Assembly (NCBI RefSeq): GCF_016919445.1
Contig: NZ_CP070356.1
Span: 4,591,502 to 4,655,501, forward strand
Reading direction: 5' to 3'
DNA: 64,000 nucleotides
Source of the DNA: Pseudomonas sp. PDNC002
GTDB lineage: Bacteria; Pseudomonadota; Gammaproteobacteria; Pseudomonadales; Pseudomonadaceae
Each line of letters starts with the position of its first letter. Position 1 is the first letter of the stretch. The notes under the pieces were generated by a model. That model had not been told where the DNA came from and did no database searches. It saw only the letters and a program-made list of their open reading frames with translations. Below, one piece after another: positions 1 through 64,000 of this stretch. The position numbers and the translations under genes are program-made.

Positions 1-783
1 GTTGAACGGCAGGACGTTCTTCAGCAGCGATTCGGCGGTGACGGTGGCGCCGTCCGGTGCGCGGTGCACGAAATTCATGAAGTTGAACGGATTGGGGCCG
101 TCGAAGCCACCGCCGATGCCGATCCAGGTCAGGTTCAGCGGGCCCTTGTAGACGCCCTTGCGCACCAGGCGTTCGAGGGTTTCCAGGGCATGCATGCCGG
201 TCAGCTGGAAGTGCGGCTGGATGCCCGACGCCTGCAGGCGCTTGAGGTGCTCCTCGACCCAGGCCGGGCCGGCCGGCACGGTCATCTCACTATAGGCCGC
301 TTGGTACAGGGGGTTCTCCAGGGAAGTGCCCTTGAGGTACTCCGGATAGAGCAGCTCCATGATGTTCATCTGGGTGGTGTTGATCGCCACCGTCACCTGA
401 TCGGGCTTGGGCGTCAGCTCGGCGAGCATATGGCGGGTGTCGTCGGACAGCCATTTGGCCGCTTCGCCATCGCTTTCTGGGGCGAAGGAGATCGAGCCGC
501 CGACCTGGATGATCATGTCCGGCACGGCTTCGCGCACGCCGGCAATCAGCTCGTTGAACTTGGACAGGCGCTTGGAGCCCTTGCCGTCGAGTTCACGCAC
601 GTGCAGGTGGAGCACGGTGGCGCCGGCTTCGTAGCAGTCCACGGCCTTCTGCACCTGCTCGTCCATGGTCACCGGGATGTCTTCGGGGAAGTCCTCGGGC
701 ATCCATTCCGGGCCATAGGGAGCGGTGGTGATGACCACCTTTTCCTGGTTCTCGGGGTGCAGCGAATCGTCGAAGAATTGCAT
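1..783 (-). CDS. Beta-keto acid cleavage enzyme (BKACE/DUF849), C-terminus cut by window edge
   Basis: The frame starts at ATG 783 (MQFFDDSLHPENQEKVVIT) and stays open to base 1, so the C-terminus is missing; 261 residues are visible. The N-terminal TAPYGPEW region, the VLHLHVRE segment (metal-binding histidine pair of the TIM barrel) and later GGFDGPNPFNF fit the 3-keto-5-aminohexanoate cleavage enzyme family. Members are Zn-dependent and condense a beta-keto acid with acetyl-CoA to give acetoacetate and a new CoA thioester; the substrate differs between subfamilies and cannot be read here. It is the last visible gene of a minus-strand operon after the TauD-like dioxygenase (47-bp gap) and the quinone oxidoreductase, which points to catabolism of a small organic acid. 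Family assignment is firm; substrate is unknown. Confidence 0.85.
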   Translation of the reverse strand, partial: MQFFDDSLHPENQEKVVITTAPYGPEWMPEDFPEDIPVTMDEQVQKAVDCYEAGATVLHLHVRELDGKGSKRLSKFNELIAGVREAVPDMIIQVGGSISFAPESDGEAAKWLSDDTRHMLAELTPKPDQVTVAINTTQMNIMELLYPEYLKGTSLENPLYQAAYSEMTVPAGPAWVEEHLKRLQASGIQPHFQLTGMHALETLERLVRKGVYKGPLNLTWIGIGGGFDGPNPFNFMNFVHRAPDGATVTAESLLKNVLPFN

Positions 784-830
784 GTCTGTCTCCTGGAATT
801 GTTCTTGTAGAAGTCGGTTTCAACGAGGGC

Positions 831-1679
831 TCAGAACGGCTTGTCGCCGATGATTCCGGCGCGCTCCATGCGGCGCACGCAGGGCGGGTAGTCCATCACC
901 GCGTAGTGCTGGGTACAGCGGTTATCCCAGATCGCCACGTCGTTCTTCTTCCAGCGCCAGCGCACCTGGAATTCGGGGATGTACACCTGGCTCACCAGGT
1001 AGCGCAGCAGGTCAGACGCGCCGGGGTTGGCGTCCTGGCCGAAGCGCACGTTCTGCGGGGTGTGGTAGTTGCTGAAGTGAGTGGTGAAGGCATTGACGAA
1101 CAGCACCTTCTCGCCCGTTTCCGGATGGGTACGCACCACCGGGTGCTCGGCGTCTGGGTACATGGCCTTGAGCGCCAGGCGCTTCTCGATGGGCATCGCC
1201 GCACCGAAGCTGGCTTCGATGCTGTGACGGGCGCGCAGCTTGGCGATGCGTTCCTTGATCTCGGCCGGCAGCATGTCGTAGGCCAGCGCCATGTTCGCCC
1301 ACATGGTGTCGCCGCCTACCGGCGGGCACTCCACACAGCGCAGGACGCAGCCCAGGGGCGGCGCCTCGCGCCAGGTGGCGTCTGTGTGCCAGGCGTTCTC
1401 GTAGCGGTCGTTGGGAAGGTCCGGGGTCTTGTAGATGCGCACCAGACCCGGATGCTCCGGGTCGCTGCCGGCCACCGGGTGGTCTTCCAGCTCACCGAAG
1501 CGGCGGGCGAACGCCACGTGCTCGGCGCGGGTGATGTCCTGGTCGCGCAGGAACAGCACCTTGTGCTTGAGCAGCAGCTCGCGCAGCTCGGCGAACAGGC
1601 CCTCGTCGCGGGAAGCGTCGCCCAGGTTCACCCCGGAGATTTCGGCGCCAATGCTGCAGGTCAGACGTTCTACGTGCAT
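831..1679 (-). CDS. TauD/TfdA-family Fe(II)/2-oxoglutarate dioxygenase
   Basis: 282 residues starting MHVERLTCSIGAEISGVNLG at ATG 1679. A longer open frame exists upstream, but it runs into the preceding gene and lacks family similarity, so I chose 1679, 10 bp after the oxidoreductase stop. The iron-binding facial triad is visible: His98-x-Asp100 in NAWHTDATW and distal His258 in DNRCTQHYA, with Arg269 placed to bind 2-oxoglutarate. Length matches TauD (about 280 aa). Family members hydroxylate substrates such as taurine, alkyl sulfates or phenoxyacetates using O2 and 2-oxoglutarate, in the cytoplasm. The absence of a sulfonate ABC transporter nearby and the BKACE neighbour argue against calling it tauD itself. 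Confidence 0.88.
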   Translation of the reverse strand: MHVERLTCSIGAEISGVNLGDASRDEGLFAELRELLLKHKVLFLRDQDITRAEHVAFARRFGELEDHPVAGSDPEHPGLVRIYKTPDLPNDRYENAWHTDATWREAPPLGCVLRCVECPPVGGDTMWANMALAYDMLPAEIKERIAKLRARHSIEASFGAAMPIEKRLALKAMYPDAEHPVVRTHPETGEKVLFVNAFTTHFSNYHTPQNVRFGQDANPGASDLLRYLVSQVYIPEFQVRWRWKKNDVAIWDNRCTQHYAVMDYPPCVRRMERAGIIGDKPF

Positions 1680-1689
1680 GGCGGCGCCC

Positions 1690-2670
1690 TCAGATGACGA
1701 AGATCGACGAGCCGGTGGTCTTGCGCGACTCGAGGTCGCGGTGGGCTTGCACGGCATCTTCCAGCGCGTAGTGCTGGTTGATCTCGATGCGGATGTCGCC
1801 GTTGCCCACGTGGGTGAACAGCTCATCCAGCAGCGCCGCCTTTTCCGCCGGGTCGGCGATGTAGTCGGCCAGGGCCGGGCGGGTGAGGAAGATCGAGCCT
1901 TTCATGGCCAGCAGCACCGGGTCGAACGGCGGGATCGGGCCGGAGGCGGTACCGACGCAGACCATCAGGCCACGCCGCTTGAGCGACTCCAGGGAGGTCA
2001 TGAAGGTGTCCTTGCCGACGCTGTCGAACACCACGTCCACGCCACGTCCGTCGGTGAGCTCGCGCACGCGCTCGGCGACGCCCTCGTGGCTGTAGTTGAT
2101 GACGTGCTCGCAGCCGTGGGCGAAGGCCACTTCGGCCTTGGCGTCGCTGGAAACGGTACCGATCACCCGCAGGCCGAGCAGCTTCGCCCACTGCGCAACG
2201 ATCAGCCCGACGCCACCGGCGGCGGCGTGGAGCAGGATGCTCTGGCCCGGCTTGAAGTCGTGAATGCGGCGCAGCAGGTAGGCCGAGGTCAGGCCGCGCA
2301 TGGTCATGGCGGCGGCGGTTTCGAAGGCGATGTTCTCCGGCAGGCGGATCAGCGGCGCCGCCGGAACCAGGCGCTCGGTGCTGTAGGCGCCGAGGGTGTT
2401 GATGAAGCCGGTGTAGGTCACGCGGTCACCGGGCACGACGTTGGTCACGCCCTCGCCCACCGCGACCACCACGCCGGCGGCTTCCACGCCCATGCCGCTG
2501 GGCAGCGGGACGGCGTAGGTGCCATTGCGGAAGTAGGTGTCGGCGTAGTTCAGGCCCACCGCCACATGGCGGATGCGCACTTGCCCCGGGCCGGGCTCGC
2601 CGACCTCCACGTCCTCGTAACGCAGGACTTCGGGTCCCCCTGTTTCATAGAAACGAACGGCTTTGGCCAT
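1690..2670 (-). CDS. NAD(P)H:quinone oxidoreductase, zinc-independent MDR family
   Basis: 326 residues (MAKAVRFYETGGPEVLRYED). It is a quinone oxidoreductase/zeta-crystallin-type medium-chain dehydrogenase: N-terminal GroES-like domain (about 1-125) and Rossmann domain with LLHAAAGGVGLIVAQWAK around 145-165 as the NADPH-binding AAxGGVG motif. The catalytic and structural zinc ligands of alcohol dehydrogenases are absent, as expected for QOR. It is the first gene of the operon that continues with the TauD-like dioxygenase and the BKACE enzyme. Likely a cytoplasmic reductase of a quinone or alpha,beta-unsaturated carbonyl; the physiological substrate is not evident. Confidence 0.9.
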   Translation of the reverse strand: MAKAVRFYETGGPEVLRYEDVEVGEPGPGQVRIRHVAVGLNYADTYFRNGTYAVPLPSGMGVEAAGVVVAVGEGVTNVVPGDRVTYTGFINTLGAYSTERLVPAAPLIRLPENIAFETAAAMTMRGLTSAYLLRRIHDFKPGQSILLHAAAGGVGLIVAQWAKLLGLRVIGTVSSDAKAEVAFAHGCEHVINYSHEGVAERVRELTDGRGVDVVFDSVGKDTFMTSLESLKRRGLMVCVGTASGPIPPFDPVLLAMKGSIFLTRPALADYIADPAEKAALLDELFTHVGNGDIRIEINQHYALEDAVQAHRDLESRKTTGSSIFVI

Positions 2671-2833
2671 GGCCGGAATCTCCAGTTGTCTTGTTGTCGT
2701 GGGCGCTCATCGTCGGAGCGGACGAACGCCCTTTGAGCGGACAATAGGCAGGGGGCCGGCGGACAGCTTCACATCGTGCGACAGGGGCTTTTCATTTCAT
2801 GACAGTCCGGAAGGCACAGGAATGAGGCGTGCC

Positions 2834-2914
2834 TGTAGGAGCGAGCTTGCTTGCGAGCCATGTCTGACGGCAGCTCCAGGCGTCACGCGGTTCGCGAGCA
2901 AGCTCGCTCCTACA
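2834..2914. repeat. REP-type inverted repeat pair
   Basis: Two facing copies of a TGTAGGAGCGAGCTTGCTTG-type sequence (arms 2834-2856 and 2892-2914) can form a long hairpin. This is the usual Pseudomonas extragenic repeat. It fills most of the 303-bp gap between the convergent ends of the operon promoter side (2671) and the HlyD-like gene (2974); I see no gene there. Confidence 0.85.
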
Positions 2915-2973
2915 AGTGGGGTACAACTGCTGGGGGAATGGCTGCGGCCGGGCGGCCGCAGCGCGGGGGCGGA

Positions 2974-3933
2974 TCAGTGGAACGGGAAGATGTAGTTCAT
3001 CCAGGCCGCCATGCGCAGGAGGATCTTGCGCATGATCGCCACGTGGTGGAAATGCTGGCTGTAGATCGCCGCCTGGCCGTACGCACCGCCGGGCATCAGG
3101 TTGGCGTACTGGGCATAGTCCGGGTCGGTAATCTCGATGACCACCGGCACGCGCCCCGGCGGCGGTGAACCCGTATAGCTGAGCAAGGTACCCGAGGGCT
3201 GTATCTGGCCCTCGCCGATCACACCGATCGCCTGTTTCACCCTGCCGGTGAAGACCTTGCCGGGAATCCCGTCGAAGGCGACTTCCGCCTCGTCCCCCGC
3301 AGTCAGTCGCAGCTGGCTGTTCTGGCGCATCCAGGCGGCAAAATAATGCCCCTCGTCCGGTACGAAGACCATCGAGGGGCGCAACGGCAGGCGTGTCGCC
3401 ATCATCCCCGGACGCAGCGACACATGGGTGACGAAGCCACGGGACGGCGCCCGCACCACCGTGTTGTCGAGATTGAACTGGGCCAGTGCCAGCTGGGCAT
3501 TCAGATCATCGACGCGCGCGGTGGTCAGATCGACGTCCCGCTTGTTGCCCACGTTGCGCAGCGCCAGCTCGCGCGCACGGGACTGGTCGGCGCGCGCGGA
3601 CACCAGTTGCGCCTTGATCGAGTCCAGTTTCAGCTGGAAGGGTTTGGGGTCGATTCGGAACAGCACCGTGCCCTTCTCGATCATCTCGTTGCCCTTCACC
3701 GGCACTTCGATCACCTGGCCGGTCACCACCGGGATCACCGGGGTGGAAACGAAATACGAACGCGCCACCTCGGAATACGGGTGGTTGTAGTTCATGGTGA
3801 AGATCAGCGCGCCGATCAGCACCACGCCGCCGAGCACGGCGGTGGGCACCGTCCACTTGTTCAGCGGGATGCGGAAGATCTTGAAGATGGCGATGCAGAT
3901 GGCGGTGTAGGTGAGGATCAGCAACAGGTCCAT
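2974..3933 (-). CDS. HlyD-family membrane fusion (periplasmic adaptor) protein
   Basis: 319 residues with an N-terminal region carrying two membrane segments (MDLLLILTYTAICIAIFKIF and the VPTAVLGGVVLIGALIF stretch), then a biotinyl-lipoyl-like segment (TGQVIEVPVKGNEMIEKGTVLFRIDP), a short coiled-coil hairpin (about 105-155) and a beta-barrel part with VRAPSRGFVTHVSLRPGMM. This is the HlyD/EmrA/YibH architecture for adaptors of efflux systems. The upstream gene (3-bp gap) encodes a DUF3302 protein; the pair resembles the yibH-yibI / yiaV-yiaW arrangement of enterobacteria. No inner-membrane transporter or outer-membrane channel gene is adjacent, so the transported substrate is unknown. Confidence 0.85.
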   Translation of the reverse strand: MDLLLILTYTAICIAIFKIFRIPLNKWTVPTAVLGGVVLIGALIFTMNYNHPYSEVARSYFVSTPVIPVVTGQVIEVPVKGNEMIEKGTVLFRIDPKPFQLKLDSIKAQLVSARADQSRARELALRNVGNKRDVDLTTARVDDLNAQLALAQFNLDNTVVRAPSRGFVTHVSLRPGMMATRLPLRPSMVFVPDEGHYFAAWMRQNSQLRLTAGDEAEVAFDGIPGKVFTGRVKQAIGVIGEGQIQPSGTLLSYTGSPPPGRVPVVIEITDPDYAQYANLMPGGAYGQAAIYSQHFHHVAIMRKILLRMAAWMNYIFPFH

Positions 3934-3936
3934 GGC

Positions 3937-4329
3937 TCAGCCCTCCCCGCCTTGTTGAACCGGCGCGGGCGCTGGCGGAATTGGCGGTGGCTCTGCAGCG
4001 GCGGCAGTCACACGGCCCTCCAGCACGTCCAGGCGCTGGCGCAGCTCCGCCAGCTGTCCTTCGAGATACTCCGCCTCGGCCTCGGGCGTGCTGCCGTGAT
4101 GAAACCCCCAGCCCCTGTCCTTGCGGTACAACATGGCCCAGATCCAGAGGAACGGCCACAGCGCGTGCAAGGTAAACAGGCTGACCCAGCCGGCCGCATG
4201 GATGGCGTCCTGATGGGGATGATCGCGGTGCACCGCGATCTCGTAGGGAATGTCGTGCAACACGATGATCCCGTAGAACAGCACCACGGCGGCGAAGATC
4301 AGTATTCCCAGGGCAACGTAATCCAGCAT
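3937..4329 (-). CDS. DUF3302 (YiaW/YibI-like) inner-membrane protein
   Basis: 130 residues, start ATG 4329 preceded by AGGAGTG at good spacing; an in-frame upstream extension lacks similarity and a ribosome site. Two hydrophobic segments are visible (MLDYVALGILIFAAVVLFYGI and GWVSLFTLHALWPFLWIWAML), with the HDIPYEIAVHRDHPHQDAIH linker typical of DUF3302. The C-terminal part is predicted coiled coil (EAEAEYLEGQLAELRQRLDV) and ends in a Pro/Ala-rich tail. It precedes the HlyD-like adaptor by 3 bp and is almost certainly co-translated with it. Function is undetermined; the conserved pairing suggests that the two act together in the envelope. Confidence 0.85.
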   Translation of the reverse strand: MLDYVALGILIFAAVVLFYGIIVLHDIPYEIAVHRDHPHQDAIHAAGWVSLFTLHALWPFLWIWAMLYRKDRGWGFHHGSTPEAEAEYLEGQLAELRQRLDVLEGRVTAAAAEPPPIPPAPAPVQQGGEG

Positions 4330-4549
4330 CCCACACTCCTTGATTCCAGGCCCGATGCCTGGGAAGCCTGGATGAGTATGGCTGAGCCCTGGCGATCTGC
4401 ACGATAACCAGCAGGCCCGGGCGACGGAGTTTCGAGCAATCGCCAGACTCCGTTGGCCGCGACATTGCACGTGCCCCACTCGTCAGACGAACCCTCCCGG
4501 TATCGGGTTTTCGCGTTCACTGGAGAATGGGATCACCGGGAGAAATGAC

Positions 4550-4738
4550 ATGCGAAAGTCCACCCTCCTGCTGCTCGTCGGTGTACTGGCCGTGCTACTC
4601 GGCGGCTCGTCCTGCGGCAGCCACAACAACCGCAACGACGCTCCACCTCCGCCGCCGATGGACGAAGGACAGATGGGCTACCAGCGGATTCCGCAGCAGC
4701 AGATCCAGCCGCAGGTGCAGTCCATCCCACGGCGCTGA
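4550..4738 (+). CDS. Small probable lipoprotein, unknown function
   Basis: 62 residues. Basic N-terminus and hydrophobic core (MRKSTLLLLVGVLAVLLG) followed by Gly-Ser-Ser-Cys22, an imperfect lipobox, so a lipoprotein is likely but not certain. The mature part is Asn/Pro/Gln-rich with a PPPPP run and no domain. A GGGAGAAATGAC stretch just upstream could serve for initiation. It stands alone on the plus strand between two minus-strand genes. Confidence 0.6.
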   Translation: MRKSTLLLLVGVLAVLLGGSSCGSHNNRNDAPPPPPMDEGQMGYQRIPQQQIQPQVQSIPRR

Positions 4739-4765
4739 GACAGGGCCTCCGAAGGGTACTCCCTG

Positions 4766-5029
4766 TCAGGACTGCCGGCCCTTTGCCCTGCGCGCCGGGC
4801 TCATCAGATAGACAGTGAGGATGAACCGCGCCGGCACCAGGGACATCAGGCCGAGCATGCCGCACACGGCGATGACGAAGATACCCGACTGGCGATCGGT
4901 GAGATCGGTGAGTGCCGCCAGGCCAACCGCCAGCACGAGCATGACCAGGCCGAACCACTGCATCAGCTGGGCGCGCCGGAACCAGGGGGATTGGCGGACT
5001 TCCTGCAGATTTTCCACTTCGTCGTTCAT
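4766..5029 (-). CDS. Small two-helix membrane protein, unknown function
   Basis: 87 residues. A charged N-terminus (MNDEVENLQEVRQSPWFRRA) is followed by two hydrophobic helices (about 22-42 and 49-74), ending in a basic tail (SPARRAKGRQS). The ATG at 5029 is preceded by AGGAGCGC, a good ribosome site. I do not recognise a named family. It lies 155 bp from the end of the SCO1 gene and is transcribed in the same direction, but the gap makes operon membership uncertain. Confidence 0.6.
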   Translation of the reverse strand: MNDEVENLQEVRQSPWFRRAQLMQWFGLVMLVLAVGLAALTDLTDRQSGIFVIAVCGMLGLMSLVPARFILTVYLMSPARRAKGRQS

Positions 5030-5184
5030 GGCAGCGCTCCTGTGCGATTTCCCTCCTACGTTATCAGCCGCAGAGCGGCGCCAACGGCCAGCGGACGAAT
5101 GTGCAAAGCGCTGCTCATTGCGCCGGTAGCCCGCGGCGCATACCGCTTGCGCGCTATGCGTCCGACGAGGAGCGCGGTGGGTGG

Positions 5185-5736
5185 TCAGGGTGCAAGGCGC
5201 GCGCCGACCCGCTGGATGATCTCCTCCTCTTTCAGGCCACGGCCGAAGTGGTCGAGGTAGCCGCCATCCTTGTCCAGCAGGAAGAGGATGGTGGAGTGAT
5301 CGACCATGTAGTCGCCGGGCTTATCGCCGTAGGGCACCTTCTTGTAGAACACGTGGTACTCGTCGGTGATGCTGGCGATTTCCTGGGCCGTGCCGGTGAG
5401 GCCGACGAACTCAGGGTCGAAGTGCGAGACGTAGCCCTTGAGCTGCTGCGGCGTATCACGCTCCGGATCGAGGGTGACGAAGATCGGCCGCGGCTTGATG
5501 CCCTTCTCCTGCTCCACCGCGCGGGCGATGCGCGCCATCTTCGCCAGGTCCGTCGGGCAGATGTCCGGGCAGGAGGTGAAGCCAAAGTACAGCAGCGCCG
5601 GCCGCCCTTCGTAACTGCGCTCGGTGACACGCTCACCGTTCTGGTCGGTCAGGCTGAACGGCCCGCCAACGTCGCTGCGGGTCGCTGCGCCCGCCGTTCC
5701 CAGCAGCAGCGAAAGACACAGTATCCAGAGCCGCAT
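5185..5736 (-). CDS. SCO1/SenC/PrrC-family copper-binding thioredoxin-fold protein
   Basis: 183 residues with a signal peptide (MRLWILCLSLLLGTAGAA). The copper/redox motif is complete: Cys56-Pro-Asp-Ile-Cys60 in GFTSCPDICP and His147 in YMVDHSTI. SCO proteins sit in the periplasm and deliver copper to the CuA site of cytochrome oxidase or act as thiol oxidoreductases. Here the gene is the third member of a minus-strand operon with a multicopper oxidase and a beta-barrel-like protein (2-bp gap), and no cytochrome oxidase gene is present, so copper loading of the multicopper oxidase is a plausible role by inference. Confidence 0.92.
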   Translation of the reverse strand: MRLWILCLSLLLGTAGAATRSDVGGPFSLTDQNGERVTERSYEGRPALLYFGFTSCPDICPTDLAKMARIARAVEQEKGIKPRPIFVTLDPERDTPQQLKGYVSHFDPEFVGLTGTAQEIASITDEYHVFYKKVPYGDKPGDYMVDHSTILFLLDKDGGYLDHFGRGLKEEEIIQRVGARLAP

Positions 5737-5738
5737 GC

Positions 5739-6860
5739 TCAGTAGCCTCCCGAATAGGTCAGCGCCAGACCGACGATGTTGGAGTTCTCGCCCTGCTGCT
5801 TCTGCGTGCCGGCGGAGACGTCGAGCTTCAATTGCCCGGTGATGTTGTAGACCACGCTGAATTCATTGAGGTAGTCATCCGGCGTACCACTCAGGCTGTA
5901 GCTCTTGTTGGTGCGCGTCAGGCCGAAGGCCCAGAGCCCCCAGTCGAAGGTCAGCGAGGTGGTCAGGTACTGGGTGTCGTTGCCCTTGACTGCATCCTCG
6001 TTGTCGACGTCGGCGTATTCGATGAACGGGACGATATCCATGTACTCCCGGTCCAGCGTGGGACCGAGGGTATTGCCGTGGAACGCCCAGATGTAGCGCG
6101 CCGAAGCCAGGCGGATGATCTCGTCGTCCGGCTCGCCCTGCCCCGTGACCTCATCACCCTCGCGGCTGCGCGCATAGCCGGCCTGCAGCTCCAGGTAGGG
6201 AATCGCCGGGATCGCCAGCCAGTTCACCATCATCGCGTAGGAGTCCAGCTTGCCGGTATTGGCCGGGCCGCCGGCATCCTTCTTGAGCATCTCGCCATGA
6301 CGGAAGTACGGCCGGCCCAGATAGGAGTTGTCGGCGGAATAGAGGCTCAGGTTCGGCTCGATGTTGCCCAGCGTCTGGCTGAAGAAGCGATACGAGTAGG
6401 TGCCGCCGAGCATTCCGTCCATGTCGTAGGTGTCGACGAAATCGCTGGTGTACAGGCCCGGCGCCTGGTCCATGGCGCGGCCGATGGGCACGTGGTACTT
6501 GCCGACGACGAAGGCCTGTTTGTCGAACTGCTGGTAGTAGTCCAGCTCGTTGATGACCATGCCGACGTCTTCGAAGAAGCGCTTCTCACCGTTGTTCGGT
6601 GGGTCGATCGGATTGATCTCGGTGGAAAAGCGGATCTGCGCATCACGGCTGAAGCGGAAGTAGAAGGTGCTGTTGATGTCCGGGTAGCCATCGAGTGTCT
6701 CGCGGCCGCCGGGCTGGGAGTGGTCGGCGCGGGTGTAGTCGTACTGGAAGGTGGCGTCGTAATCCAGACCGACGTTGGGGTACTGGCCGTCGTCGGCGTG
6801 CACGAACGGCGTGGCCAGCAGCGCGCCGAGGAGCGGCAGGGTCAGGCGATTGGGATTCAT
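5739..6860 (-). CDS. Outer-membrane beta-barrel-like protein of the copper cluster
   Basis: 373 residues from ATG 6860. A GTG at 6878 overlaps the previous stop, but 6860 has a GGAGGG site 8 nt upstream and begins directly with a signal peptide (MNPNRLTLPLLGALLATPFVHA), so I prefer it. The mature protein is rich in alternating aromatic/polar strands (DYDATFQYDYTRADH, YFRFSRDAQIRFSTEI, YLTTSLTFDWGLWAFGL), as in porin-like barrels, and ends in a Tyr (TYSGGY). No named family is recognised. It sits between the multicopper oxidase and SCO1 genes, so a role in periplasmic metal handling or transport is suggested only by context. Confidence 0.75.
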   Translation of the reverse strand: MNPNRLTLPLLGALLATPFVHADDGQYPNVGLDYDATFQYDYTRADHSQPGGRETLDGYPDINSTFYFRFSRDAQIRFSTEINPIDPPNNGEKRFFEDVGMVINELDYYQQFDKQAFVVGKYHVPIGRAMDQAPGLYTSDFVDTYDMDGMLGGTYSYRFFSQTLGNIEPNLSLYSADNSYLGRPYFRHGEMLKKDAGGPANTGKLDSYAMMVNWLAIPAIPYLELQAGYARSREGDEVTGQGEPDDEIIRLASARYIWAFHGNTLGPTLDREYMDIVPFIEYADVDNEDAVKGNDTQYLTTSLTFDWGLWAFGLTRTNKSYSLSGTPDDYLNEFSVVYNITGQLKLDVSAGTQKQQGENSNIVGLALTYSGGY

Positions 6861-6874
6861 GGCGGCGCCCTCCG

Positions 6875-8377
6875 TCACGGGGCCAGCGGGTTGGCTTTCT
6901 TGTCAGCCTCCCGCCCGGTGTTGCGCAGATAGGCGCACATCTGGTTGTCGCCGTAGATGCCGCCCAGTGGCTCGAGCTTCACCGCCTGCTCGTAGTCCTC
7001 CGGGCGCACCACCTGGATCGCCTGCATCATCCCGCCGTCCTCGTGTTCGAGGATGTGGCAGTGGTAGACGAACTTGCCGAGCATCACCGGATCGCGGAAC
7101 GGTATGCGCAGGGTGATCGAGCCGGTGGCCGGGATGTACACGTTGTCGCGGTAGCCGCTGAAGCGCACCGGCTTGCCGTTGATCTCCACCACCTGGAAGT
7201 CGGTCTGGTGGATGTGGAACTGGTGCAGTTCCTGGGATGGGTTGTACAGCCGCCACTCCTCCAGGTCGCCCAGCTTGACCGTGGTGTTGACCTTGCCCGC
7301 ATCGAACCGCGTGCCATTGATGTAGAAGGTGTTGGGATCGCTGTCCGAGTCCTGGAAGGCGAACTGGCGCACCTTGGCGACCTTCTCCTGGCGGAAATCC
7401 TCGGCCTGCGGATAGGGGCTGGTGATCTGCCTGGTCGCCACCGTCGCGCCACGGGAATTGAGGATGGCCAGGCGCTGGGCCGGATAGGTATCGCCTGCCG
7501 GCCCCGTGTTGGCGGCACCCATGCTGATATCGTGCTGGCCCGCCGCCGGGCCCACCACCAGCACGCTGAAGCGCGCCGACGGGCCGATCAGCACGTCCTT
7601 GGCGTCGACGCGGCGGGTCACGGTATTACCGTCGCGGGAGAGGATCTGCATCTTCTGCCCCTCGATGCTGATCCTGAAATACTGGTTCGCGGCAATGTTG
7701 ATGAAGTGCCAGAGCTGCGTCTCACCCGGCTGGATATCGATGGTCGGCTCGAATTGGCCGTTGATGGTGCGGATCGATGGTGCGCTGGTGATGACTTCGG
7801 TGGCATTCCGGCCGGTGAGCGTCTTCTGGAAGTTGCGCAGCACCAGCACGCGTTCCTTGATGCCCTTGAGTTCGGGGAACGGGTCGAGAATGCCGTCGAC
7901 GATGATCGGCCCGGCGATGCCCGCCGACACCTGGTACTGCGCGCCGCCATGGAAGTGGCTGTGGTACCAGTACGCGCCCGGGCTGTGGTTGGCGGGAATC
8001 GCGAAGTGATACTCGCCCACCTGGTGGGGTTTGGTTTCACGGAAGATGCTGTCGCCGCCGTCCAGCGGCGTGACGGTCATGCCGTGGAAATGCAGGTTGG
8101 TGATGTCGTCCATGCGATTGTCCAGGCGCAGCGACAACGCTCCGCCCGGCCGCAGGCGCAGCACGGGGGAATCATACTGACCGTTGAATACCAGGGTGTC
8201 GTAGCGGGCATTGCCCACTGCCACGTCCTTGCGCTCGGCGGTGAGGGTCGCCTGGGTCGTGCCCTGGGCGTCGTAGCTGAATTCCGGTGGCGGCTGCAGC
8301 GGTGCGGCGTGAGCAGCCTGGAAGATGAGCGTGGCAAGCGGGCACAGCGCGAAGAACGGCAGGCGCAGTCTGGACAT
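6875..8377 (-). CDS. Periplasmic multicopper oxidase
   Basis: 500 residues with a signal peptide (to about AAHA24). All copper motifs are present: HFHG (His96, His98), YHSHFHG (His139, 141, 143), HQFHIHQTDF, and the type-1 copper motif HCHILEHEDGGM near residue 445, with axial Met. The three-cupredoxin length fits laccase-like bacterial MCOs. The protein would oxidise phenols, metal ions such as Cu(I) or Mn(II), or small organics, with reduction of O2 to water; the substrate cannot be told. First gene of an operon with the barrel protein and SCO1. The C-terminal tail after the last motif (about 45 residues, including a free Cys in QMCAYL) is longer than usual. Confidence 0.92.
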   Translation of the reverse strand: MSRLRLPFFALCPLATLIFQAAHAAPLQPPPEFSYDAQGTTQATLTAERKDVAVGNARYDTLVFNGQYDSPVLRLRPGGALSLRLDNRMDDITNLHFHGMTVTPLDGGDSIFRETKPHQVGEYHFAIPANHSPGAYWYHSHFHGGAQYQVSAGIAGPIIVDGILDPFPELKGIKERVLVLRNFQKTLTGRNATEVITSAPSIRTINGQFEPTIDIQPGETQLWHFINIAANQYFRISIEGQKMQILSRDGNTVTRRVDAKDVLIGPSARFSVLVVGPAAGQHDISMGAANTGPAGDTYPAQRLAILNSRGATVATRQITSPYPQAEDFRQEKVAKVRQFAFQDSDSDPNTFYINGTRFDAGKVNTTVKLGDLEEWRLYNPSQELHQFHIHQTDFQVVEINGKPVRFSGYRDNVYIPATGSITLRIPFRDPVMLGKFVYHCHILEHEDGGMMQAIQVVRPEDYEQAVKLEPLGGIYGDNQMCAYLRNTGREADKKANPLAP

Positions 8378-8657
8378 GTTCGACCCCGGGTAATGGTGGT
8401 AAGCACTGGACCGGAATGCCCGTGGGGCCTCCAGCCGTCGCCCGGAAGATCGAAACGGCGCTGCGCGTGACGGCTACTGAAACTCTGTATAGACGTCCGC
8501 GCGATTGAGTTGAAACCTTCGTCCCATATAGCTGCCGAACGGTCATCGACGCGGCCGGACCTGCACGCCAGAGCGTTTCGACATTGATACAGGTCCCCAT
8601 GCTTCGCATGGAACTGTCTATCCTTCATCGGGCTGTCACGAAACAGGGAAGGCCTGC
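8378..8657. other. Divergent intergenic region, MCO operon / ybhG-type operon
   Basis: This 280-bp region separates two divergent operons and must hold both promoters. The only structure I see is a short hairpin CCATGC-TTC-GCATGG near 8598-8612, about 45 bp before the HlyD-like start. I do not see a convincing CueR- or CopR-type operator by eye. Confidence 0.4.
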
Positions 8658-9659
8658 ATGCCTAAGAAGCTGGTGCTGGTAGCGCTCGTCGCGCTGCTGC
8701 TGGGGGGCGGAGTGTGGTGGTACCTGCACTCCCGCGAGAGTGATGACAAACGCCTGGTGCTCTACGGCAACGTGGACATCCGCCAGGTGTCACTGGCCTT
8801 TATCGGCAGCGAGCGCATCGCGAAGATGAACGTCGAGGAAGGCGACCAGGTGAAAGCCGGCGACGTGCTGGCCAGCCTCGACACCCGCACCCTCCGTCTG
8901 CAGATCGACAAGGCCCAGGCGCAGATCGCCGCCCAGGAGCAGAACCTGCTGCGCCTGAAGAACGGCTCGCGCCCCGAGGACATCGACCGCGCCAAGGCCC
9001 AGGACAAGGCCGCGCGCGCCCAGCTCGACCTCGCCAACACCCAGTTGCGCCGGCTTGAGAGCATCCGCGCCAACAGCCCCGGCGGCCGCGCCGTCAGCCA
9101 GCAGGACATCGACAGCGCCACCTCGCAGCAGAAAGTCGCCCAGGCAGAGCTGGAAGACCGCCAGAAATCCCTGCGCCTGGCGCAGATCGGCCCGCGCGTG
9201 GAAGACATCGCCCAGGCCGAGGCCCAGCTCGCCGCCGCCCGCGCCGACGTGGCATTGCTGCAACACAACCTCGACGAAGCCGACCTCAAGGCGCCGCAGA
9301 ACGCCACCGTACGCTCGCGTCTGCTGGAGCCCGGCGACATGGCGTCGCCGCAACGCCCGGTGTATTCCCTGGCGCTGACCGACCCGAAATGGATTCGCGC
9401 CTATGTCAGCGAAGCCAACCTGGGACGGATCAAGCCGGGGCTCAAGGCCCAGGTCTTCACCGACAGCCACCCGGACCAGGCCATCGACGGCCACGTCGGC
9501 TTCATCTCCTCGGTCGCCGAGTTCACCCCCAAGTCGGTGCAGACCGAAGAGCTGCGCACCAGCCTCGTCTACGAAGTGCGCGTGCTGGTCGCCGACCCGG
9601 ACAACCGCCTGCGCCTGGGCATGCCGGCCACGGTTCGCTTCGCCGACGAGCCGCGTTGA
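8658..9659 (+). CDS. HlyD-family adaptor of an ABC exporter (YbhG-like)
   Basis: 333 residues: an N-terminal anchor/signal (MPKKLVLVALVALLLGGGVWWYL), a lipoyl-like half motif (IAKMNVEEGDQVKAGDVLASLD), a long Ala/Gln/Glu-rich coiled-coil hairpin (about 80-205), the second lipoyl half (DLKAPQNATVRSRLLEPGDM) and a beta-barrel domain. This matches E. coli YbhG and related adaptors. It starts a tightly coupled operon: the next gene begins inside its stop codon (TGATG). With the following ATPase, two ABC-2 permeases and NodT channel it forms a tripartite exporter across both membranes. Confidence 0.9.
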   Translation: MPKKLVLVALVALLLGGGVWWYLHSRESDDKRLVLYGNVDIRQVSLAFIGSERIAKMNVEEGDQVKAGDVLASLDTRTLRLQIDKAQAQIAAQEQNLLRLKNGSRPEDIDRAKAQDKAARAQLDLANTQLRRLESIRANSPGGRAVSQQDIDSATSQQKVAQAELEDRQKSLRLAQIGPRVEDIAQAEAQLAAARADVALLQHNLDEADLKAPQNATVRSRLLEPGDMASPQRPVYSLALTDPKWIRAYVSEANLGRIKPGLKAQVFTDSHPDQAIDGHVGFISSVAEFTPKSVQTEELRTSLVYEVRVLVADPDNRLRLGMPATVRFADEPR

Positions 9660-11452
9660 TGGCCGATACCCCAGTGATTCGGGCCGAGGGCCTGGCCAAG
9701 CAGTTCCTGGTCAAGGAGTCGGGACGGACGGTGCAGGCACTCAAGGACATCTCCCTGGACATCCCGCGCGGCCAGCTCACCGCGCTGGTCGGCCCGGACG
9801 GCGCTGGCAAGACCACCTTCCTGCGCCTGGTTGCCGGACTGTTGCAGGCCGACGCCGGTACCCTGACCGTGCTGGACATCGACGTCCACGCCCACCCGCA
9901 GCAGGTCCAGGACCGCATCAGCTACATGCCGCAGCGCTTCGGCCTCTACGAGGACCTCAGCGTGCAGGAGAACCTCGACCTCTACGCCGACCTCCACGGC
10001 GTACCGCACAGGGAACGCCAGGAGCGCTACCAGCGCCTGCTGGAGATGACCGACCTGGCGCGCTTTACCGACCGCCCGGCGGGCAAGCTCTCCGGTGGCA
10101 TGAAGCAGAAGCTCGGACTGGCCTGCACGCTGGTGCGCTCGCCGGACCTGCTGCTGCTCGACGAGCCCACCGTCGGCGTCGACCCACTGTCGCGCCGCGA
10201 GCTGTGGGAGATCATCCAGCAACTGATCGAGCAGGAGCAGCTCAGCGTGCTGGTCTCCACCTCCTACATGGACGAGGCCGAGCGCTGCGCGGAAGTCTTC
10301 CTGCTGCACCAGGGCCAGTTGATGGCCAAGGGCGACCCGGCATCGATCCGCGAGCACGCGGACAACCTCTGCTTCATCGCCACCCCGCCCCAGGACGAAC
10401 CCGCGCGCACCCTGCAGGCGCGGCTGCTGGACGACCACCAGAACATCGTCGATGCCGTGCCGCAATCGGGCGAAGTGCGCTTCATCCGTCAGCCCGACGC
10501 GGATCAGGGCAAGCTCGACCAGCTACTCGATGGCGCGCCGGTACGCCAGGTGGATGCGCGCCTGGAAGACGGCTTCATGTTCCTGTTGCGCGCCCGCAGT
10601 GACGCCGAACAAGTCGACATGGAATCGCTCAAGGCCGGCACCCGGCGCCACGGAGAGAGCCATGCCGACAGCGACGAAACGGTGATCGAAGTGAAGGACC
10701 TGGTGCGCAAGTTCGGCGACTTCACAGCCGTGGCCAGCACCAGCTTCAGTGTGCACCGCGGGGAAATCTTCGGCCTGCTCGGGCCCAACGGCGCCGGCAA
10801 GACCACCACCTTCCGCATGCTCTGCGGGCTGCTGCCCGCCACCAGCGGCACGTTGCAGGTGGCCGGGGTCAACCTGCGCAATGCTCGGGCCCAGGCACGG
10901 CGCAAGGTCGGCTACGTGTCGCAGAAGTTCTCCCTCTACGGCAACCTCTCGGTGGCGGAGAACCTGCGCTTCTTCGGCGGCGCCTATGGCCTGGGCGGCA
11001 AGCAGCTGAAGCAGCGCATGGACGAGGTGTCCCGCCAGTTCGATCTCGCCGGCCAGGAGGACTCGCCCAGCGGCCAGCTGCCCGGCGGCTTCAAGCAGCG
11101 CCTGGCGATGGCGGTGGGCCTGCTCCACGAGCCGGAAATCCTCTTCCTCGACGAACCCACCAGCGGCGCCGACCCCCTCGCCCGCCGTGGCTTCTGGCAG
11201 CGCATCACGGCGCTGGCGGCGTCCGGCACGACCATCATCATCACCACCCACTTCATGGAAGAAGCCGAGTACTGCGACCGCATCGTCATCCAGGACGCCG
11301 GCAAACTGCTGGCCATGGGCACGCCGCGGGAAGTGCGCGAACAGGCCGGCGGCAAGGGCAGCACGCTGAACATGGAGCAGGCCTTCATCGAGATCGTCGA
11401 AACCAACCGGCATGAGGCCAGCCGCGAACACGCCAAGGCGGAATCCGCATGA
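9659..11452 (+). CDS. ABC transporter ATPase with two nucleotide-binding domains (YbhF-like)
   Basis: 597 residues starting MADTPVIRAEGLAK at ATG 9659, overlapping the adaptor stop; the longer open frame upstream is the adaptor gene read out of frame. First NBD: Walker A GPDGAGKTT, signature LSGGMKQ, Walker B LLLLDEPTVGVDP. Second NBD (from about 340): Walker A GPNGAGKTT, signature LPGGFKQ, Walker B ILFLDEPTSGADP. The second signature departs from LSGGQ, which suggests unequal sites. It powers the two ABC-2 permeases that follow; the next gene starts within ATGA of its stop. Confidence 0.93.
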   Translation: MADTPVIRAEGLAKQFLVKESGRTVQALKDISLDIPRGQLTALVGPDGAGKTTFLRLVAGLLQADAGTLTVLDIDVHAHPQQVQDRISYMPQRFGLYEDLSVQENLDLYADLHGVPHRERQERYQRLLEMTDLARFTDRPAGKLSGGMKQKLGLACTLVRSPDLLLLDEPTVGVDPLSRRELWEIIQQLIEQEQLSVLVSTSYMDEAERCAEVFLLHQGQLMAKGDPASIREHADNLCFIATPPQDEPARTLQARLLDDHQNIVDAVPQSGEVRFIRQPDADQGKLDQLLDGAPVRQVDARLEDGFMFLLRARSDAEQVDMESLKAGTRRHGESHADSDETVIEVKDLVRKFGDFTAVASTSFSVHRGEIFGLLGPNGAGKTTTFRMLCGLLPATSGTLQVAGVNLRNARAQARRKVGYVSQKFSLYGNLSVAENLRFFGGAYGLGGKQLKQRMDEVSRQFDLAGQEDSPSGQLPGGFKQRLAMAVGLLHEPEILFLDEPTSGADPLARRGFWQRITALAASGTTIIITTHFMEEAEYCDRIVIQDAGKLLAMGTPREVREQAGGKGSTLNMEQAFIEIVETNRHEASREHAKAESA

Positions 11453-12579
11453 GCGCCGGCGGCTTCTGGCGGCGCCTGGCCTCGCTGACCCGCAAGGAAG
11501 TGCGGCAACTGGTGCGCGACCGCAGCAACCTGCTGATTGGCATCGGCCTGCCCATCGCGCTGATCCTGATCTTCGGCTACGGCCTGTCGCTGGACGTCAA
11601 GCGCGCCATCGTCGCCATCGTCCTCGACGATCCCTCCCCCGTGGCCCGCGACGTGGCCGCCGGGATCAGCCGCACCGAGTACCTCGAACCGCATTACGTG
11701 CGCTCTTTCGCCGAGGGCGAGGCGCTGATGCGGGCACGGGAGATCGACGCAGTGGTGCAGTTCCCCTCCGACTTCACCCGCCGCCTCAACGACGGCAACG
11801 CGCAAATCCAGGTTCTGGTACAGGGCTCGGACGCCACCCGCGCCGCCAGCGTCTCCACCTACGTCAGCAGCGCGCTGGCGGGATACGGCGAGAAGCAGGC
11901 CGACCGCAGCGCCGGCTCCTCAGCCCAAGGTGGCGCCGTCACCATCGTCCAGCGCATGTGGTTCAACGCCGCCAACACCAGCACCTGGTACCTGGTGCCG
12001 GGCCTGATCGTGCTGATCATGACGCTGGTGGGGGCCTTCCTCACCGCCCTGGTGATGGCCCGCGAATGGGAGCGCGGCACGCTGGAGGCGCTGTTCGTCA
12101 CACCGGTGCGGCCAGTGGAAATCCTCCTGGCGAAGATCATCCCCTGCTTCGGCATCGGCATGATCGGCCTGGCGCTGTGCCTGCTCGCCGCGCGCTTCCT
12201 GTTCGACGTGCCGATCTACGGCTCCTTCATCGTACTGGTGATCTCCTCCATGCTCTACATGCTGGTGGCGCTGGGCATCGGCCTGCTGATCTCGGCGGTG
12301 ACCAAGAACCAGTTCCTCGCCAGCCAGATCGCCCTGCTCGCCAGCTTCCTGCCGGCGATGATGCTCTCGGGCTTCATCTTCGACCTGCGCAACGTACCGA
12401 CCGCCATCCGCGTGATCGGCAACCTGCTGCCGGCGACCTACTTCATGGAGCTGGTGAAATCCCTGTTCCTGGCCGGCGACTTCTGGCCGATGATCTTCAA
12501 GAACTGCGCGATCCTCGCCGCCTACGCCGTCGCCCTGCTGGGCCTGGCGCGGCTGGTGACGCGCAAGCGGCTGGACTGA
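11449..12579 (+). CDS. ABC-2 type permease (YbhS-like)
   Basis: 376 residues. Architecture of the ABC-2 exporter family: one N-terminal helix (LLIGIGLPIALILIFGYGLSLD), a large periplasmic domain (about 50-175) and five C-terminal helices. The EWERGTLEALFVTPVRPVEIL motif is the cytoplasmic coupling segment characteristic of this family. It overlaps the ATPase gene by 4 bp. Together with the second permease it would form a heterodimer, as in YbhS/YbhR of E. coli, which are linked to drug and cation export; the substrate here is not known. Confidence 0.92.
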   Translation: MSAGGFWRRLASLTRKEVRQLVRDRSNLLIGIGLPIALILIFGYGLSLDVKRAIVAIVLDDPSPVARDVAAGISRTEYLEPHYVRSFAEGEALMRAREIDAVVQFPSDFTRRLNDGNAQIQVLVQGSDATRAASVSTYVSSALAGYGEKQADRSAGSSAQGGAVTIVQRMWFNAANTSTWYLVPGLIVLIMTLVGAFLTALVMAREWERGTLEALFVTPVRPVEILLAKIIPCFGIGMIGLALCLLAARFLFDVPIYGSFIVLVISSMLYMLVALGIGLLISAVTKNQFLASQIALLASFLPAMMLSGFIFDLRNVPTAIRVIGNLLPATYFMELVKSLFLAGDFWPMIFKNCAILAAYAVALLGLARLVTRKRLD

Positions 12580-12584
12580 CTCGC

Positions 12585-13688
12585 ATGGAATTTCTCTGGC
12601 GCATCCTCAACCTCTGGCGCAAGGAACTGCTGGTGATCCTCAAGGACCCGGCCAACCGCATCGTGCTGGTGGCGCCGGTGCTGATGCAGAGCGTGCTGTT
12701 CGGCTACGCCGTGACCTTCGACCTCAACGACGCGCCCTACGCCATCCTCGACCTGAGCCACAGCGAATCCTCCACCCGCCTCGCCTCGCGGCTGGACGGC
12801 AGCGGCATCTTCCACCGGGTGGCGACCCTGACTCGCGTCGAGGAAATCCAGACGGTGATCGACGAGCAGAGGGCGCTGCTGGTGATCCACATTCCCTCGG
12901 ACTTCCAGACCCGCCTGACCCAGGGCGACCCGGCACCGATCCAGGTTATCCTCGACGGCCGCAACTCCAACACCGCCGGCTCCGCCGCCGCCGGCCTGGC
13001 CGTGGTGGTCGACGAATTCAACCGCGAACAAGGTCTGGCCTCCGCGCCGATCAGCGTGGTCAGCCGCTCCTGGTACAACCCCAACCTGGAAACCCGCTGG
13101 CCGCTGATCCCCGCGCTGATCGCCACCCTGAGCATGATGCAGACGCTGATGCTCACCGCCCTCTCGGTCGCCCGCGAACGCGAACAGGGCACCTTCGACC
13201 AGCTGCTGGTGACGCCCTACACGCCGCTGGAAATCATGTTCGGCAAGGCCATCCCACCGCTGCTCATCGGCCTGGTGCAGGCCACTCTGGTGCTGCTGAT
13301 GGCGCTGTTCTGGTTCCGAATACCCATGGCCGGCTCGCTGTTCAACCTCTATGGCGGGCTGACGGTATTCACCATCGCCTGCGTCGGGCTGGGCATGTCG
13401 ATCAGCGCCGTGTCGCTGAACATGCAACAGGCGATGCTCTACACCTTCGTGCTGATCATGCCGCTGACGCTGCTCTCCGGCCTCGCCACGCCGGTACGCA
13501 ACATGCCCGAGTTCCTGCAGGTCGTGACCTACGCCAACCCGCTGCGCTTCGGCATCGACCTGATCCAGCGGGTCTATCTGGAAGGCGCGACCCTGGCCGA
13601 TGTGGGGCTCAACCTGATCCCCATGCTGGTGGTCGCCGCCGTCACCTTGCCGCTTGCCTCGTGGCTGTTCCGCCACCGGCTTGCGTAA
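12585..13688 (+). CDS. ABC-2 type permease (YbhR-like)
   Basis: 367 residues from ATG 12585 (MEFLWRILNLWRKELLVILK), five bases after the previous stop. The longer upstream frame is antisense-like shadow of ybhS and is not used. Same topology as its partner: N-terminal helix, periplasmic domain, coupling motif EREQGTFDQLLVTPYTPLEIM, five terminal helices and the FGIDLIQRVYLEG motif near the end. Partner of the preceding permease in a tripartite exporter. Confidence 0.92.
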   Translation: MEFLWRILNLWRKELLVILKDPANRIVLVAPVLMQSVLFGYAVTFDLNDAPYAILDLSHSESSTRLASRLDGSGIFHRVATLTRVEEIQTVIDEQRALLVIHIPSDFQTRLTQGDPAPIQVILDGRNSNTAGSAAAGLAVVVDEFNREQGLASAPISVVSRSWYNPNLETRWPLIPALIATLSMMQTLMLTALSVAREREQGTFDQLLVTPYTPLEIMFGKAIPPLLIGLVQATLVLLMALFWFRIPMAGSLFNLYGGLTVFTIACVGLGMSISAVSLNMQQAMLYTFVLIMPLTLLSGLATPVRNMPEFLQVVTYANPLRFGIDLIQRVYLEGATLADVGLNLIPMLVVAAVTLPLASWLFRHRLA

Positions 13689-13754
13689 CGGGTCACCCGG
13701 CATGGCGAGCGAATGCAATACCCTGACTGGGGACTATTTGGGAAATGGACAGCC

Positions 13755-14063
13755 ATGAGCGACACCAGCAGCTTCATCGTCTTCCTCGTCACCCAGCTTC
13801 TGCTGCCGTTCTGGCTGGGTCACCGGTACTGCCGCAAGAAAGGCATTCCCACCCAGTCCTGGCGCGCGGGCGGCATCTACCTGATCGCCTTGTCGGCGGC
13901 GATGCTGCTCTTCATCGGCCTGCTCGGCCTGCCCACCCACATGAAGAACGTCGGCATGGTGACCAACCGCTCCATGGGCCTGGCTTGCGGCTTGATCGGC
14001 ATTCTCGGCGGCCTGGTGATGGGCCATGTCGCGCGACGCTTCGAGGGCACTTCGGATGACTAG
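13755..14063 (+). CDS. Small three-helix membrane protein within the exporter operon
   Basis: 102 residues from ATG 13755 (MSDTSSFIVFLVTQLLLPFW); an alternative in-frame ATG at 13713 would add 14 residues with no hydrophobic character. Three hydrophobic stretches are visible (about 6-22, 37-60, 73-94). No family recognised. It lies between the ybhR-like permease (66-bp gap) and the NodT gene (21-bp gap), so it is likely co-transcribed and may be an accessory protein; that is inference from position. Confidence 0.65.
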   Translation: MSDTSSFIVFLVTQLLLPFWLGHRYCRKKGIPTQSWRAGGIYLIALSAAMLLFIGLLGLPTHMKNVGMVTNRSMGLACGLIGILGGLVMGHVARRFEGTSDD

Positions 14064-14084
14064 GTCTGCAAGAGGGTGTCACCC

Positions 14085-15578
14085 ATGAACCTCACTTCCC
14101 GTTTCGTCTCCCTGGCCCTGCTGGGTAGCAGCCTCGCCGGCTGCGCCGTCGGCCCCGACTACGAAGCACCGAAAACCCAGGCGCCGGCGAGCTGGCAGGC
14201 CGCGCATTCCGGTAGCGGCCAGTTGCACCCGACCGAGGGCGCAACCCGGCTCAGCGAGGACTGGTGGACCCTGTTCAACGATCCAGTGCTGAACAACCTG
14301 CAACGCCGCGCCGACAAGGCCAGCCCGGACCTCAATACCGCCGTGCTGCGCTTCGCCCAGAGCCGCATGCAGCGACAGATGGTGGCGGCCCAGCGCGGCG
14401 TGGACGTCAACGCTTCGGCGGCGGTGAATCGCCAGCGCCTGAGCGAGAACGGCTCCAACGCGCTGATGATCCAGCGCATCGCACCGACCGGTGACAGCGA
14501 CCAGATCGCCAAGGTCCTGGCCGAACCCTTCACGCTCTACCAGGCCGGTTTCGACGCTTCGTGGGAGCCCGACCTGTGGGGTCGCATCCGCCGCTCCATC
14601 GAGGCCGCCGATGCCAGCGTCGATGCGCAACAGGCGATGTTCGAGGAAACCCGCCTGGGCGTTTCCGCGGAGCTGGCCCGCAGCTACTTCGAGCTGCGCG
14701 GTGTGCAGCAACAGATCGCCGTGGCGCAGCAGGACATCGCCGCCACCGAGGAATCCATGCAGTTGATCCAGGTGCGCGCCGACGGCGGGCTGGTGGACGA
14801 CTTCGACGTCGAGCGCCAACGCGGCCAGTTGGCCGACCTGCGCTCCAGCCTGCCGCAGCTGCAGGCCAGCGAGAGCGCGGCGATCAATCAGATCGGCGTA
14901 TTGATCGGCGCCGAGCCGGGCAGCCTGCGCGACGACCTGAAGCCCGTCGCGCAGACCACGCCACAGACACCAGACCTGAGCCTCGGCCTGCCCTCGGAAG
15001 TGGCGCGCCGTCGCCCGGATATCCGCGCCGCCGAAGCCCAGTTGCACGCCGCCACCGCCAATATCGGCGTGGCCGTGGCCGACCTCTATCCGACCATTCG
15101 CCTGGGCGCGCATTTCGGCTACGAATCCGAGGAGGACGGCCGCATCAGTGACTGGGGCAGCCGCACCTGGACCGTCGGCCCGAGCCTGTCGCTGCCGATC
15201 TTCGACAACGGCCGGCGGCGCTCGCAGATCAACCTGCGCAAGCTGGAACAGCAGGAAGCCGCCGTTTCCTACCAGCAGACCGTGCTCAAGGCCTGGCAGG
15301 AAGTCGACGATGCGCTGAGCCACTACGGCGCCGAACGCCAGCGCAACCAGCGCCTGCAGGAAAAACTGCAGAGCAGCGACGTCGCCTACGGCATGGCCAA
15401 GGCGCGCTATGCCGGCGGCATGACGGATTTCCTGGTGGAACTGGACGCCCAGCGCGCCTACCTGCAGGCGCGCCGCGATGTGGTGGACAGCGATACCCAG
15501 CTGCGCCTGACGCTGATCGCACTGTGCAAGGCTCTAGGCGGCGGCACGCCGGCGCCGGATACCACCGCCAGCCGCTGA
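14085..15578 (+). CDS. NodT/OprM-family outer-membrane efflux lipoprotein
   Basis: 497 residues from ATG 14085, with AGAGGG 8 nt upstream (a GTG at 14076 is less likely). A lipoprotein signal ends in SLAGC, followed by the family hallmark AVGPDYEAPK. Two TolC-type repeats follow, each with long helices (for example EARLGVSAELARSYFELRG and LKAWQEVDDALSHYGAERQR), and YPTIRLGAHFGYES at the barrel strand. This is the trimeric channel that completes the HlyD-ABC exporter encoded just upstream. Export of hydrophobic toxic compounds is the usual role. Confidence 0.93.
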   Translation: MNLTSRFVSLALLGSSLAGCAVGPDYEAPKTQAPASWQAAHSGSGQLHPTEGATRLSEDWWTLFNDPVLNNLQRRADKASPDLNTAVLRFAQSRMQRQMVAAQRGVDVNASAAVNRQRLSENGSNALMIQRIAPTGDSDQIAKVLAEPFTLYQAGFDASWEPDLWGRIRRSIEAADASVDAQQAMFEETRLGVSAELARSYFELRGVQQQIAVAQQDIAATEESMQLIQVRADGGLVDDFDVERQRGQLADLRSSLPQLQASESAAINQIGVLIGAEPGSLRDDLKPVAQTTPQTPDLSLGLPSEVARRRPDIRAAEAQLHAATANIGVAVADLYPTIRLGAHFGYESEEDGRISDWGSRTWTVGPSLSLPIFDNGRRRSQINLRKLEQQEAAVSYQQTVLKAWQEVDDALSHYGAERQRNQRLQEKLQSSDVAYGMAKARYAGGMTDFLVELDAQRAYLQARRDVVDSDTQLRLTLIALCKALGGGTPAPDTTASR

Positions 15579-15585
15579 AACCGCC

Positions 15586-16437
15586 TCAGCCACCACCCGA
15601 GGCGAAGGGATGGCGCGCCAGGAAGTCCTCGATCAGCCGGTTGACCGGCTCGGGGCACTCCAGTGCGGCAAGGTGCGCCGTGCCGGCCATTACCACCGAC
15701 TCGGAAGCGGGAATGGCGGCGGCCATGCGCAGGGTCTCACTGACCGGGAAGGTGCGGTCCTCCTCGCCCGCCACCACCAGTACCGGCGTGCGGATACTTT
15801 GCATCAACTCCAGCTGGTCCGGGCGCTGCGGCACCACGCTCCGCACCGCCCAGGCCACGGAATCGATCCGGCACCGGCGCAAGGCCCGGCGGATAGATTC
15901 GCCGACCTGTGGCCGTTCGCGATCCGAGGTCGGCCCGGTGAAGGCGCGCACCGCACTGCGGATCATCGGCCCCTTGAAGCCGCCCTGCCAGCGCACGATG
16001 CGCGCCATCAGCGGAAATTCGATGCGGTGGCGCAGCCCAGCCGGCGAGGCCGTACAGTTCATCAGCACAGCGGCGCCAATGCGATGCGGATAGCGCGCCG
16101 CGAAGGTGCCACCGATCATCCCGCCCCAGGAATTGCCGACGAAGTGGCCACGCTCGATGCCCAGTTCATCCAGCACTTGCGCCACGCAGCGCGCGCACTC
16201 TCCGAAACTGAAGGCACGGCACAACGGCTCGCTGTCACCGTGGCCGGGCGGGTCGATCAGCACCACGCGGTAGTGCTCGCCGAAATGCGCCGCCTGGGCG
16301 AGCCACATGTCGCTGCTCATCAACAGGCTGGACCAGAACAGGATCGCCTCGCCGCGGCCCTGACAGCGCACATGCAGGCGCCCCAGGCAGGTAACTATGT
16401 CGTGGTGTTCGAAGCTATCGGAAGCGGCGCGGGTCAT
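15586..16437 (-). CDS. Alpha/beta hydrolase
   Basis: 283 residues, ATG 16437 preceded by GGAGA. Alpha/beta-hydrolase fold: oxyanion region FWSSLLMSSDMW, DPPGHGDSEP after strand 4, nucleophile elbow GNSWGG (Ser about 103), acid on a VAGEEDRTFP strand (about 221-230) and a terminal GTAHLAALECP histidine. This is the 3-oxoadipate enol-lactonase/ester hydrolase-like subgroup, but the substrate is not evident. It converges on the NodT gene with only 7 bp between the stops. Confidence 0.88.
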   Translation of the reverse strand: MTRAASDSFEHHDIVTCLGRLHVRCQGRGEAILFWSSLLMSSDMWLAQAAHFGEHYRVVLIDPPGHGDSEPLCRAFSFGECARCVAQVLDELGIERGHFVGNSWGGMIGGTFAARYPHRIGAAVLMNCTASPAGLRHRIEFPLMARIVRWQGGFKGPMIRSAVRAFTGPTSDRERPQVGESIRRALRRCRIDSVAWAVRSVVPQRPDQLELMQSIRTPVLVVAGEEDRTFPVSETLRMAAAIPASESVVMAGTAHLAALECPEPVNRLIEDFLARHPFASGGG

Positions 16438-16519
16438 GGCTGTCTCCAGGGGGAAGCCTTGATCCTAGATAAGCCGGCGGCGGGCAGCAGCCGGGATAAC
16501 CCGGCGTGATAGTGGCCGA

Positions 16520-17137
16520 TCAGTGGCTGATCCTGCCCTCGCGCAAGTCCTTGGCCACACGCAACTGCATTTCGTAGGCCGGCGCCTCCACCGCATTGAA
16601 ATTCTGCGTGTAGCGCGTGGCGAAACCCTGCACACCCCATTCCTGATACTGCTTCACGTGCCACAGCTCGTGGGCCCAGAGGGCAACGTCCTTCTGCGCA
16701 TCTTCCTCGCTGCGGAAGACGATCACGTCCACCAGCGTGACGGCCTCGGTATCGGGGTTCTGCATCATCGCCTGGGCCGCGTTCAACTGGTCCAGCGCGC
16801 CGGTGGAGTAGCGGGCCGCCATCAACACTTCGTCCGGCAGGTAACCCTGGAGTTGCGCGCGGATTTCCAGCGGGATCGGCTGGGTGCCGCCCTGGGCGGC
16901 CTGGTCGCGGGATTGCTGCAGCCACACGGCCAAGGCCTGGGCAGCGACCTTGCTGGCGTCGGAGAACACCGGGCCGAGTACGGCACCGATGTCCGGCAGG
17001 CAGACGCAGGTATCCAGGCAGACCTGGCGCTGGCCCGCCGGGCAGGCGCTGGCGCTGGCGCTGGCGGGAACGGACACGGCCAACCCGGCGAGCAGCGCCA
17101 GGGCGCGCAGGAAGCGGGTCGGGAAGTGGGATGGCAT
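16520..17137 (-). CDS. Secreted DUF4157-like protein with HExxH metallopeptidase motif
   Basis: 205 residues from ATG 17137, beginning with a clear signal peptide (MPSHFPTRFLRALALLAGLAVSVPASASA). Two Cys pairs follow (CPAGQRQVCLDTCVC). The motif WAHELWHVKQYQEWG contains HELWH, the zinc-binding HExxH of the DUF4157/M-class minimal metallopeptidase fold, with ARYTQNFNAVEAPAYEMQ after it supplying a possible third ligand (Glu). An upstream in-frame extension to 17305 has no signal sequence and is rejected. Likely periplasmic or secreted; substrate unknown. Confidence 0.8.
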   Translation of the reverse strand: MPSHFPTRFLRALALLAGLAVSVPASASASACPAGQRQVCLDTCVCLPDIGAVLGPVFSDASKVAAQALAVWLQQSRDQAAQGGTQPIPLEIRAQLQGYLPDEVLMAARYSTGALDQLNAAQAMMQNPDTEAVTLVDVIVFRSEEDAQKDVALWAHELWHVKQYQEWGVQGFATRYTQNFNAVEAPAYEMQLRVAKDLREGRISH

Positions 17138-17261
17138 GCGAACTCCGGTACGGTGTGGAGGATATCGGTAGCGCTTGGACCACGGCGCGGCGCGATCATG
17201 CCACGGCGCGAGCGAAAAGAGCGCTGGCGCGGCCCAGGAAATTTCTGCTAGCTTCTGCTCC

Positions 17262-17324
17262 ATGAATGCCGCCAACCGCACCTTCCAGCAGATTATTACC
17301 ACCATCGCTCCGATGGTGGGTTAG
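17262..17324 (+). CDS. Candidate 20-residue leader peptide of an attenuator
   Basis: ATG 17262 to TAG 17322-17324 encodes 20 residues ending QQIITTIAPMVG. The last nine sense codons and the stop lie inside hairpin 1:2 of the structure described for 17299-17367, the placement expected of a ribosome-read leader peptide. Ile and Thr codons (ATT ATT ACC ACC ATC) enter the first stem arm. There is no good Shine-Dalgarno sequence, so either initiation is leaderless from a promoter ending near TGCTAGCTT (17246-17254) or the peptide is not made. Not recognised as a known leader. Confidence 0.45.
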   Translation: MNAANRTFQQIITTIAPMVG

Positions 17325-17367
17325 CGCATTCCGCAGACAACCGAACCCGCCTCCCGGCGGGTTTTTT
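17299..17367 (+). promoter_or_regulatory. Candidate transcription attenuator with alternative hairpins and Rho-independent terminator
   Basis: Region 1 (17299-17307, CCACCATCG) pairs with 17311-17319 (CGATGGTGG). Region 2 GGTGGGTT (17315-17322) can instead pair with region 3 AACCCGCC (17344-17351) with one G-U wobble. Region 3 also pairs perfectly with region 4 GGCGGGTT (17356-17363), an 8-bp stem followed by six T (17362-17367), a textbook terminator. Region 2 and region 4 are therefore near-identical competitors for region 3. The layout equals amino-acid operon attenuators. The DUF4440 gene starts 40 bp downstream. Confidence 0.6.
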
Positions 17368-17406
17368 AATGCCCGCCGTCCGAGGCTCCCCGACGAGGAG
17401 ATACCG

Positions 17407-17811
17407 ATGGACCAGGCATTCCCCCCACTACAGCACCCGCTGCAAGCGCTCATCCAGGCCGCTGACGAAGCCATCGGCCGCGAGGATTTCGACGCGCTGA
17501 TCGACTTCTACAGCGATGACGCCCTGCTGGTGGTCAAGCCCGGCCTGCTCGCGCGCGGCAAAGCGCAGATCCGCCAGGCCTTCGTCGCCATCGCCGAGCA
17601 CTTCGGGCACAACCTGCGGGTGCGCCAGGGCCGCCTGGAAATCCTCGAGACCGGCGATACCGCCCTGGTGGTCGCGCAGACCCTGCTGGACACCAGCCAC
17701 GGCAAGCTGACCCGCCGCGCCACCTACGTCTTTCGCCGCGGGGCCGATGGCGCCTGGCGCTGCGCCGTGGACAACTCCTACGGCACCGACCTGCTGGAGG
17801 CGACGACATGA
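17407..17811 (+). CDS. DUF4440/SgcJ-like (NTF2-fold) protein
   Basis: 134 residues from ATG 17407, preceded by GAGGAG at good spacing; the open frame further upstream crosses the terminator hairpin and is not coding. The NTF2-like fold is seen in ADEAIGREDFDALIDFYSDDALLVVKPG, ARGKAQIRQAFVAIAEHF and the final WRCAVDNSYGTDLL strand. Such small alpha+beta barrels act as isomerases, hydratases or ligand-binding proteins; no catalytic set can be assigned. It follows the attenuator-like leader and overlaps the kinase gene by 4 bp, so the two are translationally coupled. Confidence 0.8.
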   Translation: MDQAFPPLQHPLQALIQAADEAIGREDFDALIDFYSDDALLVVKPGLLARGKAQIRQAFVAIAEHFGHNLRVRQGRLEILETGDTALVVAQTLLDTSHGKLTRRATYVFRRGADGAWRCAVDNSYGTDLLEATT

Positions 17812-18293
17812 GTCCGGGCACATTGCATCTACTGTGTGGCAAGGCGGCGTCAGGCAAATCCTGCCTGGCGCGGCAGTTGGCCGAGGCGCCCGGCACCGTG
17901 ATGCTGGCCGAGGAGCAGTGGCTGGCCGAGCTGTTCCCCTGGGGCATCAGCAACCCAGACGACTACCAGCTCTATGCCCGGCGCGTGCGCAAGGTGATGG
18001 GGCCGCACGTGGTCGGCCTGCTGCGCGCCGGCACCAGCGTGGTGCTGGATATTCCCGCCAATACCCTGGCCGACCGCCGTTGGCTGATCGACCTGGCCGA
18101 ACAGGCCGGCGCGGCGCATTGCTTGCACTTCCTCGACGTCGACCCGGCCACCTGCCGTAGCCGTCTGTTGGCACGCCATGCCATTGCGCCGCTGGCGGCC
18201 CCGCTGGACCCGGCCGGCTACGAGGCGCTCAACCGCTTCTTCGTCGCCCCGCGCCCGGAGGAAAAACTGCGGGTGCAGCGCCATGGCGCCTGA
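17808..18293 (+). CDS. P-loop kinase-like AAA ATPase (zeta-toxin/kinase type)
   Basis: 161 residues. Walker A is GKAASGKS near the N-terminus (MSPGTLHLLCGKAASGKSCL). A short protein of this kind with GTSVVLDIPANTLADRRWL (strand carrying the Walker B-like Asp) and a late arginine-bearing lid (TCRSRLLARH) fits the gluconate-kinase/zeta-toxin-like group of small-molecule kinases. It starts within the stop of the DUF4440 gene (ATGA). No antitoxin gene is adjacent, so a toxin role is not supported. Confidence 0.8.
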   Translation: MSPGTLHLLCGKAASGKSCLARQLAEAPGTVMLAEEQWLAELFPWGISNPDDYQLYARRVRKVMGPHVVGLLRAGTSVVLDIPANTLADRRWLIDLAEQAGAAHCLHFLDVDPATCRSRLLARHAIAPLAAPLDPAGYEALNRFFVAPRPEEKLRVQRHGA

Positions 18294-18350
18294 GCGCGTA
18301 GAATCGCCGCCCCGATCCGCCGAATCAGCCTGTGTAGAAAGACCCGAAGC

Positions 18351-19289
18351 ATGAACACCGACGCCATCGCTACCCTGCGCGAGCAACTGCTTGCGGCCCT
18401 GAACCCAGCCCCTGCGGAGACCCGCCGCCTGTTCCACGGGCGCGGCCGGCGTTGGCCGGGGCTGGAGCACGTGACCGCAGACTGGCTGGAAGGCGTGCTG
18501 CTGGTTTCGCTGTTCCGCGAGCCTGCCGAAGACGAGCTGGCGGCACTCAGGGCGATGCTGGTCGAACTGGCGCAAAGCGAAACCTGGCGCGCCACCGGCG
18601 CCCGCAGCCTGATGCTGCAGCACCGCTACACCCTGGAAAGCACGATGGAAGTCCTCCACGGCGAGGCATTCGACGGCTGGCAGATCACCGAGCACGGGCT
18701 GCGCTACCAACTGGACCTGGGCCGCAAGCAGAACAACGGCCTGTTCCTCGACATGCGCTACGGCCGCCAGTGGGTACAGGCCAACGCCAACGGCCTGCGT
18801 GTGCTCAATCTGTTCGCCTACACCTGCGGCTTCTCCGTGGCGGCCATCGCCGGCGGCGCGCAGAAGGTGGTCAACCTCGACATGGCCCGCACCGCGCTCA
18901 GCCGTGGTCGCGACAACCACCGCCTGAACAGCCACGACTTGTCGAAGGTCAGCTTCCTCGACCACGACCTGTTCAAGTCCTGGGGCAAGGTGAAGAAATC
19001 CGGCCCCTACGACCTGATCATCATCGACCCACCGAGCTTCCAGAAAGGCAGCTTCGTCCTCGATAAGGACTACGCCCGCGTCCTGCGCCGCCTGCCGGAA
19101 CTGCTGGACGGCGCTGGCACCGTACTGGCCTGCGTGAACGACCCGGCCGTTGGCGTCGACTTCCTGCTCCAGGGCATGGCCGCCGAGGCGCCGCAGCTGC
19201 GCTTCGTCGAGCGCCTGGAGAACCCGCCGGAATTCGCCGATATCGAGGAAGACAGCGGCCTGAAGGCCCTCGTATTCCAGCTGGATTGA
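18351..19289 (+). CDS. Class I SAM-dependent methyltransferase (RlmI/RlmK-like)
   Basis: 312 residues. The SAM-binding motif I is VLNLFAYTCGFSVAAIAGGA, motif II NLDMARTALSRGRDNHRLN and the catalytic/target-binding loop DLIIIDPPSFQKG. FLDMRYGRQWV before motif I is typical of the PF10672 methyltransferase group related to E. coli YccW/RlmI, 23S rRNA cytosine methyltransferases, though it lacks an N-terminal PUA domain. An RNA substrate is therefore likely but unproven. It is followed at once by a palindromic repeat. Confidence 0.85.
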   Translation: MNTDAIATLREQLLAALNPAPAETRRLFHGRGRRWPGLEHVTADWLEGVLLVSLFREPAEDELAALRAMLVELAQSETWRATGARSLMLQHRYTLESTMEVLHGEAFDGWQITEHGLRYQLDLGRKQNNGLFLDMRYGRQWVQANANGLRVLNLFAYTCGFSVAAIAGGAQKVVNLDMARTALSRGRDNHRLNSHDLSKVSFLDHDLFKSWGKVKKSGPYDLIIIDPPSFQKGSFVLDKDYARVLRRLPELLDGAGTVLACVNDPAVGVDFLLQGMAAEAPQLRFVERLENPPEFADIEEDSGLKALVFQLD

Positions 19290-19290
19290 T

Positions 19291-19385
19291 CCGTAGGGCG
19301 CATAACGCCTACGGCGTTATCCGCCAAATCATCGCGCCATGACGCAAGAACGGCGGATAACCGTGAACGGTTATTCGCCCTACGT
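19291..19385. repeat. 95-bp palindromic MITE-like repeat, copy A
   Basis: Outer arms GTAGGGCG and CGCCCTAC, with inner CATAACG...CGTTATCCGCC and GGCGGATAACCG...CGGTTATTCG, make a long imperfect palindrome directly after the methyltransferase stop. A second copy of the same organisation lies at 44612-44703. No transposase is attached. Confidence 0.8.
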
Positions 19386-19450
19386 CGGTAGCCTCACCCG
19401 ATGAAAGGCCGCCAGAACCCTTGCGGCCAAGCCACCATCGCGCCATCCTT

Positions 19451-19474
19451 GGCACTGTATGTAAAACCAGTGCC
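19451..19474. promoter_or_regulatory. Probable LexA operator of the VRR-NUC/helicase operon
   Basis: A palindrome with perfect 7-bp arms GGCACTG and CAGTGCC encloses TATGTAAAAC, giving CTG-N10-CAG, the minimal LexA recognition pattern. It lies 5 bp before the ATG at 19480. It departs from the full CTGT-N8-ACAG at one base (CCAG). SOS control of the downstream DNA-repair genes would make biological sense. Confidence 0.6.
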
Positions 19475-19479
19475 TGCCG

Positions 19480-21129
19480 ATGCCCGCGCCGCTCGACCCC
19501 AGCCTCTACTACCTGACCAACTTCCACCGCGCCCTCGACTGGATCGACGAACGCTACGCCGACCTGCTCGACGCCGAGGAAGCTCGGTTCATCGCGGACT
19601 TCCGCGCGCTGCCGCTGCCTTCGCGGGCGCTGTTGGTGCGACTGGTCATGCGCAAGGGGCCGCATTTTCGTGCCGGCAAGCTGAGCTATGCCGAGATCGG
19701 CGATATCCCCGAGGCCGCCGCGCCGCTGCTGGAGCTGGGCTGGCTGGTCGATGACTACCCGCTGGCACTGGACGAACTGCTGCCACTGCTGCTCAAGGAC
19801 GAACTGCTCGCGCGCTTCCGCGACGACCTGCCGCGTGGCTCGCTGAAGAAGGCCGAGTTGTACGAACACCTGCACGCCTATCACGAGCAGGTGCAGCCGT
19901 TCGAAGGCTGGTACCCGCAACTCGACTGCCTCTACACCTTGATGGCGACGCCGCTGTGCGACCGCCTGCGCCTGCTGTTCTTCGGCAACCTGCAGCAGGA
20001 CTGGTCCGAATTCGTCCTCGCCGACCTCGGCATCTTCCGCTACGAAAGCGTCCCCTTCACGCCCGACTCCCGCGCCTTCCGCCGCCGCGATGAGCTGGAG
20101 GCCTACATCCACCTGTGGAACGGTGCCGTCCGCTTTGAAACTGGCGAGCCCATCGCCGATCTGCTGGCCGAACTGGGCGAGTTCCGCAGCGACAACGTCT
20201 ACCTGCAAGCCCGCCACGGCCGCCTGCTGTACCGCATGGCCTACCAGTTGGAGCGTGAAGGCGAGCTGGACGCCGCCCTGGCGCTTTATCAGCAAACCTC
20301 CGCGGGTGGCTCGCGGCAGCGGCAGATTCGCGTGCTGGAACGTCTACAGCGCTTCGAGGATGCGCATGCTCTGGTCCAGGCCGCACTAGCCGCGCCGGAA
20401 AGCGACGGCGAGCTGCAGCTTGTGGAGCGTGCGCTGACGCGACTGGTCCGCCAGCTTGGCCTGCCGAAGGAAAAAGCGGCCAAGCCCGTACCGCCGTTGC
20501 GTATCGACCTGGAACTGCCGCGCCCCGACGTCAACGTCGAATTCGCCGTGCAATCCGTGCTCCACGAGGAAGAGGCGCCAGTGCACTACGTGGAAAACGC
20601 GCTGGTCTGCAGCCTGTTCGGCCTGCTCTGCTGGGAGGTGATCTTCGCCCCGCTGCCCGGCGCCTTCTTCCACCCCTTCCAGGCCGGGCCGAGCGATCTG
20701 TATCGCGGCGATTTCGTCAGCCGCCGCGCCGAGGCCTTCGCCGCACGCCTGGCACTGCTGGACAACGACGCCTATCTGGCGGCGATCCGTGAGACTTACG
20801 CCGCCAAGCACGGCATCCTCTCGCCGTTCGTGCACTGGGAGCTGCTGGACGAAAATCTGCTGGAACAGGCCCTGCACTGCCTGCCGGCGGCGCACCTGAA
20901 GCTGTGGTTCGAGCGCCTGCTGGCCGACCCGAAGGCCAACCGCGCCGGCATGCCCGACCTGATCCAGTTCTGGCCCGGCGAAGCGCGCTACCGGATGATC
21001 GAAGTGAAAGGCCCCGGCGATCGCCTGCAGGATAATCAAAAGCGCTGGCTGGCCTTCTGCGCCGAGCACGGCATGCCGGTGGAAGTCTGCTATGTGCGCT
21101 GGCAGGGCGAGGCGGACGAAAGCCAATGA
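19480..21129 (+). CDS. VRR-NUC domain nuclease (FAN1-like)
   Basis: 549 residues. The C-terminal VRR-NUC domain is clear: GMPDLIQFWPGEARY then MIEVKGPGDRLQDNQ (catalytic Asp and Glu-x-Lys, then Gln-Lys-Arg-W) at about 486-520. The long N-terminal part is mostly helical with TPR-like segments (LLYRMAYQLEREGELDAALALYQ), as in FAN1-type structure-selective nucleases. The probable LexA box stands 5 bp before the start codon. It overlaps the helicase gene by 4 bp, so the pair are produced together. Likely acts on flaps or interstrand-crosslink intermediates in the cytoplasm. Confidence 0.9.
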   Translation: MPAPLDPSLYYLTNFHRALDWIDERYADLLDAEEARFIADFRALPLPSRALLVRLVMRKGPHFRAGKLSYAEIGDIPEAAAPLLELGWLVDDYPLALDELLPLLLKDELLARFRDDLPRGSLKKAELYEHLHAYHEQVQPFEGWYPQLDCLYTLMATPLCDRLRLLFFGNLQQDWSEFVLADLGIFRYESVPFTPDSRAFRRRDELEAYIHLWNGAVRFETGEPIADLLAELGEFRSDNVYLQARHGRLLYRMAYQLEREGELDAALALYQQTSAGGSRQRQIRVLERLQRFEDAHALVQAALAAPESDGELQLVERALTRLVRQLGLPKEKAAKPVPPLRIDLELPRPDVNVEFAVQSVLHEEEAPVHYVENALVCSLFGLLCWEVIFAPLPGAFFHPFQAGPSDLYRGDFVSRRAEAFAARLALLDNDAYLAAIRETYAAKHGILSPFVHWELLDENLLEQALHCLPAAHLKLWFERLLADPKANRAGMPDLIQFWPGEARYRMIEVKGPGDRLQDNQKRWLAFCAEHGMPVEVCYVRWQGEADESQ

Positions 21130-23441
21130 GCTACGCCGTCGCCGTGCGCGCGCTGTGCGAATTCACCGCCAAGGAAGGTGACCTCGACCTGCGCTTCACC
21201 CCCGCGCCCACCGCCCAGGAAGGCATGGCCGGGCACGCCACGGTGGTCTCGCGTCGGGGCCTTGGCTATATCGCCGAGCTGCCGCTGCGCGGGGAGTATC
21301 CAGGGCTGGTGGTCAGCGGCCGCGCCGATGGCTACGACCCCGACGCCAACCTGCTGGAAGAGATCAAGACCCACCGCGGGGACGTCGCACGCATCCCGCA
21401 GAACCACCGACTGCTGCACTGGGCTCAGGTGAAGGTATACGGCTGGCTGCTCTGCCAGACACTGGAGATCGACGCCATCGATCTCGCCGTCGTCTACTTC
21501 AACGTCATCACCCAGAAGGAAACGGTATTCCGCGAGCGCTTCGCCGCCGATGACCTGCGGACCTTCTTCGAGCTGCAGTGCAGCCGCTTCGTGAAATGGG
21601 CCGAGCAGGAAAGCGCCCATCGCGTCGAACGCGACCAGGGCCTGGAGGCGCTGCGCTTCCCCTACGCGGACTTCCGCCAGGGCCAGCGCATGCTCGCCGA
21701 ATCGGTGTACCGCGCCGCCCGCGACGGCCAGACGCTGATGGCCCAGGCCACCACTGGCATTGGCAAGACCCTCGGCACGCTGTTCCCGCAGCTCAAGGCA
21801 TTCCCCGGGCAGAAGCTGGACCGCTTGTTCTTCCTCACCGCCAAGACTCCCGGCCGGCGCCTGGCCCTAGACGCCCTGGCGATCCTGCGCCAGCAGGACG
21901 CCGCGCAGCCGCTGCGGGTGCTGGAGCACGTCGCCCGCGACAAGGCCTGCGAGCACCCGGACAAGTCCTGCCACGGCGACTCCTGTCCGCTGGCCAAGGG
22001 TTTCTACGACCGCCTGCCCGCCGCCCGCGAGGCCGCGCTCAAGCAGCGCTGGCTGACCCAGGAAGCACTGCGCGACGTGGCGCTGCAGCACCAGGTCTGC
22101 CCCTACTACCTGAGCCAGGAACTATGCCGCTGGGCCGACGTGGTGGTGGGCGACTACAACTACTACTTCGACATGAGCGCCCTGCTCTACGGCCTTACCG
22201 TGCTCAACGACTGGAAGGTCACCCTGCTGGTGGACGAGGCGCACAACCTCATCGAGCGCGGCCGCGGCATGTACAGCGCCGAGCTGGACCAGTCCGAGTT
22301 CAACGCCCTGCGCAAGGTCGCCCCGGCCGGGCTGAAAAGCGTGCTGGAACGCGTCGGCCGGCACTGGAACCAGATGCACCGCGACCAGGAGGTCGACTAC
22401 CAGATCTACCCCACGGTGCCGGACCTGTTCATCGCCGCGCTGCAGAAAGCCGTCAGCGCCATCACCGACCACCTCACCGACCAGCCCACTGGCAACGAGG
22501 CCGAACTGCTGCGCTTCTACCTCGATGCCATGCTGTTCTGCCGGCTGGCCGAAGCCTACGGGCCGCACTCGCTGTTCGACATCACCCGCCACGACGGCAG
22601 CGGCCAGCGCACACTCTCCACCCTGTGCCTGCGCAACGTGGTGCCGGCGCCCTTCCTCGAACCGCGCTTCGAGGCGGCCCACAGCACCACGCTGTTCTCC
22701 GCCACGCTGAACCCGGCCAACTACTACGCCGACCTGCTCGGCCTGCCGGAAGACACCACCTGGCGCGAAGTGGAATCGCCCTTCCGCGCGGAGCAGCTGG
22801 AAGTCCACGCGCTGAGCAACCTGTCCACCCGCTACCAGCACCGCGAGGCCAGCCTGTCGCCGATCAGCACGCTGATGGCCCGGCAGTTCTGCGCCCGCCC
22901 CGGCAACTACCTGGCCTTCTTCAGCAGCTACGCCTACCTGCAGCAGGCGCTGGAACGCTTCGCCGCCGAGCACCCGGACATTCCACGCTGGGTGCAGTCG
23001 CGCAGCATGAACGAGCTCGAGCGCCAGGCCTTCCTCGACCGCTTCACCCCGCACTCGCAGGGTATCGGTTTCGCCGTGCTCGGCGGCGCGTTCGGTGAAG
23101 GCATCGACCTGCCGGGCGACCGCCTGATCGGCGCCTTCATCGCCACCCTGGGTCTGCCGCAGGTGAACGAGGTCAACGAGGAGATCAAGCAACGCATGCA
23201 GGGCATGTTCGGCGATGGCTACGACTACACCTACCTGTTCCCCGGCCTGCAGAAGGTCGTCCAGGCGGCCGGTCGGGTGATCCGCACGCCCACGGATTCG
23301 GGGGTGATCTATCTGCTCGATGATCGATTCAACCAGCCGGCGGTGCGGCGGTTGTTGCCGGGGTGGTGGAAGCCGGAGCGGCTGAAACTCGTTGCCGATC
23401 CGCCGCGTTCGAAGGAGCCGCAGGGGTTTCTGTTGCTGTAA
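21126..23441 (+). CDS. XPD/DinG-type Fe-S helicase fused to N-terminal PD-(D/E)XK domain
   Basis: 771 residues. The N-terminal 170 residues carry GRADGYDPDANLLEEIKTH, a PD-(D/E)XK nuclease core (Asp, then Glu-x-Lys) resembling Cas4/AddB-like domains. Then the helicase: Walker A QATTGIGKTLG (about 210), four cysteines in the Fe-S segment (KACEHPDKSCHGDSC ... QVCPYYLSQELC), DEAH box LLVDEAHNLIERG, and C-terminal motifs GAFGEGIDLPGD and QAAGRVIR. This is the Rad3/XPD/DinG superfamily 2 helicase group (5'-3'). It is coupled to the VRR-NUC gene, so one module would have a helicase and two nuclease domains. Confidence 0.9.
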   Translation: MSYAVAVRALCEFTAKEGDLDLRFTPAPTAQEGMAGHATVVSRRGLGYIAELPLRGEYPGLVVSGRADGYDPDANLLEEIKTHRGDVARIPQNHRLLHWAQVKVYGWLLCQTLEIDAIDLAVVYFNVITQKETVFRERFAADDLRTFFELQCSRFVKWAEQESAHRVERDQGLEALRFPYADFRQGQRMLAESVYRAARDGQTLMAQATTGIGKTLGTLFPQLKAFPGQKLDRLFFLTAKTPGRRLALDALAILRQQDAAQPLRVLEHVARDKACEHPDKSCHGDSCPLAKGFYDRLPAAREAALKQRWLTQEALRDVALQHQVCPYYLSQELCRWADVVVGDYNYYFDMSALLYGLTVLNDWKVTLLVDEAHNLIERGRGMYSAELDQSEFNALRKVAPAGLKSVLERVGRHWNQMHRDQEVDYQIYPTVPDLFIAALQKAVSAITDHLTDQPTGNEAELLRFYLDAMLFCRLAEAYGPHSLFDITRHDGSGQRTLSTLCLRNVVPAPFLEPRFEAAHSTTLFSATLNPANYYADLLGLPEDTTWREVESPFRAEQLEVHALSNLSTRYQHREASLSPISTLMARQFCARPGNYLAFFSSYAYLQQALERFAAEHPDIPRWVQSRSMNELERQAFLDRFTPHSQGIGFAVLGGAFGEGIDLPGDRLIGAFIATLGLPQVNEVNEEIKQRMQGMFGDGYDYTYLFPGLQKVVQAAGRVIRTPTDSGVIYLLDDRFNQPAVRRLLPGWWKPERLKLVADPPRSKEPQGFLLL

Positions 23442-23545
23442 CCCTTCGCGCGAATTTTCCGGCCTTTTGTAGGCCTTGTGCCGCGCGGTTCGCGAGTAAG
23501 GACTAGGTGTCCCTTCGGTTCTGCGAAGAGTGCTCCGAGCGTCCC

Positions 23546-23622
23546 TGTAGGAGCGAGCTTGCTCGCGCCCCCCGCCTGATGCCGGCCCTGCCGGAGAATC
23601 GCGGAGAAGCTCCGCTCCTACA
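23546..23622. repeat. REP-type inverted repeats
   Basis: TGTAGGAGCGAGCTTGCTCG at 23546 and GCGGAGAAGCTCCGCTCCTA at 23600 face each other; they are two different sequence variants of the REP family. They begin a gene-free stretch of about 900 bp (23442-24347). Confidence 0.75.
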
Positions 23623-23632
23623 AGGTCAAAAG

Positions 23633-23822
23633 CCCCTCACCCTAACCCTCTCCCGCAAGCGGGAGAGGGGACTGTTCTGAGCAGGGTGAAACCATTGTGT
23701 CAGCTGGCACGGATGGCTCCTTCTCCCCGTGGGAGAGAGGACCGTTTGGTGCAGGATGAATTTTCGGCATCAATTGGTACGAACGGCCCCCTCTCCCTCG
23801 GGGAGAGGGCTGGGGTGAGGGA
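23633..23822. repeat. Composite CCCTCACCC/GGGTGAGGG inverted repeat, copy 1
   Basis: Starts with CCCCTCACCCTAACCCTCTC and ends with GAGAGGGCTGGGGTGAGGG, with three CTCTCCC/GGGAGAG hairpins between and the linkers GGGACTGTTC, CAGGATGAA and GGCACGGATGG. It appears to be one element with an internal partial duplication, because copy 2 (24003-24121) has only two hairpins. Confidence 0.75.
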
Positions 23823-24002
23823 GAAGCATCGGCACGGACTTCCTCGGAAAGACAGTTGCTCCTGCTAAACGAAAAACCGGATGTCCAGGGCAAGACCTTT
23901 GCCCTCTTTGGGTGGGGCGAAACAAGCAGTTCGTGCATATCGAAGCGACGCAGCCCCCCAAACTTAAGCATCGTGGAAAAAGCCCCTCCTGCAAGATCAA
24001 AA

Positions 24003-24121
24003 GCCCTCACCCTAGCCCTCTCCCGCAGGCGAGAGAGGGGACTGTTCGGCGCAGGATGAAGCTTCGGCGTCAGCCGGCACGGACGGCTCCCTCTCCCTGG
24101 GGAGAGGGCTGGGGTGAGGGG
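24003..24121. repeat. Composite CCCTCACCC/GGGTGAGGG inverted repeat, copy 2
   Basis: About 119 bp from CCCTCACCCTAGCCCTCTCC to GAGAGGGCTGGGGTGAGGG, with the interior GGACTGTTCGGCGCAGGATG and CAGCCGGCACGGACGG shared with copy 1 and, in the opposite orientation, with the copy at 44470. It lies 110 bp upstream of the LexA box. Confidence 0.75.
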
Positions 24122-24233
24122 GATGTACTGGCACAGACTTGCCGACAGTGGCAGTTGCTTCTACCGGTCTCACCCCGCACACCAAACCACCACCAGACCA
24201 ACCGCCATTGACGGCACCATCTCACGAGATAAA

Positions 24234-24249
24234 CTGTATATACATACAG
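24234..24249. promoter_or_regulatory. LexA (SOS) box of the imuA-imuB-dnaE2 operon
   Basis: CTGTATATACATACAG is a perfect CTGT-N8-ACAG LexA operator, flanked by AA and TT. It lies 98 bp upstream of the imuA ATG and is the expected SOS control of this mutagenesis operon. It is of the LexA1/E. coli type rather than the divergent LexA2 type; no lexA2 gene precedes the operon. Confidence 0.93.
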
Positions 24250-24347
24250 TTATTTCCGAGCAATCCCATGCAACTCCCATCCATCTTCCTCCCCCGGCCC
24301 TCCCGCCGGACGCATGACCGTCGCCGCTCGCCGGCCGGGAGGCCGTG

Positions 24348-24962
24348 ATGGGTAGCGTGGTCGCGCTCGACACCCTGTTCCACCAGCGCCAGGTCTGGAA
24401 AGGCCAGCCCCAGGGCCTGCCACCCAGCCAGCAACCCACCGGCCACGCCGTGCTGGACCAGGCCCTGCCCACCGGTGGCTGGCCGGAAGCCGCCCTCAGC
24501 GAAATCCTCCTGGCCCAGGAAGGCATCGGCGAGCTTCAGTTGGTCTGGCCAACCCTCGCGCGACTCAGTGCAGCCGGCGAGCGCATCGTGCTGGTCGCCC
24601 CGCCCCACGTGCCCTACCCGGCCGCCTGGCAGGCGGCCGGCGTGATGCTCGATCAACTGGCCATCGTCCGCGCCGAAGGCCGCGATGCGCTCTGGGCCGC
24701 CGAACAATGCCTGCGCTCGGGCAGTTGCGGCGCCGTGCTGTGCTGGCCGCAGCAGGCCGATGACCGCGCCCTGCGCCGCCTGCAGGTGGCCGCCGAAACC
24801 GGGCAGACCCTGGCCATCGCCTACCGCTCGCAGCGCGAAGCGCTCAACCCCTCGCCCGCCGCCCTGCGCCTGGCGTTGGACGCCACCCCGGCACAACTGC
24901 GCGTACTCAAGTGCCGTGGCGGGCTGGCGCCGGCGCGGCCCATCCCGCTGCCCTGGCACTGA
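24348..24962 (+). CDS. imuA: ImuA, RecA-like component of the translesion mutasome
   Basis: 204 residues from ATG 24348, with GGAGG 6 nt upstream; the GTG at 24345 is an alternative. The N-terminal VVALDTLFHQRQVWKGQ and PTGHAVLDQALPTGGWPEAALSEIL match ImuA (also called SulA2), a RecA-fold protein without a classical Walker A Lys. ImuA inhibits or modulates RecA and, with ImuB and DnaE2, carries out SOS mutagenesis. First gene after the LexA box; imuB starts 7 bp later. Confidence 0.92.
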   Translation: MGSVVALDTLFHQRQVWKGQPQGLPPSQQPTGHAVLDQALPTGGWPEAALSEILLAQEGIGELQLVWPTLARLSAAGERIVLVAPPHVPYPAAWQAAGVMLDQLAIVRAEGRDALWAAEQCLRSGSCGAVLCWPQQADDRALRRLQVAAETGQTLAIAYRSQREALNPSPAALRLALDATPAQLRVLKCRGGLAPARPIPLPWH

Positions 24963-24969
24963 GGTCGTC

Positions 24970-26379
24970 ATGCTCTGGGCCTGCATTCTCCTGCCGCAAC
25001 TGGCAATGGACGGCGTGCTGCGCAGCCGTCCCGAGCCGGACGCCGCCCTGGCGCTGCTCGCCGGGCCGACGCAGCGCCGCGTGCTGCAAGCGGTGAACCC
25101 GGCGGCGCGGGCGCTGGGGCTCAAGCCCGGCCAGTCGCTCACCGCCGCCCAGGCCCTGAGCCGCGACTTCGCCACCGCCGACTATGACCTGCACGAGGTG
25201 GAGCGCTACCAGGACCTGCTGGCCGCCTGGGCCTATGGTTTCAGCTCGCAGGTCAGCCAGCACTACCCGCGTGCGCTGCTGCTGGAGGTGCAGTCCAGCC
25301 TGCAACTCTTCGGCCCTTGGCCGCGCTTCGAGGCGCGTCTGCGCGAGGAGTTGAACGCACTGGGCTTCCGCCACCGCATCACCGCCGCGCCCAACCCGAC
25401 CGCCGCGCGCATCCTCGCCAACGGCCACGACGGCCTGGCGATCCACGACAACCAGCAGTTGCGCCAGTACCTGGGCAGGATGCCCCTGGAGCGCCTGGGC
25501 CTGGAGCGCGACGCCGCCACCTCGCTGGGCCGCATGGGCCTGCGCAGCCTGCAGCAGCTGCTCGCCCTGCCGCGCGAGAGCCTGGCCCGGCGCTTCCCGC
25601 CGCAGGTGCTGCGGCAGGTCGACACCCTGCTCGGCCAGCGCCCGCTGGCCCTGGAGTTCTACCGGCCGCCGGACAGCTTCGAGTCGCGCATCGAGCTGAA
25701 CTTCGACGTGGAATCCACCCAGGCCCTGCTCTTCCCGCTGCGCCGCCTGACCGCCGACCTCGGCGCCTTCCTCGCCGGGCGCGACAGCGGTGTGCAGCGC
25801 TTCGTCCTTCATCTGGAATACCACGACGGCCCGGATACGCCGATGCCGGTGGGCCTGCTCAGCGCCGAGCGCGAGGCGGCGATGCTCTTCGAATTGGCTC
25901 GCGGCCGCCTGGAACAACTGCAACTGCGCGCCCCGGTACACAGCGTGCGACTTATCGCCGACGATTTGCCGCCCTTCGTGCCGCAGCACCGCGAACTATT
26001 CGACGACCGCCCGCAGCAATCCCAACCCTGGGAACAGCTGCGCGAACGCCTGCGTGCGCGGCTGGGCGACGACGCCGTGCATGGCCTCGGCGGCCGCGCC
26101 GAGCATCGCCCGGAGCGCGCCTGGCAGGATCAATCCACCCCACGCCTGCCCATCACCGACGTCCCGCGCCCTGGCTGGCTACTGGCCGAACCCCAGCCAT
26201 TGCGCGAGTTCGCCCCAACCCTGCTGGCCGGTCCGGAGCGCATCGAATCCGGCTGGTGGGATGGCGAAGACATTCGCCGCGACTACTACCAGGTACGCAC
26301 CCGCAGCGGCCAGCACGCCTGGGTGTTCCGCCCGGTGGGCAACGACGGCCCGTTGCTGCTGCACGGCTGGTTCGCATGA
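24970..26379 (+). CDS. imuB: ImuB, catalytically inactive Y-family polymerase homologue
   Basis: 469 residues from ATG 24970 ([18 protein letters not shown]). It has the Y-family palm/thumb pattern ([31 protein letters not shown], helix-hairpin-helix [17 protein letters not shown]) but the first acidic motif of active polymerases (DxDxFFA) is LPQLAMD here and the SxDE motif is absent, as in ImuB, which serves as adaptor to the beta clamp and DnaE2. The C-terminal extension ends near the dnaE2 start, which overlaps its stop by 4 bp. Confidence 0.92.
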
Positions 26380-29300
26380 GCGCGCCGGGCGAAGGCATCG
26401 GCTACGCCGAATTGCACTGCCTGTCCAACTTCAGCTTCCAGCGCGGCGCCTCCAGCGCGGCCGAGCTGTTCGAGCGAGCGAAGAAGCTGGGCTACCGTGC
26501 CCTGGCGATCACCGACGAATGCAGCCTCGCCGGCATCGTCCGCGCCTGGCAGGCATCGAAGGAAACCCAAATTCCTCTGATCACCGGCAGCGAGCTGAGC
26601 ATCGAACAAGGCCCGAAGCTGGTGCTGCTGGCCGAGAACCTCACTGGCTACGAGAACCTCTGCCGCCTGCTCACCCACGCCCGGCGTCGCGCCGAGAAAG
26701 GCAGCTACCGTCTGGTGCGCGCGGACTTCGACGACAACCTCGACCACCTGCTGGCGATCTGGCTGCCGCGAGACAATCAGGACGACGACGGCCTCTGGCT
26801 GCGCGAACGCTTCCCCGAGCGCCTGTGGCTGGGCGTCGAGTTGCACAAGGGCCCGGACGACGCCGGCAAACTGCATCGCCTGCGCGAACAGGCCACCCGC
26901 CTGGAAATCCCCGCCGTGGCCTGCGGCGACGTACACATGCACGTCCGTGGCCGCCGCGCCCTGCAGGACTGCATGACCGCCATCCGCCAGCACCTGCCGG
27001 TGCATGAGGCCGGCCAGTACCTCTATCCCAATGGCGAGCGGCACCTGCGGCCGAAGGAGGCGCTGGCGGCGATCTATCCGGCCGAGTTGCTGGCGGAGAC
27101 GGTGCGGATTGCGGAGCGCTGTACTTTCGACCTCGATCACCTGGATTACCAATACCCGCGCGAACTGGTACCCGAAGGCCACACACCCACCACCTGGCTG
27201 CGGGAGAAGACCGAGGAAGGCATCCTGCGCCGCTGGAAAGACGGTGCCGACGCCGCCGTCCGCCAGCGTGTCGAGGATGAGCTCGCGCTGATCGCCGAGC
27301 TTAAGTACGACAGCTACTTCCTCACGGTCTACGACATCGTCGCCTTTGCCCGCAGCCAGAGCATTCTCTGCCAGGGACGCGGCTCGGCCGCCAACTCGGT
27401 GGTCTGCTTCGCCCTCGGCATCACCGAACTGGACCCGACCCGCGAGCACGTACACCTGCTGTTCGAACGCTTCATCTCCCGCGAGCGCAACGAGCCGCCT
27501 GACATCGACGTCGACTTCGAGCACGACCGCCGCGAGGAAGTCATCCAGTACGTGTTCCGCCGCTACGGGCGTACCCGCGCCGCGCTCACCGCCGTGGCCA
27601 GCACCTACCGCGGCGCCGGCGCCGTGCGCGACGTGGCCAAGGCGCTGGGGCTGCCGCCGGATCAGGTCGGCGCGCTGACCGACTGCTGCGGCGCCTGGAG
27701 CCGCGAAGCGCCGGCTCCCGAGCGTCTGGTGGAGGCCGGCTTCGATCCGGAGAGCCCGATACTGCGCCGAGTCCTGGCGCTGACCGGCCAGTTGGTCGGC
27801 TTCCCCCGGCACCTGTCGCAGCACCCCGGCGGCTTCGTGATTTCCCAGCAGCCGCTGGAAACCCTGGTGCCAGTGGAAAACGCCGCGATGCCCGAGCGCA
27901 CCCTGATCCAGTGGGACAAGGACGACCTCGACGCCGTCGGCCTGCTCAAGGTCGACGTGCTCGCCCTCGGCATGCTCAGTGCCCTGCGCCGCTGCTTCGA
28001 CCTGATCGCCGACTATCGCGGCAAGCAGTGGACCCTCGCCACGCTGCCGCAGGAGTGCAAGGAGACCTACGCCATGATCAGTCGCGCCGACACCGTGGGC
28101 GTGTTCCAGATCGAATCCCGTGCGCAGATGGCCATGCTGCCGCGACTGCGCCCCAAGAAGTTCTACGACCTGGTCATTCAAGTCGCCATCGTCCGTCCTG
28201 GCCCTATCCAGGGCGACATGGTCCATCCCTACCTGCGTCGGCGGAACAAGGAGGAACCGGTCGTCTATCCCTCCAAGGAACTGGAGGAGGTTTTCGAACG
28301 CACCCTGGGCGTGCCGCTGTTCCAGGAACAGGTGATGCAGCTGGCGATCATCGCCGCCGAATACACACCGGGCGAAGCCGACCAGTTGCGCCGCTCGATG
28401 GCTGCCTGGAAACGCCACGGGGGGCTAGAGCCGCATCGCAAGCTTCTCTCGGAGCGCATGCTGGCGAAGGATTACACCCAGGAATACATCGACCGCATCT
28501 TCGAGCAGATCAAGGGCTTCGGCAGCTACGGCTTCCCCGAGTCCCACGCCGCCAGCTTCGCCCTGCTCACCTACGCCAGCTGCTGGCTGAAATGCCACGA
28601 ACCGGCAGCCTTCACCTGCGCCCTGATCAACAGCTGGCCGATGGGCTTCTACAGCCCCGACCAGTTGCTGCAGGACGCCCGCCGCCACGGTCTGGAAATC
28701 CGCCCGGTGGACGTGCGCCACAGCCACTGGGACTGCACCCTGGAGCCCATCGCCGAACGCCAGCCGGCGATCCGCCTTGGCCTGCGCATGGTGCGAGGGC
28801 TGCGCGATGAAGTCGCCGATGCCATTGCCCAGGCCCGCGAGCAACGCCCCTTCGCCGATGTCGCCGACCTCTGCCTGCGCGCCCATCTCGACGGCCGCGC
28901 CCGCGAACAACTGGCCGACACCGGAGCCCTGCGCGGCCTCGCTGGCCACCGGCACAAGGCGCGCTGGGCGATTGCCGGGGTCGAGCCGCAGCTGCCACTG
29001 TTCGCCGGGCAAGTCACCGAGGAAGCGCCCGTCAGCCTGCCGCTACCCAGCCAGGGCGAAGACCTGCTCACCGACTACGCGACCCTGGGCACCACCCTCG
29101 GCCCGCACCCCATGACCCTGCTGCGCGGCGCCCTCAAGGCCCGCCGCTGCCGCAGCTCACGGGAACTGCTGAAACTGGAAGCCGACCGCCCGGTGCGCGT
29201 CGCCGGCCTGGTGGTCGGCCGCCAGCGCCCAGGCACCGCCAGCGGCGTCACCTTCGTCACCCTCGAAGACGAGTTCGGCATGATCAACGTGATCGTCTGG

Positions 29301-29468
29301 CGCGACCTCGCCGAACACCAGCGTCGCCCCTTCCTCAGCGCCCGCCTGATGCAGGTGGACGGCACCCTGGAAGCCAAGGACGGCGTGCGCCATGTGATCG
29401 CCGGGCGGCTGACGGACCTGAGCGGATTGCTGGAAGGGCTGGATGTGCGGAGTCGGGATTTCCATTGA
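26376..29468 (+). CDS. dnaE2: DnaE2, error-prone alpha subunit of DNA polymerase III
   Basis: 1030 residues from ATG 26376 ([20 protein letters not shown]), length typical of DnaE2 (DnaE1 is about 1160). PHP domain at 10-250 with altered metal residues ([12 protein letters not shown] instead of HxHxxxS), polymerase core with [34 protein letters not shown] (catalytic Asp pair) and the third Asp region, then HhH, and an OB-fold near 935-1010 ([19 protein letters not shown]). The DnaE1 C-terminal tau-binding region is missing. It does error-prone bypass synthesis during SOS with ImuA and ImuB. Last gene of the LexA-controlled operon. Confidence 0.95.
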
Positions 29469-29598
29469 GCCTGCGAAACCAATCTCACAGGAATGCAGTT
29501 TCGTAAGATGGCGTGGAGCGAAGCGATACCCATCAGCTCCGGCTTGATCCGCGTCAGGCGATACGCGTGCAAGCTCGCTCCCGCTGTCTGAATATTGC

Positions 29599-29693
29599 GT
29601 AGGAGCGGACTCCGTCCGCGATCGGTTGAGCAGTGCACCAGAATTATCAATGGAGCGACCGGCAAGACATCGCGGACGAAGTCCGCTCCTACG
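29599..29693. repeat. REP-type inverted repeat pair
   Basis: Arms GTAGGAGCGGACTCCGTCCG (from 29599) and CGGACGAAGTCCGCTCCTAC (to 29693) flank about 49 bp. A third half-copy, GTAGGAGCGAACTTGCTCGG, follows at about 29720. No gene lies between the dnaE2 stop and 29761. Confidence 0.85.
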
Positions 29694-29760
29694 CACGCCG
29701 GTTGGAGTAAGCCCCTCGGTAGGAGCGAACTTGCTCGGAACCCCATCGTAGAACGCCCGT

Positions 29761-30135
29761 TCACCCTCCCAGCAGGTAGATGACCAACTCGGCCACCGAC
29801 AGCGAGAACAGGTACGGCCCGGTGAAACCTACCCAGACGAGCAGCGCCAGCGGCGTGTAGAGCAACACCAGCACCACTCGGGCGCGACGGCTGCGGAGCA
29901 TCAGCCAGAAGATGTGCCCCAGCGCGAACAACGCGCTGCACAGGACGGCAGGATCGAAGATGGCGTGGAACCGGCCATAGTCGCTTAATGCCCCGATATC
30001 GCTACCCAGCGCCAGAAACATCACCAGTGCCATTCCCGCCGCGCCAAGGGCCAGGGCCAGCGCTGCGCCCGCCAACACCCAGCACGCCAACCGGACGAAC
30101 CCGGGTTCGCCGGGCACGGATTGTTCGCCTTCCAT
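29761..30135 (-). CDS. Small membrane protein, unknown function
   Basis: 124 residues from ATG 30135 (MEGEQSVPGEPGFVRLACW), with AAAGGAG 11 nt upstream; a longer frame to 30177 adds a segment without similarity. Four hydrophobic segments (about 14-40, 52-75, 80-100, 104-122) suggest an inner-membrane protein. No family recognised. It diverges from the LysR gene, leaving 110 bp between the start codons. Confidence 0.6.
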   Translation of the reverse strand: MEGEQSVPGEPGFVRLACWVLAGAALALALGAAGMALVMFLALGSDIGALSDYGRFHAIFDPAVLCSALFALGHIFWLMLRSRRARVVLVLLYTPLALLVWVGFTGPYLFSLSVAELVIYLLGG

Positions 30136-30245
30136 CAGCCTTGCCGCTCCTTTCAATGACGGCCCGACACTACACAACCCCGGCCGATTTGCCGAGACCG
30201 CGCGGACGCCTTACGCTGCCGCCATTCCTTTCTCCGGCCCCGAGC

Positions 30246-31181
30246 ATGATCACCCTCCGCCACATCGAAGTCTTCCGCGCGGTCATGACTACCGGCAGCG
30301 TCACCCGCGCGGCGGCGTTCCTGCATACCAGCCAGCCCACCGTCAGCCGCGAACTGGCTCGGCTCGAGCAACTGGTCGGTTTCGAGCTGTTCCTGCGCGA
30401 GCGCGGGCGACTGGCGCCGACGGCGCGGGCGTTGATGCTGTTCGAGGAAGTAGAGCGTTCCTTCACCGGGCTGGACCGTATCGTCGCCTTCGCCGGCAGC
30501 CTGGGGCAGTTCGCCGAGGGCAAGTTCTCCATCGGGTGCCTGCCGGCGCTTTCCCAGGCGCTGCTTCCGGAGGCCTGCAAGCGCTTCAGCCGAGAAAACC
30601 CGGCCATCAGCCTGGAAGTGGCGGCGCTGGAGTCGCCGCATCTGGAAGAGGCGCTCAGCGCCCAACACCACGACATCGGCCTGATCGAAAACGACGACGC
30701 GCCGCGCGGTACCGAATTGCAGCCGCTGCTGGCGGTGGACGAGGTGTGCATCCTCCCGGACGGCCATCCGCTGCTGCAGCGTGAGCGTCTGGAAGCGGCG
30801 GATTTCGCCGGCCAGCCTTTCGTCAGCCTCGCCACCAGCGACCGCTACCGGCACCTGATCGACGCGGTGTTCCTCGACGCTGGGGTGCAGCGGCAGATGC
30901 AGGTGGAAACCCATAGCGCCGTCTCGGTGTGCAGCATGGTCCGCGCCGGATTGGGCCTTGCCGTGGTCAACCCGATCACCGCCCTGATGTTCCAGGGCCA
31001 GGGCATCCAGTTGCGGCCGCTGGCGTTCTCGCTGCCGTTCCAGGTGAGCGTGGCGAAGCCGCTGTACCGCCCGGCCACGCCGCTGCGCGAGCGCTTCGTC
31101 GCAGCACTTCAGGCGGAAGCTGGCGTGCTGGTACAGCGCCTGCGCGAAGCCGGCGTGGGCTGCACCCTATATCAAAAATGA
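30246..31181 (+). CDS. LysR-family transcriptional regulator, probable activator of the lysA-like gene
   Basis: 311 residues from ATG 30246 (MITLRHIEVFRAVMTTGSVT). The winged helix-turn-helix is at 5-63 (AAAFLHTSQPTVSRELARLEQLVGFELFLRERG), followed by the two-lobed effector domain (about 90-300). The longer frame upstream overlaps the divergent gene and is rejected. It precedes the diaminopimelate-decarboxylase-like gene in the same direction (79-bp gap). In E. coli LysR controls lysA, and this pairing supports that role, but the ligand is not shown. Confidence 0.88.
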   Translation: MITLRHIEVFRAVMTTGSVTRAAAFLHTSQPTVSRELARLEQLVGFELFLRERGRLAPTARALMLFEEVERSFTGLDRIVAFAGSLGQFAEGKFSIGCLPALSQALLPEACKRFSRENPAISLEVAALESPHLEEALSAQHHDIGLIENDDAPRGTELQPLLAVDEVCILPDGHPLLQRERLEAADFAGQPFVSLATSDRYRHLIDAVFLDAGVQRQMQVETHSAVSVCSMVRAGLGLAVVNPITALMFQGQGIQLRPLAFSLPFQVSVAKPLYRPATPLRERFVAALQAEAGVLVQRLREAGVGCTLYQK

Positions 31182-31260
31182 ATTGATCGAATAACAAGCG
31201 GCATTATTCAGCCAGACAAAGGCCCGGTAGACTAGCGCCATCTATCTTCGGAGCCCATTC

Positions 31261-32505
31261 ATGACTTTCCTCGCCCTGCCCCGCGCCGAACAGCTTGCCC
31301 TGCAATTCGGCACCCCGCTGTGGATCTACGACGCCGCCACCATCCGCGGCCAGATCGAGCGCCTGAAGAGCTTCGACATCATCCGCTTCGCCCAGAAGGC
31401 CTGCTCCAACCTGCACATCCTGCGCCTGATGCGCGAACAGGGCGTGAAGGTCGACGCCGTGTCCCAGGGCGAACTGCTGCGCGCCCTGGCCGCCGGCTAT
31501 TCGTGCCGCGAGGATGAATCCGAGATCGTATTCACCGCCGACCTGCTGGACCGCACCACCCTGGAAACCGTGGTCGAGCACGGCATCCCGGTGAACGCCG
31601 GTTCCATCGACATGCTCCGCCAGCTGGGCGAAGTCGCCCCCGGCCACCCGGTGTGGCTGCGCATCAACCCCGGTTTCGGCCACGGCCACAGCAACAAGAC
31701 CAATACCGGCGGTGAGCATTCCAAGCACGGCATCTGGCACAGCGACCTGCGCGCCGCCCTGGACGTGATCCGCGAACGCGGCCTGCGCCTGGTCGGCCTG
31801 CACATGCACATCGGCTCGGGCGTCGACTACGGTCACCTGGCCCAGGTCGGCGAAGCCATGCTCGGCCTGGTCCAGCAGGTGAAGGACGCCGGCCACGACC
31901 TGTCTGGCATCTCCGCCGGCGGCGGTCTGTCCATCCCCTACCGCGCCGGCGACCCGGAAGTGGACACCGCGCATTACTTCCAGCTGTGGGACAAGGCGCG
32001 CAAGGCCGCCGAAGCCGTGGTCGGCCACAAGCTGCACCTGGAGATCGAGCCGGGCCGCTACCTGGTCGCCCAGTCCGGCTGCCTGCTCAGCGAAGTACGC
32101 GCCACCAAGGACGCCGGCCGCAATCACTTCGTGCTGGTGGACGCCGGCTTCAACGAGCTGATGCGCCCGTCCATGTATGGCAGCTACCACGGCATCCGCG
32201 TGCTGGCCGGCGATGTGGCCAGCCGCGAGGTGATCGACACCGTGGTGGCCGGCCCGCTGTGCGAGTCCGGTGACGTGTTCACCCAGGGCGATGGCGGCGT
32301 GGTCATCCCCCGCGCCCTGCCGCGCGCCCAGGTTGGCGACCTGCTGCTGATCGAAGATACCGGCGCGTATGGCGCGTCCATGTCGTCCAACTACAACAGC
32401 CGTCCGCTGATCGCCGAAGTGCTGCTGGAAGGCGCCGAAGCGAAACTCATCCGCCGCCGCCAGCGCGTGGAAGAGCTGCTGGCACTGGAAGAAGACCTGG
32501 GCTGA
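31261..32505 (+). CDS. lysA: Diaminopimelate decarboxylase-like fold-III PLP enzyme
   Basis: 414 residues. Lys46 in RFAQKACSN holds PLP; HMHIGSG (about 181-187), SAGGGLSIPY (phosphate-binding glycines) and EPGRYLV (263-269) follow; Cys334-Glu-Ser-Gly-Asp at CESGDVF is the active-site motif contributed from the other subunit of the dimer. LysA decarboxylates meso-diaminopimelate to L-lysine. It differs from the P. aeruginosa-type LysA at the N-terminus, so it may be a second (LysA-II) enzyme or act on a related substrate. The last 15 codons are part of the 211-bp repeat that is tandemly copied downstream. Confidence 0.85.
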   Translation: MTFLALPRAEQLALQFGTPLWIYDAATIRGQIERLKSFDIIRFAQKACSNLHILRLMREQGVKVDAVSQGELLRALAAGYSCREDESEIVFTADLLDRTTLETVVEHGIPVNAGSIDMLRQLGEVAPGHPVWLRINPGFGHGHSNKTNTGGEHSKHGIWHSDLRAALDVIRERGLRLVGLHMHIGSGVDYGHLAQVGEAMLGLVQQVKDAGHDLSGISAGGGLSIPYRAGDPEVDTAHYFQLWDKARKAAEAVVGHKLHLEIEPGRYLVAQSGCLLSEVRATKDAGRNHFVLVDAGFNELMRPSMYGSYHGIRVLAGDVASREVIDTVVAGPLCESGDVFTQGDGGVVIPRALPRAQVGDLLLIEDTGAYGASMSSNYNSRPLIAEVLLEGAEAKLIRRRQRVEELLALEEDLG

Positions 32506-33298
32506 TCTGCGCAGGACAGCCCGCGCCGCGCCTGACATCAGCGCCCCAACGGTACAAACACAGGCGGGGCCTCACCCTGTAGGAGCGGAGCTTCTCCGCG
32601 ATGCTCTTGTGCGAAGCGGTCGCGGAGAAGCTCCGCTCCTACAGGGAGACACCTGATCGTTAATCCGGCGCCAGCGCGTGGAAGAGCTGCTGGCACTGGA
32701 AGAAGACCTGGGCTGATCTGCCCAGGACAGCCCGCGCCGCGCCTGACATCAGCGCCCCAACGGTACAAACACAGGCGGGGCCTCACCCCGTAGGAGCGGA
32801 GCTTCTCCGCGATGCTCTTGTGCGAAGCGGTCGCGGAGAAGCTCCGCTCCTACAGGGAGACACCTGAGCGTTAATCCGGCGCCAGCCATGGAAGAGCTGC
32901 TGCACTGGGAGAAGACCTAGGCTGATCTGCCTAGGACAGCCCCCGCCGCGCCTGACATCAGCACCCCAACGGTACAAACACAGGCGAGGCCTCACCCTGT
33001 AGGAGCGGAGCTTCTCCGCGATGCTCTTGCGCTAAGCGGTCGCGGAGAAGCTCCGCTCCTACAGGGAGACACCTGATCGTTAATCCGGCGCCAGCCATGG
33101 AAGAGCTGCTGCACTGGGAGAAGACCTGGGCTGATCTGCTCAGGACAACCTGCGCCCCGCCTGGCATCAGCACCCCAACGGCACAAACACAGGCGGGGCC
33201 TCACCCCGTAGGAGCGGAGCTTCTCCGCGATGCTCTTGTACTAGGCGGTCGCGGAGAAGCTCCGCTCCTACAGGGAGGCACCTGAGCGCTGATCCGTC
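32458..33298 (+). repeat. Four-copy tandem array of a ~211-bp unit holding the lysA 3' end plus a REP pair
   Basis: Units begin at 32458, 32669, 32880 and 33089 (periods 211, 211, 209). Each starts with the lysA terminal codons (GTGGAAGAGCTGCTGG...), continues with the stop and a spacer (CAGCACCCCAACGGTACAAA) and ends with a facing REP pair (TGTAGGAGCGGAGCTTCTCC / GGAGAAGCTCCGCTCCTACA). The first unit is the real gene end. Unit 2 is nearly identical to unit 1; units 3 and 4 share changes in the coding part (CAGCCATGG for CAGCGCGTGG). The array ends 6 bp before the codA stop and fills 32506-33304. Confidence 0.93.
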
Positions 33299-33304
33299 GC
33301 TGGA

Positions 33305-34546
33305 TCAGCCCTCGACCAGCGCCACCTGCTCCGGCTCGCGTTTCATCAGCACGCGGCCATTGCGGATCGAGTACAGCGCCTTGGTCTGCTGGCGCACCGC
33401 TTCGTAATCGCTGTCCACGCCGAGCACCAGCATGTTCGCCGGACGGCCAGCGGCGATACCGTAGCGCGCACCCAGGTTCAGCGCGCGGGCGCTGTTGTCG
33501 GTGACCAGGTCCAGCGCGCGCTGCAGGTCGTCGAAGCCCATCATGTGGCAGATGTGCAGGCCGGCATCCAGCACGCGCAGGATGTTGCCGTTGCCCAGCG
33601 GGTACCACGGGTCCTTGATCGAATCCTGGCCGAAGCAGACGTTCATGCCGGCGCGGTCGATCTCGGCCACGCGGGTCACGCCGCGGCGTTTCGGGAAGGT
33701 GTCGAAGCGGCCCTGCAGGTGGATGCTCTCGGTCGGGCAGGAGACGAAGTTGATGCCCGAGCGCTTGAGCAGGCGGAACAACTTGGAGCAGTAGGCGTTG
33801 TCGTAGGAACCCATGGCCGTGGTGTGGCTGGCGGTGACGCGGCCGCCCATGCCGCGCACGCGGGCTTCCTCGGCGAGCACTTCGAGGAAGCGCGAGTTCG
33901 GGTCGTCGGTTTCGTCGCAATGCACGTCCACCAGGCAACCGGTGCGCTCGGCCAGGTCCATCAGGAACTTGATCGAGCTGACGCCCTGCTCGCGGGTGTT
34001 CTCGAAGTGCGGGATGCCGCCGACCACGTCCGCGCCGAGGCGGATCGCCTCTTCCATCAACTCCCGGCCGCCCTCGTAGGACTCGATGCCTTCCTGCGGG
34101 AAAGCGACGATCTGCAGGTCCACCAGGTGCCGCGCCTCTTCGCGGACTTCCACCATGGCCTTGAGCGCCGCCAGGGTCGGATCGGTCACGTCGACGTGGG
34201 TGCGCACGTGCTGGATGCCATGGGCGGCCAGCATGCGGATGGTGGTGTGGGCGCGGGACTTGGTGTCTTCGTGGGTGATGGTTTCCTTGCGCTGAGCCCA
34301 GCGCTCGATGCCCTCGAACAGCGTGCCGCTCATGTTCCATTCCGGCTCGCCGGCGGTCAGGGTGGCGTCGAGGTGAATGTGCGGCTCCACCAGCGGGGCA
34401 ATGGCCAGGTTGCCATGGGCGTCGATGTCGTCGCCGCTGGCGGCGATGGTGCCGGCCTGCTGGACGACTTCGGCGATGACGTCGCCTTCGCAGCGGATGG
34501 TGAACAGGCCGGTCTGCTTGCGCAGGGAGGCGTTGATGATTTTCAT
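33305..34546 (-). CDS. codA: Cytosine deaminase CodA (amidohydrolase), possible 5-methylcytosine specificity
   Basis: 413 residues, start ATG 34546 preceded by GAGGAC. Strong resemblance to E. coli CodA: EPHIHLD (His56, His58), VRTHVDV, AFPQEGI (Gln151), DVHCDE (His209, Glu212), SHTTAM (His241) and FGQDSIKDPWYPLG (Asp308). It hydrolyses cytosine to uracil and ammonia in the cytoplasm with Fe/Zn. E. coli reads FGHDDVFDPWYPLG; the second Asp (Asp314) is Ser309 here. Operon order is codB, pucR-type regulator, codA, so cytosine or a derivative is imported and deaminated. The stop codon abuts the tandem array. Confidence 0.92.
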   Translation of the reverse strand: MKIINASLRKQTGLFTIRCEGDVIAEVVQQAGTIAASGDDIDAHGNLAIAPLVEPHIHLDATLTAGEPEWNMSGTLFEGIERWAQRKETITHEDTKSRAHTTIRMLAAHGIQHVRTHVDVTDPTLAALKAMVEVREEARHLVDLQIVAFPQEGIESYEGGRELMEEAIRLGADVVGGIPHFENTREQGVSSIKFLMDLAERTGCLVDVHCDETDDPNSRFLEVLAEEARVRGMGGRVTASHTTAMGSYDNAYCSKLFRLLKRSGINFVSCPTESIHLQGRFDTFPKRRGVTRVAEIDRAGMNVCFGQDSIKDPWYPLGNGNILRVLDAGLHICHMMGFDDLQRALDLVTDNSARALNLGARYGIAAGRPANMLVLGVDSDYEAVRQQTKALYSIRNGRVLMKREPEQVALVEG

Positions 34547-34568
34547 GGGATCAAAGGTCCTCTTCAGG

Positions 34569-35780
34569 CTATTCGTGGCGCGGCGCGCTGGACATGCGCC
34601 AGATGAGCAGCGCCACGGAGGTATTCAGGCGGAATTGCGCGTCGTCCAGGGACTGGCCGCTGAGGGCCTCGATGCGCGCAATCCGCTGGTTCAGGGTATT
34701 GCGATGGATGCCCAGGCGCTGTGCCGCCTTGAGCGCGTTGCCGCCTTCCTGGACCAGCGCGTCGAGCGTCTCGATCAGCAAGTGCGGCTGTTTGCGGCCC
34801 GCATCGTTGAGCGGGCCGAGGGTGTCCTTCATGAACTGCTCGATCACCGCGCGATCGGGGATCGCCCGCAGCAGGCGCAGCACGCCCAGCTCACGGTAGT
34901 CGCAGACGCCGCCCGGCGCCTGCATGCCTTCGGCGACATCCAGCGCCTGGCGGGCTTCGAGCAGCGCGCGGGGATATTCCGCGCAGGAATCGGCGCGGGC
35001 AGATAACCCGAGGTAGGCACGCAGCGGAGCCAGCTCCTGTTGCAGCTCGGCGGCCAGGGCGTGCAGTTCGGCGCGTTCGGCATCAGCCAGCAGCAGGACG
35101 AACAGATCGCCCTGGATCACCACCGGCAGGCGCTCGGGGCGCTCCTGCTGCCAGCTTTCCAGATGGTCGAGCAGTCGCTGGCGGGTTAGCTGCAGTGCGC
35201 GCTCGGCCTCTTCCGGTTCGTGCTGCTGGAATAGTCTGTCGACGCCGGATAGCCGCAGCGCCACCAAACGGCGCGGGGCTTCCAGCGGCAACTCCAGGTG
35301 TTGCGCACGGCGACGGACAATCTCCAGGCTGGGGAAATCGCCGCTCAGCAACTGGCCGAGGATGTCCCGGCGCGACGTCTTCACCTGGGTCAACTGTACC
35401 AGCGCCGTGCCGATCAGGTGGGTCACGATGACCATCTTCAAAGCATAGGGCTGCTCGATCAGCGGAAGCCCTTCGGCCTCGGCCAGCAGCACCACGGACT
35501 CGGGAATGCGCTGGATGAACTCGTCGCCGGTAAGGATGACGATGCCGGCGATGCCGCTGGCGACGCCTTCGCACACCAGCTGCAGTAGGTTGGCTTCGTC
35601 ACGGGTGTGGTTGATGCCGGTGACGAACACCAGCTCACCGCCCATCACCCAGTCGGCGATGCCGACGTTCTCCGCCACATAGGACCAGCGCACGCTGCGA
35701 TGCACATTGCGCGCGCCGGCCCGCAGCGCGAGGCTTTCCAGCCCCGGCAAACGGAGGATTTCCTCGACGCTCAGGCTCAA
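34569..35780 (-). CDS. PucR-family transcriptional regulator
   Basis: 403 residues starting at TTG 35780 (LSLSVEEILRLPGLESLALRAG), whose TTGA overlaps the stop of the upstream permease, so translation is coupled; no better ATG exists in this frame near the conserved start. The N-terminal purine-catabolism PucR domain (1-120) with GELVFVTGINHTRDEANLLQLV is followed by a GGDEF-like domain and the C-terminal helix-turn-helix (ETLDALVQEGGNALKAAQRLGIHRNTLNQRI). It is placed between codB and codA and probably controls the operon by nucleobase sensing. Confidence 0.87.
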   Translation of the reverse strand: MSLSVEEILRLPGLESLALRAGARNVHRSVRWSYVAENVGIADWVMGGELVFVTGINHTRDEANLLQLVCEGVASGIAGIVILTGDEFIQRIPESVVLLAEAEGLPLIEQPYALKMVIVTHLIGTALVQLTQVKTSRRDILGQLLSGDFPSLEIVRRRAQHLELPLEAPRRLVALRLSGVDRLFQQHEPEEAERALQLTRQRLLDHLESWQQERPERLPVVIQGDLFVLLLADAERAELHALAAELQQELAPLRAYLGLSARADSCAEYPRALLEARQALDVAEGMQAPGGVCDYRELGVLRLLRAIPDRAVIEQFMKDTLGPLNDAGRKQPHLLIETLDALVQEGGNALKAAQRLGIHRNTLNQRIARIEALSGQSLDDAQFRLNTSVALLIWRMSSAPRHE

Positions 35781-37051
35781 GCGCGCGGCTCGGCCACCGG
35801 CGCGCGGGCGCGGGTGACTTCGGTGAGGACGATGTAGCAGATGGCCGAGGCGGCGATGCCCACCAGCGGTGCGATCCACGGCGAGGCGTAGGCCAGGCCC
35901 GCACCGACGGCGTAGGACACCAGGCCGGAGACGTTGAACGCCGGGATGTGGGTGCCCACCAGCGCCGGGTATTCACCGCGGTTGCGGTACCAGTAGTCCG
36001 CCATGATCACGCCGCCCAGCGGCGGGATGATCGAGCCCAGCAGCACCAGGAACGGGATCAGCCACTCGTACATGCCGCCGATGGCCAGGATGATGCCGAT
36101 ACCGGCGGCCAGCAGGGTCATGGTGCGGCGGCGCTCGCTGCGCACCAGGTGGCAGGCGGCGGCGGAGACGTTGTAGATGGTCGGACCCTGGATGGTCCAC
36201 AGGTTCAGGCAGAGCATGATCACCGCGGCGAAGGACAGGCCCTGCAGCACCATCACTTCGACGATGTCGGCGTTCTGGTAGACGATCGCGCACCAGGCGC
36301 CGGCGACGATCATCAGGCCGTTGCCGATGAGGAAGGCGACCACGCTGGCGATCACCGCGATGCGCCCGCTGCGGGCCATGCGCGTCCAGTTGGTGGCCTG
36401 GGTCGCGCCGCTGGCGAAGGTGCCGAAGACCATGGTCACGGCGGCGGAGAAGGTCAGCGTCTGGCTCGGCTCCTTCGCCAGCAGGCCGCTCCAGCCGCCG
36501 GCGTAGTTGGTGGCGATGACCATCGAGGCCACCAGCAGGATGAACATCAGCGGCACCGATACGCGGGACATGATGTCCAGCCCCTTGAAGCCGATGATCG
36601 CGGTGATCGAGAACAGCAGGCCGAACACCACCATCAGCGGAATATTCAGCCACTCGGGCAGGCTCAGCATCTTCACCAGCACGATGGCCACGGTGGCGGT
36701 GCCCCAGGCGTACCAGCCCAGTTCGGCGAAGCCGAGGAGGAAGTCGGACAGCTTGCTGCCGCGCTCGCCGAAGCAGAAGCGCCCCATCAGCACGGTGTTC
36801 AGGCCACTGCGCGAGGCGATCAGGCCCAGGGCGGCGGCGTAGATGGCGAGCAGCACGTTGCCGATGAAGGCGACCCAGAGCATGTCGACGAAGTCGAAGG
36901 CCATGCCGATCTTGCCGCCGGCGAACATGGTGCCGGTGAAGAAGGTGAAGCTGAACAGCACCATGGCGATGGGCAGCAGGCCTTTGCGCCCTTCCCTGGG
37001 CGTCGCGCTCAGGGGGAACTCACTGGGGGAACTCATCGAGGCTTTTTTCAT
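35777..37051 (-). CDS. codB: CodB-like cytosine/purine permease (NCS1 family)
   Basis: 424 residues from ATG 37051; an alternative ATG lies at 37036, and the longer frame to 37177 runs through the operator-like palindrome. Twelve hydrophobic helices are apparent. Family hallmarks: LFSFTFFTGTMFAGGKIG in helix 1, GLNTVLMGRFCFGERGSKLSD, and PPLGGVIMADYWYRNRGEY near the end. The protein would import cytosine or a related base with Na+ or H+. It heads the operon ending in codA. Confidence 0.9.
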   Translation of the reverse strand: MKKASMSSPSEFPLSATPREGRKGLLPIAMVLFSFTFFTGTMFAGGKIGMAFDFVDMLWVAFIGNVLLAIYAAALGLIASRSGLNTVLMGRFCFGERGSKLSDFLLGFAELGWYAWGTATVAIVLVKMLSLPEWLNIPLMVVFGLLFSITAIIGFKGLDIMSRVSVPLMFILLVASMVIATNYAGGWSGLLAKEPSQTLTFSAAVTMVFGTFASGATQATNWTRMARSGRIAVIASVVAFLIGNGLMIVAGAWCAIVYQNADIVEVMVLQGLSFAAVIMLCLNLWTIQGPTIYNVSAAACHLVRSERRRTMTLLAAGIGIILAIGGMYEWLIPFLVLLGSIIPPLGGVIMADYWYRNRGEYPALVGTHIPAFNVSGLVSYAVGAGLAYASPWIAPLVGIAASAICYIVLTEVTRARAPVAEPRA

Positions 37052-37153
37052 CGGGGGGCATTCCGCGAGGATTGGTTGAGGACTCCCGGCCAACGCAAAT
37101 AGCGGGCCGGAAAAGCCAATCAGGAACGACGCGGAAATTTTGAGCATGACGAA

Positions 37154-37174
37154 CATTGTGAACTGTTCACAATG
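37154..37174. promoter_or_regulatory. Perfect 21-bp palindrome, candidate operator
   Basis: Arms CATTGTGAAC and GTTCACAATG are perfect 10-bp inverted repeats around a T, in the 458-bp region between divergent codB (37051) and aauB (37510). A second inverted relation links CACAATGCACA (37168-37178) with TGTGCATTGTG (37217-37227), 38 bp apart. This suggests binding sites for a dimeric repressor or activator; the protein is not identified. It is 103 bp from the codB start, so it more likely belongs to that promoter. Confidence 0.7.
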
Positions 37175-37509
37175 CACACTTCCGATGGGTGTAACGGCGT
37201 TTCAAGATAGCTCAAATGTGCATTGTGCGGATTTTCGGGGCACGATGCAGCTTTTTTGCACCAAAACCTGACCAAGCCTTGATTCAGGTTCGTACCGTTC
37301 GGCGGAATTCCCCTCTCCAGGTACGATGGCCGTCTGCACTTTCTCCCTGCGACACCCTGTCACCCCCAGACAAGGAAATGGCACGGACAACAAGTCCGGT
37401 ACACCCCGACACAGGCAGACTCTCCTCAATCTTCCGTCCGTCATCCACTCCCCGTGGCTGGCGGACAAGCCACGAAAAGCCCGCCAACACAAGAATAGGG
37501 AGTAACCCA

Positions 37510-38655
37510 ATGAGCGTCGCCAGGTTCCTCGCTCCATCGGTCCTCGCGCTGGGCACCTGCCTCGCGATGAGCGCAGCCCACGCCGAGCTGCCGACCGAGA
37601 GCATCGGTGAGACCGTCTTGCCGTTCCCGCCCTCGCCGCACCGTGCGTACATCGTCGACGTGGAGTTCGAGAACTTCATCGCCGGCCGCGTCACCGTGGT
37701 CGACCCCGAGCAGAAGAAGATGCTCGGCATGGTCAGCACCGGCTTCGTCGCTCCGTCCACCCTGAGCCATGACGCCAAGACCCTGTACTCCGCCGACACC
37801 TTCTACTCCCGCGGCACCCGCGGCGTGCGCACCGACGTGCTGACCGCCTGGGACACCTCGAACCTGCGTCCGAAGTGGGAAGTGGAAATCCCGGCCAAGC
37901 GCGCCTCGATCCTGACCCAGAAGTACGCCCTGGGCGCGAGCTCCGACGACCGCTTCGTCTACGTCTACAACTTCACCCCGTCCACCTCGATCACCGTGGT
38001 CGACACGCAAGAGAAAAAGGTTGCCAGCGAAATCGCCATCAGCGGCTGCGTGCTCAACTACCCGGTGGGCAAGCGCAGCTTCGCCTCGCTGTGCGGTGAC
38101 GGCCAGTTGCAGATCACCAGGATCGGCGACGACGGCAAGGAAGTCGGCCGCAGCCAGACTCCCTTCTTCGATCCGAACAAAGAGAAGCTCAACGAACGCG
38201 GCCTGGCCGTGGGCGAGACCTACTTCTTCGTGACCACCGACGGCATGGTCAAGCCAGTGGACGTCTCCGGCGACAAGCCGAAGATGCTGCCGAGCTGGTC
38301 GCTGACCACCGACGAAGAGCGCAAGAAAGGCTGGGGCACCGGCGGCTGGCAGCTGATGGCCGTAGCGCCCAAGCTGAACCGCATGTACGTGCTGATGCAT
38401 GAAGAGCACAGCGCCGGCAAATGGGAAGACCCGAGCCCGTTCATCTGGGTCTACGACCTGAAGACCCAGAAGAAGATCGCCACCCTGGAAGCACCCAAGC
38501 CGGTGTGGAGCCTGCACGCCACCACCGACGACAAGCCGCTGCTGCTGGGCACCGACATCGAAGGCGGCCTGCAGATCTTCGACCTGAAGACCGGCAAGTA
38601 CAACGGCAGCATGGACAAGATCGCCAAGACGCCGATCCTGGTCCTGAGCCACTAA
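37510..38655 (+). CDS. aauB: Aralkylamine (aromatic amine) dehydrogenase heavy subunit
   Basis: 381 residues from ATG 37510 with GGGAG upstream; Sec signal peptide (MSVARFLAPSVLALGTCLAMSAAHA). The mature protein is a seven-bladed propeller like the MADH/AADH large subunit: YIVDVEFENFIAGRVTVVDP, YSADTFYSRGTRGVRTDVLTAWD, MYVLMHEEHSAGKWEDPS. It is periplasmic and pairs with the TTQ-bearing light subunit in an alpha2beta2 enzyme that oxidises primary aralkylamines to aldehydes and ammonia. Gene order B-E-D-A matches the aau operon of Alcaligenes faecalis. Confidence 0.88.
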   Translation: MSVARFLAPSVLALGTCLAMSAAHAELPTESIGETVLPFPPSPHRAYIVDVEFENFIAGRVTVVDPEQKKMLGMVSTGFVAPSTLSHDAKTLYSADTFYSRGTRGVRTDVLTAWDTSNLRPKWEVEIPAKRASILTQKYALGASSDDRFVYVYNFTPSTSITVVDTQEKKVASEIAISGCVLNYPVGKRSFASLCGDGQLQITRIGDDGKEVGRSQTPFFDPNKEKLNERGLAVGETYFFVTTDGMVKPVDVSGDKPKMLPSWSLTTDEERKKGWGTGGWQLMAVAPKLNRMYVLMHEEHSAGKWEDPSPFIWVYDLKTQKKIATLEAPKPVWSLHATTDDKPLLLGTDIEGGLQIFDLKTGKYNGSMDKIAKTPILVLSH

Positions 38656-38690
38656 GCCTTTTTAGCAAGTCATCCCTGAGAGGTACGGAT

Positions 38691-39230
38691 ATGTTTTCCG
38701 ATCCGATCCTGATCATCGCCAGTGCGGTGGCCGTTGCGGTGCTGCTCGCCAGCGCCGCCAGCCACAAGCTGCGCGCGCCGATGCGCTTCGCCCGCCAGGT
38801 CGAAGACTACGGCCTGCTGCCGGCCTCGCTGGTCGGCCCGGTGGCCCGCGTGCTGCCGGTGGTCGAGGGCGTCATCGCCTTCGCCCTGCTGGTGCCGGCG
38901 AGCCGTCATGTGGCGGCCCTGGCCGCCACGGCGCTGATCCTGTTCTATGCCGGTGCTATCGGCATCAACCTCTGGCGCGGTCGTCGTGATATCGACTGCG
39001 GTTGCTCCGGCCCCGGCCAGATGCAACCGCTGCGCCCGGTCCTGCTGCTGCGCAACGCAATCATCGCGGCGCTCGCCCTGCTGGCCGCCAGCGCTCCACA
39101 GGCTCGCGAGCTGGGCGTGTTCGACGCCTTCGTGATCCTCGCGGCCAGCGCCGTCACCCTGCTCCTGTATGCCGCGGCGGACAGCCTGCTGGCGAACCAT
39201 CCCCGTCTGCTCAAACTCATCGGAAGGTGA
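38691..39230 (+). CDS. aauE: MauE/AauE-type membrane protein for light-subunit maturation
   Basis: 179 residues from ATG 38691 with GAGAGG upstream. Four to five hydrophobic helices (about 4-23, 47-65, 70-88, 115-133, 140-160). The C-G-C motif in DIDCGCSGPGQMQPL belongs to the MauE family, which with MauD is required for disulfide formation in the small subunit. It lies 35 bp after aauB; aauD follows after 4 bp. Confidence 0.88.
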   Translation: MFSDPILIIASAVAVAVLLASAASHKLRAPMRFARQVEDYGLLPASLVGPVARVLPVVEGVIAFALLVPASRHVAALAATALILFYAGAIGINLWRGRRDIDCGCSGPGQMQPLRPVLLLRNAIIAALALLAASAPQARELGVFDAFVILAASAVTLLLYAAADSLLANHPRLLKLIGR

Positions 39231-39234
39231 ACAA

Positions 39235-39867
39235 ATGGAAGGCCTGATCGTTTCCAACATTCTTCTCTGGGTGCTGCTCATCGCCCTCGCCTTCACCGTG
39301 ATGGCGCTGGTGCGCCAGATCGGCGTCCTGCATGGCCGCATCGCTCCGGCCGGCGCGCTGATGGTCGACAAGGGCGTGGCCGTCAACGAGCCCGCGCCGA
39401 AAGTCACCGCCGCCGACCGCCACGGTCGCCCGGTCAACTTCGGTTATGAAGGCGAGCGCGGCCAGCTGCTGTTCTTCCTCTCGCCGACCTGCCCGATCTG
39501 CAAATCGTTGCTGCCGGCGATCAAATCCATCGCCAAGGACAAGGCCGGCGAGCTGGAAGTGATCTACGTCAGCGACGGCGACATGGCCGCCCAGCAGGCG
39601 CTGATCGCCGAGCACGGCCTGGAAAAAGCCGCCTACGTGGTCGGCCCGGAAGTCGGCATGACCTACCAGATCGGCAAGCTGCCCTACGCCGCGCTGATCG
39701 ACAGCAAGGGCGTACTGCGCGCCAAGGGCCTGGTGAACTCCCGCGAGCACCTGGACAGCCTGTTCGAGGTCGAGCACCTGGGCAGCGCCACCCTGCAGCA
39801 GTACATGAATGGCCACAGCCACAACGGCGTGCACACCCACGACGCCAGCCACGGCCACAGCCACTGA
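39235..39867 (+). CDS. aauD: MauD/AauD-type thioredoxin-like protein, His-rich tail
   Basis: 210 residues from ATG 39235 (MEGLIVSNILLWVLLIALAF), with one N-terminal membrane anchor and a periplasmic thioredoxin-like domain carrying Cys-Pro-Ile-Cys in SPTCPICKSLLP. It is needed with AauE for correct disulfides in the 14-cysteine light subunit. The C-terminus is unusually His-rich (NGHSHNGVHTHDASHGHSH), which could bind a metal ion. The ORF upstream to 39169 is a frame artefact. Confidence 0.88.
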   Translation: MEGLIVSNILLWVLLIALAFTVMALVRQIGVLHGRIAPAGALMVDKGVAVNEPAPKVTAADRHGRPVNFGYEGERGQLLFFLSPTCPICKSLLPAIKSIAKDKAGELEVIYVSDGDMAAQQALIAEHGLEKAAYVVGPEVGMTYQIGKLPYAALIDSKGVLRAKGLVNSREHLDSLFEVEHLGSATLQQYMNGHSHNGVHTHDASHGHSH

Positions 39868-39884
39868 TCACGGAGAGAACAAGA

Positions 39885-40406
39885 ATGAAATTCCTCGACA
39901 ACCTGTTCGAGCGCTCCTCCCGCCAGGTGGCCAACGTCACCTCGCGGCGCAAGCTGCTGGGCCGCTTCGGCTCGCTGCTGGTGGCCGGCGCGGCGCTGCC
40001 GATCATCCTGCCGATCGACCGCACCTCCAAGGCGCTCGCCGCCGAGGCGCCGAAGGCCGGCGACCCGGGTGATCCGAACAGCTGCGACTACTGGCGCTAC
40101 TGCTCCATCGACGGCTTCCTCTGCACCTGCTGCGGCGGCACCACCACCTCCTGCCCGCCCGGCACCGATGCTTCCCAGGTGACCTGGATCGGCACCTGCC
40201 GCAACCCGGCAGACGGCAAGGACTACATCATTTCCTACAACGACTGCTGCGGTAAGCACAGCTGCTCCCAGTGCGCCTGTACCCGCAACGAGAGCGAGGA
40301 ACCGCTGTACCGTCCGTTCAACAACAACGACGTCAACTGGTGCCTGGGCGCGGAATCGCGCATCTACAACTGCACCGTCACCATTATCCGCGGCGTCGCG
40401 GTCTGA
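39885..40406 (+). CDS. aauA: Aralkylamine dehydrogenase light subunit (TTQ-containing)
   Basis: 173 residues. Twin-arginine-type leader (SRRKLLGRF near 20-28, hydrophobic core to about A52). The mature part holds 14 cysteines and CDYWRYCSIDGFLC, CCGGTTTSCPPG, WIGTC, DCCGK and NDVNWC. By alignment with MADH/AADH the cofactor is built from Trp101 and Trp152, with Asp76 and Asp120 matching catalytic Asp residues. The segments DGFLC, TWIGTC and NDVNWC resemble AADH more than MADH. Periplasmic after Tat export. Confidence 0.92.
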   Translation: MKFLDNLFERSSRQVANVTSRRKLLGRFGSLLVAGAALPIILPIDRTSKALAAEAPKAGDPGDPNSCDYWRYCSIDGFLCTCCGGTTTSCPPGTDASQVTWIGTCRNPADGKDYIISYNDCCGKHSCSQCACTRNESEEPLYRPFNNNDVNWCLGAESRIYNCTVTIIRGVAV

Positions 40407-40421
40407 GTCCGGAGAAGTCCC

Positions 40422-40949
40422 ATGCGTAGTCTCGTTGTCGGCGCCCTGCTCTGCAGCCTGGTCGCCCCCATTGCCCAGGCCCGCGCGATCCCCGATCCGC
40501 ACCAGCGCCCGGCGCCCGGCAACGAGGCGGAGCAGAAGCCGATCTCCCAGCTCAGCTACACCCCCGCCACCAACTACCAGTTGCAGTGCGCCGGCTGCCA
40601 CCTCACCGAAGGCAGCGGCAGCAAGGCCAACGACACGCCGCGCCTGCACGGCTTCGTCGGCAACTTCCTGAAGGTGGATGGGGGCCGGCAATTCCTCGTG
40701 CGCGTGCCGGGCATGTCGCAGTCCGCGCTGAACGACGCGCAACTGGCCGACCTGCTCAACTGGCTGCTGCGCAAGGAAGGCATGGCTGGCGACAGCATGC
40801 CCGCCGAGTTCAAGCCGTACACCGCCGAGGAAGTGAAGGCCACGCGCTACCAGGCCCTGATGAACCTGCCCGGCACCCGTGCCGGCTTGATCCAGGAAAT
40901 GCGCAAGCAGGGCATCACCATCACCGATGGGATGAGCGATGCGTATTGA
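40422..40949 (+). CDS. c-type cytochrome of the aau operon
   Basis: 175 residues with a signal peptide (MRSLVVGALLCSLVAPIAQARA) and one heme-binding motif CAGCH near residue 56. The remainder has few domains; VRVPGMSQSALNDAQLADLLNWLL contains a Met (GMS) that could be the axial ligand. It follows aauA by 15 bp in the same direction, consistent with a downstream orf in aau clusters, and could take electrons from the dehydrogenase in place of azurin or amicyanin, neither of which is present here. Confidence 0.85.
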   Translation: MRSLVVGALLCSLVAPIAQARAIPDPHQRPAPGNEAEQKPISQLSYTPATNYQLQCAGCHLTEGSGSKANDTPRLHGFVGNFLKVDGGRQFLVRVPGMSQSALNDAQLADLLNWLLRKEGMAGDSMPAEFKPYTAEEVKATRYQALMNLPGTRAGLIQEMRKQGITITDGMSDAY

Positions 40950-40997
40950 GTGATTGCTCCGGCGGCTTGCCCGCCGAACTGTTTTGCCTCCGCATTC

Positions 40998-41023
40998 AGC
41001 CCGCCGCTCCAGCGGGCTTTTTT
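40998..41023 (+). terminator. Rho-independent terminator of the aau operon
   Basis: Stem AGCCCGC / GCGGGCT with loop CGCTCCA, followed by T6 (41018-41023). It closes the plus-strand operon and is 49 bp after the cytochrome stop. Confidence 0.85.
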
Positions 41024-41078
41024 ATGCGCGACGGATTTGCAGGGGGTATCTGGCACCACCGGAGCGAGCACCGACTCT

Positions 41079-41153
41079 TCGCGGACAAGGTCCGCTCCTA
41101 CGAAAAGTCATCGGCGACGAGGCCGACCTGTAGGAGCGGACCTTGTCCGCGAA
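41079..41153. repeat. REP-type inverted repeat pair
   Basis: TTCGCGGACAAGGTCCGCTC and its inverse GAGCGGACCTTGTCCGCGAA frame about 30 bp. It separates the aau operon from the convergent gntR gene. Confidence 0.85.
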
Positions 41154-41186
41154 AAGCGCCTGTAGGGCGCTCTCCTCAAGGCAACC

Positions 41187-42230
41187 TCAACTGCTCTCCC
41201 GCACCATCAACTCGAACCCCAGGTCCATCACCGGTTCGCTCACCGGCTTGTCGTTGATCAGGTCGAGCAGTCGCTCCGCAGCATGGGTGCCAATAGCCTT
41301 GCGTGGTGTGCGAATGCTGGACAGGCGCGGCACCATGAATTCCGAGCTGGGCAGGTCGTTGAAGCCCAGCACCGCCACCTGCTCGGGGATGCGGATGCCG
41401 TGGCGCATGGCTTCCAGCAGCGCACCGTGCGCCAGGTCGTCGTTGCCGAAGAAGATGCCCTCGACCTGCGGCTGGCTGGCCAGCAACTGGCGAAACAGCT
41501 CGCCGCCAAGGCCCACCGAAGAGGGACGCGGCGTGAGGATTTCCAGCGCAGGGTCGTAGCAGCCAGCCTGCTGCAGCGCGCGGCGATAACCCTCGCCGCG
41601 CAGCAGCGTGCGCTGGTCCAGCTGCGCGCCGATGTAGGCCAGGCGTTTGCGGCCGCTCTTGAGCAGATGCTTGGCCGCCGCCTCCCCCGCACGAATCTGC
41701 GAGAAGCCCACGCAATGCAGCCCGGCGCCAGGGTCGAGGTCCATCATGTAGACGCTCGGCACGCCGCTCGCCTCGATCATCCGTCGTGCGCTTTCCGTGC
41801 GATCGAAGCCGGTCAGCAGCAACCCGCGCGGCTGATAGGAGAGGTAGTTGCGCAGCAGGTTCTCTTCTTCGTCACGGGAGTAGTGGTAGTTGCCGATCAG
41901 CACTTCGAGGCCGCGTGGGTGCATCACCGCGTGAATGGCTTCGAGGGTTTCGATGAACAACTGGTTCGCCAGCGACGGCACCAACACCACGATGTTGTGG
42001 CTCTGCTTGGAAGCCAGCGCGCGGGCGGCGGGGTTGGCGACGTAGCCCAGTTCGCTGGCCGCCTGTCGGACCTTTTCCGCCAGCTCCTCGGCCACCGTGC
42101 TCACCCCGCGCAGGGCCCGCGAAGCGGTGATCGGGCTTACTCCGGCGCGGCGCGCTACTTCATCCAGTGTCGGTCGGCCGGTCGTTCGGGAGCTTTTGTC
42201 GTTCTTCTTGTCATTCTTCTTGACGGTCAT
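41187..42230 (-). CDS. gntR: GntR, LacI-family repressor of the gluconate regulon
   Basis: 347 residues from ATG 42230 (MTVKKNDKKNDKSSRTTGRP); a TTG at 42245 is in frame but less likely. LacI-type helix-turn-helix TLDEVARRAGVSPITASRALRGVSTVAEELAEKVRQAASELGY (about residues 21-63), then the periplasmic-binding-protein-like effector domain (LVPSLANQLFIETLEAIHAVM; GFNDLPSSEFMVPRLSSIRTP). Controls gluconate uptake and phosphorylation; gluconate or 6-phosphogluconate is the expected inducer. GntR-like sites lie between it and gntK and before gntT. Confidence 0.92.
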   Translation of the reverse strand: MTVKKNDKKNDKSSRTTGRPTLDEVARRAGVSPITASRALRGVSTVAEELAEKVRQAASELGYVANPAARALASKQSHNIVVLVPSLANQLFIETLEAIHAVMHPRGLEVLIGNYHYSRDEEENLLRNYLSYQPRGLLLTGFDRTESARRMIEASGVPSVYMMDLDPGAGLHCVGFSQIRAGEAAAKHLLKSGRKRLAYIGAQLDQRTLLRGEGYRRALQQAGCYDPALEILTPRPSSVGLGGELFRQLLASQPQVEGIFFGNDDLAHGALLEAMRHGIRIPEQVAVLGFNDLPSSEFMVPRLSSIRTPRKAIGTHAAERLLDLINDKPVSEPVMDLGFELMVRESS

Positions 42231-42259
42231 CGGGCATATTGCCAAATAAAAATCGAGGC

Positions 42260-42278
42260 ACTAAGGTAGCGCTGTCTT
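42260..42278. promoter_or_regulatory. GntR-like operator 1 (gntR promoter)
   Basis: ACTAAGGTAGCGCTGTCTT, an imperfect palindrome around TAGCGCT, 30 bp upstream of the gntR start. It fits the AC-N-AAG-N-TAGCGCT pattern that I recall for P. aeruginosa GntR. Implies autoregulation. Confidence 0.8.
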
Positions 42279-42424
42279 GCGACCAGGGCAATTGCCTGAG
42301 ACCAGCTCCGCTGGCCCTCGCCCGCCGGTCCCTTGCTCGTCATCAGAGCACCGCCGAAACCGCCGAGACAGACCGACTAGAATGACAAGAATACGGAGGC
42401 AGCCGATGCTTTTCGTTGCGCCCA

Positions 42425-42445
42425 ACAAAGATAGCGCTGTCTCAG
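42425..42445. promoter_or_regulatory. GntR-like operator 2 (gntK promoter)
   Basis: The core ACAAAGATAGCGCTGTCTCA is an imperfect palindrome around TAGCGCT that ends 14 bp before the gntK ATG (42460), so bound repressor would block initiation. Confidence 0.85.
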
Positions 42446-42459
42446 TAATGGGGCTTTCC

Positions 42460-42981
42460 ATGACCACCTCCATCGATGCCGTTCTCATCATGGGCGTCTC
42501 CGGATGCGGCAAATCCAGCGTCGGCGAGGCGCTTTGCCTGCGCAACGGCGCGTTCGCCATCGAAGGCGACTCCTTCCACCCCGCCGCCAACATCGAGAAG
42601 ATGAGCGCCGGCATTCCGCTCACCGATGAAGACCGCGCCGGTTGGCTCGATACCCTCGCCGCCGAACTGCAAAAGGCCATCGCCGCCGGCCAGCGTCCGG
42701 TGCTCACCTGCTCCGCGCTCAAGCTCATCTACCGCGAACGCCTGCGCCGCGCGGTGCCCGGCCTGGGCGTGGTGTTTTTGGAGCTGACCCGTGACGCCGC
42801 CGCCGAGCGCGTCGCCACCCGCCCCGGTCACTTCATGCCGGCCAGCCTGATCGACAGCCAGTTCGCCGCCCTCGAACCGCCACTGAGCGAACCGCTGACC
42901 CTGCACCTGGATGCCACGCGCCCGGTCGACGACCTGGCCGAAGCCGCGCACCTGTGGTGGCGACAGCATTCCAGCGACTGA
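42460..42981 (+). CDS. gntK: Gluconokinase
   Basis: 173 residues from ATG 42460 (MTTSIDAVLIMGVSGCGKSS); an in-frame ATG at 42448 is possible, and the longer frame to 42277 is rejected because it crosses the operators. Walker A is GVSGCGKSS (12-20), and AIEGDSFHPAANIEKMSAGIPLTDEDRAGWL is the gluconokinase substrate segment. It converts gluconate and ATP to 6-phosphogluconate for the Entner-Doudoroff pathway. Preceded by operator 2 and followed by the permease gene with operator 3 between them. Confidence 0.93.
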   Translation: MTTSIDAVLIMGVSGCGKSSVGEALCLRNGAFAIEGDSFHPAANIEKMSAGIPLTDEDRAGWLDTLAAELQKAIAAGQRPVLTCSALKLIYRERLRRAVPGLGVVFLELTRDAAAERVATRPGHFMPASLIDSQFAALEPPLSEPLTLHLDATRPVDDLAEAAHLWWRQHSSD

Positions 42982-43003
42982 CCTCGATAGCGCCTGCCCG
43001 CTC

Positions 43004-43020
43004 AAGATAGCGCTATCTCA
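43004..43020. promoter_or_regulatory. GntR-like operator 3 (gntT promoter)
   Basis: AGATAGCGCTATCT (43005-43018) is a perfect 14-bp palindrome, 47 bp upstream of the permease ATG. A half-like site CGATAGCGCC lies just before it (42985-42994). Confidence 0.9.
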
Positions 43021-43065
43021 ACCTAAAGCCGCTCCGGCACACAACGACAACAACAGGAGAGCCCC

Positions 43066-44418
43066 ATGCTCGGCATGTCCCACGAGACCTATCTGCTGCT
43101 GGACGCGGTGGTCACCATCATCGGCCTGATCCTGCTGATCACCCGTTTCAAGATCCATCCCTTCGTCGCCCTGATCATCGCCGCCGGCTTCCTCGGCCTG
43201 ACCTCCGGCATGCCCGTGGCGACCATCGTCAAATCCTTCCAGGACGGCTTCGGCGGCGTGCTCGGCTTCGTCGGCATCATCCTTGCGCTGGGCACCATGC
43301 TCGGCAAGATGATGGCCGAGTCCGGCGGCGCCGATCAGATCGCCCGCACGCTGATCCAGGCCTTCGGCAAGCAGCGCGTGCACTGGGCGATGATGTTCGC
43401 CGCCTTCCTGGTCGGCATCCCGCTGTTCTTCGAGATCGGCTTCATCCTGCTAGTGCCGCTGGTGTTCATCGTCGCCCGGCGCAGCGGTGTTTCGCTGATC
43501 AAGATCGGCATCCCGCTGCTCGCCGGCCTCTCCGCCGTGCACGGCCTGGTGCCGCCACACCCGGGCCCGCTGCTGGCCATCGGCGTGTTCGGCGCGGACA
43601 TCGGCAAGACCATCTTCTACGGCCTGCTGGTCGCCCTGCCTACCGCCGCCATTGCCGGTCCGATCTTCGGCGCCTGGATCTCGAAGATGATTCCCGGCCA
43701 GCCGAATGAAGAGCTGGTGGCGCAGATTGCCCACGAGCCGGACACCAGCAACCTGCCCAGCTTCGGCGCCACCCTGTTCACCGTGCTGCTGCCGGTGTTC
43801 CTGATGCTGCTGAAGACCTTCGCCGACGTCATGCTCGCCGATGGCCACGTGGTACGCGCCTGGCTGGACATGATCGGCCACCCGATCACCGCCCTGCTGC
43901 TGGCCCTGCTGCTGTCGCTCTACACCTTTGGCCACGCCCGCGGCTTCGACTCGAAGAAGATCCTCAAGCTGCTCGACCAGAGCCTCGCGCCCACTGCTGC
44001 CATCGTGATGATCATCGGCGCTGGCGGCGGCTTCAAACAGATGCTGGTGGCCAGCGGCGTGGGCGACGTGATCGGCCACATGGCGGTGCACGCACAGATT
44101 TCGCCGATCCTCCTGGCCTGGCTGGTCGCCGCGGTGATCCGCATCGCCACCGGCTCCGCCACCGTCGCCACCATTACCGGCGCGGGCATCGTGGTGCCAG
44201 TGATCGACCTGATCCCCGGCGTGAATCGCGAACTGCTGGTGCTCGCCACCGGCGCCGGCTCGCTGATCCTCTCCCACGTCAACGACGCCGGGTTCTGGCT
44301 GGTGAAGCAGTACTTCAACATGAGCGTGATGGAGACCTTCAAGACCTGGACGGCGATGGAGACGATCCTCTCGGTGGTTGGACTGGGGTTCATTCTGCTG
44401 CTGTCGTTGTTCGTCTGA
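43066..44418 (+). CDS. gntT: Gluconate permease (GntP family)
   Basis: 450 residues, about 12 membrane helices, start ATG 43066 with CAGGAGAG upstream. Family signatures: GFGGVLGFVGIILALGTMLGKMMAESGG, VHGLVPPHPGPLLAIG and HVNDAGFWLVKQYFNMSVMETFKTWTAMET. It is a gluconate/H+ symporter in the inner membrane. The gene belongs to the gntR regulon by position and operator 3. I cannot distinguish gntP/gntT/gntU naming from the sequence. Confidence 0.93.
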   Translation: MLGMSHETYLLLDAVVTIIGLILLITRFKIHPFVALIIAAGFLGLTSGMPVATIVKSFQDGFGGVLGFVGIILALGTMLGKMMAESGGADQIARTLIQAFGKQRVHWAMMFAAFLVGIPLFFEIGFILLVPLVFIVARRSGVSLIKIGIPLLAGLSAVHGLVPPHPGPLLAIGVFGADIGKTIFYGLLVALPTAAIAGPIFGAWISKMIPGQPNEELVAQIAHEPDTSNLPSFGATLFTVLLPVFLMLLKTFADVMLADGHVVRAWLDMIGHPITALLLALLLSLYTFGHARGFDSKKILKLLDQSLAPTAAIVMIIGAGGGFKQMLVASGVGDVIGHMAVHAQISPILLAWLVAAVIRIATGSATVATITGAGIVVPVIDLIPGVNRELLVLATGAGSLILSHVNDAGFWLVKQYFNMSVMETFKTWTAMETILSVVGLGFILLLSLFV

Positions 44419-44469
44419 GGCATTGATCGAGGGGTATCGCACCGATCGGTGAGTCTGTGCCGGCGACTC

Positions 44470-44586
44470 CCCCTCACCCCAACCCTCTCCCTCAGGGAGA
44501 GGGAGCAAATCGTGCCGGCTGACGCAAATGTTTCATCCTGCACCGGCCAGTCCCCTCTCCCTCCGGGAGAGGGTTAGGGTGAGGGT
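44470..44586. repeat. Composite CCCTCACCC/GGGTGAGGG inverted repeat, copy 3
   Basis: CCCCTCACCCCAACCCTCTC ... GAGAGGGTTAGGGTGAGGG, with the interior GTGCCGGCTGACGC and TTTCATCCTGC in the orientation opposite to copies 1 and 2. This shows that it is the same ~120-bp element, inserted the other way. Confidence 0.75.
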
Positions 44587-44611
44587 GCTCTTGAAAGCGA
44601 CACCCCCTGAT

Positions 44612-44703
44612 CCGTAGGGCGCATAACGCGGCACGCGTTATCCGCCAAACCCTGTGCACCGAGCCCGACGGCGGATAACCGCAAGCGGTTATTCGCCCTA
44701 CAT
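44612..44703. repeat. Palindromic MITE-like repeat, copy B
   Basis: CCGTAGGGCGCATAACGCGG to GCGGTTATTCGCCCTACATA; same order of sub-motifs as copy A at 19291-19385, with the central ~30 bp different. Together with copy 3 of the composite repeat it fills most of the 381-bp gap before the GapN-like gene. Confidence 0.8.
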
Positions 44704-44799
44704 AGGCGCGCCCTGTACTCTCAAAGCTGAATCGATTTATCTGAATACCGCTACGATGTAAAACAGACCAGTCGCCCACCTTCCCCCGAGGGATGAGTC

Positions 44800-46425
44800 A
44801 TGCCAGAGAACCACTCGCTCGACCATCTGTTCCCCCGCCTCACCGACATCCCCGACACCTGGCGCCCCGACGCGCCGGTCGAACAACGCGAGTACCTGGT
44901 CAACGGTGAGCTGCGCCGCTGGGACGGCCCGCTTGCGCCGGTGCGCAGCCCGATCTTCCTCGCCACCAACGAGGGCGACGAACAGGTCATCCTCGGCAGC
45001 ACGCCGCTGCTCGACGCCGACGCCGCCCTCGCCGCGCTGGACGCCGCCGTGGCCGCTTACAACAACGGCCAGGGCGAATGGCCCAACCTGCGCGTGGCCG
45101 AGCGTATCGCCCACATCGAGCGCTTTCTCGTCCGCATGCGCGAGCAGCGCACCGCCGTGGTCAAGCTGCTCATGTGGGAGATCGGCAAGAACCTCAAGGA
45201 CTCGGAGAAGGAGTTCGACCGCACCTGCGACTACATCGTCGACACCATCGAGGCGCTCAAGGCGCTGGACCGCCGCTCCAGCCGCTTCGAACTGGAACAG
45301 GGAACTCTGGGGCAGATCCGCCGCGTGCCGTTGGGCGTAGCGCTGTGCATGGGCCCGTACAACTACCCGCTGAACGAGACCTTTACCACCCTGATCCCGG
45401 CGCTGATCATGGGCAACACCGTGGTCTTCAAGCCCGCCAAGTTCGGCGTGCTATTGATTCGCCCGCTGCTCGAAGCCTTCCGCGACAGCTTCCCGCCGGG
45501 GGTGATCAACGTCATTTACGGACGCGGCCGCGAGACCGTCAGCGCGCTCATGGCCAGCGGCAAAGTCGACGTCTTCGCCTTCATCGGCACCCACTCCGGC
45601 GCTGCCGACCTGAAGAAACTCCACCCACGCCCGCACCGCCTGCGCGCCGCCCTCGGACTCGACGCCAAGAACCCCGGCATAGTCCTGCCCAGTGTCGACC
45701 TCGATAACGCCGTCAGTGAAGCCATTACCGGTGCCCTCTCCTTCAACGGCCAGCGCTGCACCGCGCTGAAGATCCTCTTCGTCCACGAAGACGTGCTGGA
45801 GAGTTTCCTCGACAAGTTCAGCGCCAAGCTCGCCGAACTCAAACCCGGCATGCCCTGGGAGCCGGGCGTGGCACTGACGCCGCTGCCCGAGCCGGGCAAG
45901 GTCGACTACCTGAACGACCTGCTGCAGGACGCCCTGGCCAAGGGCGCCAAGGTCATCAACGAAGGCGGCGGCGAGAGCCGCGAAAGCTTCTTCTACCCCG
46001 CCCTACTAAGCCCGGTGCGCGCCGACATGCGCATCTACAACGAAGAACAGTTCGGCCCGCTGGTCCCCGTGGTGCCCTACCGCGAGTTGGACGAAGTGAT
46101 CGACTACGTCCTGCAATCCGACTACGGCCAGCAGCTCAGCCTGTTCGGCAACGACCCGGAAAAGGTCGGCCCGCTGGTAGACGCCTTCGTCAATCAGGTC
46201 GGCCGCATCAACATCAACGCCCAGTGCCAGCGCGGCCCGGACAGCTATCCCTTCAACGGCCGCAAGAACTCCGCAGAAGGCACCCTCTCTGTCCACGACG
46301 CCCTGCGCACCTTCTCCATCCGCACCCTGGTCGCCACGCGCTTCACCGACGCCAACAAGGAACTAATCAGCCGGATCATCCGCGATCGCGACTCCAACTT
46401 CCTGACCACGGATTACATTTTCTGA
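44800..46425 (+). CDS. GapN-like NADP-dependent glyceraldehyde-3-phosphate dehydrogenase (ALDH family)
   Basis: 541 residues. Aldehyde dehydrogenase fold: CMGPYNYPLNETFTTLIPAL (183-202, with substrate-binding Asn), GNTVVFKPAK (NADP-binding Lys) and nucleophile Cys320 in SFNGQRCTALK. The usual general-base motif ELGGK is GLDAK here, so the Glu is replaced by Gly286. The overall length and NSAEGTLSVHDALRTFS segment fit the non-phosphorylating GapN group that oxidises glyceraldehyde-3-phosphate to 3-phosphoglycerate with NADP. Stands alone between repeats. Confidence 0.82.
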   Translation: MPENHSLDHLFPRLTDIPDTWRPDAPVEQREYLVNGELRRWDGPLAPVRSPIFLATNEGDEQVILGSTPLLDADAALAALDAAVAAYNNGQGEWPNLRVAERIAHIERFLVRMREQRTAVVKLLMWEIGKNLKDSEKEFDRTCDYIVDTIEALKALDRRSSRFELEQGTLGQIRRVPLGVALCMGPYNYPLNETFTTLIPALIMGNTVVFKPAKFGVLLIRPLLEAFRDSFPPGVINVIYGRGRETVSALMASGKVDVFAFIGTHSGAADLKKLHPRPHRLRAALGLDAKNPGIVLPSVDLDNAVSEAITGALSFNGQRCTALKILFVHEDVLESFLDKFSAKLAELKPGMPWEPGVALTPLPEPGKVDYLNDLLQDALAKGAKVINEGGGESRESFFYPALLSPVRADMRIYNEEQFGPLVPVVPYRELDEVIDYVLQSDYGQQLSLFGNDPEKVGPLVDAFVNQVGRININAQCQRGPDSYPFNGRKNSAEGTLSVHDALRTFSIRTLVATRFTDANKELISRIIRDRDSNFLTTDYIF

Positions 46426-47222
46426 GGTGACTCACCGAGGGGACTGGATCAGAGTGAAGCGCAACCCTGGCTTTTCCCCTGATACCGAAGTGCCGGAAGA
46501 GCGCAGCTGACACGCCCCACTCGAATACCCCCTCTCCCTTCAGGGAGAGGGCTGGGGAGAGGGCAACGCCCAGCGCCAAACGCTCCTTGGCCGCACATAC
46601 GACTCTGTAATCGCGAGCTTGCTCGCGAAGTAGCGCGCTCTAGATCCCGAGTCATTCTCGTCGCCACCCTCTCCCCGCCTTTCCTCCCGCATCAACCGAG
46701 GCACCTCACCCATCGGCACCGGTGCAAAACATGGAAGACGCCAAAGTCATTCACCAGCAGCACGACCTCCTCGCCACCACCCGTCACCAAGTGCGCTTCG
46801 CGAAAGAGATCATCATCCAGACGAAAAAGACCCGCTCGCGGATCAGATGCCCCCCCTCGCGGGCAACCAATCAGGGCTGGTTGTCGATGAGGACGCCGCA
46901 CAGAGGACGGTTGTAGCGGTGGAATACGGTGGGGATGTAGACGTCGCCCATGGAACAGCGCCTATGTTGAAGAAGCCGCCATGGCCGGCGCCAAACGGGT
47001 GGATGGCAGAACCGCGCAAGGTTGGCGAACCGGCAGACCCGAAGGTCCCCCTGCACGGCCCGCCATAGCAAACAGTCGTAGACGCATTGATGCGCCACCG
47101 TCTTACGAAGCGTTACCGTGCTTATTCCTTATGTTGGATTCACGCCGCCAAACCTGTCCCCTGTCGCTTTCACAGGGGTGACGGGGCCATGAGGAAGGAT
47201 TGCAGCAATCAAATATGGTCCA
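46426..47222. other. Gene-poor region with repeat remnants
   Basis: About 800 bp with no convincing gene. It holds a partial composite repeat (46527-46564), a REP half-site (TCGCGAGCTTGCTCGCGA near 46605) and only short open frames on both strands that lack ribosome sites and match no family. A minus-strand stretch around 46950-47000 reads IHPFGAGHGGFF, vaguely Fic-like, but without a surrounding frame. GC drops after about 47090 into the next gene. Confidence 0.55.
46527..46564. repeat. Partial composite repeat, copy 4
   Basis: CCCCCTCTCCCTTCAGGGAG followed by AGGGCTGGGGAGAGGGC; only one half of the larger element at 24003 and 44470. Confidence 0.65.
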
Positions 47223-48398
47223 TCAATACCTTGCCTGGACCACTTGGAGCACACACATTTCTGCTACCCGACCATTCGGTTCAGGTCGAAGCACAGTAAC
47301 CCAGTGCCGCTTATTGCTTTCCGTTGACCAGGCCATGAAATACGTCGAGTCCTTATAGCGGAACGGCCAGAGGTGCCAGTAGCGAAAAGTAAAGATTGGC
47401 TTGTCATCGCTATCCCACCAAGGCGCCGAGGTACTTTTCACCTTATAAGCACGGCCATCGTCATTCTTGTCTGCCAACTCTCTCTCAGCTGTCCCAGCGA
47501 GGTCATACCAGCGGTGCGGAATAATTTGCGTCGCTGATTTCGCGAAGATGACTTCGCTACCCGTAACCCCCATCTCTGCTTCCGGCGGATCGGGAACCTC
47601 CCTATCCGCATAGACGAAGTAAATATCGCCATCCCGATAATGCATTCGCGAATGCAGTCCGATTACCGATTCTTTCGTGCCGTCGTTATCGATATCAAAA
47701 CTGTATTTTTTATATTCACCCATGTACTCGTAGGAAAAAGAAGATTCTTCAGCGATAGGTTGCGCCCCAGCAGGCAGTCCGGCAGGGGAGTCGAAATTAT
47801 CGCCAAGCTTCCTACTCGAAGAGCGTAAGGAAAACTGACTGCAGAAATTTTTATCGCGCGCGAAGAGTGTTACCAGAGCCCCCTCTACAGGTCGTCGCCG
47901 GTCTTTCCCAGCCGGGTACTCGATTACATCTTTCGCTTTGATAAGCGCCTTGTTCGGCGTGAACTCGCAGGGGGCTTCAGACTTGCTCGACGACTCAACA
48001 TCGGATGCCGCTTTCGTGCACGTCTCAACTCCTTCGGCAGTAACGATGACACGAAGACTGCACGAACCTTCCTCGTCACATCTAAAAGGAATTCGGCTGA
48101 ACACTTTCGCCTTGTCCACCCATACACTGAGCCACTTCGATGGATCCGCACCACCGGCACCATAGGGATAGGCTGCGCCCAGCCCCATTTTCGCGCGGAC
48201 TATCCGTCCATTAGCGAAAGCACAATCTTGCGGAGAAGTACTGAACACATCTTCGTTATAAATCGCATAGGGAACCACTTCTGCCCGATTGCTTGCAGCA
48301 TCGCAATGCATCTTGAAGTGATAATCCATGTAGTCAGCTTGCGACACGCCGACCTTGAGCAAGAACACCACGACCACCTTCAGTATCAAGCGCACCAT
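47223..48398 (-). CDS. Orphan secreted protein, unknown function, lower GC
   Basis: 391 residues from ATG 48398 (MVRLILKVVVVFLLKVGVSQA signal peptide). Codon use and base composition are visibly AT-richer than in the neighbours, a sign of transfer. The body has several cysteines (HCDAASN, QDCAF, FRCDEEGSCS) and a DIDNDGTKESVIGLHS segment resembling the Asp-rich calcium or FG-GAP type loop found in repeat-containing surface proteins; the rest is not recognised. It might be a periplasmic immunity-like or surface-bound protein, but nothing in the neighbourhood shows a partner. Kept as hypothetical. Confidence 0.7.
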   Translation of the reverse strand: MVRLILKVVVVFLLKVGVSQADYMDYHFKMHCDAASNRAEVVPYAIYNEDVFSTSPQDCAFANGRIVRAKMGLGAAYPYGAGGADPSKWLSVWVDKAKVFSRIPFRCDEEGSCSLRVIVTAEGVETCTKAASDVESSSKSEAPCEFTPNKALIKAKDVIEYPAGKDRRRPVEGALVTLFARDKNFCSQFSLRSSSRKLGDNFDSPAGLPAGAQPIAEESSFSYEYMGEYKKYSFDIDNDGTKESVIGLHSRMHYRDGDIYFVYADREVPDPPEAEMGVTGSEVIFAKSATQIIPHRWYDLAGTAERELADKNDDGRAYKVKSTSAPWWDSDDKPIFTFRYWHLWPFRYKDSTYFMAWSTESNKRHWVTVLRPEPNGRVAEMCVLQVVQARY

Positions 48399-48707
48399 CG
48401 ACTCTCATCCCTGTGATAGATGCCCAGCGGCACGGAAAAATAACACAGTCCCTTCTCGCTCCCCGAGCACACGCCTGTGAATCAGAACGCGGTTTCTGCC
48501 AAGAAATAGAGCGATCCCGTCACCATCGGAGCCCGTGGATTCTCCGCCGCATTCGTCTGCAGTCTCCCCCGCCCTCGGCTTTGACAGCAGCAGCCGACAC
48601 GTCTCATGCTAACGCCAGCCTGTACCGCGCTGCAGGTTGAGCTAAAGCGCAGGCGCCCAGCAGTCCCAGCCCCCGGTATTCGAGGCCCCCCCCGCACTTG
48701 AGCCAGC
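48399..48707. other. Intergenic region between divergent genes
   Basis: 309 bp between the orphan secreted protein and the desaturase-family gene, which diverge. I see no strong hairpin, repeat or operator, and no clear -35/-10 pair. Confidence 0.4.
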
Positions 48708-49745
48708 ATGATCGAGTTCTCGCATCCGCATAGCCGGGTATCCGCCCTGGTAGTGGACCCCGTGGTCGGCCAACTCTCCAGCCTCTTCGACCTGAGCGGC
48801 CGCGTGGGCGTGGTGTTCCTGCTGTGCTCCTACGCTATCGCCTATGTCCTGTTCCGCTTCCGCCAGCATCGCGGGCTGACGCAGTCGGCATCGTTCTGGC
48901 AGTTCATCGGCGGCGCGCGGGTGAATTTCCATCGCTCGGCGCTGCTGGATTACCGCTACTACCTGGTGCGCGGCATCCTCAATGTGGCGTTGCTGGTGCC
49001 CATCGTCGGGCTGGTCGATCCGTACATCCTGCGTTCGGGCGATTACATCGCCTTCTTCACCAATCTGTGGGGCGCACGGCCGCAGGTGGGCGAGAACCTG
49101 GGCCTGTCGCTACTCTACGGCCTGGGAGTATTCCTCGTCAGTGACTTCAAGAACTACTGGGTGCACCGCGCCTTCCACTCGCGCTGGCTGTGGGCGTTCC
49201 ACAAGGTGCATCACTCGGCGGCGGTGCTGACGCCGATCACGGCGAGCCGCGTGCACTTCGTGGAGAAGCTGGCGGCGAACCTGGCCGGGACCGCGCTGCT
49301 CGGCGCCTACGCCGGTATCTTCTGGTACGTCTGTGGCGGGCAGGTCAGCGCCTATACGCTGTTCGGCGTGACCTACCTGATCCTGCTGTTCAACGTGCTG
49401 GCCACGAACCTGCGCCACAGCCATGTCTGGCTGTCGTTCGGGCCGGTGATCGAGCACGTGGTGAACAGCCCCGCCCAGCACCAGATCCACCACAGCGACG
49501 CGCCCCGCCACTTCAACAGGAACTTCGGCATCAACCTGTCGCTGTGGGACTGGATGTTCGGCACGCTCTACGTCACCCAGCGCACGCCGGAGCCGATCCA
49601 GTTCGGCGCCGGGGAGCATGACGATGCGAAGTATTCGTCACTGTGGAGCCTGATCGTGACGCCGTTTGTGGAAACTGGACGCAAGATGCGGATAGCCCTG
49701 CGTCCACAGATGACGACACCTCATGATGAGGCCAGCAAGGCATGA
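48708..49745 (+). CDS. Sterol desaturase / fatty acid hydroxylase family membrane enzyme
   Basis: 345 residues with about four membrane helices. The three histidine boxes of the di-iron hydroxylase family are complete: HRAFH and HKVHHS (about 150-165), and HQIHHSDAPRHFNRNFG (about 258-275). It would hydroxylate a lipid at the inner membrane with O2; the substrate is not known. Single gene, no operon partner. Confidence 0.9.
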   Translation: MIEFSHPHSRVSALVVDPVVGQLSSLFDLSGRVGVVFLLCSYAIAYVLFRFRQHRGLTQSASFWQFIGGARVNFHRSALLDYRYYLVRGILNVALLVPIVGLVDPYILRSGDYIAFFTNLWGARPQVGENLGLSLLYGLGVFLVSDFKNYWVHRAFHSRWLWAFHKVHHSAAVLTPITASRVHFVEKLAANLAGTALLGAYAGIFWYVCGGQVSAYTLFGVTYLILLFNVLATNLRHSHVWLSFGPVIEHVVNSPAQHQIHHSDAPRHFNRNFGINLSLWDWMFGTLYVTQRTPEPIQFGAGEHDDAKYSSLWSLIVTPFVETGRKMRIALRPQMTTPHDEASKA

Positions 49746-49948
49746 TGCAGATGGCTCCAGGGAAATGCGGACGGCGCCGATATCGAGACTTCACATGCGC
49801 TGGGCGTACCGATCATTTCTCTCGCGATCCATAAGCTGGTCAGGAACCGAAGCTCCGGCTAGCGACTTGCCGGGCGTGTTCTGACGTCGATCAGACAAGA
49901 AGTGGGCATGCAGGGATAGCGCGCGCCCACCTGTCTTATTGGCTTCCT

Positions 49949-50194
49949 TCAGTTCTCATTCCCGCACCCCTGCCCCCACACCGGGTACCGCAGCGTATGC
50001 AACTTTCCGGCACTGTCCTCATAAGTCATCTCCACCTCCCGAATCCCGCAGAAGTCCAGGTCCGGTGCCTGTACCACGCGCTTGATATCGAGCTTTTGCC
50101 CGAAGTGGTAATCCTGCGCAGGTGGTGCGTCCTGCGCGGCGAGAGCCGCGCAGGAAAAGGAGAAGCAAGCCAAGGCGATGGCCAGCGCTTTCAT
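49949..50194 (-). CDS. DUF2790 small periplasmic protein
   Basis: 81 residues from ATG 50194, overlapping the cytochrome b561 stop by 4 bp (ATGA). Signal peptide MKALAIALACFSFSCAALA, then DYHFGQKLDIKRVVQAPDLDFCGIREVEMTYEDSAGKLHTLRYPVWGQGC, the DUF2790 pattern common in Pseudomonas, with two cysteines that may pair. Third gene of the catalase-b561 operon under the proposed ECF promoter. The longer upstream frame is rejected. Confidence 0.85.
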   Translation of the reverse strand: MKALAIALACFSFSCAALAAQDAPPAQDYHFGQKLDIKRVVQAPDLDFCGIREVEMTYEDSAGKLHTLRYPVWGQGCGNEN

Positions 50195-50754
50195 GGTCGA
50201 TCTCCACGAGAAGAAGCACGCGGCATCGGCGCGCCGGTCATGCTGGGTAGAACTTCGTCGCGACGGATGACCCCATGGAACAGTGCGGCGGCGAGGTGCA
50301 GGAGGATGGTCGCCAGCAAGGCATAGGCAATGACGCTGTGGGCGCTGCGCAGGATGGCGTGGAGTTGCACCGACGGCGAGACTAGCGCAGGCAGTTCGAA
50401 TCCACCCCACAGCACGACCGGGTAGCCACCGGCCGATTGCATGGTCCAGCCCACCAGCGGCTGGGCCAGCAGCAGGCCGTAGAGCACAAGGTGCGAGAGG
50501 TGCGCGGCGCTACGTTGCCAGCCGGGCATGTCGCTGGGCAGCGCGGGAATTCGGTGAGTCAGGCGGACGACGATGCGCAACAGCACAAGCACCAGCAGTG
50601 CGGCACCCAGGGGTTTGTGGATGGCGACCAGCGCGGCGTGGCGCGGGGAGACGCTGGCGACCATGCCCAGGCCGATCAGCAGCATGGCGAGTACCAGCAC
50701 CGCCATGAGCCAGTGCAGCACGCGCAGGGCGAGCGGGAAGTAGATCGGTTTCAT
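50191..50754 (-). CDS. Cytochrome b561
   Basis: 187 residues, four helices with His ligands in LRVLHWLMAV (His14), VAIHKPLG, HLSHLVLYGLLLAQP and ILLHLAAALFHG. Cytochrome b561 family transfers electrons across the inner membrane from quinol. It starts within the stop of the catalase-like gene and precedes DUF2790 with an overlap, so the three are translationally coupled; it could supply electrons to the peroxidase. Confidence 0.9.
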   Translation of the reverse strand: MKPIYFPLALRVLHWLMAVLVLAMLLIGLGMVASVSPRHAALVAIHKPLGAALLVLVLLRIVVRLTHRIPALPSDMPGWQRSAAHLSHLVLYGLLLAQPLVGWTMQSAGGYPVVLWGGFELPALVSPSVQLHAILRSAHSVIAYALLATILLHLAAALFHGVIRRDEVLPSMTGAPMPRASSRGDRP

Positions 50755-51794
50755 CAGTGGGTCTCCTGCGCCTGCTCACGGGTGCGACGGTTGAAAGATT
50801 CCGAGTAGGCGGCCGAGCGCGCGCTGAGCAGCGGGTCGTCGGAGGCGCGGATGCCGTCGGGGAGGATCAGCGGGTCGTAGTTGACGTCGCGGCAGTCACC
50901 GCCGATTTCTGGTTGCAGGCGTTCGATCACCAGCTCGCCGGCGTCCACCGTGCGGCGGCTGGCGGGCCAGGCCTGGGTGGCGTCGCTGGTGCTGTCGCCG
51001 GGTTCGCCCAGGGTGAATTGCAGGCGCCAACGCAGCGGGCCGGCGGCGATGCGCTGAGCCAGTTCGTCGGCGAGGAAGTCGGCGTCGCCGCGCTTGTCGG
51101 CGGCCATCGGCTCGACCGGGGCCTCGGGCTGTACGGACCAGCGCACGGGCTGTTCCTTGCCGTCCTTGTTCACCAGGTAGAAGGCGTTGAGGCCGTAGTA
51201 GGCGCTGTTGGCATAGCTGGACGAAGGCGTGGAGGATTTCACCCATTGCAGGAACGGCTGGGTTTCCGGGTGGGCCTTGAAGAAGGTGCCGGCCTTTTCC
51301 GGGTCGGACTTGCCCGTGCCCGGTTGTGGCGCGGTGGCCTGTTGCAGGGCGAAGAAGCTGGCGACGTCGCGCACGACGAAGACCGGCATGGCGTTCATGC
51401 CGGTGCGCCACTCCTGTCCGTCCGCCGGCAGGAAGCGCAAAGCGAGACTGCGGATCGGCGCGGCGCCGTCGCTGGCCTTGGGATTGCCACCAGGGATGGC
51501 GAGACGCCCCACCACCGGCACGCGGCCGACGGAGAACAGGCTGGCGCGTGACAGATCGGCCAGCCCGCCGTTGCTGTCGAAGTGGCCGATCACACACAGT
51601 CCCTTGGCGTGGTTGCGCCGGTAGCCGGGGTAGACGCCGCCGTTGTGCTCCAGCGTATTGATGACCTTGCCCGGGGTGAGGCGCTGCGGGTCGAGCCAGC
51701 CGGCGACGTAGGCGAAGACGGCGGCCACGCCGAGTACCACGGCGCCGATGGCGGCCAGGCGCAGGGGCACGTTGGGTGTGGGTGTTTCTGTCAT
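50754..51794 (-). CDS. Catalase-family peroxidase, membrane-anchored (SrpA-like)
   Basis: 346 residues: N-terminal anchor LRLAAIGAVVLGVAAVFAYVAGW, then a catalase-like domain (YRRNHAKGLCVIGHFDSNGGLADLSRASLF, with the distal His; PIRSLALRFLPADGQEWRTGMNAMPVFV) and the proximal Tyr motif RSAAYSESFNRR near residue 335. Shorter than true catalases (about 480), as in the SrpA peroxidase group. Likely periplasmic-facing heme peroxidase removing peroxide. Heads an operon with cytochrome b561 and DUF2790; the start is 43 bp from the -10 of the minus-strand ECF-type promoter. Confidence 0.9.
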   Translation of the reverse strand: MTETPTPNVPLRLAAIGAVVLGVAAVFAYVAGWLDPQRLTPGKVINTLEHNGGVYPGYRRNHAKGLCVIGHFDSNGGLADLSRASLFSVGRVPVVGRLAIPGGNPKASDGAAPIRSLALRFLPADGQEWRTGMNAMPVFVVRDVASFFALQQATAPQPGTGKSDPEKAGTFFKAHPETQPFLQWVKSSTPSSSYANSAYYGLNAFYLVNKDGKEQPVRWSVQPEAPVEPMAADKRGDADFLADELAQRIAAGPLRWRLQFTLGEPGDSTSDATQAWPASRRTVDAGELVIERLQPEIGGDCRDVNYDPLILPDGIRASDDPLLSARSAAYSESFNRRTREQAQETH

Positions 51795-51836
51795 TTCCAG
51801 CTCCTCAGGCTTAGGCTGAATGCGTTGAGCCGGTAT

Positions 51837-51861
51837 GACGCACCGTGCGCGGGGTTATTCC
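51837..51861 (-). promoter_or_regulatory. ECF-type promoter of the catalase operon
   Basis: On the minus strand -35 GGAATA (51861-51856), 15-bp spacer, -10 CGTC (51840-51837). The same sequence and spacing recurs on the plus strand at 51897-51921 upstream of the sigma gene. GGAAT/CGTC is the classic RpoE-like ECF promoter form, so the adjacent sigma factor is the likely partner. Confidence 0.8.
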
Positions 51862-51896
51862 CGCCACTGGCGAAAGATTTATTTTTTCGTGTGGAA

Positions 51897-51921
51897 GGAA
51901 TAGATCGCCGCAAAGTTCGTC
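51897..51921 (+). promoter_or_regulatory. ECF-type promoter of the sigma/anti-sigma operon
   Basis: -35 GGAATA (51897-51902), 15-bp spacer, -10 CGTC (51918-51921), 35 bp before the sigma ATG 51957. Implies autoregulation. Confidence 0.8.
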
Positions 51922-51956
51922 TTTCTCGCTCGAACCCACCCATTCCTGGCGCACCG

Positions 51957-52466
51957 ATGCATTCACTGGACGACCACTCATTGCGCGAGCTGCTGCCCCG
52001 ACTGCGGCGCTTCGCCCTGTCGCTGACACGCAGCACGAGCAGCGCCGACGACCTGGTGCAGGCCACGCTGGAGAAAGCGCTGTCGGCCTGGACCGGCCGC
52101 CGCGACGACGGCGACCTGCGCGCCTGGCTGTTCTCGATTCTCTACCGGCACTTCATCGACGGGCAGCGCCGCGCGCGGCGCTACGCGCGAATCCTCAGCT
52201 TGTTCGGCGCAGACAGCGCGGTCAGCGCATCCCCCGAGGACATCGTCAGCGCACGCTCGACCCTGGAGGCCTTCGAGCGCCTGCCGGCCGAGCAGCGTGC
52301 GCTGCTGACGCTGGTGAGCGTCGAAGGCCTGAGCTACCGCGAGGTGGCCGAGGCACTGAATATTCCCATGGGCACCGTCATGTCCCGCCTGTCGCGCGCC
52401 CGCACGGCGCTGCGTGCGCTGAGCGAAGGACAGGCGGCGACACCTTCTTTGCGGGTACTGAAATGA
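51957..52466 (+). CDS. ECF sigma factor
   Basis: 169 residues from ATG 51957 (MHSLDDHSLRELLPRLRRFALSL). Region 2 is SADDLVQATLEKALSAWTGR ... LRAWLFSILYRHFIDGQRR; region 4 is LPAEQRALLTLVSVEGLSYREVAEALNIPMGTVMSRLSRARTAL. It belongs to the RpoE-like ECF group. The anti-sigma gene overlaps its stop by 4 bp. The long open frame upstream (51582) passes through its own promoter and is rejected. Predicted to control itself and the divergent peroxidase operon through identical promoters. Confidence 0.93.
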   Translation: MHSLDDHSLRELLPRLRRFALSLTRSTSSADDLVQATLEKALSAWTGRRDDGDLRAWLFSILYRHFIDGQRRARRYARILSLFGADSAVSASPEDIVSARSTLEAFERLPAEQRALLTLVSVEGLSYREVAEALNIPMGTVMSRLSRARTALRALSEGQAATPSLRVLK

Positions 52467-53221
52467 ACGAACGCATTCCCGACGGCACTCCCCAGGAACA
52501 GGATCTGCACGCCTACCTCGACGACCAGCTGGACCCGTCGCGCCGCCAGTGGGTGGAAGCCTGGCTAGCCACTCACCCGGACGATACCCGCCGCGTGGAA
52601 GGCTGGCGACAGGATGCCCAGCAACTGCGCGCGGCCTTTGCCGGGCAGGTGCGCGGAGCGCTGCCAGAGCAGTTGGACCCGGCGCGGATTCGCCGTCAGC
52701 TCCAGCAACGCCGGCGTACCCGGCTGGCCACGGCGGCGGCACTGCTGGTGGCGCTGGGCGTCGGCGGCATGGGCGGCTGGCAGATGCGCGGCGACGCCAT
52801 GATGCGCGGCATGGTGCCGATGCAGGACGCGGTACAGGCTTACCGGTTGTTCGCCGATGCCAGCCAGAGCGGGCTGGACCTGCGCGATGGCGGTGATCTG
52901 CACGGCTGGCTGGCACGCTACCTGAAGGACGCCACGCCGCCGCCGGCACTGGAACAGGTCGGGCTGAAGACCGTGGGTGCGCGCCTGCTAGCCACCGAAC
53001 AGGGGGCGGCGGCGCTGGTGATCTACGAAGATGGACAGGGCCGCCGGCTGACGTTCTTCATCCGCCCGCCGGGTCCGCGCCACGAGATGCTGCCACAGGG
53101 ACAGCGGACCGATGGGGACCTGCTGGCGCGTTACTGGAGCCAGGGTGGCTACAACTACGCGCTGGTGAGCCGCAGCGATGATCCGCAGGCGCAGGTCGTC
53201 GGGCAGTTGGTGGGGTTCTAG
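52463..53221 (+). CDS. Anti-sigma factor
   Basis: 252 residues from ATG 52463. A cytoplasmic N-terminal region (QDLHAYLDDQLDPSRRQWVEAWLATHPDD, the anti-sigma helical domain, without a zinc HxxxCxxC) is followed by one membrane helix (RLATAAALLVALGVGGMGGW, about 90-109) and a periplasmic C-terminal domain with AYRLFADASQSG. The arrangement is that of a membrane anti-sigma that releases the ECF factor on a periplasmic signal. It overlaps the sigma gene. Confidence 0.9.
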   Translation: MNERIPDGTPQEQDLHAYLDDQLDPSRRQWVEAWLATHPDDTRRVEGWRQDAQQLRAAFAGQVRGALPEQLDPARIRRQLQQRRRTRLATAAALLVALGVGGMGGWQMRGDAMMRGMVPMQDAVQAYRLFADASQSGLDLRDGGDLHGWLARYLKDATPPPALEQVGLKTVGARLLATEQGAAALVIYEDGQGRRLTFFIRPPGPRHEMLPQGQRTDGDLLARYWSQGGYNYALVSRSDDPQAQVVGQLVGF

Positions 53222-53259
53222 GGGCGACGGGGCGATTGGAGGCGGACGTTGTCCGCCCT

Positions 53260-53282
53260 TCGCGGACAAGGTCCGCTCCTAC
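53260..53282. repeat. REP half-site
   Basis: TCGCGGACAAGGTCCGCTCC TAC, preceded by a degenerate inverted copy (GGCGGACGTTGTCCGCC, 53240-53256). Lies between convergent gene ends. Confidence 0.75.
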
Positions 53283-53300
53283 CGGGTTTGATGGTAGGGC

Positions 53301-54314
53301 CTAGCGCCCCGAGGTCTGCATCGTCGCGCCGCCGAGGCTGACGTCGAAGAACTCCGCCGCCGAGGCCGCGAGGTCACGGTGAATGGCTTGGCGGTCGAGG
53401 CCCTGGGAGTCCTTGCACAGGTCCGGCGTGGCCTCCTTCTCTTCCTCGGAGCACGGCGCCATGAACACGAAGTGCCCCGCGCCATCGAGTATCCGCAGGT
53501 CCGGCTGCTGCGGCAGCTTGCGCGCCAGGGCGCCGGCGTTCTTCTTCCAGTCGAGGATGTGGTCGTCGTTGCCGGTGTAGAGCAACACGGGCACCTGCAC
53601 GTCTTCCAGTTCGTGGGTGCCGTACATCAGGCTCAGCGGCGCAAGCAGCAGCAAGGCACCGACGCGTGGATCGGCCATCGGCACCAGGTCGCGGCGATCC
53701 GCCCGCACGGTGCCCTGCTCGCTGCAGGCGTCGCTATCGTCCGGGCGCTGCTGGCAATATTTGATCAGGCGCTCCAGGCGCGGCTGCGCGCCGGCGAGGA
53801 TCAGTGCGGTCTCCCCGCCTGCCGAATAGCCGATCACGCCGACCTTGCGTGGGTCGACGATGCTGGCCACTTCGGGATCGAGCAGCGCCGCGTTGATGGT
53901 CTCGGAGACCTGCAGCGGACGCCCGTAGAGATTGCTCAGGGCGCCGAGGCGGCTGTGGTCATGCAGGTTGTCGCCTGGGTGCAACAGCGTCACCACGACG
54001 AAGCCCTTGCGCACCAATGCTTCGATCAGGTCGCGGTGGGCCAGCGGCGTGCCGTAGTTGCCGTGGGACATCACCAGCAGCGGGAAGCGCCCGTTCGCGG
54101 TCTTGCCTTCGTAGGCGACGTCGAGGATGAAGTTGCCCAGGTGCAGCGGATGTTCGGCCGCGCGCGTCGGGTAGAAGGCGATGGCCTTCATCGGTTGCTG
54201 GTCCAGCGGATCGCTCACCTGCAGGCGATGGAAACCCACGTTCCAGCCGGGCGACGCCCAGCCCGCGGTACTGAAGGTAACGAGCAGCACAATCCAGAGC
54301 AGGCGCCTCGCCAT
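53301..54314 (-). CDS. Secreted alpha/beta hydrolase (dienelactone hydrolase-like)
   Basis: 337 residues with a signal peptide (MARRLLWIVLLVTFSTAGWA). Fold features: RFPLLVMSHGNYGTP (oxyanion region), KVGVIGYSAGGETALILAG with nucleophile Ser in GYSAGG (about 165-170), acid region VPVLLYTGNDDHILDWK and GAGHFVFMAPCSEEE with the catalytic His. Dienelactone-hydrolase / PAF-acetylhydrolase-like group. Periplasmic or secreted, substrate unknown. Cys pairs in the insert (YCQQRPDDSDACSEQ; PCSEEEKEATPDLCK) suggest disulfides. Confidence 0.87.
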   Translation of the reverse strand: MARRLLWIVLLVTFSTAGWASPGWNVGFHRLQVSDPLDQQPMKAIAFYPTRAAEHPLHLGNFILDVAYEGKTANGRFPLLVMSHGNYGTPLAHRDLIEALVRKGFVVVTLLHPGDNLHDHSRLGALSNLYGRPLQVSETINAALLDPEVASIVDPRKVGVIGYSAGGETALILAGAQPRLERLIKYCQQRPDDSDACSEQGTVRADRRDLVPMADPRVGALLLLAPLSLMYGTHELEDVQVPVLLYTGNDDHILDWKKNAGALARKLPQQPDLRILDGAGHFVFMAPCSEEEKEATPDLCKDSQGLDRQAIHRDLAASAAEFFDVSLGGATMQTSGR

Positions 54315-54472
54315 GGTGCAGTTCGCCTCGAAATGTATCCAGATCAGGCGCCACGAGGCTTGTCGGGGGATGCGAGAACCGCGCGGCGCCGCCAGGAGTG
54401 AATCTCTGCATAGTACGCGCCAGTTTTACCGGGCTCGAGGTAGCGGACGGATGGCAACGCCAGGGCAATGAA

Positions 54473-54495
54473 AAAGCCCCGCAAGGCGGGGCTTT
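54473..54495 (-). terminator. Rho-independent terminator of azoR
   Basis: Stem AAAGCCCCGC / GCGGGGCTTT with loop AAG. Read on the minus strand it ends in a T5 run (54475-54471), 19 bp after the azoreductase stop. Confidence 0.85.
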
Positions 54496-54513
54496 CTCCG
54501 GAGCGGCAATCGA

Positions 54514-55122
54514 TCAGGCAGCGGCGAACTGGCTGGCGATGTTGGCCTGCGCGCTGGCAATGGCGTTGCGGCGCGGCTCGTCACCGTAGGCCAGGCCTTC
54601 GGCGCGGACGAACTCGATGTCGGTGATGCCGAGGAAGTTCAGCACCAGTTGCAGGTAGTTCTCGTGGGCGACACCGGTCGGCTGGCCAGCGTGGATGCCG
54701 CCGGCGGTGGAGACGATGATCACTTTCTTGCCGACAGCCAAACCTTCAGGGCCGCTCTCGGTGTAGCGGAAGGTCTTGCCGGCGACGGCGATGCGGTCGA
54801 TCCATGCCTTGAGCTGGCTGGGCACGGAGAAGTTGTACATCGGCGCACCGATGACGATGGCGTCGGCGGCCAGGAACTCCTCGATGCTCTGCTCGCCGAG
54901 GGCGGCTTCGTGCTTCTGCGCGGCATCGCGCAGTTCGGCCGGGGTGCCGGCGGCGACCAGGCTGGCGGAGGACAGGTGGCGGATGGCGTCGGCGGCCAGG
55001 TCGCGGTAGGTGACCTGTACGCCCGGCTCGGCGGCAACCCAGGCGGCGACCACCTCGGCGCTCAGCTGACGGGAAGCGGAGTTATCGCCCAGGATGCTCG
55101 AATCGATGTGCAGCAGTTTCAT
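54514..55122 (-). CDS. azoR: FMN-dependent NADH-azoreductase
   Basis: 202 residues from ATG 55122 ([21 protein letters not shown]). Flavodoxin-like fold: the [14 protein letters not shown] phosphate loop, [21 protein letters not shown] and [10 protein letters not shown] that bind FMN. AzoR reduces azo compounds and quinones by NADH in the cytoplasm. It diverges from the LysR gene 147 bp away, the usual arrangement for regulation of azoR by its neighbour. Confidence 0.92.
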
Positions 55123-55268
55123 GTTTGCTCTCCAGATAGCGTGGGCCAAACGGGTTGGCCAAGTGTCACGGCGGAAGAATGCGTCGTTGGAGGCAAGACT
55201 ACGCATGTAGCCAATCATCGATAAGTCAGCAAAAATGCAATGATTCGTCTCATCAGTAGGACAATACC

Positions 55269-56174
55269 ATGCAGGACCTCAACGATCTCTTCTACTTCGC
55301 CAAGGTGGTGGAGGCCGGCGGCTTCGCCGCTGCCGGGCGCTTGTTGGGGTTGCCGAAGTCACGCCTGTCGCGGCGGGTGGCGGAGCTGGAGGCGCGACTC
55401 AACGTGCGCCTGCTGCAACGCACCACCCGCAAGCTGGCCCTGACCGACTTGGGCGAGCGCTATTACCGACATTGCCAGGCCATGCTGGTGGAAGCCGAGA
55501 TGGCAGACGAGGTCGCCGCCCAGCTCAGCGCCGAACCACGCGGACGGGTGCGCTTGTCCTGCCCGGTGGCGCTGGCGGAAACCTCGCTCAACGAGATGCT
55601 CCCGGGCTTCCTGGCCGCCTATCCGCTGGTGAACCTGGAGTTGCTGCTGACCAACCGCCGTGTCGATCTGCTCAATGAAAGCATCGATGTGGCGCTGCGG
55701 GTGCGCGCGCCAGGGGACGAAGACCTGTCACTGATTTCGCGGCGCCTGCGCCGGGCGAAGACCGCGCTGGTGGCCGCTCCGGCGCTGCTCAAGGGGCGCA
55801 AGCCGCGTGCTCCGGAAGACCTGGCCGCCCTGCCCGTCCTCGGCGCCATCGAGAGTGATCGCAAGGTGCACATGAAGCTGATCGGGCCCGACGACGAGAT
55901 TCGCGAGATCGCCCTCGAGGCGAGGTTGGCGGTGGAGGATTTCAACCTGCGCAAGAATGTGGCGCTGGCCGGGCTGGGGGTGACCCTGCTGCCGCTGCAC
56001 TACTGCACACAAGAGTTGGAAGATGGCCGGCTGGTGCGCGTGCTGCCCGGCTGGAGCGAACCGGAGGCCTACCTGCAGGCGGTGTACCCGCACCGGCGCG
56101 GCATCCTGCCGGCGGTACGGGCACTGCTCGATTATCTCGAGGAAGGTTTTTCCAGGGACGACTGGCCGGTGTGA
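55269..56174 (+). CDS. LysR-family regulator, divergent from azoR
   Basis: 301 residues. Winged HTH at 3-61 ([49 protein letters not shown]), followed by the substrate-binding domain. The intergenic region holds AATCAT (55213) and ATGATT (55240) in inverted orientation, a weak candidate for binding. Activates or represses azoR by inference; effector unknown. Confidence 0.88.
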
Positions 56175-56180
56175 CGGGCC

Positions 56181-56891
56181 TCAGGCGGGATTGCCGCCCA
56201 GGCCCATCAGCGCGCCGATCCAGCCCAGCAGCCGGCCGCCGCTGAGCCAGTCGATCCAGAACAGCTGGTGCAGCAGGACGATGGCCCAGAACACCAACTG
56301 GAACGAAACCTTGCGGGTCTTGTGGCGGAACACTTGCTGGGCCAGGAACGCCCCCGGCCAGCCACCCAGCAGCTCCAGCAGGTGCAGGCTCTGTTCGGGC
56401 GTGCGCCAGTCATTGCGTTCGGCGCTGCGCTTGTCGCGCCAGTAGGCGAGGAACGCCAGGACGCTGAAAACCGGATAGAGCAGCAGGAACCAGACGAAGT
56501 AGCCGTCCTTGAGCCACAGCGCCATGCCGATGACGGGCAGCGCCAGCAGGACGATCAGCCACAGCAGCGCACGCCCCACCGCGCGGCGCGGCGCCGACGG
56601 GAACGCCACTTCCCGGCCGCTGCGCACGCGCTCCCGCGTGGCGGCCGCCGCAGGCTTGCGGCGAATCGCCGGGGTGTCGATGGCCAGCGCGCCGAGCCGC
56701 GCATGCTCGGCGCGCGGACGGCCGTCCTTGTCGGTACCCTCGACGTAGCGAACCTGGTCGCCACTGAGCGGGCGCCGGTCGCCGCGGAACGCGGAGATAT
56801 GCAGGAAGACTTCCTTGCCGCCGGACTGCGGACTGATGAAGCCGAAGCCTTTCTCATCGTCCCAGCGGCTGATGATGCCGTTCTTTTCCAT
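56181..56891 (-). CDS. Cold-shock domain fused to DUF1294 membrane domain
   Basis: 236 residues from ATG 56891 (MEKNGIISRWDDEKGFGFIS). The N-terminal CSD shows RNP1-like KGFGFIS and VFLHISAF; an Arg/Ala-rich linker follows, and then DUF1294 with helices at about 103-125 and 130-145 and the VSVLAFLAYWRDKRSAERNDWRTPEQSLHLLELLGGWPGAF motif. It may link RNA/DNA binding to the membrane, but no function is known. It lies 10 bp after the uppP stop and is probably co-transcribed. Confidence 0.9.
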   Translation of the reverse strand: MEKNGIISRWDDEKGFGFISPQSGGKEVFLHISAFRGDRRPLSGDQVRYVEGTDKDGRPRAEHARLGALAIDTPAIRRKPAAAATRERVRSGREVAFPSAPRRAVGRALLWLIVLLALPVIGMALWLKDGYFVWFLLLYPVFSVLAFLAYWRDKRSAERNDWRTPEQSLHLLELLGGWPGAFLAQQVFRHKTRKVSFQLVFWAIVLLHQLFWIDWLSGGRLLGWIGALMGLGGNPA

Positions 56892-56901
56892 GACTACAGA
56901 C

Positions 56902-57732
56902 TCAGGGTTTTGCACTGCTCCAGTCGATCAGACTGAACTGCCAGGTCGCCAGGATCAGCAGGCCGAAAGCGATACGGTACCAGGCGAACGCGGCGTAGCT
57001 GTGATTGGCGATGAATTTCAGCAGCCCGCGTACAGCGATCATGGCGAAAATGAACGAGGTGACAAAGCCGACGGCGAACACGGGAAGGTCCGAGGGCTGG
57101 AACACATCGCGATACTTGTAGCCCGAGTAGAGCGCGGCGCCCACCATGGTCGGCATCGCCAGGAAGAAGGAAAACTCGGTCGCCGCCTTGCGCGACAAGC
57201 CGAACAGCAGGCCGCCGATGATGGTGGCGCCGGACCGCGAGGTCCCCGGAATCAGCGCCAGGCACTGGGCGCAGCCGACCTTCAGGGCGTCCTTCCAGGT
57301 CATGTCGTCGACCGTCTCGGCGCGGATGACGTGCTGACGCCGCTCAGCCCAGAGCATGATCACGCCACCGACCACCAGCGCCACCGCGACGGTGACCGGG
57401 TTGAACAGGTAGTGATGGATATAGTCGGCGAAGGCGACGCCCAGCACGACCGCCGGAAAGAACGCGATCAGCAGGTTGACGGTGAAGCGCTGCGCCTTGC
57501 GCTGGGTCGGCAGGCCGCAGACGATTTCCAGGATCTTGCGGCGAAACTCCCAGACTACGGCGAGGATCGCCGCCAATTGGATGATGATGTTGAAGGCCTC
57601 GGCGCGCTCGCCGCCAAAGCCGATGAGGTCCGCCACGATGATCTGGTGGCCGGTGCTGGAGATGGGCAGGAACTCTGTGAGCCCCTCGACCACGCCAAGA
57701 ATGAAGGCCTGGAAGGCGCTCCAAGAATCCAT
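56902..57732 (-). CDS. uppP: Undecaprenyl-diphosphatase
   Basis: 276 residues from ATG 57732 with GGGGGAATG upstream; a longer frame to 57792 is rejected. Family motifs are complete: [14 protein letters not shown] (E/T/SGH) and [14 protein letters not shown]. Membrane protein that dephosphorylates undecaprenyl diphosphate to recycle the carrier for cell-wall synthesis. Followed by the CSD-DUF1294 gene. Confidence 0.95.
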
Positions 57733-58376
57733 ACTGCATTCCCCCGCGAGGCACGCATGCTCGCTCGTTTCTAATGGTTGTAGCCGTCGCACGGCGTGGC
57801 CGACAGGCCCTGGCGCGTGAGCGCAGCAACGGCGTCGGCATGCTAATGCATTGGGCGCACATTGCTACGGATGTCACGAAAATTTCTCGCACGTCCTGTC
57901 CAACAGCCGAGGCATTGGCAGAACACGCGTCGCAGAAGCGTTTCCCTGTTGCTCGGGTGAAGCAGACAGCCCTGCGCCGGGCAGGTTCGTGATCCGGCGA
58001 AAATTGTCTAATTCATTGAAAAATAAAACGTACTTTCGTACCAAAAAAATGCCGGAGAGGCGCGCGCTGTTACATCGCCGAAACACCCCGACAGGCCCCA
58101 AACGCAAGCGGGCTGCGCCCCACCCCACCTATCCCAAAGTTGTGTATCAGCCGCGAAACACGTTCTGGCTCATCCGTGATTCAAGCCCCGTGCTAGGGCC
58201 TGCGGAGCGGATTCCAGCCCCATCGATGTATCGCCCGCGAGACACTTGCTCGCTCATGGCTCGTAGGGGCTTTCGCCAACTCGTTGATTTATCGACGCAA
58301 TCCAAAAGCGGCACGGCAACTGCTCCACCTTGGTACCGCTGGTTAGGGCTCAGCGCACCAAGAAGGAACCGCCATC
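57733..58376 (+). promoter_or_regulatory. fap upstream region with direct-repeat pair and AT-rich segment
   Basis: 644 bp without a convincing gene. It contains an AT-rich segment (about 58000-58050) and two 29-nt direct repeats at 58145-58173 and 58229-58257, each beginning TATC and ending GCTCAT, with 23 of 29 identical bases and start-to-start spacing of 84 bp. They stand 53-165 bp before the sigma54-like promoter. The left copy has arms AGCC...GGCT, the right copy GCGAG/CTCGC, so each is roughly dyad-symmetric. This looks like an upstream activator-binding pair for the fap operon. Confidence 0.6.
58310..58323 (+). promoter_or_regulatory. Sigma54 (-24/-12) promoter of fapA
   Basis: GGCACGGCAACTGC with the preceding C gives (C)GGCACG-N4-CTGC, close to the consensus TGGCACG-N4-TTGC, with invariant GG and GC spaced by 10. 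It ends 53 bp before the fapA ATG. Confidence 0.75.
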
Positions 58377-58829
58377 ATGGGGAACATCGACTCACGGATC
58401 GTCGGCATTCTCGTCACGCTCGCTTGCGGCGCGGCCAGCGTACCGTTGTGCCCCGCCGCCCTCGCCGGCGACGGCACCATCGTCCTGCAACGCCAGGTAC
58501 AGCCGCGTGTCGCCACCCGGCCAACCGACATTCCCGACCCCAATCCCATCACGGTCAACCCGAACATCTCCGAACAGGTGGTGCGCCAGACCGATAACGC
58601 CGAACTGAACGACAGCGACTTCGCCCGCGTCACCAGCGGCTCCAGCCTTGAACGACACATCCTGCCGGGCGGCACGCTGGTCGGCATGGACAACGGCACC
58701 AACCAGTCGCTGAACGGCAACACCATGGGCGCCGGCGCAGCTGGCGGCGGCGCCGGCATCTCCAACTCGGTGAACCGCACGGTCCAGCAGGGCCTCTCGC
58801 CCCTGCGCATGCTGACGGGAGATCGCTGA
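58377..58829 (+). CDS. fapA: FapA, functional amyloid chaperone-like protein
   Basis: 150 residues from ATG 58377 with AAGGAA upstream; signal peptide MGNIDSRIVGILVTLACGAASV..ALA. Mature protein: PTDIPDPNPITVNPNISEQVV and ASLERHILPGGTLVGMDNG with the C-terminal Gly/Ala-rich segment AGAAGGGAGISNSVNRTVQQGL. FapA is periplasmic and is thought to keep FapC from aggregating and to affect amyloid composition. First gene of fapABCDEF; fapB starts 1 bp after its stop. Confidence 0.9.
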   Translation: MGNIDSRIVGILVTLACGAASVPLCPAALAGDGTIVLQRQVQPRVATRPTDIPDPNPITVNPNISEQVVRQTDNAELNDSDFARVTSGSSLERHILPGGTLVGMDNGTNQSLNGNTMGAGAAGGGAGISNSVNRTVQQGLSPLRMLTGDR

Positions 58830-58830
58830 G

Positions 58831-59409
58831 ATGAACGCTCGCCTGCTCGCACTTCCCCTCCTGCTCTGCTCCGTCTCCGCCTTCTCCGCCGATCCCTCGA
58901 CGATCAACAACGCCTCCATCGACAACGCCGGGCGCAATTACAACGGCGTGGCGAGCGTGAACCAGGCGGCCGGCGACCAGCAGCAACAAAGCAACGGCCG
59001 GGCCATCGCCATCGGTACCGGCGCCCAGGCAACCACGCAGTTTCGGCAGACGGTCAACGCCTTCGTCGACCCCAACCAGGCCGCGTCCGCCAGCATCAAC
59101 GGCAACGCCTTCTCCAACGGTAACGGCGCACTGGGCGTGAACCAGGCCGCCGGGGCCGCCAACCAGCAAGTGAACGCCATGCGGATCAGCGTCAGCGCGG
59201 CTCCGCAGAGCGTCGACGACAGCGTGCTTTCCCAGCAGAACGTCGCGCTGCCAGTGAACTCAGGCTCAGCGGATTCCACCACGGGTAGCCGGCAGGTCGT
59301 TACCAGCGACCAGGCCTTTGCCGGCAGCCGGGGTGTCGTCCAGGTGAGCCAGAGCGCCGGGGTGGGCAATCGCATTGCCAACACCCTGACAATCCGGGTC
59401 GCGGATTGA
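58831..59409 (+). CDS. fapB: FapB, minor amyloid/nucleator subunit
   Basis: 192 residues, signal peptide MNARLLALPLLLCSVSAFSA. Three imperfect amyloid repeats are visible: GVASVNQAAGDQQQQSN (about 39-55), GALGVNQAAGAANQQVN and GVVQVSQSAGVGNRIAN near the C-terminus, separated by Asn/Ala/Ser-rich linkers. FapB is a fibril minor component and nucleator of FapC. The next gene begins 55 bp later. Confidence 0.92.
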   Translation: MNARLLALPLLLCSVSAFSADPSTINNASIDNAGRNYNGVASVNQAAGDQQQQSNGRAIAIGTGAQATTQFRQTVNAFVDPNQAASASINGNAFSNGNGALGVNQAAGAANQQVNAMRISVSAAPQSVDDSVLSQQNVALPVNSGSADSTTGSRQVVTSDQAFAGSRGVVQVSQSAGVGNRIANTLTIRVAD

Positions 59410-59464
59410 CCCAAGCCAACTCCTATAACACTAAACACGCCAGACAAAGCAAAGGAGATACACC

Positions 59465-60469
59465 ATGAAACCCACAATGGCTCTGAAGCCCCTGGTATTC
59501 GCTGTCGCAGCGATCATGGCTGTAGCGGTGCAAGCGGATAACCGTAACAACAACGGCCATGGCCATGGGCATGACAACGGTCATGGCCATGAACAACATC
59601 AACCCAAGCCTCCGTACGATCCCTATAAGGACCCGCGGATCGAGGCAGGCGCCAGCGCCGAGGTCGAAGATACCCAGGAAAGCAGTGACAACACGGTAGC
59701 CAACCTGGGCACGAAAAACACCGCAACCGTTGACGGATCGCTGGGGAGCGCATCCGGTAACGTGGGTGTCAACGTGGCCGCCGGTGACATGAACCAACAA
59801 GCCAACGCCGCCGCCCTGGCCACCGCCGATGAGAAATTCATCTTCGGCTATGCCCACGCGTCGACCGACGTTACCCAGACCAATACGGATAACCAGGCCT
59901 GGAACTTCTCCACCACCAACAAGGCAACACTCAGCAACTCGGCCAACGGTGCCTCCGGGAACATCGGCATCAACGTGACCGCCGGCAACTACAACCAACA
60001 GAAAAACGACATGGCCGCCGCCGTGTCCGGCGGTGCCACCGCCGACTCCTACAGCGGCGCCACTCAGACCTCCACGGGCAACACCGTGGGCAACATCGCC
60101 TTCCTGACCTACGAGAAGGAAACCCTCAAGTCTGAGTTCAAAGCCCACGGTACCTACAAAGGTGCTGGCGTTGGCTACGTCGTGGACGAAAGCGGTCGTG
60201 GCGGCCATGACAGCCGTAACAGCGGCGGCAGCAAAGAAGACAAGGATCCGCTCTTCTTCGTCGAAGCCGGTACGGTTGACCTCAAAGGCCAGGCTACCTA
60301 TCAGGTGCTGGTCCCCACTGGCTGGAAGGATCCGGTCAAAAACGACGCCAGCCTGACCAACTCGCTGAACAACGTGTCGGGTAACGTTGGAGCGAACGTC
60401 GCGGCCGGTATCGGCAACCAGCAAAGCAACTCGCTGTCCATCGCCGCAGGTTGCAAATCCTGCCTGTAA
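59465..60469 (+). CDS. fapC: FapC, major functional amyloid subunit
   Basis: 334 residues. Signal peptide MKPTMALKPLVFAVAAIMAVAVQA. After it an unusual His/Gly stretch (residues 31-46, GHGHGHDNGHGHEQHQ). Three repeats: SASGNVGVNVAAGDMNQQAN (about 95-114), GASGNIGINVTAGNYNQQKN (162-181), and VSGNVGANVAAGIGNQQSN (304-322), with long linkers. It ends in Cys330-Lys-Ser-Cys333, the CxxC of FapC. It is exported through FapF and polymerises outside the cell. The downstream hairpin at 60489-60515 may make this gene the most abundant product. Confidence 0.95.
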   Translation: MKPTMALKPLVFAVAAIMAVAVQADNRNNNGHGHGHDNGHGHEQHQPKPPYDPYKDPRIEAGASAEVEDTQESSDNTVANLGTKNTATVDGSLGSASGNVGVNVAAGDMNQQANAAALATADEKFIFGYAHASTDVTQTNTDNQAWNFSTTNKATLSNSANGASGNIGINVTAGNYNQQKNDMAAAVSGGATADSYSGATQTSTGNTVGNIAFLTYEKETLKSEFKAHGTYKGAGVGYVVDESGRGGHDSRNSGGSKEDKDPLFFVEAGTVDLKGQATYQVLVPTGWKDPVKNDASLTNSLNNVSGNVGANVAAGIGNQQSNSLSIAAGCKSCL

Positions 60470-60488
60470 GCGACACAGCGTAGTACCT

Positions 60489-60515
60489 GGAGGCTCCGGC
60501 AACGGAGCCTCCTTT
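60489..60515 (+). terminator. Intra-operonic hairpin/terminator between fapC and fapD
   Basis: Perfect 10-bp stem GGAGGCTCCG / CGGAGCCTCC with GCAA loop, followed by TTTCT (T-rich but short). It lies 20 bp after the fapC stop and 31 bp before fapD. It could attenuate readthrough or stabilise the upstream mRNA, which would raise FapC relative to FapD-F. Confidence 0.75.
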
Positions 60516-60545
60516 CTCCTGAGCCGACCCCCAGGCGTCACGATC

Positions 60546-61226
60546 ATGCGTACGTCCGCCCTGCTTCTGCTCGCACTTCTGTCGCTCACGACCCAGGCCG
60601 CGCAGCTTCCTTTCGCCATCCTTCCCGGCGGAACCATGGCCTACAAGCACGTCGAGAGCATCCGCGAGCGCAGGTTCAGCAACCTGGTACAGCAGAAGAC
60701 CGACTTCAGCTGCGGCGCCGCCGCGCTGGCGACGATCCTGCGCCAGGCCTACGCGCTGGATGTGGACGAGGACTTCGTGATCAAGGGAATGCTGGTCCGG
60801 GCCGACCCGGATCTGGTGCGCACCCAGGGATTCTCCATGCTGGACATGAAGACCTACCTGGAAGCCATCGGCATGCGCGCACGCGGGTATCGCATCCCGC
60901 CGGCCTCTCTGGAGAAGCTTACGATCCCGGTGATAGTGCTAATGGACATTCGCGGCTACAAGCACTTCGTGGTGATGCAGCGTGCCTATAAAGGCCACGT
61001 CTACATCGGCGACCCGGTGCTGGGCCACAAGCGCTTCACCCAGGAAGATTTTCTCAAAGGCTGGAACGGCATCATCTTCGCCGTCATCGGTCCGGGCTAC
61101 GAACAGGCCAACGCCCTGATGAGCCCACCGGACCCGTTGACCGCCAGGGACCGACTGGATGCCTTCCGCCCGGTCAAGGACGCGGAACTCATGGAGTTCG
61201 GCTTTATCCAGAGTGACTTCCTCTGA
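60546..61226 (+). CDS. fapD: FapD, C39-family cysteine peptidase
   Basis: 226 residues from ATG 60546 (MRTSALLLLALLSLTTQAAQ signal peptide); the longer frame to 60387 overlaps fapC and is rejected. C39 peptidase features: KTDFSCGAAALATIL with Cys56, GYKHFVVM with His140 and YIGDPVLG with Asp156. It is thought to be a periplasmic protease that processes Fap export components. Fourth gene of the operon. Confidence 0.92.
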   Translation: MRTSALLLLALLSLTTQAAQLPFAILPGGTMAYKHVESIRERRFSNLVQQKTDFSCGAAALATILRQAYALDVDEDFVIKGMLVRADPDLVRTQGFSMLDMKTYLEAIGMRARGYRIPPASLEKLTIPVIVLMDIRGYKHFVVMQRAYKGHVYIGDPVLGHKRFTQEDFLKGWNGIIFAVIGPGYEQANALMSPPDPLTARDRLDAFRPVKDAELMEFGFIQSDFL

Positions 61227-61270
61227 CCGCTCAAGAACGGAAGGCAGGAATCCTTCCGGGGAGAAAAACA

Positions 61271-62011
61271 ATGAAAGTGATCCCGCTGCTTGCCGCCACC
61301 TGCCTCATGGCCTGCCTGCCGGTCCAGGCGGAGAGTGTCTTCAAGCCGATCGAGCTGAAGGATCAGGAGCTGGCCCAACTTCGCGGTAGATACGTGATGC
61401 CTGGCCGGGTCATCAGCTTCGGTATCGTCATGAGCAGTACCTGGAAAAACGCCGTGGGCGACAACATCGGCGCCAAGGTCAGCATGCAGGTCCAGGAATC
61501 CACCATCAAACCGCAGTTCTACGTTTCCACCATCAATGAGTCGGGCAACGGCGGCGCAACGCCGGCGGCGGGCACCGGCACCGTCAGTGGCGGCGCCGGC
61601 CTCAACCAGACCCAGGGCGTTACGCAGAGCGTCCGCTCCGCGGGCGACTACAACACCGCTTCCAACAACGTCAACATCGACGTGAGGGAAGCCAACCAGG
61701 CGCCGCACGTAGCCCAGGACGGCACTCCGCTCAACGGCTCGCCGGTCACCGCCAGCAATGGCGCCGGCACCGTCAGCGTGACCCCCGGCAACGGCGGCAT
61801 CCAACTCGCGATCAATGCCAATGGCCAAGGCAGCAGCATGCAGCAACTGGCCGCCGGCGGCCTTCTCCAGGCCGCGCAGATGGTAGGCGGCAGCAACGCC
61901 GTCAACAACGTCGCGCAATTGAACGTAGTCCTGCGCAACAACCTTCCGTCGACCGGAGCATTGGACTGCAACCTCGACCAACTCAAGGGTCTGCGCACCA
62001 TGGGAATGTGA
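61271..62011 (+). CDS. fapE: FapE, extracellular Fap component
   Basis: 246 residues, signal peptide MKVIPLLAATCLMACLPVQA. Contains LAQLRGRYVMPGRVISFGIVMSSTWKNA and Gly/Asn/Ala-rich segments (QTQGVTQSVRSAGDYNTASNNVNI), with a single mature Cys in GALDCNLDQLKG. FapE is a minor secreted component whose role in fibre assembly is less defined. Confidence 0.9.
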   Translation: MKVIPLLAATCLMACLPVQAESVFKPIELKDQELAQLRGRYVMPGRVISFGIVMSSTWKNAVGDNIGAKVSMQVQESTIKPQFYVSTINESGNGGATPAAGTGTVSGGAGLNQTQGVTQSVRSAGDYNTASNNVNIDVREANQAPHVAQDGTPLNGSPVTASNGAGTVSVTPGNGGIQLAINANGQGSSMQQLAAGGLLQAAQMVGGSNAVNNVAQLNVVLRNNLPSTGALDCNLDQLKGLRTMGM

Positions 62012-62065
62012 TCTACGCTCAAGTGCGACTGTGAAGTCCAACCTATAAGTCAAGGACAGCGCGCC

Positions 62066-63340
62066 ATGCACCGATCGCTACGGTTCCACACCGCTATCTG
62101 TGTATCCGCTTTACTCCCCTCGACTTTCGCCGCAGCCGCGACGGAAGCCGAGGTGGAGACCCTGAAACAGGAACTGATCGAACTCAAGCAGCGCTATGAG
62201 GCGCAGCAAAAGGCCCTGATGGTTCTGGAGCAACGGGTCAGGCAGGTGGAAGAGGCACCCGCCACGCCTGCCCAGCCCAAGCGTCTGGTCACCCCGACAG
62301 GAAAGCCAACACCGCCCGGAACAGGCACCACCGTTGCCTCCAGCGGCAGCTCCTATGGCGAATCGCTCAAGGATGACGCCAGTCCGCCCAAAAGCGTGGA
62401 GAACCTCTACGACGAAGCCAGCGGATTCTTCGGCAACGGCACCTTCAGCGTCGAGACAGGCCTGACGTACACCCACTACGACACCAAGCAACTGATCCTC
62501 AACGGCTTCCTCGCGCTGGACACGATCTTCCTGGGCAACATCGGCGTGGATAACATCAACGCCGACAACTGGACCCTGGACCTGACCGGTCGCTACAACT
62601 GGAACAACCGTTGGCAGTTCGATATCAACGCCCCTGTCGTCTACCGCGAAAGCACCTACGAATCGGCCGGCGCCGGCAACTCCACGGCGCAGTCCACCGA
62701 CGAGACAGTCAGGCGTGATCCGACCCTCGGCGACGTCAACTTCGGCATCGCCTACAAGTTCATGGACGAAACCGAGTCACGTCCGGATGCGGTAGTCAGC
62801 GTGCGCGTGAAAGCGCCCACCGGGCAGGAGCCATACGGCATCAAGCTCAAACGCTCGAAGAACAACGACAACCTCAACGTGCCCGAGGAATTGCCTACCG
62901 GCAACGGCGTCTGGTCGGTCACCCCCGGCATCTCGCTGGTCAAGACCGTGGACCCGGCCGTGCTGTTCGGCAGCTTCTCCTACACCTACAACTTCGAGGA
63001 ATCCTTCGACGACATCAGCCCGACCCAGGGTGTGAAGCAAGGCGGCAAGGTCGACCTCGGCGACTGGTTCCAGATCGGTGCGGGCGTGGCATTCGCCCTC
63101 AACGAGAAGACCAGCATGTCGTTCTCCTTCTCCGACCTGATCGCCAAGAAGAGCAAGGTCAAGGCCGACGGTGGCGACTGGACCAGCGTCACCGGCAGCG
63201 ATGCCAACGCGGCCTACTTCAACTGGGGTCTCACCTACGCCTGGAGCCCCAACCTGACCATCGTGCCGAACCTGTCCATCGGCATCTCGCCGGACGCGCC
63301 GGATTTCAGCTTCAGCGTGAAATTCCCGTACTACTTCTGA
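62066..63340 (+). CDS. fapF: FapF, outer-membrane amyloid exporter
   Basis: 424 residues, signal peptide [27 protein letters not shown] trimeric coiled coil (about 27-63, [20 protein letters not shown]) and a Pro-rich linker precede the beta-barrel (from about 120), which ends in FPYYF, the C-terminal Phe of outer-membrane proteins. FapF forms the gated channel that exports FapC/B. Last gene of the operon, followed by a terminator. Confidence 0.94.
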
Positions 63341-63360
63341 CGCTTCGGTTGGATCAAAAC

Positions 63361-63382
63361 AAAGGCCCCTTTCGGGGCCTTT
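63361..63382. terminator. Bidirectional terminator after fapF
   Basis: Perfect 9-bp stem AAAGGCCCC / GGGGCCTTT with TTTC loop. The T-runs are short on both strands, so it may end transcription of fap on one side and of the regulator on the other. Confidence 0.75.
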
Positions 63383-63536
63383 GTCGTTTCATGGCTTCTC
63401 ATCGCGCGCCAACGCAAAACCGTGGCTGCTCGCAGGCCTGTCCGTGAACTCCAACGCAGAGGACCGCTGAACGCGCAACCGTATCAAGGCGGGTAACGGA
63501 TCCACGTCCGTCCCCGCCCCGACCGGCTTCCCCGCC

Positions 63537-64000
63537 CTAGCGCAACTGATGCTTGTGCAACAAGCGATAGAAGGTCGGCCGCGAAATGCCCAGCATCCGC
63601 GCCGCCACGCTGAGATTGTCACCGTGCCGGGCCAGGGCATCGCACATCGCCTGGCGCTCGGCACCCAGCTTGTACTCTTCCAGGGTCACCAGCGGCTGGT
63701 GCGCCGGCCGGCCCTTCTCTCGCTCCAGGCCCAGGTCGCGGGCCTCGATCTGTCGCCCCTCCGCCAGGACCAGGCCACGCCGCACCCGGTTGGCCAGCTC
63801 GCGCACATTGCCGGGCCAGGCATGCTCCGCCATCGCCGCCAGCGCATCATCGGAGAAGCGCCGCGGCCGGCGTCCGGTCTCGACGCTGTAGAGGTGCGAG
63901 AAATGGTTGGCCAGCAATGCCAGGTCGCCGTTGCGCTCGCGTAGCGGCGAGGTGGAGACCTGCAGCACGTTCAGCCGGTAATAGAGATCCTCGCGGAACC
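63537..64000 (-). CDS. Sigma54-dependent Fis-family regulator, C-terminal part
   Basis: The right edge cuts this gene. 154 residues are visible: FREDLYYRLNVLQVSTSPLRER (AAA+ sensor region), WPGNVRELANRVRRGLVLAEG and a Fis-type helix-turn-helix (NLSVAARMLGISRPTFYRLLHKHQLR) before stop 63537. The AAA+ part defines a bacterial enhancer-binding protein for sigma54. It faces the fap operon and ends about 200 bp from it; together with the sigma54-like promoter and repeat pair before fapA it is a candidate activator, but proximity is the only evidence. Confidence 0.9.
   Translation of the reverse strand, partial: FREDLYYRLNVLQVSTSPLRERNGDLALLANHFSHLYSVETGRRPRRFSDDALAAMAEHAWPGNVRELANRVRRGLVLAEGRQIEARDLGLEREKGRPAHQPLVTLEEYKLGAERQAMCDALARHGDNLSVAARMLGISRPTFYRLLHKHQLR

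Follow-up and report, generated by a model that had tools for sequence, protein, structure and literature searches.

Can a leader that is built like an amino-acid attenuator be a real one when the genes behind it belong to no amino-acid pathway? The question is raised by a short segment (17262-17367, forward strand) of the window, the 64,000-nucleotide stretch of Pseudomonas DNA analyzed here, in which the leader precedes genes for a DUF4440 protein and a small kinase. The element looks like a real attenuator whose parts had been correctly read in the original prediction: on re-reading, all of its coordinates (ORF, hairpin, 2:3 arm, terminator, T6 run and codons) were exact. To these we add membership of the Rfam P9 family, linkage to ilvA in related loci, and a stem, predicted by folding, around the ORF. 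From sequence comparison and modelled pairings, we propose, with a probability of roughly 0.83, that the P9 leader is a leaderless, ribosome-mediated attenuator responding to isoleucine (charged tRNA-Ile), and that in the window's clade it stands ahead of a DUF4440-kinase pair.

Anatomy of the leader

All parts of the leader lie on the forward strand. The leader peptide ORF, MNAANRTFQQIITTIAPMVG*, has 20 codons and occupies 17262-17324, with its ATG at 17262 and its TAG at 17322-17324. The putative control codons, ATT ATT ACC ACC ATC (Ile Ile Thr Thr Ile), were read from the sequence at 17292-17306; three of the 20 codons are Ile codons, all of them located at region 1. Region 1 (17299-17307) is the 5' arm of hairpin 1, a perfect helix of 9 bp whose 3' arm (17311-17319) is part of region 2. 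The antiterminator arm of region 2, GGTGGGTT (17315-17322), can pair with region 3, AACCCGCC (17344-17351), with one G-U. Region 3 is common to the antiterminator and the terminator, as it also forms a GC-rich stem with region 4 (17356-17363), the terminator 3' arm, and a run of six T (17362-17367, by sequence reading) completes an intrinsic terminator ahead of the first structural gene. Both arms of hairpin 1, region 3 and region 4 were assigned from sequence, folding and pair counts, and region 2 from sequence, 2:3 pair counts and the stall model.

The fold of 17262-17369 reached -41.5 kcal/mol (z -5.33), a value that none of 200 shuffles equalled. In this minimum-energy fold, a predicted stem encloses the ORF, its 5' arm (17264-17277) beginning at the start codon and its 3' arm lying at 17319-17331. 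When the leader was truncated before region 4, hairpin 1 and the enclosing stem formed and region 3 was left unpaired (z -2.72; 4 of 200 shuffles equal). A simple consensus scan of 16000-19500 recovered neither this terminator nor any sigma-70 promoter; two of the terminator's six T residues sit inside its stem.

The leader is a member of the Rfam P9 family

The Rfam scan assigned the element to RF00624, 'Pseudomonas sRNA P9' (17289-17365), with 52.3 bits against a gathering cut-off of 43. The entry is of type Gene (sRNA), and its model of 74 positions starts inside the ORF; the promoter, the start codon and the codons next to it lie outside the match. No Rfam leader family passed its cut-off within 17200-17420, where Trp_leader (RF00513) scored 23.1 bits against 41 and the permissive matches to Atu_C8, anti-hemB, isrK and Hrs1 fell far under their cut-offs. 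The original prediction knew of no described attenuator at this position. The element proved to be catalogued already, as sRNA P9. In the literature that we searched, P9 is nowhere described as an attenuator, and no attenuator is reported upstream of Pseudomonas ilvA or DUF4440, although the comparative survey of attenuators in proteobacteria by Vitreschak et al. (2004) may contain one.

P9 is present as a single copy in the window's genome and occurs in 23 of the 25 genus genomes searched. Among 348 family genomes, 173 match at E <= 0.001, with 162 above the cut-off, and all 14 control genomes are without a match. The search of the class, covering 321 genomes, gave matches at E <= 1e-4 in five, three of which pass the cut-off. 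Among the five, one belongs to the window's genome and another (L110, 32.3 bits) was judged to be due to chance. With a score over the Rfam cut-off and its presence in 23 of 25 genus genomes, the P9 leader exceeds chance.

In all, 170 loci were examined, 161 of them found by searching the genus and the family with P9. The other nine comprise three from the class search (L107-L109) and six from DUF4440 searches, so that the tally is tilted toward DUF4440. Among the loci of the 173 family genomes, 13, mostly the weakest matches, and the second matches of seven genomes were left out. Parsing covered 165 of the 170 loci, the remainder being L071, L109, L116, L125 and L184. Three of these (L109, L116 and L125) were read by hand, and L184 is a normal leader with one terminator base changed. 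In L071 (genome G338, contig C584), unrelated sequence stands in place of the 3' arm of the P9 terminator, which may reflect an insertion or a joint in the assembly.

The leader ORF is conserved and apparently leaderless

Every one of the 165 parsed leaders has an in-frame ATG and stop codon, as the attenuator reading predicts; the parsing script favored candidates with an in-frame ATG, without requiring one, and every locus had one. The ORFs have 16-23 codons, the ATG lies 6-14 codons before the core, and the stop is TAG in 139, TGA in 25 and TAA in one. Ile codons number 2-5 per leader in 165 of 165 (ATT 482, ATC 58, ATA 10). The Ile part of the proposed Ile/Thr signal is thus universal among the parsed leaders, and the Thr part is lineage-specific; from the codons, the signal is best read as isoleucine, of the branched-chain group, with threonine confined to certain lineages.

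The peptides themselves are diverse. The core IITAI is kept and the residues before it vary, giving 115 distinct peptides among the 165 loci; after the core, the reading shifts with loop length (L054, L107, L108 and L170) and the RNA arms remain unchanged. Since the residues vary and the frame shifts, conservation extends to the arms of the RNA, to Ile codons and to a stop close by, but not to the peptide as such. Were the ORF instead a functional small protein, with the hairpins merely its terminator, the conservation of the ORF and of IITAI would fit, but this many distinct peptides and post-core residues that follow loop length while the arms stay would not, and we give that explanation a next to negligible chance. 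In four loci of one genus (g6; L054, L063, L065 and L066), the leader stop, a TGA after ATT ACC, lies inside the hairpin loop, earlier than in other genera.

Upstream of the window's ORF, an extended -10 promoter element, TGCTAGCTT (17246-17254), was identified by sequence reading and by base counts of upstream regions; it lies 7 nt before the ATG. Across 162 distinct upstream regions, T occupies position -8 in 83% and -9 in 75%, and C occupies -1 in 95%. TTGAC occurs within 50 nt upstream in 143 of the 162, and the window is without it, that is, without a -35 element. Four-letter words resembling a Shine-Dalgarno sequence were found at -16 to -4 in only 2 of 162, in keeping with the original caveat that the ORF lacks such a site and would have to be translated leaderless. 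Transcription thus probably starts at the A of the ATG, and because there is no Shine-Dalgarno sequence and the -10 element abuts the ATG, we infer leaderless translation of the mRNA. The attenuator reading would account for a promoter that abuts an ATG without a Shine-Dalgarno sequence throughout the family.

Mutually exclusive pairings and a modelled ribosome stall

The pairing and stall analyses used 46 non-redundant leaders (<90% identical). In hairpin 1, the six core pairs formed in 98.2% of cells, and the pair 17301:17317 is A-U in place of G-C in 3 of the 46 leaders and G-U in another 3. This is the one 1:2 pair changed on both sides, a count that 225 of 500 column shuffles match. The 2:3 pairs formed in 90.8% of cells, and 102 of 500 column shuffles reach this percentage; 2:3 does no better than the shuffles because its arms hardly vary, and some of its fit is owed to the resemblance between the two hairpins. 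The 3:4 arms are nearly invariant. Of the covariation that the original prediction had looked to, hairpin 1 therefore supplies the G-C to A-U exchange, and 2:3 and 3:4 are uninformative, the 2:3 counts speaking neither for nor against an attenuator.

In the stall model, which is thermodynamic and not kinetic, the ribosome masks 13 nt, counted from the start of the A-site codon. With a modelled stall at the first Ile codons, region 3 pairing exceeded 0.5 in 46 of 46 leaders (mean 0.85; window 0.97). With the ribosome at the stop codon, it fell to a mean of 0.10 (<0.3 in 44 of 46; window 0.05). Without a ribosome, the mean was 0.27 and the window's value 0.11; 30 of 46 leaders were below 0.3 and seven were above 0.5, so termination is not the modelled default of those seven. 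The stalled result changed little with the mask: 9, 11, 15 and 17 nt gave 43, 46, 46 and 46 leaders of 46 above 0.5. With shuffled spacers, the stalled value averaged 0.45 and the observed one was reached in 108 of 2300. Among the further leaders read ahead of DUF4440 in other genomes, the fit was weaker for L116, with 0.43 at the stop codon, and for L125, with 0.94 in the absence of a ribosome. The mutually exclusive 1:2, 2:3 and 3:4 pairings of the original prediction are thus present in the sequence, and modelled stalling pairs region 3 in all 46 leaders.

Our model is as follows. Transcription would start at the ATG, and the 20-codon leader would then be translated as a leaderless mRNA. 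With ample isoleucine, the ribosome would reach the stop codon and cover region 2, leaving 3:4 to pair and transcription to terminate near 17367. With scarce Ile-tRNA, the ribosome would stall on ATT ATT and mask region 1; the 2:3 antiterminator would form, and transcription would continue into the DUF4440 and kinase genes. If no ribosome is present, hairpin 1 would form together with the enclosing stem, and the window's leader, though not every relative, would terminate by default.

To assess the enclosing stem, pairing between nucleotides 1-16 of the leader and the region of the stop codon was compared with that in shuffles. The window's stem has 11.5 expected pairs against 2.1 in shuffles, of which 1 in 100 was as high. 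Per locus, the shuffles in 100 that equalled the stem numbered 0 for L249, 1 for L001 and L251, 2 for L086 and L252, 5 for L250 and 7 for L116, then 14 for L084, 18 for L109 and L125, 33 for L089, 63 for L107, 72 for L108 and 76 for L118. The stem is thus no better than shuffles in L107, L108 and L118 and weak in L089, L109 and L125, and in a second control over the 46 leaders only five (L001, L171, L054, L052 and L209) had at most 5% of shuffles doing as well. The modelled enclosing stem is a feature of several leaders, and we do not claim it for the whole family.

Most related leaders precede ilvA

Threonine deaminase, the product of ilvA, catalyzes the first step toward isoleucine. A single threonine-deaminase homologue of 526 aa, from L055, served as the query for calling ilvA by similarity, and TIGR01124 confirmed the enzyme family in the genomes tested. 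The next gene was ilvA in 128 of the 165 parsed loci and DUF4440 followed by ilvA in 13, so that ilvA comes directly or after DUF4440 in 141. DUF4440 occurs without ilvA in 22 loci, and the contig ends in 2. The order DUF4440-kinase-methyltransferase was found in 16 loci (the window's and those of 15 close relatives), DUF4440-kinase in one, and DUF4440 alone in five, with no ilvA within 1.5-3.9 kb of sequence. The distances are short: similarity to ilvA starts at most 250 nt from the terminator in 128 of 128 loci and similarity to DUF4440 at most 150 nt in 35 of 35. The original view that the downstream genes are not biosynthetic therefore holds for the window and not for these 141 loci. In most of the Pseudomonadaceae loci examined the leader would accordingly serve ilvA, and in the window's clade a separate DUF4440-kinase cassette.

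Among named species, P. nicosulfuronedens and P. pseudonitroreducens are near neighbors of the window's clade, and the order P9-DUF4440-ilvA was seen in P. citronellolis, P. delhiensis, P. panipatensis, P. mangiferae and P. rhizoryzae. PA1325 of P. aeruginosa may be the DUF4440 protein of this family. One gene table in PMC5150637 lists PA1325 together with PA1326 (ilvA2), and PA0331 and PA1326 are given as IlvA paralogues in PMC9239102. One genome (G074) has two P9-type leaders, one before DUF4440 (L118, contig C27) and one before ilvA (L164, contig C11).

This linkage bears on whether P9 is a stand-alone, trans-acting sRNA, to which the ORF and the genes downstream would be incidental. Rfam's name and Gene type suggest such an RNA, termination would release a separate RNA of about 106 nt, and the trpL attenuator RNA of S. 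meliloti is described as acting in trans too (PMC7298713). A free sRNA would not be expected, however, to keep an ORF in 165 of 165 loci, nor to have ilvA or DUF4440 as the next gene in all 163 loci that are uncut by a contig end, and we regard this explanation as unlikely; a trans role of P9 could in any case add to a role in cis. Read as an attenuator, a catalogued small RNA would become a defined amino-acid switch in a well-studied genus.

A DUF4440-kinase cassette in the window's clade

The first gene after the window's terminator (17407-17811, forward strand) encodes a 134-aa SnoaL_3/DUF4440 NTF2-like protein, a YybH relative by Pfam and PDB comparison (2gxf, 'Hypothetical protein yybH', E 2.3e-40). 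Its stop is overlapped by the start of a small P-loop kinase gene of the AAA_33 family (17808-18293, forward strand; Pfam E 3.6e-23). The kinase model built from five sequences had a mean pLDDT of 79.5 (57-63 in the other four models), and the fold search returned only broad small-molecule and polynucleotide kinases as nearest folds. Both targets are outside isoleucine biosynthesis, and this attenuator-like copy is therefore not filed as an ilv operon leader. A role in anti-phage defence was set aside, as neither protein matches PADLOC at E <= 0.01.

Adjoining the leader, a divergent gene on the reverse strand (16523-17140) carries an eCIS_core domain (PF13699, E 1.6e-10). Elsewhere in the window, 46999-47070 on the reverse strand matches the C4 antisense RNA (RF01695, 52.2 bits against 45), presumably a phage-type regulator, so that this part is perhaps prophage material.

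The methyltransferase that follows the kinase, which has rRNA-methyltransferase relatives, was found in 12 of 12 genomes tested, and in the 11 besides the window's own no DUF4440 or kinase lies within 1.5 kb on each side. In a tree of 39 DUF4440 proteins, the window's clade falls outside the ilvA-linked Pseudomonas group (90/93, moderate support). Taken together, the methyltransferase without these neighbors in 11 relatives and the tree placement suggest that the cassette probably arrived as a leader-DUF4440-kinase unit. Derivation of the locus from an ilvA2 locus that lost its ilvA was set aside in favor of this separate cassette, with tree support that is moderate (90/93, 81/85).

Could the leader of this clade be a relic of a lost ilvA2 operon that no longer regulates anything? 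Copy number would suit a loss: the window's genome has one ilvA over the family cut-off, distant from P9, and among 18 further genomes the 11 clade members and two without P9 hold one full ilvA, and all five with P9-ilvA hold two. The leader is nevertheless intact in 16 of 16 clade loci, the tree, with its moderate support, sets the window's protein apart, and the order P9-DUF4440-kinase recurs in Advenella; we consider a relic highly improbable.

The methyltransferase also touches on what the leader senses. In erm-type leaders, the operon is opened by slowed translation of the leader. A leader of this antibiotic type, opened by any slowing and not by lack of isoleucine, would fit a window in which the kinase is followed by a methyltransferase with such relatives, and modelled stalls at many codons upstream of or in region 1 act alike (L249-L252 and others). 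It would not explain why Ile (or Ile/Leu/Val) codons are conserved or why ilvA is the commonest linked gene, and in 11 of 11 relatives the methyltransferase has neither DUF4440 nor the kinase within 1.5 kb on each side. We therefore find it very unlikely, and keep isoleucine as the proposed signal.

Leaders ahead of DUF4440 in other proteobacteria

Leaders before DUF4440 were found in Alpha-, Beta- and other Gammaproteobacteria. The order P9-DUF4440-kinase occurs in the betaproteobacterium Advenella incenata, and P9-DUF4440 in the alphaproteobacterium Pleomorphomonas oryzae and in an uncultured proteobacterium; the class search also gave two P9 leaders before DUF4440 (L107 and L108). At L109:1471-2136, a P9-like leader, MNTNLTQQIARIIIIP*, with 39.8 bits and thus under the cut-off, lies directly before a 171-aa P-loop kinase gene, and the window's kinase has no tblastn match to this kinase at E <= 1e-4.

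With a DUF4440 profile, 16 of the 398 phylum genomes searched gave a match, as did 6 of 297 in the order to which one of them (G811, counted in both) belongs. Reading upstream of DUF4440 revealed leaders at L116, L118, L125 and L249-L252 and none at L253. In a family with DUF4440 at nine loci (f181), no leader was read in the 330 nt upstream of eight (L124 excluded), and none of the nine had a P9 match at E <= 0.01. The genomes of G811 and L249-L252 belong to the window's phylum and to another class, and they appear to be alphaproteobacteria. The L249-L252 leaders, which are unlike in sequence, have 8-10 Ile/Leu/Val codons of 20; L125 has 9 of 21, and L116 only 3 of 16. Four of the seven leaders scored 30.6-37.6 bits against P9 and three had no match at E <= 0.01. 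As all seven are below the P9 cut-off, leaders of this function seem to extend beyond the family that Rfam P9 delimits.

A broader hypothesis, tentative and somewhat doubtful in our judgment, is that a leaderless attenuator for branched-chain amino acids is distributed, together with DUF4440 as one cassette, among Alpha-, Beta- and Gammaproteobacteria, placing a YybH-like protein and a kinase under isoleucine control, and that it was also joined to ilvA in Pseudomonas. If so, the YybH-like DUF4440 protein would be an unrecognized player in handling the product of threonine deaminase or in isoleucine starvation. The enclosing stem at the start codon would then act as an extra lock, with termination relieved only after a ribosome loads at the very 5' end. 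Already on the main attenuator reading, the uncharacterized YybH-like DUF4440 family would gain a first regulatory context, the supply of branched-chain amino acids. The loci also provide natural variants of a single leader type that differ in control codons and target genes.

Comparison with known systems

The threonine operon leader thrL has Ile and Thr codons, as does the window's leader, and Rfam's threonine leader has no match in 17200-17420 up to E = 1. The closest catalogued relative is Rfam P9 itself, of which the window's element is a member over the gathering score, although the Rfam model lacks the promoter, the start codon and the first codons.

In function, the nearest counterparts are the attenuators of E. 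coli ilvGMEDA and ilvBN and other Gram-negative branched-chain operons, which, as described in PMC6123439, likewise combine a leader peptide rich in branched-chain residues, alternative helices and an intrinsic terminator; ilvA is a target both of these E. coli-type attenuators and of P9 relatives. Unlike the E. coli ilv leaders, the P9 leader has 20 codons and not 32, is apparently leaderless, and stands here before DUF4440 and a kinase. The S. meliloti trpL attenuator, according to PMC7298713, has a transcript that starts at the leader ATG, as is proposed for P9, so that a leaderless attenuator has a precedent; attenuation and the release of an RNA are further parallels. It differs in sensing Trp and in controlling trpE(G), and the likeness drawn here is one of design. 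The ilvB-II and ilvB-OMG motifs, as presented in PMC10272879, are also read as attenuators with upstream ORFs rich in branched-chain codons, with Thr in addition for ilvB-OMG. They stand before ilvB in other bacteria, and we claim no homology with P9. Beside these systems, three points would remain unusual in the P9 leader as read from its sequence: its apparently leaderless design, its spread over several classes and its non-biosynthetic targets.
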